Of a stretch of DNA of 44,707 nucleotides, positions 1-44,707 are shown piece after piece. The stretch's first letter is position 1, and every line of letters starts with the position of its first letter. The position numbers and the translations under genes are program-made. The DNA lies in assembly GCA_022013895.1 (NCBI GenBank), contig JAKLPK010000275.1, positions 1 to 44,707 on the forward strand. The letters are read 5' to 3'. Source of the DNA: Cellulomonas sp. (lineage in GTDB: Bacteria > Actinomycetota > Actinomycetes > Actinomycetales > Cellulomonadaceae). The notes below the pieces were generated by a model. The model had not been told where the DNA came from. It ran no database searches and worked only from the letters and a program-made list of their open reading frames with translations.

Positions 1-400
1 CTCACACGTTGAAGCGGAACGCACCCCTCGACGACGATGATCCACGGTAATCGGGTGAATCCACCCCTGACCTGCACCTCGACCCCGGGACGCTTGCGGT
101 CGTTCGCGGACGCTGTTGGACCTCTCGCGGACTTCTTGCGGACTCCCAGTGGGGTGCAGGATCGGGCAGAAACCCCCGAGTGAGATGTGGCTTGTCTAGA
201 GTCCGCATCTCACCAGAGGGTTCCCGCATCTAGTGCCCGTAACTATGTCGCCTTCGTTCGGAACCCGTGGCGCCAACGACGGGGTGGGTTCCAGCGGTCG
301 CAACACGTCCTTGATGCTGGGGGTTATGTTGTCCTCGACTCAGCATCAATTGGGAAGCACCCCGCTGTGCCTTGACGTGGACCGCGTCTGCGTTGACGGG

Positions 401-1474
401 TCAGGTCGGCGTGGTGTGTAGGGGTTCGGGGTCGGCCCAGGTGCGGGCGACCTCGGCGGGGGTGCGGTAGGCCAGCCCGGAGTGGGGCCGGTGGTGGTAG
501 GTCTGGATGTAGGTGGCGATCTCGGCGCGGGCAGCCTCGATGTTCTCCCACTCGGTGTGCCAGGCGCAGCGCTTCTTGAACTGTCCGGACCAGGACTCGA
601 TGAACGCCTGGGACTCCGGGTCGCGGTAGCCGCCGCGGCGGTGGGTGATGGCGCGGGCGGACAGGTGGGTGCGGAAGTCCCGGGAGGTGAACTGCGACCC
701 GTTGTCCGTGCCCAGGGTCAGCTGCCCGGGCGGCACGGCTCGGGCCAGGACTGCCGCCTCGACGCAGCCGATGGCCTCGGTGGTGCGGGTGCGGACGTCC
801 AGGGCCCGGCCGGCGACCTCGCGCGTGCAGCAGTCGACGGCGACGTGCAGGTAGACCCACCCCTGGGCCGCGGTCCAGACCTTGGTCATGTCCAGGTGCC
901 ACAGCTCGTCCGGGCGCCGGACCCGGAAGTAGCCCGGGCGGCGTCGCCGGTCGGTGCTCCTCGAGCGTTGCAGCAGCCCGTGGGCGCCCATCACGCGCTG
1001 CACCCGCTTGCGGTTGACCGGGACGCCCAGCTGCCGGGAGGCCAGGGCGGCGACCATCCGGGTCCCGTCGACCGGGTTCGCGCGGGCGACCTCGACGATC
1101 GTGTCGTCCCCTGGTCGGCCACGGCCTGGGCCGGCGCCGGGTGGTCGCCGGCTGATCGGCCGGTAGAGCGCCTGACGGGACACCCCGGCGACGCGCGCGA
1201 CGACGGTGGGTCTGCGCCCGGTGGCGACCACGGCGCGGGCTCTGGACACCCGGGTGCTCACGTCCAGTCCCGCGAGAGTTCCCCCGCGACCTCCAGCTCG
1301 TAGGTCTTGCGCCCCAGGGTGCGTTCCAGGGCGGCGACCTTCTTCTTGAGCTCGACGACCTCGACGCGCTCCGGGGTCCGGGCGTTCGAGGCGGCCAGGG
1401 CGGCCTTGCCGCCCTCGAGCAGCTTGTCCCGCCAGGAGTAGTAGAGCGTCTCGGAGATCTCGTACTCGCGGCAC
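401..1474 (-). CDS. IS3-family transposase orfB (integrase core); true N-terminus probably by frameshift from orfA
   Basis: Conserved rve/DDE motifs in translation VSRARAVVATGRRPTVVARVAGVSRQALY...FIESWSGQFKKRCAWHTEWENIEAARAEIATYIQTYHHRPHSGL. Confidence 0.85.
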   Translation of the reverse strand: MPRVRDLRDALLLLAGQAARGRQGRPGRLERPDPGARRGRRAQEEGRRPGTHPGAQDLRAGGRGGTLAGLDVSTRVSRARAVVATGRRPTVVARVAGVSRQALYRPISRRPPGAGPGRGRPGDDTIVEVARANPVDGTRMVAALASRQLGVPVNRKRVQRVMGAHGLLQRSRSTDRRRRPGYFRVRRPDELWHLDMTKVWTAAQGWVYLHVAVDCCTREVAGRALDVRTRTTEAIGCVEAAVLARAVPPGQLTLGTDNGSQFTSRDFRTHLSARAITHRRGGYRDPESQAFIESWSGQFKKRCAWHTEWENIEAARAEIATYIQTYHHRPHSGLAYRTPAEVARTWADPEPLHTTPT

Positions 1475-1569
1475 ACATCCCGCACCGACCGGTCCCCGCG
1501 CAGACCCGCCAGGACGACCTCGGTCTTCTGCTCCGGCGTGAACTGCCGGTACTAGCGCTTCTCGCTCAT
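1258..1569 (-). pseudogene. IS3-family orfA with in-frame TAG at codon 6
   Basis: Reverse strand reads ATG AGC GAG AAG CGC TAG TAC CGG CAG TTC ACG CCG GAG CAG = MSEKR*YRQFTPEQKTEVVLAGLRGDRSVRDVCREYEISETLYYSW. Confidence 0.7.
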
Positions 1570-1687
1570 CAGCCCTCCCAGGGCGATCAGAGCAACCATC
1601 GTCCCCAAGCCCGACGACTCAGGGAAGCGTCAACGAGCCAGCGGGGTCCTCGTCACTACGACAGCCCGAACCACCCACCCCTGAACC

Positions 1688-2144
1688 GTAAGGAGGGCGA
1701 CCTGATCCTCGGGGCAGGGTCCCGTTCGGCCGTCGCGACGCTCGTCGAACGCACCACCCGCTACGTCGTCTGGGGCACCTGCCGGTCGAGCGGACCGGCG
1801 AAGCCGTCCGCGACAGCATCGTCGCCGCACTCGCCCAGATGCCTACCGGGCTGCGGCGGACGCTGACCTGGGACCAGGGTGCCGAGATGAGCGAGCACCG
1901 CGCCTTCACCATGGCCACGGACATGGCGGTCTACTTCTGCGAGCCGGCCTCGCCCTGGCAGCGCGGCACGAACGAGAACACCAACGGGCTCCTGCGCCAG
2001 TACCTGCCCAAGGGCTCCGACCTGAGCTCCCACAACCTTGAGGCCCTCACCGCGATCACCGACGAGCTCAACGGCCGGCCCCGCAAGTCCCTCGGCTGGG
2101 ACACCCCCGCCGAGCGGATGGCTGCTTTACTCGACACCACATAG
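1688..2144 (+). pseudogene. IS30-family transposase, C-terminal fragment, frameshifted
   Basis: EGDLILGAGSRSAVATLVERTTRYVV then +1 shift to HLPVERTGEAVRDSIVAALAQMPTGLRRTLTWDQGAEMSEH...SPWQRGTNENTNGLLRQYLPKGSDLS...NGRPRKSLGWDTPAERM; typical IS30 C-terminus. Confidence 0.8.
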
Positions 2145-2150
2145 ACACCC

Positions 2151-2175
2151 CGTTGCGACGACCGCTGGAATCCAA
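2151..2175 (+). repeat. IS30 terminal repeat copy A (CGTTGCGACGACCGCTGGAATCCAA)
   Basis: Lies just after the IS30 stop codon; 23/25 identical to 34593-34617. Confidence 0.75.
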
Positions 2176-2448
2176 GCCTGGTCGGGGTTCGCCTACGTCG
2201 CGTTCGTCATCGACGTGTTCTCCCGGATGATCGTGGGCTGGAAGGCCGACACGAACATGCGCGCCACCCTGGTCACCGACACCCTCGAGATGGCCACCTG
2301 GGCCCGCGGCCGCACCGGTGTCACGGACCTGACCGGACTGATCCACCACAGCGACGCCGGCTCCCAGTACGTCTCGCTGGCCCTGACCGAGCGCCTCGCG
2401 GCGCTCGGTATCCGGGCGTCGATCGGCACTATCGCGGACGCCTACGAC
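2176..2448 (+). pseudogene. IS3-family transposase orfB, central fragment (3' part of the copy at 34.6 kb)
   Basis: WSGFAYVAFVIDVFSRMIVGWKADTNMRATLVTDTLEMATWARGRTGVTDLTGLIHHSDAGSQYVSLALTERLAALGIRASIGTIADAYD, then truncated. Confidence 0.8.
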
Positions 2449-3799
2449 TGTCAGGCTCGCAGTGCCCGATTCCGCGAGGATCGGGTGGTCCCGGCCATGG
2501 CGGTCTGACTCTTGCTTACGACTGACCCGCAGCGTGTCCTTGCGTTGATCTGTCGACCGTCCGGCCGGGCCGTGCAGCAAGCGCTGCCGCCGGGCGGGCG
2601 TGACCTGATAGGAGCCTGGAGCCCACTGGTCGAAGCGTCCCCGTGACAGTCCTGTCCGTCCGGCCGGCGACAGCGTGAACCCACGCTACCCACCGCCGGG
2701 AGGACGACCATGAGCACACTCGAGCAGGTCAGATCAGGTCACGTCGTGATCGGCGTCGACACCCACAAGCACGTCCACGTCGCTGCGGCGATGGACACGA
2801 TCGGCGGGATCGTCGGGACTCTCACGATCCCCACGGACACCGGCGGCTTCCAGCAGCTCCTGGACTGGGCGGGCACCTTCGGACGGGTCCTTGCCTTTGG
2901 GATCGAGGGCACCGGCTCCTACGGTGCGACGCTGACGTCGTTCCTGCGGCGCTCGGGCCACAAGGTCGTCGAGGCCGGTCGGCCGGATCGGCGGTTGCGA
3001 CGGATGAACGGCAAGTCCGACACCCTGGACGCGCAGAACGCCGCCCGGGCGGTGCTGGCCGGGCTGGCTACCGCCACACCCAAGAGCGCTGATGGCGAGG
3101 CCGAGATGATCCGCCAGCTCAAGATCGCCCACGACCAGGCCGTCGAGCAGCGCTCCTCGGCGATGGTCACCATGAAGGCCATGCTTGTCCATGCCCCCGA
3201 CGAACTGCGACGCCAGAGCGCCCGCAAGAGCCACAGCGCCCTCGCCAAGCAGCTCGCCGCGCTCCGCCCGCGGGATCTGAGCGACCCCCACGACGCGTTG
3301 CGTCACGCCCTGCGGGCACTGGCCCGACGCTGGCAGTACCTGGACACCGAGGCCAAGGACCTGACGTCGCTGATCGCCACCTTGGTCCAGCGAGCTGCCC
3401 CGCAGCTGCTCGAGCCGTTCGGCATCGGCGTGGACACCGCCGCCGAGATCCTCATCGTCGCCGGAGACAACCCCGAACGCATCCACTCCGAAGCCGCCCT
3501 GGCCAAGCTCGCCGGCATCAGCCCGATCCCGACCGGCTCAGGAATGACCTCCGGGCGGCACCGCATCAACCACGGCGGACACCGCCAGCTCAACGCTGCG
3601 ATCTACCGCACCGTCATCGTCCGCATGCGATTCCACCAGCCGACCATCGACTACGTCGCCCGGCGCACAGCCGAGGGCAAGTCCAAGCGCGAGATCATCC
3701 GCTGCCTCAAGCGCTATGTCATCCGCGAGGTCTACCACCTCCTGCGCCCAGCTCCTCAAGCCGCCCTGAACTGCAGTTGACACCTATAGGAGCCTCTGT
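2449..3799 (+). mobile_element. IS110-family element (approximate ends)
   Basis: Interrupts IS3 orfB at DAYD on the left and adjoins alcohol dehydrogenase codons on the right; ~260 bp non-coding leader before the transposase. Confidence 0.6.
2710..3780 (+). CDS. IS110-family transposase (DEDD + transposase_20)
   Basis: [17 protein letters not shown]...[25 protein letters not shown]...[15 protein letters not shown]...[45 protein letters not shown]. Confidence 0.93.
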
Positions 3800-4332
3800 C
3801 AACGCCTACGCCGCCCCGTCCGCCACCGAGCCGTTGGGTCCAACCACCATCCAGCGGCGCGACCTCGGCCCCCACGACGTGCTGATCGAGATCGCCTACG
3901 CGGGAATCTGCCACTCCGACATCAGCACTGTGCGCGGCGACTGGGGCCCGGCCGCCTTCCCGCTGGTCGTCGGCCACGAGATCGCGGGCGTGGTCACCGA
4001 GGTCGGCCCGGAGGTGACGCTGCACCAGGTGGGTGACCGGGTCGGCGTCGGCTGCATGGTGAACTCCTGCCGTGAGTGCGTGAACTGCCTGGCGGGCCTG
4101 GAGCAGTACTGCCTGAAGGGGTTCACGCAGACCTACAACTATCCCGATGCGGACGGCACCATCACCCAGGGCGGCTACTCCACGCACGTCGTCGTGGTCG
4201 AGGACTTCGTGCTCAAGCTCCCCGAGGCCATCCCCTTCGAGAAGGCCGCTCCCCTGCTGTGCGCCGGCATCACCACCTACTCGCCCCTGGCCGACTGGAA
4301 CGCCGGCCCCGGAACAAGGGTCGCGGTGATCG
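3777..4332 (+). pseudogene. Zn-dependent alcohol dehydrogenase, N-terminal fragment
   Basis: [50 protein letters not shown]...[12 protein letters not shown]...[15 protein letters not shown]...[12 protein letters not shown], ends before the GLGGLG Rossmann motif. Confidence 0.85.
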
Positions 4333-6696
4333 GGACCTACGAGGCGGTCTACCCCAACCTCGTCGTCCACAACCCGGACTATCCCACCCCGGACTACCTC
4401 CGCAGCGTCTCCGCGGTCGGCAACGAGACCCGAACCGACTGATCCTGGCCCCCGACCAGATGACCACCCGGGACACCGCCGGTGAGCAGCTCATCGTCGA
4501 CGCGCTCCTGGACGACGACCCACGCCCGATCCTGTTCGGCGCGTGGGGCGGCGCCAACACCCTGGCGCAAGCGCTCTGGACGATCAAGACGGAACACTCC
4601 CAGGCGGAGTGGGACAGGGCCGTGGCCAAGACCCGGGTCTACGCGATCTGGTACCAGGACAACGGCGGGCGCTGGATCGAGGAGAACTTCCGGAGATCCA
4701 GATACTCGAGGCGTTCCGATGGGACATGGCCTGGAACTACCGCGTCCTGCAGGGCCCCGCCCCCGACGACGTCAAGGAGCTGATGGATACCGCCTGGCTC
4801 TACGAGAACGTCAAGTCGGGCCACGGTCCCCTCGGCGAGTTCTACCCGCAGGAGTACACCTCGGAGGGCGACACCCCCTCGTTCATGGCTGCCGTCAACA
4901 ACGGGCTCAGCGACGCCTACGACGACTTCACGCTCGGCAGCTGGGGCGGACGCGGCGCGCTCGACGAGCCCTACCTGCTCCCCCACCACTACACCGACCG
5001 GTACAACGTCTCCGACGACGGCGACGCCCACAAGCAGTACTGGCGCTGGCTGCCGGCCGTCCAGAACGACTGGGCCGCCAGGGCCGACTGGATGGTCGCC
5101 TCCACGTACGACGCCGCGAACCATCAGCCGGTCGTACAGGCGACCGGAGCCACCAGCACCTTCGCACAGCCGGGGCAGACGTTCACCCTCGATCTGCGCG
5201 GGTCGACCGATCCTGACGGCGACAGCCTGTCGTTCACCTTCTGGCACTACGGCGACCAGGACTCCGTCTCGGCCGAGGTGCCGATCACCCAGGACGGCTC
5301 GGGCCTGGCCAGCATCGTGGTCCCGGACGAGCCCGGCACGCAGATCCAGATCATCGGCGAGGTGACCGACGACGGTGAGCCTGCCCTGACGACGTACCAG
5401 CGGTACCTCATCGACATCGGCACTGAGCACGTCCAGCCCGTGGCCGAGCGCCCGGCCGACTCGATCGACTGGGCTGCGCCGGGCACGATCTCCGGCGACG
5501 GCGACGTCAGCACCAACGGCAAGCTGGTGAAGGCGATCAACCTCACCAGCAGCGAGGCCCCGCACAATGCGCCCGTCATGGTCAACGGCGTCGAGTTCGC
5601 GGCCTCCCCCTACGTGGCGGGCACGACGACGTTGGCCGATGGCGACACCATGTTCGCCACAGACTCCGCTCCGATCTCGGGTCAGCTCAACCGGGTGCTC
5701 GCCGGCGCGACGTCGTCCCTGGGCGGAACCGATCTCCAGCCCTTCGCCAACCTCTCGCCGGAGTATCGCGAGCTGCTGGGGACCGGGTTCTACAACGACG
5801 CCGACGAGTCGGTCGCCGACGTCCGGCTGGGCAACTACTCGATCCCCGAGCGCTACACCGAGCGCGCTGGGTACGACCTGACCCTGACGGGCCTGACGCC
5901 GGGCGCCGAGTACGAGGTCCAGCTCTTCGTCAACGACTACCGCACGGACCGGATCGGCACACGCGCGAATCCCGATCTCACGACGATCGTGCGCGACGCG
6001 GGGGGCGAGGTGTCGCTGCGTCACAACGCGGCTGGCGCCTACGGCTCGCCTGGTCAGTACGTCCGAGGGTGGTTCACCGCGACCGACACCACCAAGGTGA
6101 TCCACCTCGTGGGCGGACCTGGAAAGGGCGGGTCCGACCAGCGCTCGGCACTCCTCAGCGCCTATCAGCTCCGTCAGCTCGAGCCGGCTGATGGCGAGGG
6201 CATCCCGATCGTGGCCGAGGTACCCGAGCGCGGCGGAACCGACGGTGCTCTCACGCTGACCGTCCGGGACTACGGCGCCGGCATCCAGCTCACCGGGCCC
6301 ACGAACGTCGGCGACCGCCTGCGGTTCGACGGCGCACTCCCGGCCATCAGCGTCACCGACACCCGGAGCGCCTCCCAGGCCGGCGAGTCCGGATGGACCG
6401 TCTCCGGACGCGCCACCGCATTCACCTCGGGGGCCGACCAGTTCAGCTCCGAGTACCTCGGCTGGCACCCGTGGGCGCAGGATCTCCGCGACGGGGTCAC
6501 CCTCGGCCCTCCCGTCGACGGCAGCCTGCGCGGCGGACCCGGCTTGGCCGCGCCCGCCACCCTGATCTCCGTCGCGAGCCAGGCACGCCTCGGCACCGCC
6601 ACAGCACAGGCCGACCTCCGCCTGGAGATCCCCGTCGACACCCCCGAGGGCGCCTACAGTGCCCGGCTGACGGTCTCCCTCTTCCCCACCGACTAG
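4333..6696 (+). pseudogene. DUF1593 (nucleoside-hydrolase-like, cellulose-binding Sde182-like) protein, 5'-truncated and frameshifted twice
   Basis: [33 protein letters not shown] (frame 1) / [48 protein letters not shown] (frame 2) / EIQILEAFRWDMAWNYRVLQGPAPDDVKELM... (frame 3). Confidence 0.7.
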
Positions 6697-6702
6697 CTGA
6701 GG

Positions 6703-6741
6703 GGCTGCGGTGGCCGGCCGGCAGGTCCGGCCACCGCAGCC
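6703..6741 (+). terminator. Strong hairpin, candidate terminator
   Basis: Perfect 15-bp stem GGCTGCGGTGGCCGG / CCGGCCACCGCAGCC with 9-nt loop, 6 nt after a stop codon; lies between convergent genes. Confidence 0.6.
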
Positions 6742-6845
6742 ACCACCCCTGCAATGCCCTCTTCCCGGGGCCGTTGCTCCGGACGGCCGGTCGGGTGCAG
6801 CATGCCGGCCGTCGATCCCGACCTCGCGCGGCAGTCGGTGGTGGG

Positions 6846-7424
6846 TCAGACCTGGAACGCCCAGTGCCACGGCTCACGTGGGGTGTCTTCGACGAAGCCG
6901 TACCGCCCGGCGTTCGTGCGCATCCAAGACTGCGCCGTGTCGTCGAGCTCGAGGTCCGCTGCCATCCCCCAGCCGTGGTCACTGGTTCCCGGGACGGCGG
7001 CAAGCCCGCCCTGCGAGTACAGACCCTTGCGCTTGGCGACGTCGACCTGGGCCTCGTAGGACCGGTACGAGTCCGTGACACCGATGGTCACGCCCTCCCG
7101 GGCGGCGTCGCTGATGAGCTGTCTGAGGGAGCTGGCGGCCGGGGCCCACAACCGGTGGCCGGCGCTGCCCACCTCGTGGAGCGCAGCGGCCGGGATCCTG
7201 CCGTTGCCGTAGGGCGCGAGCTCCACCGGGACGCCGTCGGCGTCCACCGCCGTCGAGGCAGGGGCCGCAGCGGCCGGGGCGTTCGCCACCGCCCGCGCGA
7301 GAGCCAGCGCGAACGTCGAGTCGCTGGGGGGCGTGCTGGTCCTGGCAGGCGAGAGCGCGCCGAGCTGGGTCTGGATTGCAGCGATGCGCTGCGCGATGCC
7401 TGTGACGCCTTCCATGCTCACCAT
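6846..7424 (-). CDS. M15-family (VanY-like) D-alanyl-D-alanine carboxypeptidase
   Basis: TDSYRSYEAQVDVAKRKGL...GTSDHGWGMAADLEL...EPWHWAFQV. Confidence 0.85.
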   Translation of the reverse strand: MVSMEGVTGIAQRIAAIQTQLGALSPARTSTPPSDSTFALALARAVANAPAAAAPASTAVDADGVPVELAPYGNGRIPAAALHEVGSAGHRLWAPAASSLRQLISDAAREGVTIGVTDSYRSYEAQVDVAKRKGLYSQGGLAAVPGTSDHGWGMAADLELDDTAQSWMRTNAGRYGFVEDTPREPWHWAFQV

Positions 7425-7526
7425 CGATGGTCCTCTCTCTCATCGCCTCCATCGACGCGGCAGCGCCGATCCTGAACACCGCGCGAGCAGGCGTCCCGAG
7501 GGGCGTTCCCGGCCGCGCCTCGACGC

Positions 7527-8303
7527 TCAGCTCAGGCCGGCAGCAGCGATGGCCTGCACCCCCGCCACGTACTCCCAGTGCCACGGCTCGTAGAAGCCGG
7601 AACCTCCCTTGCGGGCCCACTCGGGATTCTCCCAGCCGAAGGTCGCGGCGTTGGCCCAGAGCCAGTCCCCGCGGGCACCGGTGTAGGTCTCGGGGCAGAA
7701 GTCGACCGCGAGTCCCCACCCGTGGTTGGACAGACCCGCCGGAGCCGCGATCGCGCCCTTCTTGCGGCGCAGGGCCGCCTGTTCCTCGAAGGTGCGGTAG
7801 GCGGACGACAGACACATGGGCTCGCCAAACCTGGCGACGTACATGTCGTTGAGGGCGAAGATGCTCACGGCGGCATCGGCCCTGTCCCGGTAGGGCTCCT
7901 GCCACAGGTCGCACAGCTCCGCATCCGGTACCCGGCCGTTGGTTCCCGGGTCGGTAACGATGCCGTCGCAGTAGACCGAGCCGCCGTCGGTCTGCAGCTC
8001 CAGGCGGGATCCCGACCGAGACACCCGCTGGGCGTCCAGCGCGCGTTCACCGCCCGCGTGCGAGACCAACGACGGCGGCGGCGACAGGTCGAGCGGACGC
8101 GACGTCAGCGCCTCAACCGTGGTCGGCCCGATCTCGGACCCGGGCGCCGGGTTGGCCGGCGGGACGCTGTCCTCGGCGAGCACAGTGGCGCTCAGTGACA
8201 GGACAAGCGCACCAAGAACGGCGATCCGACCCACCATCACACTCAAGCCGGCGCGACGTGCCACGCCTGTGGCATGCCTGGGGGCGCTGTCCGAACGCGG
8301 CAC
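7527..8303 (-). CDS. Exported M15-family peptidase
   Basis: Hydrophobic N-terminus; SSAYRTFEEQAALRRKKG...GLSNHGWGLAVDFC...EPWHWEYV. Confidence 0.85.
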   Translation of the reverse strand: MPRSDSAPRHATGVARRAGLSVMVGRIAVLGALVLSLSATVLAEDSVPPANPAPGSEIGPTTVEALTSRPLDLSPPPSLVSHAGGERALDAQRVSRSGSRLELQTDGGSVYCDGIVTDPGTNGRVPDAELCDLWQEPYRDRADAAVSIFALNDMYVARFGEPMCLSSAYRTFEEQAALRRKKGAIAAPAGLSNHGWGLAVDFCPETYTGARGDWLWANAATFGWENPEWARKGGSGFYEPWHWEYVAGVQAIAAAGLS

Positions 8304-8610
8304 GACCAGTCGGCGAGCGACGGCGCCGCGCCGTCGCGGTCTCGTACGTCCGCGGCCGGGCAGGCGCGCCGTGGCCCGGACCGTGAACGCCGTTCCCGTG
8401 CCGTGACGCGCCTGGTCCCCGCTCAGTGTCTCGGCCCGCGTCGGGCGTCAGCACTCACTGACCCGGTCTGGGTGCGCGTGCCGACAGGGGGGTGCTTCAC
8501 GGTGCCGCCTTCTGGGTGGACTGCCCGGGAACGGCGGACGCGATCGGCGTCGGTTCTCGGCTTCGAGACCCAGCGTGCGGGGACGCGGTCAAGTTGTGGC
8601 AAGGGAATGA

Positions 8611-8626
8611 TGAAGTCTTGCTGAAG
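8611..8626 (-). promoter_or_regulatory. Direct-repeat box a (TGAAG-N6-TGAAG, 11-bp period)
   Basis: Plus strand TGAAGTCTTGCTGAAG; coding strand for M15 gene is CTTCAGCAAGACTTCA; a further in-phase TCAAG at 8589. Confidence 0.6.
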
Positions 8627-8706
8627 ATGCGGCCGGTCGTGCCCGACGTGGGGCGAGAGTCCTGCTGCTGCAGACCAGGGTCCCCGACCCGTGGTGCCTC
8701 GGCAGC

Positions 8707-8722
8707 CTTCAGCGAACCTTGA
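8707..8722 (+). promoter_or_regulatory. Direct-repeat box b
   Basis: CTTCAGCGAACCTTGA, upstream of the 8825 gene. Confidence 0.6.
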
Positions 8723-8830
8723 CCCGGTCGAAAGGGAACGCGCTGGCTGTGCGTGGCAGCGTCGTGACGGTAGGCCCGCGGCGAGTGCTGAGCCCATGAC
8801 CGCGGGCACCGGGTAGCACGGGAGGTGGCC

Positions 8831-10249
8831 ATGCCAGGTCGACCAGCGAAGCAGCCGAGTCCTCGATCCGGGACGAAGAAGCAGGCGCCGGCCGCGCGAC
8901 GTCAGGTCCCACCGGTGGCGCCTCGCCCGGGCGCCGGCGTGGACAGGCCCCCCGAGGGGAGCGCCTTCGGCCGGATCACGCCCGCCAACGTCGCGCCCGC
9001 CGGCGTCGCGCCAGTCGCGTGGCGACCAGCCCGCACGCGCCAGTCGGGCCCGTCCGACGCGGCCCCTCGCACGGCGGCGAAGCCTGCTGCCGTCCAACCG
9101 GGCCCCGCTCCCCTCGCCGCTGGTGACCGGCTACCGGTGCTGTCGAAGGTCGGCGGCGCCGCAGGGACCAGAGGTGCGCTGGAGTTCGTCAGCTTCAGGT
9201 CCCGCGCGCTCGCCGAGCTTCAGCCGCACGCTCTGGGGGTCACCTACTGGTTCGACCCGCCCGAGTCCGCCGGTTCGTTCAGCGTGGTCGTCCGCTTCGT
9301 CGGGCACCGGCTCGACGTCGAGGGCACGCGGGCTGCTGCAGACGACTTCGTCTCGGTGGCGTCGCTGCCCAGCATCAGGTCCGGGTCGGGCCGATCCGCC
9401 CTCACCCATCGGGTGCGAGGAGTCGCGGCGGGACGCTGGCACGTGACAGCGCAGGCGATGGCGGTCCCGGCGGGCGCGGCCCAGGGCGACGGTCTGCCCC
9501 TGCCCGCAGCGGAAGGAGTCGGGTCCACGACGTTCGCGCCCGTCGCAGGTGCCCGTGCGCCCGGGGTGGTGCTCGGGGCATGGCCCACCCTGGTCAGCGT
9601 CGGCGTGGTGCTTGCCCTGGTACTGCAGAGCCTGCTGGTCCGCGCGCACGGCCTTGCTCCCGTACGAGTGCTCATGCTCTCCCTCCTGGCCAGCGGGCTG
9701 GGTGCCATGGGGGCCAGGGGCTACTACCGGCTGACCCACCTGCGCGAGAGGGGCGGGCGTTGGCTCGCAGGCCTGAGTGTTCAGGGATTCGTCATCGTCG
9801 CTACTGCGACGTTCGTCGTGGGCGGCAGTCTGCTGGGCGTGGACATCGGCCACCTGCTCGACGCCACGGTGCCGGCCTTGCTCCTCGGACAGGCCGTAGG
9901 GCGCCTGGGCTGCCTGTTCGGCGGATGCTGCGCGGGAGTGCCGACGGACTCTCGTTGGGCACTCTGGTCCTCGGATCGCAGCGTCGGCACCCGGCGGGTG
10001 CCCGTTCAGCTCATGGAGTCGGCGGCGGCAGCATCACTCGCGGTCATCACCGGCCTTGTCGCGTGGCGCACCCCGCCGTCGTCGGCAGGGGTGCTCTTCG
10101 TGGTCGGCGTCGCTGCCTACGTGATCGTGCGACAGGTGCTCTTCCCGCTGCGCGGCGTGCCGCGAGCGACGCGGCACGGTCGCACGGTGACGCTCGCCGC
10201 CGCATCCCTCGTGCTCCTCGCCTCGCTCGTCGCGTGGACCCTCGCCTGA
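8831..10249 (+). CDS. Lgt-like (prolipoprotein diacylglyceryl transferase family) membrane protein with long N-terminal extension
   Basis: LLLGQAVGRLGCLFGGCCAGVPT...RRVPVQLMESAAAASLAVITGL; Lgt-fold C-terminus with GRxGC motif. Start codon uncertain (ATG at 8831 or slightly upstream). Confidence 0.65.
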   Translation: MPGRPAKQPSPRSGTKKQAPAARRQVPPVAPRPGAGVDRPPEGSAFGRITPANVAPAGVAPVAWRPARTRQSGPSDAAPRTAAKPAAVQPGPAPLAAGDRLPVLSKVGGAAGTRGALEFVSFRSRALAELQPHALGVTYWFDPPESAGSFSVVVRFVGHRLDVEGTRAAADDFVSVASLPSIRSGSGRSALTHRVRGVAAGRWHVTAQAMAVPAGAAQGDGLPLPAAEGVGSTTFAPVAGARAPGVVLGAWPTLVSVGVVLALVLQSLLVRAHGLAPVRVLMLSLLASGLGAMGARGYYRLTHLRERGGRWLAGLSVQGFVIVATATFVVGGSLLGVDIGHLLDATVPALLLGQAVGRLGCLFGGCCAGVPTDSRWALWSSDRSVGTRRVPVQLMESAAAASLAVITGLVAWRTPPSSAGVLFVVGVAAYVIVRQVLFPLRGVPRATRHGRTVTLAAASLVLLASLVAWTLA

Positions 10250-10337
10250 GGTCGACGGGACGATGACAACAGGCCCCGGGCGAGGGGGCCGACGTCGCCG
10301 AACCGGACCGGGACGGCGATCTCCTGGTCGGCGCCGG

Positions 10338-10805
10338 TCATAGCAGGACATCGACCAGGAGCTGCTGTCGCACCGTCAGTGCCACCGCCGCGACGCAACC
10401 GGCGACGAGGACCGCGCGCGATCGTCCGCGGAAGCCGCCTTCCACCGCGAGCCACCGTCGCGTCGCGAGACCGACCCCCGCCCGGAGCGTCATCACCGCG
10501 GCCCCGATCACGGCGAGCGGCCCGAGCGGGTTGTAGTACCAGGCCATCGCCCATCGGCCACGGGTGGTGAAGTACGCCGCCCGCGTACCCCCGCACAGGA
10601 AGTCCATGATCCCCAGTCGGTGGAGCGGGCCGTGCAGGTCCAGGACCGGCAGCCCCCAGATCGCCAGCGCCGACGACGCCAGCACCCCGCCGACGGCGAT
10701 GTAGGTGAAGGCGGCATACCTGTCGGTCGGTTCCCACCGCAACCGCGGCGCCCCCTGAGGAGACGATGCGGTCGCTGGGGAGTCGGCGGTCGGCATGCCG
10801 TCCAT
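10338..10805 (-). CDS. DUF2752-like small membrane protein
   Basis: GIMDFLCGGTRAAYFTTRGRWAMAWYYNPLGPLAVIGA, typical DUF2752 C-G-x-T-R and W-x-N-P features. Confidence 0.6.
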   Translation of the reverse strand: MDGMPTADSPATASSPQGAPRLRWEPTDRYAAFTYIAVGGVLASSALAIWGLPVLDLHGPLHRLGIMDFLCGGTRAAYFTTRGRWAMAWYYNPLGPLAVIGAAVMTLRAGVGLATRRWLAVEGGFRGRSRAVLVAGCVAAVALTVRQQLLVDVLL

Positions 10806-10819
10806 GATGTCGATCCTGG

Positions 10820-12439
10820 TCAGCCGGCTCGTCGAGATCCCATGAAGGTCCGGCGAAGTCTCGGCGAGCGCGCCCCACCGTGCGCACGGGCCGGCCGCCG
10901 AGCGCGCGTGGCGCGGATGCCTGCCGCCACTCCCGCGAGTGCCAGCACGACCACGACGATGACGACTCGGTCACCGATCCTGTCGGCTGGGGTCAAGCTG
11001 GTGCGCAGAGGGAGCTCCGCGAGCATCGTGTCGGAGGTGAACAGCGCAGTCTGTTGCTGGATCGTGCCGTCCGGACTGATCACCGCCGACACCCCGACGG
11101 TCGAGATCTGCACGGCGGCCCGGCCGTGCTCGACCGCCCGCAGCCGCGACATCGCCAGCTGCTGGGTGGACTCGGGGGTGCGACCGAACGAGGCGTTGTT
11201 CGTGGGGATGACGAGCAGCTCTGCCCCGTCGCGGACAGCGTCACGGACGAGGTCGTCGAAGGCGACCTCGAAGCAGATCACCGTGGCCAGCAGCACCGGC
11301 CGGCCCAGTCGCGGGGAGTCCAGCGGAACGACGGCTGACCGGGTCCCGGGCAGCATGTCCACCTGGACCCGGTCGACCTCGCTGGAGAACAGCCGGACGA
11401 GGCCACGCAGCGGGATGTACTCTCCGAACGGGGCGGGGCGCTGCTTGGCATAGGCGAACACCGGGCCGCGACCGGGTTGCCAGAGCAGCATCTCGTTGTA
11501 CCGGCCGGCGTCGGTGTACCGGTTGGTGCCCACCAGGATCGGCGCGCCGACCGACCGTGCGGCGGCGTCGATCGCGGCGGAGGCCGCGGAGTCTGCCCGC
11601 GGGTCGATGTCGGTGGCGTTCTCGGGCCACAGCACGACGTCGAGCCGACCGTCACCAACGGCTTCGCCGAGCGCGAGGGTACCGGCGACGTGGTTGTCCA
11701 GCACGGCGCGGGCACGGTCGGTGGCACCGGCGGCGGCGACGTCGCCCTGGACAGCTGCCAGACGCAGCGTCCCAGCTTCCGCCTCGTCAGCCAGGGGCAG
11801 AGCGGCACTCAGGAGCGGGAGTGTGACAACGACCCCGGCCGCGACGAGCGCGCTGCCGAGCCGGCGACCACGAACGGCGAGCCACGCCGAGGCGAGCAGG
11901 AACCCACTGGCCGCGACCGCGGCCGAGACCGCCGGGGCGCCACCGAGCCATGCGAGCCGCAGCAACGGTCCGTCGGTCTGGGAGAACGCCAGCCGCCCCC
12001 ACGGGAAGCCGCCGAACGGCCAGCCCGACCGCAGCTGCTCGGTGGCGACCCACAGCACGGCGAACGCAAGCACCGCCGACGGCCCATGACCGCCGAGCCG
12101 TGGTGCGCGCCGCGTCCAGGCCCACGCGGCGGTGCCGACGGCAAGGAGTGCGGCCTGCAGGGCTGCCAGCACCAGCCAGGGCAGCGGACCAGTGGCTTCG
12201 TCGGCCCACCTCAGGTGCGGGAGGAAGAAGGCCAGCCCCCACACGAGGCCGACCACCGCGCACCAACGCGGGGAGTCCCTGCGCAGAGCGAGAACCAGCA
12301 GGGCGACCCCCAGTGCCGCCATCGGCCACCACGACCGGTCGGGGAACGCGGTCTCGGTGACCAGGCCACCCGCTGTCGCTTGCGCCAGCGTCGTCCATCG
12401 CGAGGGCACAGCCGTGCTCTGGCCGACGCTCGACCCCAC
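10820..12439 (-). CDS. lnt: Apolipoprotein N-acyltransferase
   Basis: EQLRSGWPFGGFPWGRLAFSQTDGPLLRLAWLGG...VVLWPENATDIDPRAD...YAKQRPAPFGEYIPLRG...ICFEVAFDDLVRD...TNNASFGRTPESTQQLAMSRLRAVEHGR (C-N hydrolase domain). Confidence 0.9.
   Translation of the reverse strand: MGSSVGQSTAVPSRWTTLAQATAGGLVTETAFPDRSWWPMAALGVALLVLALRRDSPRWCAVVGLVWGLAFFLPHLRWADEATGPLPWLVLAALQAALLAVGTAAWAWTRRAPRLGGHGPSAVLAFAVLWVATEQLRSGWPFGGFPWGRLAFSQTDGPLLRLAWLGGAPAVSAAVAASGFLLASAWLAVRGRRLGSALVAAGVVVTLPLLSAALPLADEAEAGTLRLAAVQGDVAAAGATDRARAVLDNHVAGTLALGEAVGDGRLDVVLWPENATDIDPRADSAASAAIDAAARSVGAPILVGTNRYTDAGRYNEMLLWQPGRGPVFAYAKQRPAPFGEYIPLRGLVRLFSSEVDRVQVDMLPGTRSAVVPLDSPRLGRPVLLATVICFEVAFDDLVRDAVRDGAELLVIPTNNASFGRTPESTQQLAMSRLRAVEHGRAAVQISTVGVSAVISPDGTIQQQTALFTSDTMLAELPLRTSLTPADRIGDRVVIVVVVLALAGVAAGIRATRARRPARAHGGARSPRLRRTFMGSRRAG
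10843..10858 (-). promoter_or_regulatory. Direct-repeat box c
   Basis: Plus TGAAGGTCCGGCGAAG; coding strand CTTCGCCGGACCTTCA, ~38 bp upstream of the 10805 ORF (inside lnt 3' end). Confidence 0.5.
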
Positions 12440-12485
12440 TACCTGTGGACCTCGCCGTGGGGCATGCGGTCGGCGGCGCGGGGTG

Positions 12486-12671
12486 TCAGTGGCTTGCGTA
12501 ATGGTCGGGGTTGGTGTCGAAGGTGGCAGCGCATCCGTGCGAGCAGAATAAGAACGTCCTGCCGCTGCGCTCGCGGCCGGCGGCCGCGCTCGCCGGGTCG
12601 ACCTTCATCCCGCAGACCGGGTCGACGACCTTGGCTGTGGTGCCCGGGGTGTGGTCCTTGTGGTGGCGCAT
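12486..12671 (-). CDS. Small YHS-domain protein
   Basis: MRHHKDHTPGTTAKVVDPVCGMKVDPASAAAGRERSGRTFLFCSHGCAATFDTNPDHYASH; GAAGAGGAG Shine-Dalgarno-like sequence. Confidence 0.85.
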   Translation of the reverse strand: MRHHKDHTPGTTAKVVDPVCGMKVDPASAAAGRERSGRTFLFCSHGCAATFDTNPDHYASH

Positions 12672-12789
12672 CGGGTTCTCCTCTTCCTTGTGCTTGCTCG
12701 CGAGCTCGAGCATCGGTGGGCCGGGGTCCTCGGGTGGGCTCGAGCCATACGCGCCGGCGGCGGCTCGGCGGCCAGTTGACGGGTGCGCC

Positions 12790-13809
12790 TCACGCGGCAT
12801 CCTTCTGGGCCGGGCCAGCACACGTGTCGCGAGCCGGGCCGCCACCGCGCGCGCTCGCCTCGCCCTGCAGGATCGGCGCGACGTCTGGTCGGTCCGCCGG
12901 GGACCGCCTCGACATGCCGCCGGGACGCTGGGCGATCCACATGGCGACCAGAACCACGGCCAGTCCGACCGACATCCGCCCGGTCGGACGTTCGCCGACG
13001 ACGACCGCAGCCAGGCCCAGGCCCACAACGGGGACGAGCAGGGTCCAGGCGGCGAGCTGGTCGAGACGCGCGTGCCGGACCTCGGTGAACCAGGCCACGG
13101 AGGTCGCTGCTGTGCCCACCAGGCCGAGGAATGCCAAAGAGAAGACGAACCGGGCGGTCCACGCGATCTGAGGCGCCCCCTCCGTCACGGCTGCCCAGGC
13201 CGCCAGCGCCGTCCCACCGATGATCAGGTGCCACCCGCTGGCGACCATGACGTCGACGCCCCCCAGCCGCCGGAACAGGAGGGTGCCGGTGGTCGTCGCC
13301 GCGGCCGCGCCGAGAGACAGACCCGCACCCGCGCCGCCGCCGGCGGCCGACGCGACCACGGCGAGGCCGACAAGGCCGAGGAAGAGCGCCACGGTGGTCG
13401 ACCTCGTCGGGCGTTCTCGGTACAGCCACCACGCGGGCAGCAGGATGAGCAACGGCTGGGCGTTGGCCAGAACCGCCGCTGTCCCCTTCGCCCCGCCCGC
13501 GGCGCCGGCGAACATGGCGCCCAGGGCAAGCGTGACGTTGACGAGCCCGAGCAGTGCGATCAGCGCCCAGGACCGCCGTGAGCGTGGCATCGGCCGGTGC
13601 TGCGCGCCGCCCAGGAGGACGAGCGCGCCGCCGGCCACCAGCGCGCGTAGTGCTGCGAACCACAGGACCGGAGCGTCCCGCAGACCCCAACCGATGGCCA
13701 CGAAGCACGCGCCCCAGGCGGCGGTCACCCAGACCATCCGTCCCGTCTTGGGCCGACGCGCCGAGGCGACCGCTCTCGCCGGCGACCGGTCTCGCAGCCT
13801 AGTGACCAC
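12790..13809 (-). CDS. EamA/DMT-family transporter
   Basis: Ten-TM pattern with two EamA repeats (ANAQPLLILLPAWWLYRERPT; LVPVVGLGLAAVVVGERPT). Confidence 0.85.
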   Translation of the reverse strand: MVTRLRDRSPARAVASARRPKTGRMVWVTAAWGACFVAIGWGLRDAPVLWFAALRALVAGGALVLLGGAQHRPMPRSRRSWALIALLGLVNVTLALGAMFAGAAGGAKGTAAVLANAQPLLILLPAWWLYRERPTRSTTVALFLGLVGLAVVASAAGGGAGAGLSLGAAAATTTGTLLFRRLGGVDVMVASGWHLIIGGTALAAWAAVTEGAPQIAWTARFVFSLAFLGLVGTAATSVAWFTEVRHARLDQLAAWTLLVPVVGLGLAAVVVGERPTGRMSVGLAVVLVAMWIAQRPGGMSRRSPADRPDVAPILQGEASARGGGPARDTCAGPAQKDAA

Positions 13810-14026
13810 GAGGCATCGCCAGCATCACGAGCGTCATGAGGGCAACGCACACCACTGCGAAGGCGACCGTGCCGACGCTCGCCGTCCCGGACACGAGCAG
13901 GGCCGCGACGACCACGAGCATCGGGACGCAGCAGGCAAGCATCAGCCACCGGTGGCCGTGGCGGCGCCCGGGGCCCGACGCCGGGTCTCCGTCGGGACGG
14001 GCGGAGCCGTCGGCACGCCTCCTCAC
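13799..14026 (-). CDS. Small two-TM membrane protein
   Basis: MRRRADGSARPDGD...HRWLMLACCVPMLVVVAALLVSGTASVGTVAFAVVCVALMTLVMLAMPRGH; 4-nt overlap with upstream gene. Confidence 0.6.
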   Translation of the reverse strand: MRRRADGSARPDGDPASGPGRRHGHRWLMLACCVPMLVVVAALLVSGTASVGTVAFAVVCVALMTLVMLAMPRGH

Positions 14027-14292
14027 GGGGTCCGCTCGCCTGCACGCCGATCGAGGGACGACGGGACGTGGCCGAGCCTTGCGTACAGGGGGCAGTGACC
14101 GGTGGCGCCCGTGACCAGGAGGTCCAGACCCGCCAGGACCAGGAGGATCTCCAGTACGACGGACAAGGTGGAGCTGGCACTGGTCAGCAGCACGACACCA
14201 CCGACGGCGCCGACGAGCCCGACGACGACCCGGCCGGCACGTTCTTGCAGCGTGATGTTGACTCTTGAGCCGAGGCGTCGCGAGATGCTCAC
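14023..14292 (-). CDS. DUF2892 (YgaP-like TM) protein
   Basis: ERAGRVVVGLVGAVGGVVLLTSASSTLSVVLEILLVLAGLDLLVTGATGHCPLYARLG, CPLY motif typical of DUF2892. Confidence 0.8.
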   Translation of the reverse strand: MSISRRLGSRVNITLQERAGRVVVGLVGAVGGVVLLTSASSTLSVVLEILLVLAGLDLLVTGATGHCPLYARLGHVPSSLDRRAGERTP

Positions 14293-14320
14293 GAGGGTGC
14301 GTCTTCCTGTCGTCGGGATG

Positions 14321-14734
14321 TCAGTGGTGCTGGTCGTGCCCGGTGCGTGTCTCCGACTGGCCCGGGCTCGGCGACCCGGGGTCGTCGCCGCGGATCACCG
14401 GGCCGAGGACCGTGGTGGACACGACGAACGCGACCGCGAAGACGGCCAGCGCCACGGCCGGCGCCCACCAGGAGTGGAACCGCCGACGCAGCTTGACGAG
14501 CATCGGGACAGCAGCGAGCAGTCCGAGGGCGCCGAACAGGACGGTGCCGCCGCTGCCGGCGATCAGGGCGGTGCCGACCAGCGGTCCGACATGGTGCAGG
14601 ACGTGGGGCGCGATGCCGACCACCACGCCGGTCGCTCCACTGATGGCGGTCCAGACCGTTCGCAGCGGCCCGCGCCGGGGACTCCGGCCGGAGACGTGCG
14701 CGGTATCGGCGGGCAGCCGGTCGGTGTCGCTCAT
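14321..14734 (-). CDS. Membrane protein with His-rich C-terminus
   Basis: MSDTDRLPADTAHVSGRSPRRGPLRTVWTAISGATGVVVGIAPHVLHHVGPLVGTALIAGSGGT...TRTGHDQHH. Confidence 0.65.
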   Translation of the reverse strand: MSDTDRLPADTAHVSGRSPRRGPLRTVWTAISGATGVVVGIAPHVLHHVGPLVGTALIAGSGGTVLFGALGLLAAVPMLVKLRRRFHSWWAPAVALAVFAVAFVVSTTVLGPVIRGDDPGSPSPGQSETRTGHDQHH

Positions 14735-14780
14735 GACATCCATCGTCCGGGACCTTGCCTGCGGGTTGGTCGAGGTCTGC

Positions 14781-14796
14781 TGAAGGTCCCGTGAAA
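14781..14796 (-). promoter_or_regulatory. Direct-repeat box d
   Basis: Plus TGAAGGTCCCGTGAAA, 47 bp upstream of the 14734 start. Confidence 0.55.
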
Positions 14797-14858
14797 TCTC
14801 CCCGGCCCAGCCCGACCCTGCCAACCGGGCCCGGACGGTGTCCGGTCCGCCCCGCAGG

Positions 14859-17258
14859 TCATGATGCGCCAGGCAGCCGGAGCCGCCGCAGGAGCAGTGC
14901 GTTCACGGTGACGATCAACGTCGAGCCGGACATCGTCAGGGCGGCGATCTCGGGTCGCAGCCACAGGCCGAAGGCCGGGAAGAACACCCCGGCAGCGATC
15001 GGCAGGGCGATCGCGTTGTAGCCGATGGCCCAGGCGAGGTTCTGGTGCTCCTTGCGCACGGTGCCCCGCCCGATCCGCAGCGCGGTGGGCACGCCGAGCG
15101 GGTCGGAGCGCATCAGGACGAGGTCGGCGGTCTCGATCGCCACGTCGGTGCCGGCGCCGATGGCTATCCCCAGGTCCGCGGTGGCCAGGGCGGGGGCGTC
15201 GTTCACACCGTCGCCGACCATCGCCACACGTCTGCCGTCCGCCTGCAGCGCTGCGACCTTGGCGGCCTTGTCCTGCGGCAGGACCTCGGCGATGACGGTG
15301 TCGATGCCCAGCTGGTCGGCGATCCGCCGGGCGGTCGCCCGATTGTCGCCGGTGAGCATGGCGACGCTGACGCCGGTCTCGTGCAGCGCGGCGACTGCTG
15401 CCGCAGCAGTCGGGCGCGGCGCGTCAGCGAGGGCGATCACCCCGATGGCACGCCCGTCCACCGCGACGAGCACGGCGGTGCGACCGGCGGCGGCCAGCCC
15501 GTCGCGTCGCTCCGCCAGGGCACCGAGCTCGACTCCTTCGTCCGTCAGGAGGAGCGGGTTGCCCACCAGGACGCGGCGTCCGTCGACACTCGCGGCCGCG
15601 CCGTGCCCCGGCACGTTGCGGAACCCGATCGCCTGCCGGACCGGGGCGAGTCGCGCCGTGGCGTGCTGGTCGATGGCCCGGGCCAAGGGGTGCTCGGACT
15701 CGCGTTCGACCGCGGCCGCCAGGCTCAACAGCTCCAGCTCGTCCACGCCGTCGACCACGACGTCGGTGACCTCCGGTTCACCCTTGGTGAGGGTGCCCGT
15801 CTTGTCCATGATCACCGTGTCGATCTGGGCGGCGGTCTCCAGCGCGGTGGCGTTCTTGAACAGGACACCACGCTGGGCGCCCAGCCCGGTGCCGACCATG
15901 ATCGCGGTGGGGGTGGCCAGACCGAGCGCGTCAGGGCAGGTGATGACGACGACGGTGATCGCGAACAGCATCGCCTGCGCGAGCCCGGCTCCGGCGAGCA
16001 TCCACACGATGAAGGTGACCGCGCCGCCGACCAGCGCGACCAGGACGAGCCAGAACGCCGCCCGGTCGGCCAGCCGCTGCCCGGGGGCCTTGGAGTTCTG
16101 CGCCTGCTGGACGAGGTTGACGATCTGGGCCAGCGTGGTGTCCGCGCCGACCTTGGTGGCCCTGGCGCGCAAGGTGCCGGTGGTGTTGATCGACGCCCCG
16201 ATCAACGGTTGCCCGGGAGCTTTGGGCACGGGCAGCGACTCGCCGGTCACCATCGACTCGTCGACCTCGGACTCGCCCTCCTCGACGAGTGCGTCGACGG
16301 GGATCTTCGCGCCCGGCCGGATGAGCAGCGGGTCGCCGACCGCGACCTCGTCCGTCGCCACCTCGACCGGGGACCCGTCGCGCATGATCACCGCCCTGGG
16401 GGGTGCCAGCTGCAGCAGGGTGCGCACCGCGTCGTTCGCACCGCCACGGGCGCGCATCTCCAGCCAGTGCCCGAGCAGGACGAACGTGGTGAGCACGGTG
16501 GCGGCCTCGTAGAAGACCTCACCGCCGCCGGTCAACGTGACCGCAAGGCTGTAGACCCAGCCCGCGCCGACGGCGACGGCCACCAGGACCATCATGTCCA
16601 GGGTCCTGGCCCGCAGAGCCCGCACCGCCCCGTCGAAGAAGACCCACGCCGAGTAGAGGACCACCGGCAGCGAGGCGATCAGCGAGAACACGTCATCACG
16701 CAGGCCGAACGGCGCCGGGACGGTGAAGCCGATCACCTCCCGCCCGATCGGCGACCACAGCAGCACGACGACCGAGACGACCGCAGCGACGAGGAACCGG
16801 TTGCGCATGTCGCGCACCATGTCGGCCATCGACCCACCACCGTGGTGGCCGCCGTGGCCCATTGCGTCCTGCGCGCTCCGGGGCGCCTCCGGTCCGGCGT
16901 GCGTCTCGTGGCCCGCGCTGGGGTCGTGACCCGCGGGCAGCATGTGCCCGGCGTGGCCCTCATGAGGAACGCTCGTCGGGGTGGCGGTGAGGTGGCCGGT
17001 GCGCGGCTCTGCGGTCGGGTCGCACAGATGCTCGGGCACGGACTGGCCTGCGCAGTGGTAGCCGCACTCGCGCACCCAGGTCGTCAGCTCCGCGACCGAG
17101 GTGAGGGCCGGGTCGTAGCTGACCGTCGCAGTCTGCGTCGCGGCGTTGGCCGCGACGTCGATGACGCCCGGTCTGCGCCGCAGGTACCGCTGGATGACTG
17201 GCTCCGAGGTGGCCCAGTGCAGGCCGGTGACGTCGAGCACCGCTGTCTGTCGAGGCAT
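14859..17258 (-). CDS. Heavy-metal P1B-type ATPase with CPD motif, degenerate HMA-like N-terminus and His-rich linker
   Basis: VVITCPDALGLATPTAIMVGTG, DKTGTLTKG, ERESEHPLARAI, MLTGDN, MVGDGVNDAPALATADLGIAIGAGTDVAIETADLVLM; N-term GLHWATSEP lacks CxxC. Confidence 0.92.
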   Translation of the reverse strand: MPRQTAVLDVTGLHWATSEPVIQRYLRRRPGVIDVAANAATQTATVSYDPALTSVAELTTWVRECGYHCAGQSVPEHLCDPTAEPRTGHLTATPTSVPHEGHAGHMLPAGHDPSAGHETHAGPEAPRSAQDAMGHGGHHGGGSMADMVRDMRNRFLVAAVVSVVVLLWSPIGREVIGFTVPAPFGLRDDVFSLIASLPVVLYSAWVFFDGAVRALRARTLDMMVLVAVAVGAGWVYSLAVTLTGGGEVFYEAATVLTTFVLLGHWLEMRARGGANDAVRTLLQLAPPRAVIMRDGSPVEVATDEVAVGDPLLIRPGAKIPVDALVEEGESEVDESMVTGESLPVPKAPGQPLIGASINTTGTLRARATKVGADTTLAQIVNLVQQAQNSKAPGQRLADRAAFWLVLVALVGGAVTFIVWMLAGAGLAQAMLFAITVVVITCPDALGLATPTAIMVGTGLGAQRGVLFKNATALETAAQIDTVIMDKTGTLTKGEPEVTDVVVDGVDELELLSLAAAVERESEHPLARAIDQHATARLAPVRQAIGFRNVPGHGAAASVDGRRVLVGNPLLLTDEGVELGALAERRDGLAAAGRTAVLVAVDGRAIGVIALADAPRPTAAAAVAALHETGVSVAMLTGDNRATARRIADQLGIDTVIAEVLPQDKAAKVAALQADGRRVAMVGDGVNDAPALATADLGIAIGAGTDVAIETADLVLMRSDPLGVPTALRIGRGTVRKEHQNLAWAIGYNAIALPIAAGVFFPAFGLWLRPEIAALTMSGSTLIVTVNALLLRRLRLPGAS

Positions 17259-17384
17259 CCGATTCACACCCTTCTCGTCTCGTCGTGCCTTCGTCTGTCG
17301 TGCTGGTGACGGCTTGCCGCTCCGCAGGTGCTGTCCGACCCCGGCGCTCGTTCCCACGATGGGTCGCGGGGAACGAGCGCCGGG

Positions 17385-17672
17385 CTAGCTGCGGACAAGG
17401 CGGGCGATGGCCGCGGACGCCTCCTGAACCTTCTCCTCGTGCACCTCGCCACCCGCCTGGGCCGCCTCGGCGAGGCAGTGGTGCAGGTGCTCGTCGAGCA
17501 GCAGCAGACCGACAGACTGCAGAGCCCGGGACACTGCGGAGACCTGGGTGAGCACGTCGATGCAGTACGCCTGCTCCTCGACCATCCGTCCGATGCCCCG
17601 CACCTGACCCTCGATGCGGTGCAGCCGGTGCAGGAGGGCGTCGCGTTCGGTTCCGGTGGTGACCACGATCAT
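17385..17672 (-). CDS. csoR: CsoR/RcnR-family metal-sensing repressor
   Basis: RDALLHRLHRIEGQVRGIGRMVEEQAYCIDVLTQVSAVSRALQSVGLLLLDEHLHHCLAEA; Cys/His/Cys ligand pattern. Confidence 0.9.
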   Translation of the reverse strand: MIVVTTGTERDALLHRLHRIEGQVRGIGRMVEEQAYCIDVLTQVSAVSRALQSVGLLLLDEHLHHCLAEAAQAGGEVHEEKVQEASAAIARLVRS

Positions 17673-17697
17673 CCCCTCCAGCCTCGGACTGTGCGCG

Positions 17698-17895
17698 TCA
17701 GCTCGTCGCGGTCTGGTGGCCGTACCGGTGCGGGTCGGCGTCGAAGGTGGCGGCGCAACCGGAGGAGCAGAAGTAGAACGTCGCGCCATCGTGCTCGCGG
17801 CTGGCAGCGGCGGTCTTCGGATCGACGCTCATGCCGCAGACCGGGTCGACAAACGTGGCGGTGTTCTTGTGCTGGTGGTGGTCGTGGTGACTCAT
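17698..17895 (-). CDS. Possible nested in-frame YHS-only product
   Basis: Internal ATG preceded by GAAGAGGAGAACCCC, the same leader as the free-standing YHS gene at 12671. Confidence 0.45.
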
Positions 17896-20484
17896 GGGGT
17901 TCTCCTCTTCTTCGTGGTCGCGTCCGATCTCCACCACCGGGTCGATGGTGCGGACAGGTGAGCCAGCACGGGGTGCTGGGGTCGGCGTGGGTGTGAAGCG
18001 GCGCAGCCGGTTGGCGTTGGTGACGACCGACAGCGAGGACAGGGCCATCGCCAGGGCGGCGATGATCGGGCTGAGCTTCAGCCCGAACGCCGGGTAGAGC
18101 GCGCCGGCCGCGATCGGGATGCCGATGGCGTTGTAGCCGAAGGCGAACACCAGGTTCTGGCGGATGTTGCGCATGGTGGCCCGCGACAGGTCGATCGCGG
18201 TGACCAGCCCGCCCAGGTTCCCGGAGATCAGGGTGATGTCGGAGGACTCGATCGCCACGTCCGTGCCGGTGCCGATCGCCGAGCCGACATCGGCCTGCGC
18301 CAGGGCGGGGGCGTCGTTGATCCCGTCACCCACCATCCCGACGACGCGCCCCTCGGCCTGCAGCCGCTTGACCTCCCGGGCCTTGTGCTCGGGCATCACC
18401 TCGGCCACGACACGTCCGATGCCGACCTGCCGGGCGATCGCCGCGGCGGTGGCGTGGTTGTCGCCGGTCATCATCACCACGTCGATACCCCGGGCGGCGA
18501 GGTCGGCGACGGCGGCGATCGAACCGTCCTTGATCGTGTCGGCCACCCCGATCACCCCGGCTGCGCGGCCCCCGACGGCCACGAGCATGGGGGTCTTGCC
18601 GTCGGCGGCGAGCCGGTCCAGATCTGCCGCCAGTCCGGTCGGGTCGATGCCGGACTCGGCGAGCAGGCGCCGGTTGCCGACGAGGACCTCCACCCCGTCG
18701 ACGTGGGCGCGCACGCCCTGACCGGTCACCGAGCTGAACGAGTCTGCTGCGGGCACGACCAGGCCGCGGTCGCGGGCCCCGGCGACGATGGCGGCGGCCA
18801 GCGGATGCTCGGAGTCACGTTCGGCCGAGGCAACCAGGGCGAGCAGACGAGCGGCGATGAACCCCGCAGCGGGAAGGACGTCGGTCAGCGCGGGGGTGCC
18901 CTTGGTGATGGTGCCGGTCTTGTCCAGCACGACGGTGTCGAGCTTGTGCGCGGTCTCCAACGCCTCGGCGGACCGGATGAGGATGCCGTTGGTCGCGCCC
19001 TTGCCGGTGCCGACCGTGATCGACAGCGGCGTCGCCAGTCCCAGCGCACACGGGCAGGCGATGATGAGCACGGCGACCGCTGCGACGAGGGCCAGAACTC
19101 CGGCCGGCGGCGGGCCGACCAGCCACCAGGTCACGAACGTCCAGATCGCGATCGCGATCACGGCGGGCACGAAGTAGCCGGAGACTCGGTCGGCGAGTCG
19201 CTGGATCGGAGCCTTGGAGCCCTGCGCCTCGCGGACGAGCTTGATGATCTGGGCGAGCATCGTGTCCGCGCCGACCTTGGTCGCCACGTACCGGAACGAG
19301 CCGGTCTGGTTGATCGTCGCGCCGATCACCGTGTCACCGACCGTCTTGACCACCGGGATCGGCTCGCCAGTGACCATCGACTCGTCCACCGGGGACGTCC
19401 CGGCGCTGACCTGCCCGTCGACCGGGAGCTTCTCCCCCGGCCGGATCACCACGGTGTCACCTACCACGACGTCGGCCACCGGGAGCTCGACCTCCTGCTC
19501 GCCGCGGACCACTCGCGCGGTGCGCGGCTGCAGGCCGATCAGCGCACGGATCGCCTCACCGGTTCCCGCCTTGGCCTTGGTCTCCAGCATCCTGCCCAGC
19601 AGGATCAGCGTGAGGATCACGCCCACGGCCTCGTAGTACACCTCGCGGGAGTCCACCGGCAGCAGGCTCGGGGCGAAGGTCGTCACGAGGCTGAACCCGA
19701 AGGCGGCGATCGTGCCCAGGGTGATCAGAGAGTTCATGTCCGCGGCCCGGTGGGACAGAGCCAGCCAGCCGGTGCGGTGGATCGGCCAACCGGTGTAGAC
19801 CATCACCGGGGCGATCAGCAGCACCTGGAACCACGGCTCCAGCAGCAGCGACGGCACCCACGTGGCGCCGAACAGCTCATGGGCCATCACCGCGACGAGC
19901 ACCGGGAGCGTCAGCAACGCACCCCAGATCACCCGTCGGCGCAGGTCGCCGATCTCCGCGGCCCGCTCGGCCGCCTCCTTGTCGTCCGGCTCGTCGCCCA
20001 GGCCCTGCGCGTCCTGGCCAGAAGGCGCTGCCGCAGCCACAGCCGGGGTGTGGTGCTCACCCGGTCCCTGGACGGCCGGCTCGGACGGGGCCAGGGTGGC
20101 CGACGCGACACCACCCGGGCCGGCCAGCACCTTGACCGTGCCGTGCAGCATGTTCATCCCGCATGCGAAGCCGAACTCGCCGTCCTGCTGCGGTGTGAAC
20201 TCCACCGCCGTGGTGGCGTACGCCGACAGGGTCTGGTTCACCTTGAAGTCCGGGAACACCACTCGGGACGAGCAGTCACCGGCTTCCTGCCGATCGAACA
20301 GCAGTCGCACCGGAACGCCCTGCACGACCTCGATCACGTCCGGGCTGTAGCCGCCCTTGACCGTGACCGTGAGGACCTGCACCCCGCCTTCCACGACCGC
20401 GCGGCTCGACGAGCGTGGTCCGAAGAAGTACCAACCCAACGCGCCTGTCAGCGCGACCGCGACCAAGATGACGACCACGTCCAT
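17698..20484 (-). CDS. copA: Fusion protein: cupredoxin - copper P1B-type ATPase (CPC) - C-terminal YHS domain
   Basis: N-term cupredoxin [16 protein letters not shown]; ATPase [46 protein letters not shown]-term [45 protein letters not shown], all in one frame. Confidence 0.92.
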
Positions 20485-20593
20485 GACGGTCCGACCTCCG
20501 TTCGATGCCCGCCGAGACCTCGGCGGGAGACTGGCCCCCCACGGACGTCCAGGTGCGCTCACGCCTGCGCGGAGCCGGCGGTCGCGAGATCCT

Positions 20594-20612
20594 GATACCC
20601 CGTGGGGGTATC
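20594..20612. promoter_or_regulatory. Perfect palindrome GATACCCC-GTG-GGGGTATC, candidate CsoR operator
   Basis: 8-bp perfect arms; resembles known CsoR-type TACCCC...GGGGTA operators; upstream of the copper ATPase-csoR operon. Confidence 0.8.
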
Positions 20613-20655
20613 CCCAGAGTAGACCGCTGATTGCTGAGGCGGCGCTTCAGGTCCA

Positions 20656-20671
20656 TGGAGGTTCGATGAAG
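20656..20671 (-). promoter_or_regulatory. Direct-repeat box e
   Basis: Plus TGGAGGTTCGATGAAG; coding strand CTTCATCGAACCTCCA. Confidence 0.6.
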
Positions 20672-20714
20672 CCTGCCGTCTGGGCACGGCTGAGCACCTC
20701 GCACGTCTCGCAGC

Positions 20715-22025
20715 TCAGGACAGCACGGGATGCGAGTGCCCGCCGCGGGCATGCAGCACCGACGGGTCGGAGCGCACGGCGACGACCGCGGCGACGGCGG
20801 TGGTGAGCGGGATGGCCAGCACCAGGCCGATCGACCCGGAGAGCGTGCGCACGATCTCCTGCGCGAACACCCCGCCGGTCAGGGTCCGGACGAGTGAGAG
20901 CTGGTAGAGCTCCAGCAGCAGCAGGATCGGCACAGACGCGCCGACGTACGCGAACGCGATGGTGTAGATGGTCGAGGCGACGTGGTCACGGCCGATGCGC
21001 ATGCCACCGGCGAAGAGCTGCTGCCAGGTAGCGCCCGGGTCGGCTGCGCGCAGCTCCCAGATCGCGGAGACCTGCGTGATGGTGACGTCGTTGAGCACCC
21101 CGAGACCGGCGAGGACCACACCCGCCAGGAACACCCCGCGCAGTGTTGCCAGACCATGGTCGCCCAGCAGTCCCGCGAGCCGGTAGTCCTCCTCGCCGCT
21201 CACCGGGTTCAGCTTGGCGGCCCAGGCGCCGAACGCGCCGAGAGCTGCGACCATCACCAGCCCGAAGAAGGTGCCCAGCAGCGCGGTCGATGTTCGTAGC
21301 GAGAGCCCGTGGGTCAGGTAGCCGACCACGGTCATGATCGCGATCGACGCGGACAGGGTCAGCACCAGGGCGTTCTCGCCCGCGATGAGGCCGGGAAGGA
21401 CGTACACCCACAGCAGCACCATCGCCACGACGAGGCCGATCAGCGCCCGGACTCCGCGCCAGCCCGCGACGATGGCGGTGACCAGCAAGAACGCCAGCGT
21501 CAACGTGGCCAGGGGGACGGTGCGTTCGACGCTGGAGAACGCCCAGGTCTCGTCGTAGCCGTCGGCGGCCGGATAGTGCTCGACGACGATGCCGGCACCT
21601 GGCGCCACGTCGCGCGACGCGACCCCGAACGTCGGGTAGACCGCGATGACCCGACCCGCAGCCGGCCCCTCGGTCACACGCGCCTGCACCCGCTGGCACG
21701 GCACCTGGTCGGGGACCGTGCCATCGGCCTGGACGTTCTCCTGCGTGCCGGCGCACATGTCCGCCACCGAGTCGGTCACGGTCGCGCCGTAGTAGTGCAC
21801 GTCGACATCGACGAGGCCCGCGCCGGTCGAGGCGTCGGCCACCGACGGTGGCCACGTCCAGGCGATGCCCACGAGCGCGGCCAGCGTCATCGGGACCACC
21901 ACGAGCAGGACCAGCAACCCGGCGCGCGACGTGCGGGGCACACGGTGGTGCACGGCACGCGCCGCGCTGCGGTCCCGCCCGAGGGCAGGAGGAGTCAGCG
22001 GCCGATCCTCGGACACATGATTCAC
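20715..22025 (-). CDS. YibE/F-family membrane protein
   Basis: VLNDVTITQVSAIWELRAADPGATWQQLFAGGMRIGRDHVASTIYTIAFAYVGASVPILLLL. Confidence 0.88.
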   Translation of the reverse strand: MNHVSEDRPLTPPALGRDRSAARAVHHRVPRTSRAGLLVLLVVVPMTLAALVGIAWTWPPSVADASTGAGLVDVDVHYYGATVTDSVADMCAGTQENVQADGTVPDQVPCQRVQARVTEGPAAGRVIAVYPTFGVASRDVAPGAGIVVEHYPAADGYDETWAFSSVERTVPLATLTLAFLLVTAIVAGWRGVRALIGLVVAMVLLWVYVLPGLIAGENALVLTLSASIAIMTVVGYLTHGLSLRTSTALLGTFFGLVMVAALGAFGAWAAKLNPVSGEEDYRLAGLLGDHGLATLRGVFLAGVVLAGLGVLNDVTITQVSAIWELRAADPGATWQQLFAGGMRIGRDHVASTIYTIAFAYVGASVPILLLLELYQLSLVRTLTGGVFAQEIVRTLSGSIGLVLAIPLTTAVAAVVAVRSDPSVLHARGGHSHPVLS

Positions 22026-22039
22026 CGACTGCCCGGCAA

Positions 22040-22384
22040 TCAGCCGATGCGCTCGTGGTTCTCACGGGTCAGCGACTGGCCGCCCCCAGGCGCACCGTCG
22101 TGCTGCGCCGCAGTGGAGGTGCCGTGGTCGTGCCCGCTCGCGCCGTGGTCGTGCCCGCTCGCGCCGTGGTCGTGCCCGCTCGCGCCGTGGTCGTGCCCGC
22201 TCGCGTCGTGGTCGTGCCCGCTGGCGCCGTGGCCGTGCCCACCCCTCATCATGAACGCCATGCCCAGGGGGCAGGCCAGGAGCACCGCGTAGGACAGAGC
22301 GTTGCGCAGATCGACCTGGAAGACGAGAAGGACCGCAAGGATCAGCCCCCCACCGATAGCCATGTGCTTGAGGTGGTGCTTCAT
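22040..22384 (-). CDS. DUF2933-like membrane protein with (ASGHDHG)n tail
   Basis: MKHHLKHMAIGGGLILAVLLVFQVDLRNALSYAVLLACPLGMAFMMRGGHGHGASGHDHDASGHDHGASGHDHGASGHDHGASGHDHGTST. Confidence 0.75.
   Translation of the reverse strand: MKHHLKHMAIGGGLILAVLLVFQVDLRNALSYAVLLACPLGMAFMMRGGHGHGASGHDHDASGHDHGASGHDHGASGHDHGASGHDHGTSTAAQHDGAPGGGQSLTRENHERIG
22123..22238 (-). repeat. 21-bp in-frame tandem repeat encoding ASGHDH(G/D), about five units
   Basis: GCCGTGGTCGTGCCCGCTCGC repeated head to tail. Confidence 0.9.
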
Positions 22385-22623
22385 CGAAGTCCCTTCGTCG
22401 CGACAGGCTGACGCCCGTCGAGCTGCTGGAGTACCTGCTGGTAAGTGCTTGGATCGATGTCGCCCGAGGCGAGGCGGGCGTCGAGGGTCGCGTGAGGGTC
22501 GGGGCCTCGGTTCGCAGGGAACAGCCGGCACACCGCCCACACCGCCAGGCCGAGGACGACTGCCCACACGACGATCATCCCGACCCAGGTGGCGACGTTC
22601 ATCTGACTGCACCACAGGCCCAT
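22381..22623 (-). CDS. SHOCT-domain small membrane protein
   Basis: TLDARLASGDIDPSTYQQVLQQLDG at C-terminus after one TM helix. Confidence 0.8.
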   Translation of the reverse strand: MGLWCSQMNVATWVGMIVVWAVVLGLAVWAVCRLFPANRGPDPHATLDARLASGDIDPSTYQQVLQQLDGRQPVATKGLR

Positions 22624-22713
22624 CGAGCCCTCCTCGCCCCGGGTGAGCGGCTTCGGACGAACCGCTCACCACCTACGATCCGTGACGCGGATCAAGTTCC
22701 GGGTCGTGGACGA

Positions 22714-22729
22714 TGAAGCCTCGCTGAAG
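22714..22729 (-). promoter_or_regulatory. Direct-repeat box f
   Basis: Plus TGAAGCCTCGCTGAAG, with in-phase TCAAG at 22692; upstream of 22623 operon. Confidence 0.65.
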
Positions 22730-22736
22730 ATCTCGG

Positions 22737-23846
22737 TCAGCCGTGCGGGAGGTCGATGACGAACTGCGCCCCGCGGCCCGGTCCCGAGCTGTGGGCGACG
22801 ATGGTGCCGCCGTGCGCCTGGACGAGAGCCTTGGTGATGGCCAGACCGATGCCCGACCCGCCATGTGCCCTGTCTCGAGCGGTGTCCACGCGGTAGAACC
22901 GCTCGAACACGTGCGGCAGGTGTTCAGGCGCGATCCCCTCGCCGGTGTCGGTGACCGTGAACCGCACGTACGGGCTGCGCCGCTGTACGCGGATGCTGAC
23001 CTGACCACCTGGCCGCGTGTGCCTGATCGCGTTGTCGAGCAGGTTGCCCAGCACCTGCCCGATGCGGTCGCGGTCGACCCACAGCACGGGCACATCGGGG
23101 GCAACCTCGCCGACGAGGACCAGGCCGGCCGTGTCGGCGCGACCTCGGGCGGCGGACAAGGCGGCCTCGACCAGGGCCCCGGGGGCAACGGGCTGCTCGT
23201 CCAGGCGTAGTGCCCCACTCTCCGCCTGGGTGACCGCGGCCAGGTCGGTGGCCAGCCGGGTCAGCCGGGACGTCTGCGCTCGGAGCACGTCGACGGTCTG
23301 GGCGTTCAGGTCCTGGACGCCGTCCTCGAGGGCGTCGATGTACGCGGCGATGGTCGCGACCGGGGTCCGCAGCTCGTGGGCGACGTCCGCCATCAGGCGT
23401 CGACGGCGCCCCTCGTCCTGGTCGAGGCGGGCGGACATGGCGTTGAAGGCGATGGCGAGCTCGTCGAACTCGGCACCGATGTGCGGCTGGGCCAGGCGGA
23501 TGTCGAAGCGCCCGGCGGCCACCTGCCCCGCGGCGGCCGACAGGCTCCCCAGCGACGTGCCGATCCGCCGGGCGAGCACGATGGTGGCGACCAGGGCGGT
23601 CAGCAGCGCCGCGGACAGCGCGACCGCGAGGGTGACCGCGCTGGCGGAGGCGAACGCGCTCTCCGCGTGCTCGACCGCGGTGCCGGGCGAGTTCTCCGCC
23701 TGGGCCATGTGCCGGTGGAACAGTCCTGGCCCCACGGCGCCGGCCGCCATCCAGGCGGCCAGGGCGGCTGAGACGAGGACGAGCGCCATGGCGACCATCA
23801 GACGGGCCGCGATGCCGCTGCGATCGAGGCGCGGGGCCGGTGTCAT
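22737..23846 (-). CDS. Sensor histidine kinase (HAMP, HisKA, HATPase)
   Basis: LMADVAHELRTPVATIAAYIDALEDG; DRIGQVLGNLLDNAIRHTRPGGQV; DTGEGIAPEHLPHVFERFYRVD; GGSGIGLAITKALVQAHGG. Confidence 0.93.
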   Translation of the reverse strand: MTPAPRLDRSGIAARLMVAMALVLVSAALAAWMAAGAVGPGLFHRHMAQAENSPGTAVEHAESAFASASAVTLAVALSAALLTALVATIVLARRIGTSLGSLSAAAGQVAAGRFDIRLAQPHIGAEFDELAIAFNAMSARLDQDEGRRRRLMADVAHELRTPVATIAAYIDALEDGVQDLNAQTVDVLRAQTSRLTRLATDLAAVTQAESGALRLDEQPVAPGALVEAALSAARGRADTAGLVLVGEVAPDVPVLWVDRDRIGQVLGNLLDNAIRHTRPGGQVSIRVQRRSPYVRFTVTDTGEGIAPEHLPHVFERFYRVDTARDRAHGGSGIGLAITKALVQAHGGTIVAHSSGPGRGAQFVIDLPHG

Positions 23847-24565
23847 CCGCCTGTGCCCATCCGGTATCCCACGCCGCGCACGGTGCGCACGAAGCGCTGC
23901 TCGGTGGCGGTGTCGGAGAGCTTGCGGCGCACGTGCAGCAGGTGGACATCGACCAGATGCTCGTCACCGACCCACTCGTCGCCCCACACCGCCGCGATGA
24001 GGGCCCGGCGACTGAAGACACGTTGCGGCGCGGACCCCAGCGTCGCCAGCAGGTCGAACTCGGTACGAGTGAGCGCTACCGGCTCTCCGTCGAGGTGGAT
24101 CTCGCGACCGACAGGGTCGATGGTCAGCGGTCCGAACGTCATCGCCACGGGTTCGAGGGCCGGGACAGCCGTCGGCGAAGCGCGACGAGGTCGGCGTAGC
24201 AGCGCCGTGATGCGAGCGACCAGCTCGCGGGGCCGGAACGGTTTGGTGACGTAGTCGTCTGCGCCGACCGACAGCCCGATGAGGGTGTCGATCTCCTCGG
24301 TGCGGGCAGTCAGCATCACGACATAGGCGTCCGAGAACGTCCGCACTCGGCGGCACACCTCGATCCCGTCCATCCCGGGTAGTCCGAGGTCGAGGACGAT
24401 CACCTCGGGGCTGCGCTCCAGGGCCAGCCGGATCGCCGAATGCCCGTCGAACGCCAGATCGACAGCGAAACCCTCGCGTTCCAGGTAGCCGGCGACGAGC
24501 CTGGCGAGGGGCTCCTCGTCGTCGACGACGAGGGCACGGTGCGCTGCGGGTGTTGATGTGTCCAT
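23843..24565 (-). CDS. OmpR/PhoB-family response regulator
   Basis: LVVDDEEPLARLVAGYLEREGF...VIVLDLGLPGMDGIEVCRRVR...MLTART...GADDYVTKPFRPRELVARI + winged helix RRALIAAVWGDEWVGDEHLVDVHLLHVRRKL...VRTVRGVGYRMG. Confidence 0.95.
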   Translation of the reverse strand: MDTSTPAAHRALVVDDEEPLARLVAGYLEREGFAVDLAFDGHSAIRLALERSPEVIVLDLGLPGMDGIEVCRRVRTFSDAYVVMLTARTEEIDTLIGLSVGADDYVTKPFRPRELVARITALLRRPRRASPTAVPALEPVAMTFGPLTIDPVGREIHLDGEPVALTRTEFDLLATLGSAPQRVFSRRALIAAVWGDEWVGDEHLVDVHLLHVRRKLSDTATEQRFVRTVRGVGYRMGTGG

Positions 24566-24625
24566 CTTGTCAGTGTGGCGACCAGAGCGACGTGGTGGGC
24601 GATCCGCTCTCGTGGATCAGCGCCA

Positions 24626-24641
24626 CTTCATCGAACCTTGA
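24626..24641 (+). promoter_or_regulatory. Direct-repeat box g
   Basis: CTTCATCGAACCTTGA between divergent response regulator (-) and thioredoxin operon (+). Confidence 0.65.
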
Positions 24642-24741
24642 TGGAACCGACACCGGGAGTGCAGGCGTGCGCCTGGATCATCGATCGTGGCGTCAACCAC
24701 GTGCGTCCGCACGAGGTGCCCTAGGTCAACAGGAGGAGCCG

Positions 24742-25044
24742 GTGAACCCCCCCTCGACGGGTACGGTCCGGATCACGGTCGTGCCCTCGCCCGCGTGCCA
24801 CTTCTGCGAGGACGCGGAGCAGACGTTGGCGGGCATGGCCGACTCCTTCACGTTCGAGCTCGAGCGCGTGCCCATGGAGACCCCGGAAGGCGCACGGCTG
24901 GTCGCTGAGCACCGGCCCGCACTGAGCCCGCTCGTGCTCGTCGACGGCATCTACTTCAGCGCCGGACGTCTCCCACGCAAGAAGTTGACGAAGTTGCTCA
25001 CCGCGCGTGGCGCCTCGATCGCCGCCGGGGCCAGCCGTGGGTAG
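24742..25044 (+). CDS. Thioredoxin/glutaredoxin-like protein
   Basis: GTG start after AGGAGGAG; VRITVVPSPACHFCEDAEQTLAGM (CHFC). Confidence 0.8.
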   Translation: MNPPSTGTVRITVVPSPACHFCEDAEQTLAGMADSFTFELERVPMETPEGARLVAEHRPALSPLVLVDGIYFSAGRLPRKKLTKLLTARGASIAAGASRG

Positions 25045-26047
25045 TGAGCTGCTGACCACCGGGAGCGTCATCGCCGCTTTCCTCGCCGGTGGGGTCGCGT
25101 TGTTCGCGCCGTGCTGCATCGTGTTCCTCGCCCCCAGCTACCTGGCCGCCGCGGTCAAGAGTCGCCGTTGGCGCCTGCTGCCGCTGACCTTCGTCTTCGC
25201 CGCCGGACTGGGGCTGGTGCTGCTCCCGCTCACTCTCGGGATGAGCGTGCTGGCCGGGGCGATCGCCAAGTACCACGCACCGCTCTACTACGCCGGCGGC
25301 ATCCTGATGATCGCCCTGGCCGCCCTCGCCCTCTCCGGGCGCATGTGGTCGCTGCCGTCGTTCCTGCGAGCACCCGACACCTCTCGCGCTGACACCGCGA
25401 GCTTCTTCGCTCTCGGAGTGTTCTCCGGCATCGCGTCCTCCTGCTGCGCACCCGTGCTCGCCGGCGTCATGACGCTGTCCGCGCTCTCTGCGACACCCAC
25501 CGGCGGGCTCGTGCTCGGGGTCGCGTACGTCTTCGGGATGGTGTTCCCGCTGTTCGCCATGGCGCTCTTCTGGGACAAGGCCAAGCTCAACGAGCGCCGG
25601 TTCTGGCGGGCAAGGCTGGTTCGCATCCGGCTGGCCGGACGTGTCCTGGTCACCAACACCGTCAACCTGATCGTCGCGGCAGGCTTCCTCGCCATGGGCG
25701 TCGCGGTCATCGCGCTGGCGAACGAGCCGGACATGTCCCGTGGCACCGCTGCCCAGTCGTGGGCCTCGGAGCGCCTGACGGCCGTCTTCCTGCGCATCCA
25801 GGAGTGGGCCTCGCCGGTCCCCGAGGTGCTCCAGGCACTGCTCCTGTTCATCGTCGTCGGCGGGTTGGTCGCGGCCACCCTGACCGGTCGACGTCGCGGG
25901 GCCGTCGCTGTCACCCCCGGTAGCGACGACCCCGCGGACCTCCCCGGCGAGCCCCAGGCCGCTCCCGTCGAGGGACTGCTGTCGCCCACGCACGACGACG
26001 ACGCGCCGTCGTGTCATCCCACCCCGTCGCAGAGGACACAACCATGA
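25037..26047 (+). CDS. CcdA/DsbD-like membrane thiol-disulfide protein
   Basis: FLAGGVALFAPCCIVFLAPSYLAAAV...FALGVFSGIASSCCAPVLAGVMTLSA; overlaps previous stop. Confidence 0.8.
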   Translation: MGSELLTTGSVIAAFLAGGVALFAPCCIVFLAPSYLAAAVKSRRWRLLPLTFVFAAGLGLVLLPLTLGMSVLAGAIAKYHAPLYYAGGILMIALAALALSGRMWSLPSFLRAPDTSRADTASFFALGVFSGIASSCCAPVLAGVMTLSALSATPTGGLVLGVAYVFGMVFPLFAMALFWDKAKLNERRFWRARLVRIRLAGRVLVTNTVNLIVAAGFLAMGVAVIALANEPDMSRGTAAQSWASERLTAVFLRIQEWASPVPEVLQALLLFIVVGGLVAATLTGRRRGAVAVTPGSDDPADLPGEPQAAPVEGLLSPTHDDDAPSCHPTPSQRTQP

Positions 26048-26670
26048 CGTCCGGTTCCGCCACCAAGCGCGCGAAGGAACGCAAGGAGGTCCTCTCCGAG
26101 ATCCTCGCCGAGCAGGCCTCGGCCCAGCGCCGCCGCCGAGCGATCGTCTGGGGCGCCTGGATCGTCGCCGCCGTGGTGGCCGTGGTCCTGGTCACCACGG
26201 CGTTGCTCTCCGCCCGGCCGCAGGAGTCCGCAGACGTGCGAGTCGCGCCCGACTTCACCCTCACGGACTCTGACGGCGGTTCCGTCACGCTGTCCGACCT
26301 GCGGGGCGCCCCGGTGCTCCTCTACTTCAGCGAAGGCGCGGGATGTGACGCCTGCATCGTCCAGCAGGCTCAGATCGAGGCCGAACCCGGCTTCGCGGCC
26401 GCGAACATCACCGTCCTCCCGATCGTCATGAACACTGCCGAGCAGATCAATGCCGACCGCGAGCGACTCGGCGCCAAGGCGTCGTTCCTGCTCGACGACG
26501 GAACGGTCTCCGAGGAGTACGGCACGCTCGGCACCGGTATGCACGAGGGCCTGCCCGGCCACGGCTTCGTCCTCGTCGACGCCGCCGGCAACCAGGTCTG
26601 GAAGGGCGACTACCCCTCCATGTGGATCGACCCCGACAAGCTGCTCGACATCGTCCGCGACAACCTGTGA
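26044..26670 (+). CDS. TlpA/redoxin-family membrane-anchored thiol protein
   Basis: APDFTLTDSDGGSVTLSDLRGAPVLLYFSEGAGCDACIVQQAQIEAE; ATGA overlap with ccdA-like gene. Confidence 0.85.
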   Translation: MTSGSATKRAKERKEVLSEILAEQASAQRRRRAIVWGAWIVAAVVAVVLVTTALLSARPQESADVRVAPDFTLTDSDGGSVTLSDLRGAPVLLYFSEGAGCDACIVQQAQIEAEPGFAAANITVLPIVMNTAEQINADRERLGAKASFLLDDGTVSEEYGTLGTGMHEGLPGHGFVLVDAAGNQVWKGDYPSMWIDPDKLLDIVRDNL

Positions 26671-26714
26671 ACCGACGGGTTCTCGTCACCACCACCTCGA
26701 CCCAAGGATCTGCC

Positions 26715-26870
26715 ATGCCCGGACACTGCGGCACCCACGGCCAGCGCGACGAGCAGCACCAGTGCTGCGGCTCATGCGACCACCAGCACGACACGCCCCC
26801 CACCCCCGCGCTCGTCGACGACGACACCGAGTCCGCGCCCACTCCTGCACTGCCAGACCACGGTGCCTGA
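26715..26870 (+). CDS. 51-aa His/Cys-rich peptide
   Basis: MPGHCGTHGQRDEQHQCCGSCDHQHDTPPTPALVDDDTESAPTPALPDHGA; in an operon context between redoxin and lgt-like genes. Confidence 0.6.
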   Translation: MPGHCGTHGQRDEQHQCCGSCDHQHDTPPTPALVDDDTESAPTPALPDHGA

Positions 26871-26905
26871 CCCTCCAGGGGCCAGGCACCGAAAGGAATG
26901 CACTG

Positions 26906-27712
26906 ATGCGACCGGTCCTGCTGTCCATCTTCGGCTTTGACATCCAGTCCTACGGGGTCAGCAAGGCCGCTGCCGCTCTGCTTGCCGCCTACCTGCTCGG
27001 ACGAACGTTCGAACGCCGCGGACTGCAGAAGGACGACGCGCACAGCCTCGTCATCTGGGCCACGTTCTGGGGCTTCGTCGGCGCCAAGATCTACTTCCTG
27101 CTCGAGCACTCCGGCGAGATCAGCCTGCATCACCTCGGTGGCTCCGGGTTCACCTGGTACGGCGGCCTCATCGGGGGTGTCGCCGCCTTCCTGGTGATGA
27201 TCCGCCGCCGCCACCTGCCCGCCAGCACCGTCCTCGACGCTGCGGCCATCCCGCTGACCGTCGCGTACGGTGTCGGGCGGGTCGGCTGCTGGTTGTCCGG
27301 CGACGGTACCTACGGCAGACCGACCGGGCTGCCCTGGGGCCAGACATTCCCCCAGGGCATGGTCGCCACCGACGTCCCGGTACACCCCACACCTCTGTAC
27401 GAGACCACCGCGGCCTTCGCCATCGCCGCGATCCTGTGGGCGTTGCAACGACGCACCCGCCGCCCACCCCTGGAGATCCTCGGGGCGTATCTCGTCCTGT
27501 CCGGCATCTCCCGGTTCGCCGTGGAGTACCTGCGGATCAACGAGCCCGCTCTGCTCGGGCTCACCCAGCCGCAGCTGTGGGCGATCGCCAGCGTGGCCGT
27601 CGGCGTGGCGGTCATCACCCGCGGCCGCCTGCGCGCCGGGCGCGGCGTCCCGCCCCGGGTCGACGAGCCCGTGTCAGGTGACGCCGCGCCGCAGACCTTC
27701 ATCAAGGCTTGA
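26906..27712 (+). CDS. lgt: Prolipoprotein diacylglyceryl transferase family protein
   Basis: FTWYGGLIGGVAAFLVMIRRRHLPASTVLDAAAIPLTVAYGVGRVGCWLSGDGTYG...VHPTPLYETTAAFAIAAILW. Confidence 0.85.
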   Translation: MRPVLLSIFGFDIQSYGVSKAAAALLAAYLLGRTFERRGLQKDDAHSLVIWATFWGFVGAKIYFLLEHSGEISLHHLGGSGFTWYGGLIGGVAAFLVMIRRRHLPASTVLDAAAIPLTVAYGVGRVGCWLSGDGTYGRPTGLPWGQTFPQGMVATDVPVHPTPLYETTAAFAIAAILWALQRRTRRPPLEILGAYLVLSGISRFAVEYLRINEPALLGLTQPQLWAIASVAVGVAVITRGRLRAGRGVPPRVDEPVSGDAAPQTFIKA

Positions 27713-27734
27713 TCGTCTCTCAGGCGAACCTCAA
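27697..27734 (+). promoter_or_regulatory. Direct-repeat box h: four half-sites in 11-bp phase
   Basis: CTTCA 27697, CTTGA 27708, CTCAG 27719, CTCAA 27730; upstream of DUF305 gene, overlapping the lgt stop. Confidence 0.6.
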
Positions 27735-27823
27735 GCGAATGCCCCGCACGCTGGGACCAAGGTCCCGCTCCGTGGGAGGAACCAGCTCCCGGGCGGCGCA
27801 CCCCGACCAACAAGGAGACCGCT

Positions 27824-28471
27824 ATGCACCGACCCCCCGCCTCTGCCCTCGGCGTCGCGCTGCTGACCGCAGCCGTACTCGTCCTGGCCGGCTGTTCGAC
27901 AGACACCTCAGCGCCCAGTGCTGGCGGCGCCTCGGATGCTGCCACCACGGCTGAGTCAGCGCCGGCAGCATCTGGCACCGCCGACACCCCGAACCTGGCG
28001 GACATCGAGTTCGCGCAGATGATGATCGTCCATCACCAGGGCGCGCTCGAGATGGCTCAGCTCGCTGTCGACCGCGCCGAGTCTCCCGACGTCAAGGAGC
28101 TGGCCGAACGGATCGAGGCGGCCCAGCAGCCCGAGATCGAGATGATGCAGTCGTGGCTGCGGGCATGGGGAGCAGAGCCCCTGGACCCAGCGGGCGCGAT
28201 GCCCGGCATGGATCACGGGTCGATGATGGACACCGGCGAGGGCGGCATGGCCAGCGGCTCCCAGATGCAGCAGCTCCAGGACGCACAGGGCGCCGAGTTC
28301 GACACCCTGTTCCTGCAGCTCATGACCGTCCACCACCAGGGAGCGGTCGCCATGGCCCAGGCCGAGGTAGACAACGGTGAGAGCACCGACGCCCTCGCTC
28401 TCGCGCAGCAGGTGATCATCGACCAGACGGCCGAGATCGAACTCATGCAGGGCATGCTCGACCCGAAGTAG
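27824..28471 (+). CDS. DUF305 lipoprotein
   Basis: Lipobox VLAGC; MMIVHHQGALEMAQLAVDRA and LMTVHHQGAVAMAQAEVD. Confidence 0.93.
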   Translation: MHRPPASALGVALLTAAVLVLAGCSTDTSAPSAGGASDAATTAESAPAASGTADTPNLADIEFAQMMIVHHQGALEMAQLAVDRAESPDVKELAERIEAAQQPEIEMMQSWLRAWGAEPLDPAGAMPGMDHGSMMDTGEGGMASGSQMQQLQDAQGAEFDTLFLQLMTVHHQGAVAMAQAEVDNGESTDALALAQQVIIDQTAEIELMQGMLDPK

Positions 28472-28526
28472 GGGGACTCGCCTCCGGCCGGCGCCCTGTT
28501 CGTTGCAGGCCCGTCCTTCTCATCAC

Positions 28527-28568
28527 CACACCCGTCGACGTCGGACATCGTCCGCGTCGACGGGTGTG
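28527..28568 (+). terminator. Hairpin terminator candidate after DUF305
   Basis: ACACCCGTCGAC / GTCGACGGGTGT perfect arms flanking a 16-nt loop. Confidence 0.6.
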
Positions 28569-28659
28569 CGGGTGTTCAGGACCATCGCGACGGCCCCCGT
28601 TCTCCCCTCACCGGACTCTCGTACCAGCCCTCCCGTCGCGGGCTTCCTGCGCCCTTCCA

Positions 28660-28776
28660 CCGAGCGATCGTCGCGCGGTACGTGCTTGCCTCTGCGCGTG
28701 GCAGCGTTGGGCCGCAACCCCGGCGAGATCGTCACGGGGTCGCGCTGCAGGGCGCGGGCGGTCTGGCGCACCCCGG
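28660..28776 (-). pseudogene. IS30-family transposase fragment, downstream part
   Basis: VRQTARALQRDPVTISPGLRPNAATRRGKH, degenerate IS30 HTH region; continues the fragment at 31407. Confidence 0.6.
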
Positions 28777-28900
28777 TGTCAAGGGACATTGGGAACTGCC
28801 CGGTGGCGGACGTGAAACCTGCCCGCTGACGGCCACGAGAACTGCCCGGTGGTGGCCATGGGATCTGCCCACGGGGGCGGCCACCACCGACCAAGGTCGG

Positions 28901-29674
28901 TTAGTTCAACGGGCTCACCCCCTGGCCTGAGAGTGCTTGGGTGAGGCGGACGCTGTCGCCGCTGGTCTGGCAGATGTGGGCGTGGTGCAGGAGCCGGTCG
29001 ACGGTGGCGGTGGCCAGTGTCTTGGGCATCAGCTCGTCGAACCCGGAGGGGTGCAGGTTCGAGCTGATCGCGATGGAGCGTTTCTCGTAGGCGGCGTCGA
29101 CGAGTCGGTAGAGGCCTTCGGCGGCGTCCGCTGCGACTGGGAGTAGGCCGATGTCGTCCACGATGACCAGGTCGGCGCGTAGGACGCGGGCGATGGCCTT
29201 GGTGACGGTGTCGTCGGCTCGGTGGCGGCGTAGCAGGACGCCGAGGTCTTCCAGGGTGAACCAGGTGACCTTGAGCCCGGCCTGGACGGCCTGTTGTCCG
29301 AGCGCTTCGAGCAGGAACGTCTTCCCAGTGCCCGAGGGTCCGCAGACGACGAGGTTCTCGCGTCGGTGGACCCACTCCAGGGTGCGTAGCGCCTGTTGGG
29401 TCGGTGCCGGGATCGAGGATGCCTCGGGCTGCCAAGCGTCGAAGGTCTTCCCGGTCGGGAACCCCGCGGCCGCCCTGCGGGTGGCCAGGGCCGAGCGTTC
29501 CCGGCCGGCGACCTCCTCGGCGAACAGGGCCTTGAGGACTTCGGCGGGCTCCCAGCGTTGAGCTTTCGCGGTCGCGACGACCTCGGGGGCGTGACGGCGG
29601 ATGTGGGGCAGCCGCAACCGGCGCAGCAGTTCCTCCAGGTCCGCCGGCAGCGGCGGGGCGGTGGTGGTCTTCAC
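28901..29674 (-). CDS. istB: IS21-family helper ATPase
   Basis: NLVVCGPSGTGKTFLLEALGQQAVQAGLKVTWFTLEDL...LVIVDDIGLLP; GTGA overlap with istA stop. Confidence 0.93.
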   Translation of the reverse strand: MKTTTAPPLPADLEELLRRLRLPHIRRHAPEVVATAKAQRWEPAEVLKALFAEEVAGRERSALATRRAAAGFPTGKTFDAWQPEASSIPAPTQQALRTLEWVHRRENLVVCGPSGTGKTFLLEALGQQAVQAGLKVTWFTLEDLGVLLRRHRADDTVTKAIARVLRADLVIVDDIGLLPVAADAAEGLYRLVDAAYEKRSIAISSNLHPSGFDELMPKTLATATVDRLLHHAHICQTSGDSVRLTQALSGQGVSPLN

Positions 29675-31212
29675 GCGATCACCTCGCCCTCGCGGTCGGT
29701 GTCCGCAGCGGACTGCTGGCCGAGCCGTGCCCAGGCGCTGGTGCCCTGAGTCAGGGAGGAGTCCTCGCTGGCCCGATGCTGCCCGGCGCTGGGCTGGCGG
29801 GCGTGGTGGTCCAGGATCGAGGGCAGGTCGGTCTCGGCGAACCGGCCGTGCACCGCGGCGTGGCCGAGCGCCCAGTCGACCTCGACGGGGTCGAACAACT
29901 TGGCCAGGCTCAGCGCCTCGGCCATCTTGACTCGCATCTTCGTCGTGCCCGCCGCGGCGGCCTCGACAAGCCACAGCCGGGCGCCTTCACCCAGATCGAG
30001 GAACTCCACCTCTGCAGCGTTCCTCGCCCGGGGCCGTCGGTCCAGCGGTCCCTCGGGCTGGGGTGGGAAGTGCTCCTCGTCGATCCTCGGCGTGCCGGGC
30101 GTGGCCCGGTGGTGGCGGGCGACCTCGACCGGCCCGTCCTTGCCGACGTGGACGATCACGACCTGCTCGCCGTCGCCGACACCATGAGTGCGCACCCACA
30201 CCGTCTGACCCAGCAGGGTGTGCGGGACCGAGTACTGGCCGGACTCGAACATCACCATCGGCGTGTTGGGCGGGACGACGCGGGTGGTGCCGAATGCGAC
30301 CGTGTGCGGCGTGCTCGCGACCGGATGGAGCCGGGGGTGTTCCTCGGCGAGCATCTGCATCGGCGGGCGCTTCGTGAGCCGGTGAGCCCTGCTGTTGACC
30401 TTCTCGCAGAACACCTCGCAAGCGGCCTGCAGCTCGGCGAACGAGCCGTACTCGGGCAGCAGGTTGGTCTCCTTTGGGACCAGGTCGGCCTTGCTGATCT
30501 TCACCGACGCCTCGGTGCCGCCCTTGGACGCCGGATCGGCCGGCACGCAGGTGTGCACGCTCACCGAGTAGTGCTCAGCGAACGCCACCAGCTGCGGGTT
30601 ACGGACCGCGATCCCGGCGATGTGCTCGACCGTGACGGTCTTCTCGTTGTCGGTCAGCACATACGTCGGCACCCCTCCCAGCCGCCGGAACGTCTGGTCC
30701 AGTGCGGCGAACACCGATGGCATCGTCTTGTCCCGCAGTGGCAGCACCACCCGGAACCTCGACCACGCCAGCCACGCCACGAACAGCACCGTCTTGACGC
30801 CGTTGATGACCGGGCCATCGCCGTAGTCGTACTGCAGCCACATCCCCGGCTCGGTGACCCAGGGCCGATGCACCCGCACCCGTCCAGCGCGGTAGGCCGC
30901 CTTGACCTGCGCGACCGCGCGGCGGGTGGTCCGCTCCGAGCCGGCATAGCCCAACGCCACGAGCTTCTCGTGGGCCACGTCAGCGCGGACCTTGCCCTTG
31001 GACCGGTCGACCCACTCCTCGACCTTGGGCAGGTACTCATCGATCAGCTGCGGCCGAGCAGCCGCCTGATCCAGCTCGCCACCAGCAGCACGCCGCTGCA
31101 CGTAGCCCTTGACCGTGTGGTGGGAGCAACCGGCCAGCTCACCGGCATCACGCAACGACCCGGTCAGATCGTAAGCATTCAAGATTTCCATGATCTCCTC
31201 GGCAGACTTCAA
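29671..31212 (-). CDS. istA: IS21-family transposase
   Basis: HTH then DDE: RVHRPWVTEPGMWLQYDYGDGPVINGVKTVLFVAWLAWSRFRVV...YVLTDNEKTVTVEH...PASKGGTEASVKISKADL. Confidence 0.95.
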   Translation of the reverse strand: MKSAEEIMEILNAYDLTGSLRDAGELAGCSHHTVKGYVQRRAAGGELDQAAARPQLIDEYLPKVEEWVDRSKGKVRADVAHEKLVALGYAGSERTTRRAVAQVKAAYRAGRVRVHRPWVTEPGMWLQYDYGDGPVINGVKTVLFVAWLAWSRFRVVLPLRDKTMPSVFAALDQTFRRLGGVPTYVLTDNEKTVTVEHIAGIAVRNPQLVAFAEHYSVSVHTCVPADPASKGGTEASVKISKADLVPKETNLLPEYGSFAELQAACEVFCEKVNSRAHRLTKRPPMQMLAEEHPRLHPVASTPHTVAFGTTRVVPPNTPMVMFESGQYSVPHTLLGQTVWVRTHGVGDGEQVVIVHVGKDGPVEVARHHRATPGTPRIDEEHFPPQPEGPLDRRPRARNAAEVEFLDLGEGARLWLVEAAAAGTTKMRVKMAEALSLAKLFDPVEVDWALGHAAVHGRFAETDLPSILDHHARQPSAGQHRASEDSSLTQGTSAWARLGQQSAADTDREGEVIA

Positions 31213-31406
31213 CTCATCCCTTCCTCGGGGCGATAGGGCGCATCAGCACCGCTCATCGCACCCGAGGAAGGGGCCTCAACCGCGCAGGGCGGCGAGACAG
31301 ACGACGTCGTGTCGGGCAGATCCCGTGACCGTCAACGGGCAGTTCTCATGTCCGCCAGCGGGCAGCTTCGTGGCCGTCTCCGGGCAGTCTCTCGTGGCCG
31401 CCGACA

Positions 31407-31505
31407 CCCCGGCGCCTCTTCGCGCGCAGTGTCGTGGATCTCGTCGCGCTCGGTGAACGTCAGGTAGCGGGTCGTGGGCTCGGCCAGCGACAGTGGCGGC
31501 CGCTA
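31407..31505 (-). pseudogene. IS30-family transposase fragment, upstream part (split by IS21)
   Basis: PPLSLAEPTTRYLTFTERDEIHDTAREEAPG, joins VRQTARALQRDP across the IS21 insertion. Confidence 0.6.
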
Positions 31506-31560
31506 GCGTGACGAGACATCCCTACGCGTGCTGTTCGTCCCTCTATCGGTCCGGCTTGGG

Positions 31561-33048
31561 TCAGCGGAGTCCCAGGAGCGGGGCAGGGTCGACGGTCTTG
31601 CCGCCGAGATACACCTCGAAGTGGAGGTGACAAGCGCCCGACAGCCCGGTGTTGCCGGAGTAGCCGATGAGCTGCCCGCGGCTGACCTGCTGGCCCCGGG
31701 ACACGACGGACCGAGTCAGGTGGTTGGAGCTGCTCATCAGGGACTGTCCGTCGACGGTCCCGTAGTTGAGCATGACCTGGTTCCCGAAACCGTTGCGCCA
31801 CTCGGACCACTGGACCGTCCCGTCGCGGGGCGCGTACAACGGGGTGTTGCAGTACGTGCGCAGGTCGATACCCGCGTGCAGACGGTAGTAGCCGAGGATC
31901 GGGTGCAGTCGCATCCCGTAGTTCGACGTGACGTACATGGGCTCGATGGACGTGGGGTTCGAGAAGAGGATCCCCGTGTCCGGGCGGGGGGCGGCCGGTC
32001 CACCGGACGCCGGTCCCGCGCCACCGGGAGGCGCCGGCTGGGAGGGTGTCGACGGTCGGGGCGACTTCGCCGCAGCCTCTTCCTGGGCCGCGATCTGGGC
32101 GATCTCCGCCTCGGCGGCCGCACGGATGGCGTCGGTCTCGGCCTGTTCGGCCTCTGCCTGTCCCTTCATGCTCTCGAGGCGCTCGGCCGCTGCGGTCTGG
32201 TCGGCGATGACCCTCGTGAGAGCCTCGCTCTTCTCACGTTGGGCTTCCATCGCCGCCGCGGCCACCTGCTCCTGCTCGGCCGCAGCTGTCTCGAGCTCGG
32301 ACAGAGTCCCGACCACGGCCTCCAGTCGGGTCCCGCTGTTGCGGGCACTGGCCTGCAGCTCGGCGAGCTCGGTCATGGACCGCGCCTGCAGACGCTGCGC
32401 GGTGGCAGCTGACTCGGACTGGTCGATGTAGTCGTCGACCGAGGTCGCGCCGATCGCGATCTCCAAGGTGACGCTCTGCCGCCCGCCACGGTAGGCGTCC
32501 CGCGCCAGCTGCGCGACTGTCGCCCTCACCTCGCTCTGACGCGTCGAGTCCTGTGCGATCTGGACCTGCAGCGAGGAGCGCAGGTCAGTGGCGTCCTGCA
32601 GCTTGGCCCGCGCGACAGCTGCTTGTCGTTGCGCGGACTCGGCCTGACGGGTGGCTTCCTCCAGGGCCGCCTGCACCGCGGGAAGCTGGGCCTCGCTCTC
32701 CTTGAGCGTCAGGACCGCCTGAGCGAGGTCTGCGGAGAGATCTTCCACCGACTCCTGGAGGAGCTCGTACTGCCGGCGCGCGTCGGTGGCTCGCTGCTGC
32801 GCCGCACGCTGCTTGTCGTCGAGCGTGTCCCCCTCCGCGGCGACGCCCGGTGCGAGCGCGGTGACGAGAAGGAGCACGAGCGCGACGGCCAGACCGCCGG
32901 GCCACCCTGCCCTGGGTCTGCCCAGCGTCCACCAGGTGGATCGGCGGACGGACGCCACCTTGGACCGCATCCCCCAGGTCCGCTCAGCTGATGCCGCCGA
33001 GCTGGCGCGCCTCGGTCGGCAGCCGTGGTCGTCGCGATCATGGTGCAT
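31561..33048 (-). CDS. Coiled-coil M23-family murein endopeptidase
   Basis: Signal-like N-terminus, long coiled coil (QRAAQQRATDARRQYELLQESVEDL), LysM-less M23 domain HPILGYYRLHAGIDLRTYCNTPLYAPRDG...GACHLHFEVYLGG. Start may be internal. Confidence 0.9.
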   Translation of the reverse strand: MHHDRDDHGCRPRRASSAASAERTWGMRSKVASVRRSTWWTLGRPRAGWPGGLAVALVLLLVTALAPGVAAEGDTLDDKQRAAQQRATDARRQYELLQESVEDLSADLAQAVLTLKESEAQLPAVQAALEEATRQAESAQRQAAVARAKLQDATDLRSSLQVQIAQDSTRQSEVRATVAQLARDAYRGGRQSVTLEIAIGATSVDDYIDQSESAATAQRLQARSMTELAELQASARNSGTRLEAVVGTLSELETAAAEQEQVAAAAMEAQREKSEALTRVIADQTAAAERLESMKGQAEAEQAETDAIRAAAEAEIAQIAAQEEAAAKSPRPSTPSQPAPPGGAGPASGGPAAPRPDTGILFSNPTSIEPMYVTSNYGMRLHPILGYYRLHAGIDLRTYCNTPLYAPRDGTVQWSEWRNGFGNQVMLNYGTVDGQSLMSSSNHLTRSVVSRGQQVSRGQLIGYSGNTGLSGACHLHFEVYLGGKTVDPAPLLGLR

Positions 33049-33093
33049 GGCTCAAGCCTGAGCGCAAGACGTGAAGTCTCTGCGGTCACGCCA

Positions 33094-33109
33094 TGAAGGT
33101 CCGATCAAG
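33094..33109 (-). promoter_or_regulatory. Direct-repeat box i
   Basis: Plus TGAAGGTCCGATCAAG, with in-phase TGAAG at 33072; upstream of M23 gene. Confidence 0.6.
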
Positions 33110-33212
33110 TCTTGGCCCTGACAGTCACGGCGCCGGTGGGATCTGACCGCTCATCGAGGGCGCCCAGCCCGTGGCACCCGGCGCACCCGGCCAGCCGACT
33201 GCCGCAGCCAGC

Positions 33213-33749
33213 TCAGGCCAGCAGGTGCGCAGCCTGCTCACCAGCCTCGTACACGACGTCGTACTGCCGGTCGATCAACGGAATGAGCTCGGCCGTCCGC
33301 CTGGCTGCGACCCGCCCGTAGGACAGGAACCCGGCGAGCCAGCCGAGCAGTCCGAGGGCGCCCAGCGGGATCGACCAGCCCCACTGGTCGTCGGTGATGA
33401 GGAACACCGACCCGGCCAGGAACGCGCACCCGATGGTGCCGACCCCGATGGCAGTGGCGATCGCCGTGCTGGTCTTGGCCCGTTCGAGGGTGCCGATCTC
33501 CCGCAGCGCGTTCTCAGCCTTGCGCTGCAGACCCACGACCTGCGGACGGTTCTTGATGTGCCGGTCGCGCTTGAGCTTGAGGCTGACCGCCGTGGAGCTC
33601 GGGACGAGGTTGCCGTAGCCCTCGACGATCCATCCGAAGTTGCTGTACGTGTCCCGGTACAGCGACTCCAGGTCTCGTGCGACCCGCACGGTCGTGTACT
33701 CATACCCCACGTAGTCCGGCACGCTCCTGGCGCCCTGGGCCTCGGTCAT
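33213..33749 (-). CDS. Hypothetical protein with two TM helices
   Basis: STAIATAIGVGTIGCAFLAGSVFLI and GWSIPLGALGLLGWLAGFLSYG; good coding character. Confidence 0.55.
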   Translation of the reverse strand: MTEAQGARSVPDYVGYEYTTVRVARDLESLYRDTYSNFGWIVEGYGNLVPSSTAVSLKLKRDRHIKNRPQVVGLQRKAENALREIGTLERAKTSTAIATAIGVGTIGCAFLAGSVFLITDDQWGWSIPLGALGLLGWLAGFLSYGRVAARRTAELIPLIDRQYDVVYEAGEQAAHLLA

Positions 33750-34459
33750 GATCCATCGCCTCGTCTCTGAGCAGCGCTCACGCCGCCCCCGTCGGTCTCT
33801 CCCCTCCCTGGGGAGTCAGTCCACAGCCTGCCCGCGGGACGGACGAGCGTCGTCGTCCTGGCGAAGCGTCTTCTCTACCGCGACCGCGGTACGCGACAGC
33901 AGAGCGTCGATGGGAACCTCAGGACCATGGACCAGCTCGACGCGCGGTCGGCTGCGCGTCGCGGACCGCCGTCATCGCGTCGGCCGCGTCTCCTGGGAGT
34001 CGGGCTGCTCGCGGTGACCGCCCCGGCAGCGGCCCTTGGCCGGGTTCCGGTCGCCACGTCGAGGCAGGTGACGCCGTGGCGGGCCGGGCCGCCCGCAGAG
34101 GGGTCGGACCGCTGGCTCCCCGTGGCTCGCCCCGGCGTGCATCGCTCGGTCGGTGCGCCGTCCGACGGCGGACCCTGGCACGTGACACGCTGGGGGTCGA
34201 CCCGATCAGCCGAGGAACCGTGACCCGCAGCCCGACGACCCGCCTCCGCCTCACCGAGACCGTGCGCGCGCTCGACTCGGTCACCCGTGGTGGCGCTCCG
34301 AACCTGTTGCAAGGGCTGACGACCGCGTTCTGGCTCGCGGCGATGATCACCACGTCGTCGGTCCGTACCGGGCGGGTCGAGACGCCGGCACGACGTTGTG
34401 GCTGGCGACAGTCGGGGCGTGGGCGCCGTTGCTCGTCCGGACCTACCGGCCTCTGCTCG

Positions 34460-35400
<941 letters not shown>

Positions 35401-35821
35401 CTCACGCCCTGTGGCGCGCGCCAGATGCTCGCGGGGCGTTCGTTCAACTGCCCCGCCGGAGCACGCTGGACCAAGCGAACCGACCGGCCGTGCGCCCTGC
35501 CGCGCGTCTCACGATTCCCCGGTCGTCTACGTCTTGGATAGGCCGGCGACGAGCGCGCGTGCTGCCGCCCACTCCTCCTCGCTCGGAGGCGAGCCGGACT
35601 CGAGTGCCGCGAGCAGGACGGCGAGCTCGGTCGCCTCGTACGCGTGGACAAGTGCGGCGACCACGTCAGATTAGGCCATTAGGCAAAGGCTCGTGCGACG
35701 CGCGGCCGACGACCCTAGTTAAGAGACAACGAACCGCTCCGATCTCGGAAACGAGATCAGGGCGAAGCCGTGCGTTGCTCTGCCGCTCGCGGGGCCGTAG
35801 ATGCACGAGAGGCGCGGGCTC

Positions 35822-37267
35822 TTACCAGTCGCATTCGTAGCCCGGGTCGGGCGCTGGCCGGACGCCGATGGCGCGCTCCTCATGACCACGTCCGTCAGTT
35901 GACGGGTCAGATGGGCTGCTCTGGCGGTTGACGCCCAGGAACGTGCCAGCGGAGTCGACGCGGACGGCCGCCGCGACGACGTCGGCGTTGCGCTCTGCCA
36001 GCGACTCGCGAAGGGGTTCGGGGAGTCTCACCGGGCGGTTGGCATATGCATCCGCGGCGTCGACCCAGGCTCCCTCGTCGGGTTGGACGGCGAAGAGCAG
36101 GCACGCGGCCTGCACACCGCGAGCCGGGGCAGTGAGCTCGGGATCGGTGATTGCGTCGCGCACGACGTAGCCCAGGTCGATCGCGGCGACCAGCCCCCGG
36201 TGCACCTCCAGGCTCGCTGCTCGCAGGTCGGCTCGTTCGGCCATGGTCGCCGGGTCGGCGTGAGCGCCGAGATCGACGGTGACCTCCCGCAGGGACGCAC
36301 GCAGCGCGGCCCCCGACCGTAGGAGGTCCGGGTCGACTCTGCGGGCCCGACCGGTGATCTGTTCGAGGTCCCCGCCCAGCCGCGCCCAGGCCTCATCGAG
36401 CTGGACGAGTGCCGGCTGCAACCGGTCCGCGTGCTGCCCGGTGTCGATGGCGCCAAGTTGCGCAGCCGCCGCGACGATCCTGCCGCCGGTCACCGTCAGG
36501 TCCCGTTCGACCTTGACCGTGAACAGCACGTCCGCTGCGGTCGGCGAGGCCGCCAAGGTCCGACGAGCCTGGACGTCCCAGGACGCCACCGCTTGCTCCA
36601 GGCGCGCGGGCGCGACCGGCTCGCGATGCTGCCCAGTGAGCCGGCCTGGCCAGCGACCTTGCAGGTACGCCGCCGCGAGCTGTTCTGCCGTGCCGACGCG
36701 CACCAGCAGGTTGTGCGACTGGTCTGCCGACTGGCCCGGGTCCAGCCGGTGCTTGGCATTCAGCACGCGGCGCAGGTCGCGGTTGTACTGCCACAGCGCC
36801 TGGCCGACGCCGTGGGCGGCGACGTACACCACGTGCATGATGCGGGTCCGGGCGGCCTCGGAGTCCAGGTGGCCGAGCTCGCTGAGCGGCGCGGTTGGGT
36901 GCCGGCGGGAGGAGATCATCTCGGTGGCGCGGGACAGGTTCTCCACCACCCGCTCCAGGTGCGGGTCACCCTCGCCGACCCCCGGCCAGCCGGTGCGCTG
37001 CTGGGTGCGATGCATCCCCAAGGTCAGCTTGTGGATCCGCTCCATGCTCGGGTTGCCCGTCCGGTCCGGGAACGACGACCACAGGTCGGCCGCTGCCTCG
37101 ATGACCTCGCCCCACAACCGCGCCTTGGCCTTCGCGCTGTCCGGGGGCGCATCCCACAACAGCTCGCGTGCGGAGATGTCGGCGTCCAGCAGCAGGTCCC
37201 CGACCGTCCGTTCGTCGTTCTGGTCCGGCGGCGTTGTGGCACGCGACCGGCCTGTCGTCGCCGTCAC
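35822..37267 (-). CDS. Hypothetical plasmid protein, 481 aa
   Basis: Long ORF with consistent codon usage; overlaps next gene by 4 nt. Confidence 0.65.
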   Translation of the reverse strand: MTATTGRSRATTPPDQNDERTVGDLLLDADISARELLWDAPPDSAKAKARLWGEVIEAAADLWSSFPDRTGNPSMERIHKLTLGMHRTQQRTGWPGVGEGDPHLERVVENLSRATEMISSRRHPTAPLSELGHLDSEAARTRIMHVVYVAAHGVGQALWQYNRDLRRVLNAKHRLDPGQSADQSHNLLVRVGTAEQLAAAYLQGRWPGRLTGQHREPVAPARLEQAVASWDVQARRTLAASPTAADVLFTVKVERDLTVTGGRIVAAAAQLGAIDTGQHADRLQPALVQLDEAWARLGGDLEQITGRARRVDPDLLRSGAALRASLREVTVDLGAHADPATMAERADLRAASLEVHRGLVAAIDLGYVVRDAITDPELTAPARGVQAACLLFAVQPDEGAWVDAADAYANRPVRLPEPLRESLAERNADVVAAAVRVDSAGTFLGVNRQSSPSDPSTDGRGHEERAIGVRPAPDPGYECDW

Positions 37268-37617
37268 GAGACGGCCTCCACCTCGGCGACCAGGTCGTCG
37301 AGGTCTGCGATCACCGCCGCCGCACCAGCGGGGAACGCCTCGGTCGGGTGCCGACGGGCGGCGTCGCTGGCCGCCCGGACGAGGTCACCGACGGTGGCGG
37401 AAGGGCCGACGTCGATGACGACGTCCTCAAGGTCGCCGTCCACCTCGGCGGGCAGCAGCGCGAGGGCTCGCGCCGCGACGATCTGCGCACCGAGGGCCAC
37501 AGAGTGCAGGTCGGGGTCGACGCCACCCCTCGTCGACGGTCTGTCGGCGACGACCGTCAGGAGCGTGACGATCTGCATCCACGCGGTTGTCAGGTCGACG
37601 CGGTCCGGCTCGCTCAT
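37264..37617 (-). CDS. Small hypothetical protein
   Basis: MSEPDRVDLTTAWMQIVTLLTVVADRPSTRGG...; translationally coupled to 35822 gene. Confidence 0.55.
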   Translation of the reverse strand: MSEPDRVDLTTAWMQIVTLLTVVADRPSTRGGVDPDLHSVALGAQIVAARALALLPAEVDGDLEDVVIDVGPSATVGDLVRAASDAARRHPTEAFPAGAAAVIADLDDLVAEVEAVS

Positions 37618-37812
37618 CGTCGTGCTCCCTTCGCCGGCCAGGTCGCTCCCATCGGGCCACATCCCGTCCGAGGCGCGGGTGCCGCGGAGGCTGCCTGTGG
37701 ACAACGCCATTTGGTTGGTGATCTGGGGGACAGTCACCTCACCGGCCGAAGGCCGGCCGACGACGCCTGGGTGGTCAGCTGGAGTCACTCGCGTCGTGTC
37801 GCACTAGCGCGA

Positions 37813-38706
37813 ATGGAGGTGGCGACGATGCCGGTATGGGGGGTGAAGGCCCTGGCGGTTGGTTCCGGCGTGGTGGTCAGCGCTGTGGTGGTCGCGGTCA
37901 TGCTGGCGGTCGCCCCGACGCAAGTTGCGGTTGCTGCGGTGATCGTGCTGGCGGTCGTCGTCGCGGTGGCCAACCACCGCGCGTGTGAAGCACTGGCGGC
38001 CGCCGTCATGCTGAGAGCACGCCGGCTGCGACCGTCCGAGCGCGACGAGCTCGCCGCAGTGCTCACCGAACTGTGTCGGGTCGGGCTCGGGCCGCCGCTG
38101 GTGGAGCTTCGGGTGAAGCGGTCTCGGGCGATCGGCGCCCTCGGCGTAGGCCGACGCACGGTCGTCGTCTCGACGGGACTGATCGAGGCCGTCGTTCTCG
38201 GTGACTTGCCGAGCCGTCAGGCAGCCGCGGTGGTTGCGCACTCGGCGGTCTTGGTTCGCGAGGGTCTGACGCGCGCCGATCTGCTCATCGGTTGTGTGTC
38301 GGCACCGTGGCGCGCGATGCGCGCGGCCGTCCGCGGCATCTGCCGTTGCGGGCGCCGACTGCCGTTCACCCAGGCCGCGTGGCGGCTGCGGGCGATCGTC
38401 GTGGCCGTGGCCGTTGTGCAGGCGGTCCAGCTTGGGCAGTTCGGGCTCGCTACGACCGTCGGCTCGATCGGGGCGCTCAGCTATGCGCTGCCGGCGTGGG
38501 AGCACCGTTGGCGGGACCTGCTCGTTCGCACTGGCGACGAGGGCGTCGTGCAGGCAGGGCTTGGCGACGGGCTCGTCGAGTTCCTGCGCCAGTGTCCGAG
38601 CAGCGACGCCACGAGCGCACGGCTGCGCGCACTGGTCCTGCCCGCCGTGCGGCGCCCGGCATCGGGGAGACCGGTGGTCCTGCGAGGAGCGCCGGACGCG
38701 CGTTGA
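37813..38706 (+). CDS. Membrane protein resembling M48 peptidase scaffold but without HExxH
   Basis: SRAIGALGVGRRTVVVSTGLIEAVVLGDLPSRQAAAVVAHSAVLVREGL. Confidence 0.45.
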   Translation: MEVATMPVWGVKALAVGSGVVVSAVVVAVMLAVAPTQVAVAAVIVLAVVVAVANHRACEALAAAVMLRARRLRPSERDELAAVLTELCRVGLGPPLVELRVKRSRAIGALGVGRRTVVVSTGLIEAVVLGDLPSRQAAAVVAHSAVLVREGLTRADLLIGCVSAPWRAMRAAVRGICRCGRRLPFTQAAWRLRAIVVAVAVVQAVQLGQFGLATTVGSIGALSYALPAWEHRWRDLLVRTGDEGVVQAGLGDGLVEFLRQCPSSDATSARLRALVLPAVRRPASGRPVVLRGAPDAR

Positions 38707-38733
38707 GCGCGCCGGCCAGGGCCGCGACGCAAC

Positions 38734-39306
38734 TCAGCGCGACATGCCGATCGCACCAGCAGGGACACTCGCCATCCGTCGACCCTGCTGCTCTGCACGG
38801 AGCCGCTGCGTGACTGGCTCCGCCTCGTCAGGAGGCGTCGACCGCCGGGCGACGGCGAGCTCGGCGGCCAACCGCCCGGCGGCCTGGGCGCTCGAGCGTA
38901 CCTGCCCGATCCTGCTCAGCGCGCCCGACACGTCGCGGTCCTGGGCGCCCGGGGAACCGAGATCCGGCGACATCGCGGCCAGGTGCCGCGCGGCATACCC
39001 GCTCAGCTCGTCCGCCACCGCGCACAGCCGTTCCAGCAGGCGCAGGTCGTCGCCCATCCGGGTGGCCTCGCCTTGCGCGACGTCGTCGGCGACGTCACCG
39101 ATCGTCTGCTGCGCCGCGCGCAAGTAGCTGTTGGCTCGCTCCAGACCGATCGACGCCGGCCGCAGGTGCTGCGAGGCCGGGTCCCGGCCGAGCGCTTCGT
39201 CGCTAGCCGGGGACGGTGTGACCAGCGTCCGCTCGACCTTGTCGAGGTGACCCCTGGCCGCCTCCAGGTGGGCGTCCGTGACGACCAGTCCGTCCTCAAC
39301 GAGCAT
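38734..39306 (-). CDS. Hypothetical helical plasmid protein
   Basis: MLVEDGLVVTDAHLEAARGHLDKVERTLVTPSPASDEALGRD... Confidence 0.55.
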   Translation of the reverse strand: MLVEDGLVVTDAHLEAARGHLDKVERTLVTPSPASDEALGRDPASQHLRPASIGLERANSYLRAAQQTIGDVADDVAQGEATRMGDDLRLLERLCAVADELSGYAARHLAAMSPDLGSPGAQDRDVSGALSRIGQVRSSAQAAGRLAAELAVARRSTPPDEAEPVTQRLRAEQQGRRMASVPAGAIGMSR

Positions 39307-39615
39307 TGTTCCTCCCCGCCCTTCGCCAAGAGACGACCTTCAGCGTCTACCTCCAGAGGCGGCGAACCCGCGTGTGGCGATCACGCCCTCAGCGTCGGCC
39401 GCCCAGCTGGTGTGGACCTGGTGCCGCCAGCGCCACGACGCCCCCGGGCCAGTCGCAGGCGATGCCTGAGTGCCCGGCTCGCTTCATTCTTCCGGCGCCT
39501 GGCGGTCGTAGCCGAACGCCGGGCGGACCCCTTCCCATCGACCGTTCCCCGCAGTCCCGGGTGGGTGAGCTGGTCCATCCGCTCCCAGCCAGCAGAGCGC
39601 GCCGTGTCGACCAGG

Positions 39616-40053
39616 TCACCCGGACCGCTTGGTCGGTTGGTTCGGCAGGCGCTGACCGTCCGGCACCGGGGTGAGGGTGCCGCCAGCACGCCTCTGCGCG
39701 TCTGCGACCGACACCGCGACGGCCTCGTGGATCCACGACGAGCGGCTCATCAGCCGCCCGGCCTGGCGGTCATCGATGATCGCCTGCTCCATCGCCGCCC
39801 GCGTCTCGGCGCGCAGCGCGTGGTGCCGGTTCAGACCGGCGCTCGCGGCGATGACCGCCCGCGGCGGTACGGTGAGCGCCGCGCGTCCCTGAGGGCCACG
39901 TGCCACGTGCGCCTCGAGCACCCAGTGCAGCCACTGGATGAACCCAGCCGGCGCGTCCGGGTGGTGGTCGAGGTCGAAGACGTAGGCCGCCCGTGCTCGT
40001 TGCCACATCTGCGGGTCCCACCACGCGCCGGTCGCCACGCGAGTCTCGCTCAT
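39616..40053 (-). CDS. Hypothetical plasmid protein
   Basis: MSETRVATGAWWDPQMWQRARAAYVFDLDHHPDAPAGFIQWLHWVLEAHVARGPQGRAAL. Confidence 0.55.
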   Translation of the reverse strand: MSETRVATGAWWDPQMWQRARAAYVFDLDHHPDAPAGFIQWLHWVLEAHVARGPQGRAALTVPPRAVIAASAGLNRHHALRAETRAAMEQAIIDDRQAGRLMSRSSWIHEAVAVSVADAQRRAGGTLTPVPDGQRLPNQPTKRSG

Positions 40054-40259
40054 CTGCCCTCCACCAGCGCTAACACCCACCTGCATCGGCGGTGGGTCGC
40101 GACGTCAGAGCGCCGGGAGCCGCGGCCCGGGCCTCGGTTGTCCACAGCGACCGCGCGCGGGCGTGACCGTCCACAGCGAGGGCCGAGCGGCACCACGGAA
40201 CACGTCACCGGAGAAGCATAGGACATGTCAGTTTGGTCTATTCGATGCAAGGAGAAGCG

Positions 40260-41831
40260 ATGAGCACCAAGACTGAGGGCCCGGTCTACGAGATCGGGCG
40301 CGTGTACGAGGTCGCGCCGGGCGATCTGCGGATCGGCACGAACGTGCGCAAGGACACCCGACCCGACGCCAAGGACTTCGCCGCATCGGTGCGGGCGCGC
40401 GGCGTGATCGTCGCGATCGACGCGCACGTCGACGAAGCCGGCGGCCTGAGCGTGCTGCGCGGGCAGCGCCGAGCACTGGTCGCCGCACAGGTGGGCACCC
40501 CGTCCGGCACGGTGCCGGTGCGGGTCGTCCCAGCCCCCGACGAGGCGGACCGGATCACCGACCAGCTCGTGGAGAACTTGCACCGCGCCGACATGCACGA
40601 GCGCGAGGCCCGCGACGGTGTGGAGCAGCTGGCGCTGCTGGGTGTGTCGGTCGCGCAGATCGTCAAACGCACGGCCATCCCCCGCCCCGTGGTCGACGCC
40701 GCGCTGAGCGTCGCCGGGCACCAGGCCAGCAAGGATCGGATGGACGCCCAGGGCATGACCCTGGACCAGGCGGCGGTCTTCGCCGAGTTCGAGGACGACC
40801 CCGACGCGATCGCCTCCCTGGAGAGCGCGTGGGAGAACCGGTGGGAGCGGTCCCGGCTGGCGCACATCGCCCAGCGGCTGCGCGACGAGCGCACCGAGCG
40901 CACCGCACTTCTCGCCGTGGTCGAGCGCCTGCGTGCCGAGGGCCTGCCGGTCCTCGACCCCACCGACGTGCCCGCCAACTTCCGGTCGCTGACGCTCGAG
41001 GACCTGCGCGACCAGGTCGACCAGCCGGTGCCCGTCGAGCAGTGGGCGACCACGCCCGGCGCAGCCGTCGTCGTCACCGTCGACTGGCAGGAGGACGACG
41101 AGGACGAGGACCAGGACGACGAGGACGACGACGAGCACGAGCGCCCCGAGCCCCGCAAGGTCTACGTGCCGGTGTGGGTGTGCACCGACCCCACCAGCGC
41201 CGGGCTGCACCACCGGTGGGACAGCCCACCCTCGCGCGATGCCCTGCCCGCCGACGACGACGAGCGCGCCGCGCGGGAGCAGGCCGAGCAGGCACGCCGC
41301 GAGGCCGAGTCCGCCGAGCGGCGCCGAGCGCTGGCCAACAACGCCGCGTGGCGGTCCGCCGAGGTCGTGCGCCGCCAGTGGCTGGCCAATCTGCTCAGGC
41401 GCCGCCAGGTCCCCAAGGGAGCCGAAGCGCTCATCGCGCGCGCCCTGCTCGAGCGGCAGTACAGCCTGACCCAGGCGCTGCGCAACGGGCACGAACTGCT
41501 GCCCGACCTGCTCGGCCTGCGGCCCGTCGACGGCGACGACCAGTGGGGTACCCAGATCGCCATCCGGCGCCTGGCCCAGACCGCCACGCCCGCCGCCGCG
41601 ACCATGCGCACGCTCGCCGTCGTCCTGGCCGCGTGGGAGGCCCGCAGCGGCGTGCACACGTGGCGCAACCCCGGCCCCTACGACGCGGCGATCATGGCCG
41701 CGCTCGTCGCGTGGGGCTACCCCGCCAGCGAGGTCGAGCAGATCCTGACCGCTGCCCCCGACGAGGACCACCCCGCCGACGAGCCGGACGAGCAGAACGA
41801 GGACGACGAGCCGGACATCGCGGCCGACTGA
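40260..41831 (+). CDS. ParB/Spo0J-like nuclease-domain protein
   Basis: LRIGTNVRKDTRPDAKDFAASVRARGVIVAIDAHVDEAGGLSVLRGQRRALVAAQ...ADRITDQLVENLHRADMHEREARDGVEQLALLGVSVAQIVKRTAI. Confidence 0.85.
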   Translation: MSTKTEGPVYEIGRVYEVAPGDLRIGTNVRKDTRPDAKDFAASVRARGVIVAIDAHVDEAGGLSVLRGQRRALVAAQVGTPSGTVPVRVVPAPDEADRITDQLVENLHRADMHEREARDGVEQLALLGVSVAQIVKRTAIPRPVVDAALSVAGHQASKDRMDAQGMTLDQAAVFAEFEDDPDAIASLESAWENRWERSRLAHIAQRLRDERTERTALLAVVERLRAEGLPVLDPTDVPANFRSLTLEDLRDQVDQPVPVEQWATTPGAAVVVTVDWQEDDEDEDQDDEDDDEHERPEPRKVYVPVWVCTDPTSAGLHHRWDSPPSRDALPADDDERAAREQAEQARREAESAERRRALANNAAWRSAEVVRRQWLANLLRRRQVPKGAEALIARALLERQYSLTQALRNGHELLPDLLGLRPVDGDDQWGTQIAIRRLAQTATPAAATMRTLAVVLAAWEARSGVHTWRNPGPYDAAIMAALVAWGYPASEVEQILTAAPDEDHPADEPDEQNEDDEPDIAAD

Positions 41832-41858
41832 TCCACAGCCCCACAGATCCAGTCGAAT

Positions 41859-41877
41859 AGATCAAATAGTTTGATCT
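41859..41877. promoter_or_regulatory. Perfect palindrome AGATCAAA-TAG-TTTGATCT
   Basis: 8-bp arms, 3-nt spacer, 30 bp upstream of DUF932 gene. Confidence 0.6.
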
Positions 41878-41906
41878 GGTCAACCCGACCAAGGAAGGAA
41901 CTCGCC

Positions 41907-42911
41907 ATGGCCCATCAGATCGAGACCCACGGCAACCAGGCAGCCGCCCTGTTCGCTCGCACCGACCCGTGGCACCGCCTCGGGACCACCGTCGCCGGCC
42001 AGGCGTTCACCGCCCAGGACGCGATGGCCCTCGGCCACCTAGGCGGGTGGCGGGTGCGCAAGGTCCCGCTCACCGCCGCCGAGGTCGGTGCGGAAGGCGC
42101 GACCACCATGGACGTGCCCGGCTTCGCCACCGTGCGTACCAACCCGTTCACCGGCGCACCCGAGGCCCTCGGCGTCGTTGGCGCCGGGTACACCCCGCTG
42201 CAGAACGAGGAGCACGCCGACTTCCTCAACACCCTGGTCGACGCGTCCGGCGCGATCTTCGACACCGCCGGATCGCTGCGCGGCGGCCGTCAGGTGTTCG
42301 TCACCATGCGCCTGCCGCAGCACCTGACCGTCGGCGGCACCGACCGGGTCGACCTCAACATCGCCGCGCTCAACAGCCACGACGGCACCAGCGCCTTCCG
42401 CGTCCTGGTGACCCCGGTCCGCGTCGTGTGCGCGAACACCCAGCACGCCGCGCTGGCCGACCACGTGTCGTCCTGGTCGATCCGCCACACCCGCAACGCC
42501 AAGGCCGCCGTGCAGGCCGCCCGCGACTCCCTGGGCCTGACGTTCGCCTACGTCGAGGGCTTCCAGTCCGAGGCCGAGCGGCTGATCGACACCGCCACCA
42601 CCGATACCCAGTTCTTCGACCTGGTCGCCGACCTGTTCGGCGTCCCTGAGCACGACGCCCCGGCCCGCGTGCGGCACACCCACACCCGGCGTCAGCAGAC
42701 GCTGGCCCGGCTGTGGCACGACGCCGACACCCAGACCGACATCCGGGGCACCGCGTGGGGCGCCTACCAGGCCGTGGCGGAGTACGTCGACCACTACGCG
42801 CCTGTGCGCACCCGGCACGACCCCGCCACCGCCCGCGCCGTGCGGCTGCTCACCACCGACGAGCCCGCCCGCCTCAAGACCCGCGCCTGGGCCGCGCTCG
42901 CCCCTGCCTGA
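41907..42911 (+). CDS. DUF932 phage/plasmid-like protein
   Basis: VGAGYTPLQNEEHADFLNTLVDASGAIFDTAGSLRGGRQVFVTMRLP...LNIAALNSHDGTSAFRVLVTPVRVVCANTQ...SIRHTRNA. Confidence 0.88.
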   Translation: MAHQIETHGNQAAALFARTDPWHRLGTTVAGQAFTAQDAMALGHLGGWRVRKVPLTAAEVGAEGATTMDVPGFATVRTNPFTGAPEALGVVGAGYTPLQNEEHADFLNTLVDASGAIFDTAGSLRGGRQVFVTMRLPQHLTVGGTDRVDLNIAALNSHDGTSAFRVLVTPVRVVCANTQHAALADHVSSWSIRHTRNAKAAVQAARDSLGLTFAYVEGFQSEAERLIDTATTDTQFFDLVADLFGVPEHDAPARVRHTHTRRQQTLARLWHDADTQTDIRGTAWGAYQAVAEYVDHYAPVRTRHDPATARAVRLLTTDEPARLKTRAWAALAPA

Positions 42912-42963
42912 CCGATCCACCGCCCGCGCCCGGCACTCCCCTCGTGCCGGGCGCGGGCGCACG

Positions 42964-43569
42964 TCACCACAACGTCGGCTGCTCACCGAACACCCGCCGC
43001 AGCCGCGCCAGGTCGGCCGCCACCAACGCCGGATCGGTGCGCGCCAGGTCCCGCAGCTCTCGCGCCCGACGACGAGCCCCGCGCGCGTCCCCCAGCGGCG
43101 AGCCGGTCACGTAGCGCCGCGCAGCCCATTCGCGCCGGTTCTCCACGTACGACGAGGCGACGACGTGACCCGGCGCGACCCGTTGGCACAGCGGGTTGTC
43201 GCACCGATGCCCCAGCACCTCGACCGCCGCCAACGCCGCCGCCCCGTGCACCAGCGCGAACGCAAACCGGTGAGCCACGACGACCCGACCCGGCGCCAGC
43301 CAGAACCGCCCGTGCCCGCGCCCGCTCACCGCGCCGGTCCACCACCGGCATTCGGAGCCCTCCACCCGAACCACCTTCGCCCGGTACCGCGCGACGACCT
43401 CCGGCGCCGCACACCCGGCCGCGAGCGCCACCGACCCGGCCTCACCCAGCCGCACGGCCACCACCCGAGCCACCGTCCCCCGACCCCACGCCGCCAGTCC
43501 CGCTGGCCCCCGCGTCCGTGTTCGTGGTTCGTGCCTGCTGTGCTGCCTGGCGCAGCCGCGCCGCCTCAC
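42964..43569 (-). CDS. HNH-like protein (start uncertain)
   Basis: CRWWTGAVSGRGHGRFWLAPGRVVVAHRFAFALVHGAAALAAVEVLGHRCDNPLCQRVAPGHVVASSYVENRREWAARR. Confidence 0.7.
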   Translation of the reverse strand: MRRRGCARQHSRHEPRTRTRGPAGLAAWGRGTVARVVAVRLGEAGSVALAAGCAAPEVVARYRAKVVRVEGSECRWWTGAVSGRGHGRFWLAPGRVVVAHRFAFALVHGAAALAAVEVLGHRCDNPLCQRVAPGHVVASSYVENRREWAARRYVTGSPLGDARGARRRARELRDLARTDPALVAADLARLRRVFGEQPTLW

Positions 43570-43831
43570 GCACGGTCAGCAGGTCCGCACCGCCGCACCA
43601 CTCGACCGCCTCCGCCAGGCTCAGTGCTTCCTGCTCGGTCATCTTCGCCAGCGCCTCCCCCGCGCGCGCCTCGCACGCCGAGACCACCACGTCCCGCTCC
43701 GCCAGCGCCGAGACGACCACCACCCCCAGCGCGTCGCGCCGCCGCTCCTGCTCCATCCGCCGCGCCCGCATCCGCGCCTGGGCATCCAGCGCCGCCCGCC
43801 GCGCCCGCTGCCTCGCCGTCTGATCCGCCAT
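43442..43831 (-). CDS. Hypothetical small plasmid protein
   Basis: MADQTARQRARRAALDAQARMRARRMEQERRRDALGVVVVSALAERDVVV. Confidence 0.55.
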   Translation of the reverse strand: MADQTARQRARRAALDAQARMRARRMEQERRRDALGVVVVSALAERDVVVSACEARAGEALAKMTEQEALSLAEAVEWCGGADLLTVREAARLRQAAQQARTTNTDAGASGTGGVGSGDGGSGGGRAAG

Positions 43832-44020
43832 CGGAACTCCCCGTCTCGTGTGACCTCACCTCCGAAGGCCGACACGAGCCCGCACGCGCTCACTGAGACC
43901 AGCACGCGCACCGTCGATGACGTCCCCCCGCTCGATGACGACCAACGACCGCACCACCCCGACACGGCCCGAAGCCACCCAGGCACTGCCCCACACACCT
44001 CTTGCATGCCCGGTAGTTGA

Positions 44021-44046
44021 CGCCTCGACCACCGACCGCCGAGGCG
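44021..44046 (+). other. Hairpin just upstream of relaxase, oriT candidate
   Basis: CGCCTCG-N12-CGAGGCG, 28 nt before the relaxase ATG. Confidence 0.3.
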
Positions 44047-44074
44047 GCGCCGAGCGCCTTCGGTGGGTGTGACC

Positions 44075-44707
44075 ATGTCGATCCACAAGCTGACGGCCGG
44101 GAGCGGGTACGACTACCTGACCCGCCAGGTCGCGGCCCAGGATGCGACCGAGAAGGGTCACACGTCGCTCGCCATCTACTACTCGGCCAAGGGCGAGGCC
44201 CCCGGCACGTGGATCGGGTCCGGCATGGCCGGCATCGACGGGCTCGACGAGGGCGACGAGGTCACCGCTGAGCAGATGCGCAACCTGTTCGGCGCCGGCA
44301 AGCACCCCCTGGCGGAGCAACTCCGCGCGGCAGCCGCCGCAGACGGCCAGATCGAGCGCGAGCAGGAGACCGCAACCTGGCTCGGGACCCCATTCCGGGT
44401 CTACGCGAACGACACCTCCCCGTTCCGCATCTGCGTCGCAAAGGAGGTCGCCGCCCTCAACGCCAGCCTCGGGCGCCGCTCTGCCGACCCGGTCCCGCTG
44501 ACCGACAGGGCTCGCATCCGCACCCAGGTCGCGGTCGAGCTGTTCCGCGAGGAGTACGGCCGCGACCCGGCCGACGCGCGCGAGCTCGCGGCCACGATCG
44601 CCAAGCACTCCCGCCCGCGCACCAACGCCGTCGCCGGGTACGACCTCACGTTCTCCCCGGTCAAGACCGTGAGCGCCCTGTGGGCTCTCGCCGACCGACC
44701 CACCGCC
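44075..44707 (+). CDS. MobF-family (TrwC/TraI) relaxase, N-terminus; truncated by window end
   Basis: MSIHKLTAGSGYDYLTRQVAAQDATEKGHTSLAIYYSAKGEAPGTWIGSGMAGI...AVAGYDLTFSPVKTVSALWALAD; no stop before window edge. Confidence 0.92.
   Translation, partial: MSIHKLTAGSGYDYLTRQVAAQDATEKGHTSLAIYYSAKGEAPGTWIGSGMAGIDGLDEGDEVTAEQMRNLFGAGKHPLAEQLRAAAAADGQIEREQETATWLGTPFRVYANDTSPFRICVAKEVAALNASLGRRSADPVPLTDRARIRTQVAVELFREEYGRDPADARELAATIAKHSRPRTNAVAGYDLTFSPVKTVSALWALADRPTA

Follow-up and report, generated by a model that had tools for sequence, protein, structure and literature searches.

Reviews of copper sensing present two parallel circuits, one built on cytoplasmic repressors (CsoR) and the other on extracytoplasmic two-component systems, and a 2022 review describes the cytoplasmic and periplasmic copper sensors separately (PMC9470648). 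The operator rule TAC-N9-GTA was set for S. lividans CsoR by mutation and calorimetry (PMC3902906), and EMSA on mutated fragments established the C. glutamicum CopR box, TGAAGATTTgaTGAAGATTT (PMC3140484). Here we describe a conserved promoter that appears to join the two circuits, located on the minus strand of a 44,707-nucleotide stretch of a Cellulomonas sp. contig (the window) in front of the genes CopA1, csoR, and CopA2. A preliminary description had placed both control elements within one promoter, and this is borne out by the sites, their spacing, and their conservation, which extends to dozens of relatives and also to held-out genomes, such that there is good support at the sequence level for the anatomy of a dual-control promoter. 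That it integrates two copper sensors by the full mechanism proposed below is, in our judgement, likely.

The copper ATPase operon and its promoter

The features of the window that are relevant to the promoter are as follows.

8707..8725, plus strand: CopR-type box (17/19), 5' of an LGT-like gene, without a CsoR operator
10840..10858, minus strand: CopR-type box (18/19), in tandem with 10829-10847, 5' of a DUF2752 gene, without a CsoR operator
14859..17357, minus strand: CopA2, a second P1B-type ATPase with a His-rich N-terminus
17385..17672, minus strand: CsoR-family copper repressor with a C-H-C ligand pattern and an RLHR motif
17698..20484, minus strand: CopA1, a P1B-type Cu ATPase that has a cupredoxin-like domain at the N-terminus and a YHS domain at the C-terminus; the operon begins with this gene
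20594..20612, no strand assigned: putative CsoR type-2 operator GATACCCC-GTG-GGGGTATC, following the TAC-N9-GTA rule and overlapping the predicted start (about 20609)
20616..20621, minus strand: predicted -10 hexamer TACTCT, at 50 bp from where the direct repeat begins
20653..20671, minus strand: putative CopR-type response-regulator box, direct repeat CTTCATCGAACCTCCATGG, two units with an 11-bp period (box e of the preliminary description)
20715-22025, minus strand: YibE/F gene, 5' of the palindrome
22737..23846, minus strand: sensor histidine kinase (CopS-like) with a short extracytoplasmic loop and two conserved His
23843..24565, minus strand: OmpR-family response regulator (CopR-like), the presumed ligand of the repeat
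24626..24644, plus strand: second exact copy of the CopR-type box, between the response regulator gene and a divergent thioredoxin-like gene, without a CsoR operator
33091..33109, minus strand: CopR-type box (19/19), 5' of an M23 peptidase gene, without a CsoR operator

The gaps between CopA1, csoR, and CopA2 are about 25 bp, and the palindrome is flanked by the YibE/F gene and the CopA1 start, all on the minus strand. The csoR product belongs to PF02583 and contains the YCIDV and HLHHC ligands and the RLHR motif, but with 127 bits against a cut-off of 175 in the RicR-specific NCBIfam model it is assigned to the CsoR family only. An OmpR-family response regulator and a sensor kinase are encoded 2-4 kb upstream of the promoter, as expected for a CopRS-type system; the regulator scores 148.7 bits with the heavy-metal response regulator model TIGR01387, whose cut-off is 279. 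Two His residues in the extracytoplasmic loop of the kinase are retained in nearly all relatives and would fit copper sensing outside the cytoplasm.

The copper island is probably mobile, because three further genomes of the genus have no copy of the window ATPase (E <= 1e-150), while a genome from another family of the order encodes an 86% identical counterpart. Fused cupredoxin-ATPases like CopA1 recur in actinobacteria, and the two parts are separate genes on cyanobacterial plasmids. Between 22100 and 22261 (minus strand), 21-bp tandem repeats encode a His-rich tail of the GHDHGAS type on a small membrane protein (MKHHLKHMAIGGG...), which is probably metal-binding and recently expanded. Further along, 23-bp repeats at 28790-28870 and 31314-31368 form inverted ends around a transposase gene (29671-31212) with rve and Mu-transpos_C_2 domains, and the arrangement looks like an IS21-type element.

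The palindrome, GATACCCCGTGGGGGTATC at 20594-20612, has a 3-nt centre flanked by two perfect 8-bp arms. It had been called a perfect 19-bp palindrome; the site and its coordinates stand, but not the word perfect, as 3 positions do not match in the reverse complement. Chance can be discounted, since shuffles of the window gave no palindrome match at up to 3 mismatches and exact copies are rare in the genome. Its inner part reads TAC-CCCGTGGGG-GTA (20596-20610), an inverted repeat with two G/C tracts as in type-2 operators, and the operator also occurs at a csoR promoter of the same genome: the exact form ATACCCC-N3-GGGGTAT is found twice in the 3.76-Mb assembly, here and at positions 2904-2920 of contig C163, directly 5' of an independent series of csoR, copZ-like, and copA genes. 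Its sequence and this second copy at the csoR-copZ-copA operon thus support the reading of the palindrome as a putative CsoR operator. A third similar site, on contig C51 with 2 mismatches, was rejected as it lies within an apparent aldo/keto-reductase coding sequence.

The direct repeat at 20653-20671 matches the repeat consensus at 19/19 positions, and the six matches in the window form five boxes (8707, 10858, 20671, 24626, and 33109), presumably the boxes a to e of the preliminary description. Genome-wide, ten matches are obtained when up to 2 mismatches are allowed, and six of them are in the window, which represents 1.2% of the genome (P=6e-10). Assignment as a response-regulator box (like TGAAGATTTnnTGAAGATTT) is supported by agreement with TGAAGATTTgaTGAAGATTT from C. 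glutamicum, read on the complementary strand, at 15 of 16 shared positions of the consensus, and by the presence of the box at the response regulator promoter as well; the repeat is thus a candidate CopR-type box. The pattern TTCATN6TTCATN6TT has no match because the second half-site is degenerate.

Several other observations concern these boxes. The M23 peptidase gene (31561-33048) has a full-match box upstream (33109-33091, minus strand), which suggests cell-wall remodelling as part of the copper response, and a related Cellulomonas plasmid cluster also contains M15/C40 peptidases. The region at 8707-10249 (plus strand) has a box and then an LGT-like (prolipoprotein diacylglyceryl transferase) gene, and LGT and Lnt genes are a repeated finding in these copper clusters. 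Four tandem CopR half-repeats rather than two lie 5' of the dual promoter at positions 1221-1310 of locus L021, a contig labelled as an 'Acidobacteria' MAG; the ATPase encoded there shares 70% identity with that of the window.

The TACTCT hexamer previously noted next to the palindrome is present at 20621-20616 (minus strand), between repeat and operator, and the predicted start is therefore near 20609, inside the operator, with the centre of the box near -51. The distance of about 45 bp formerly given between repeat and palindrome requires correction, as the gap is 37-40 bp and the start-to-start distance is 60. Only one of the five window boxes (20671) is paired with a palindrome, in agreement with the earlier observation that the palindrome occurs only at the ATPase-csoR-ATPase operon. 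There is no recognisable -35 at the window promoter (2 of 6 positions). A search of the region for a consensus sigma-70 promoter found none. A strict search for repeat and palindrome combined gave a single hit in this genome and no hit across 394 other genomes of the class; relatives vary and the strict pattern is too tight for them, so this result speaks for specificity and not prevalence.

Conservation of the layout in related ATPase loci

To this window we added 80 related ATPase loci, giving a set of 81, and a locus was counted as dual when an operator matching at least 12/14 positions is accompanied by a box 59-70 bp upstream. Both elements are present at these distances in 34 of the 81 loci (33 plus the window), which fall into 26 dissimilar promoter clusters and come from genera that include Cellulomonas, Xylanimonas, Rarobacter, Sanguibacter, Intrasporangium, Serinicoccus, Ornithinimicrobium, Tessaracoccus, Kocuria, and Nocardioides. 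A TANNNT sequence is located at box position +50 in fifteen of the dual loci and at +49 in six more (21/34, with a background of 0.0013 per position); the exact motif at +49/50 is missing in the other 13/34. The -10 and the operator are separated by 10 to 19 bp. Between clusters the DNA from box to -10 is only 29% identical, the level of random sequence, and the box itself 66%; retention of length and sites without retention of sequence is as expected for protein sites. The dual relatives match a -35 no better than random (2.3 versus 2.45 of 6). Boxes without an operator are weakly enriched for a -10 at +49/50 (4/68), and the exact distance rule is therefore claimed for dual promoters only. 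The mRNA leaders of CopA1 in the window and in the near relatives L004, L006, and L007 have GGGGGGCCA (20520-20545) in common.

A response regulator similar to that of the window is encoded, within the stretch examined for each locus, at 19 of 33 dual loci and at one of the 47 others (p = 1e-8); for loci with full flanks the counts are 12/17 and 1/25. The RR-bearing exception among the non-dual loci (L025) has boxes slightly further upstream. Some dual loci have no such gene in the stretch examined, although many contigs end early and the gene may be elsewhere. Since the repeat consensus was drawn in part from loci later scored with it, the independent tests are those provided by the held-out loci, by the place of the -10, and by the agreement with the published box. 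The held-out genomes contributed three new dual loci, with spacings of 59, 61, and 63 and the -10 at +49 in two of them.

The loci with an operator and no box at the expected place are organized differently. In 9/18 of these the first base of TANNNT falls within the right operator arm, compared with 0/34 of the dual loci (p=1.3e-5), and six of eight held-out operator-only loci, including one on a Cryobacterium plasmid, also have an embedded -10. The csoR promoter on C163 is of this type, with an embedded TATAGT and no box. Actinobacterial copper ATPase operons may thus use two interchangeable promoter grammars, a CsoR-only one whose -10 lies within the operator, and a dual one in which the operator has moved to the start site, the CopR box is fixed 49-50 bp from the -10, and copper is required both outside and inside; we are evenly divided as to whether this generalization holds.

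Proposed mechanism and alternatives

In the proposed mechanism, the CopR-like response regulator, phosphorylated via the RR/HK pair sensing extracytoplasmic copper, would bind the 11-bp direct repeat just 5' of the -35 position and bring RNA polymerase to a TANNNT -10 unaccompanied by a -35. Apo-CsoR, the operon's own and perhaps also the second CsoR of the genome, would occupy the palindrome over the start and block transcription until released by cytoplasmic Cu(I), such that full expression would need both signals. As the layout recurs in many actinobacteria, outside and inside copper signals probably meet at one switch. The missing -35 and the fixed distance from repeat to -10 favour activator dependence, the operator at +1 favours a CsoR veto, and together these would yield AND-type logic. 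Absence of a -35 is, however, common in high-GC actinobacteria and so argues only weakly for activator dependence. We infer the binding of both regulators, the start site, the compartments of sensing, and the AND logic from the arrangement of sites and genes.

The main alternative accepts both regulators at this promoter but dispenses with the AND gate, their effects being additive or the activated polymerase overriding CsoR to give an OR-like or graded response. Because the operator floats 10-19 bp from the -10, CsoR may be a partial roadblock rather than a strict occlusion, and the same metal signals to both sensors; however, the lack of a -35 above random in the dual promoters and the fixed activator-to--10 geometry suggest little activator-free transcription, and we regard this alternative as possible but somewhat doubtful. 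Orthologous genes with CsoR-only promoters do exist, and CsoR could in principle be the sole controller here, with the repeat a relic or serving another gene. This is very improbable given a 19/19 repeat placed at the conserved 50 bp from the -10, an operator that has no internal -10, and an RR/HK pair encoded close by.

Control by the two-component system alone, with the palindrome arising by chance or serving another factor, would accord with the other window boxes, which have no palindrome. Yet the palindrome is kept in position in 34 loci where the adjoining spacer is not, the same site recurs at csoR-copZ-copA, and csoR is itself within the operon, so we consider this explanation very improbable. 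Lastly, an inverted repeat near a long leader (about 125 nt) could act as an RNA hairpin rather than a protein site, but the predicted +1 is inside the palindrome, leaving only part of it in the RNA, and the leader shows no folding advantage over shuffles (z -0.78); a search of the leader for Rfam families gave no match, and a hairpin is extremely unlikely. Integration of both sensors at the one promoter remains the reading that we prefer.

Comparison with described copper regulators

The regulators are known and the promoter arrangement is not described in the literature searched: no account of CsoR and CopR joined at one promoter was found in a search that did not extend to two relevant C. 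glutamicum CsoR papers. Such a promoter illustrates how bacteria could limit a costly efflux operon to conditions with copper on both sides of the membrane, provides a testable rule (box, 49-50 bp, -10, operator) by which others of its kind could be predicted from genomes, and is a ready-made two-input copper biosensor part.

The window operator resembles the type-2 operators of S. lividans CsoR in having TAC-N9-GTA with G/C tracts (consensus ATATACCCCTNAGGGGTATAT), but differs in that it lies 3' of the -10, overlaps the predicted start, and is paired with a putative activator box (PMC3902906). It shares the core ATACCCC-N3-GGGGTAT with the housekeeping csoR-copZ-copA promoter on C163, whose CsoR is 60% identical to that of the window; that promoter, in contrast, lacks an activator box, and its -10-like hexamer, TATAGT, overlaps the operator. 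In C. glutamicum, as is proposed for the window, CsoR represses P1B ATPase operons (Teramoto 2012, 2015, as reported in PMC5057107), and the three units of that regulon, as far as this secondary account goes, are a possible precedent for CopR co-control. The C. glutamicum CopRS system (PMC3140484) likewise has a direct-repeat box with an 11-bp period beside the response regulator gene and a regulon of TlpA-like redox genes and a Cu ATPase, but there one CopR box serves both copR and cg3286. In the same model CsoR acts on a separate promoter (ctpV-csoR), whereas in the window both putative sites lie in one promoter.
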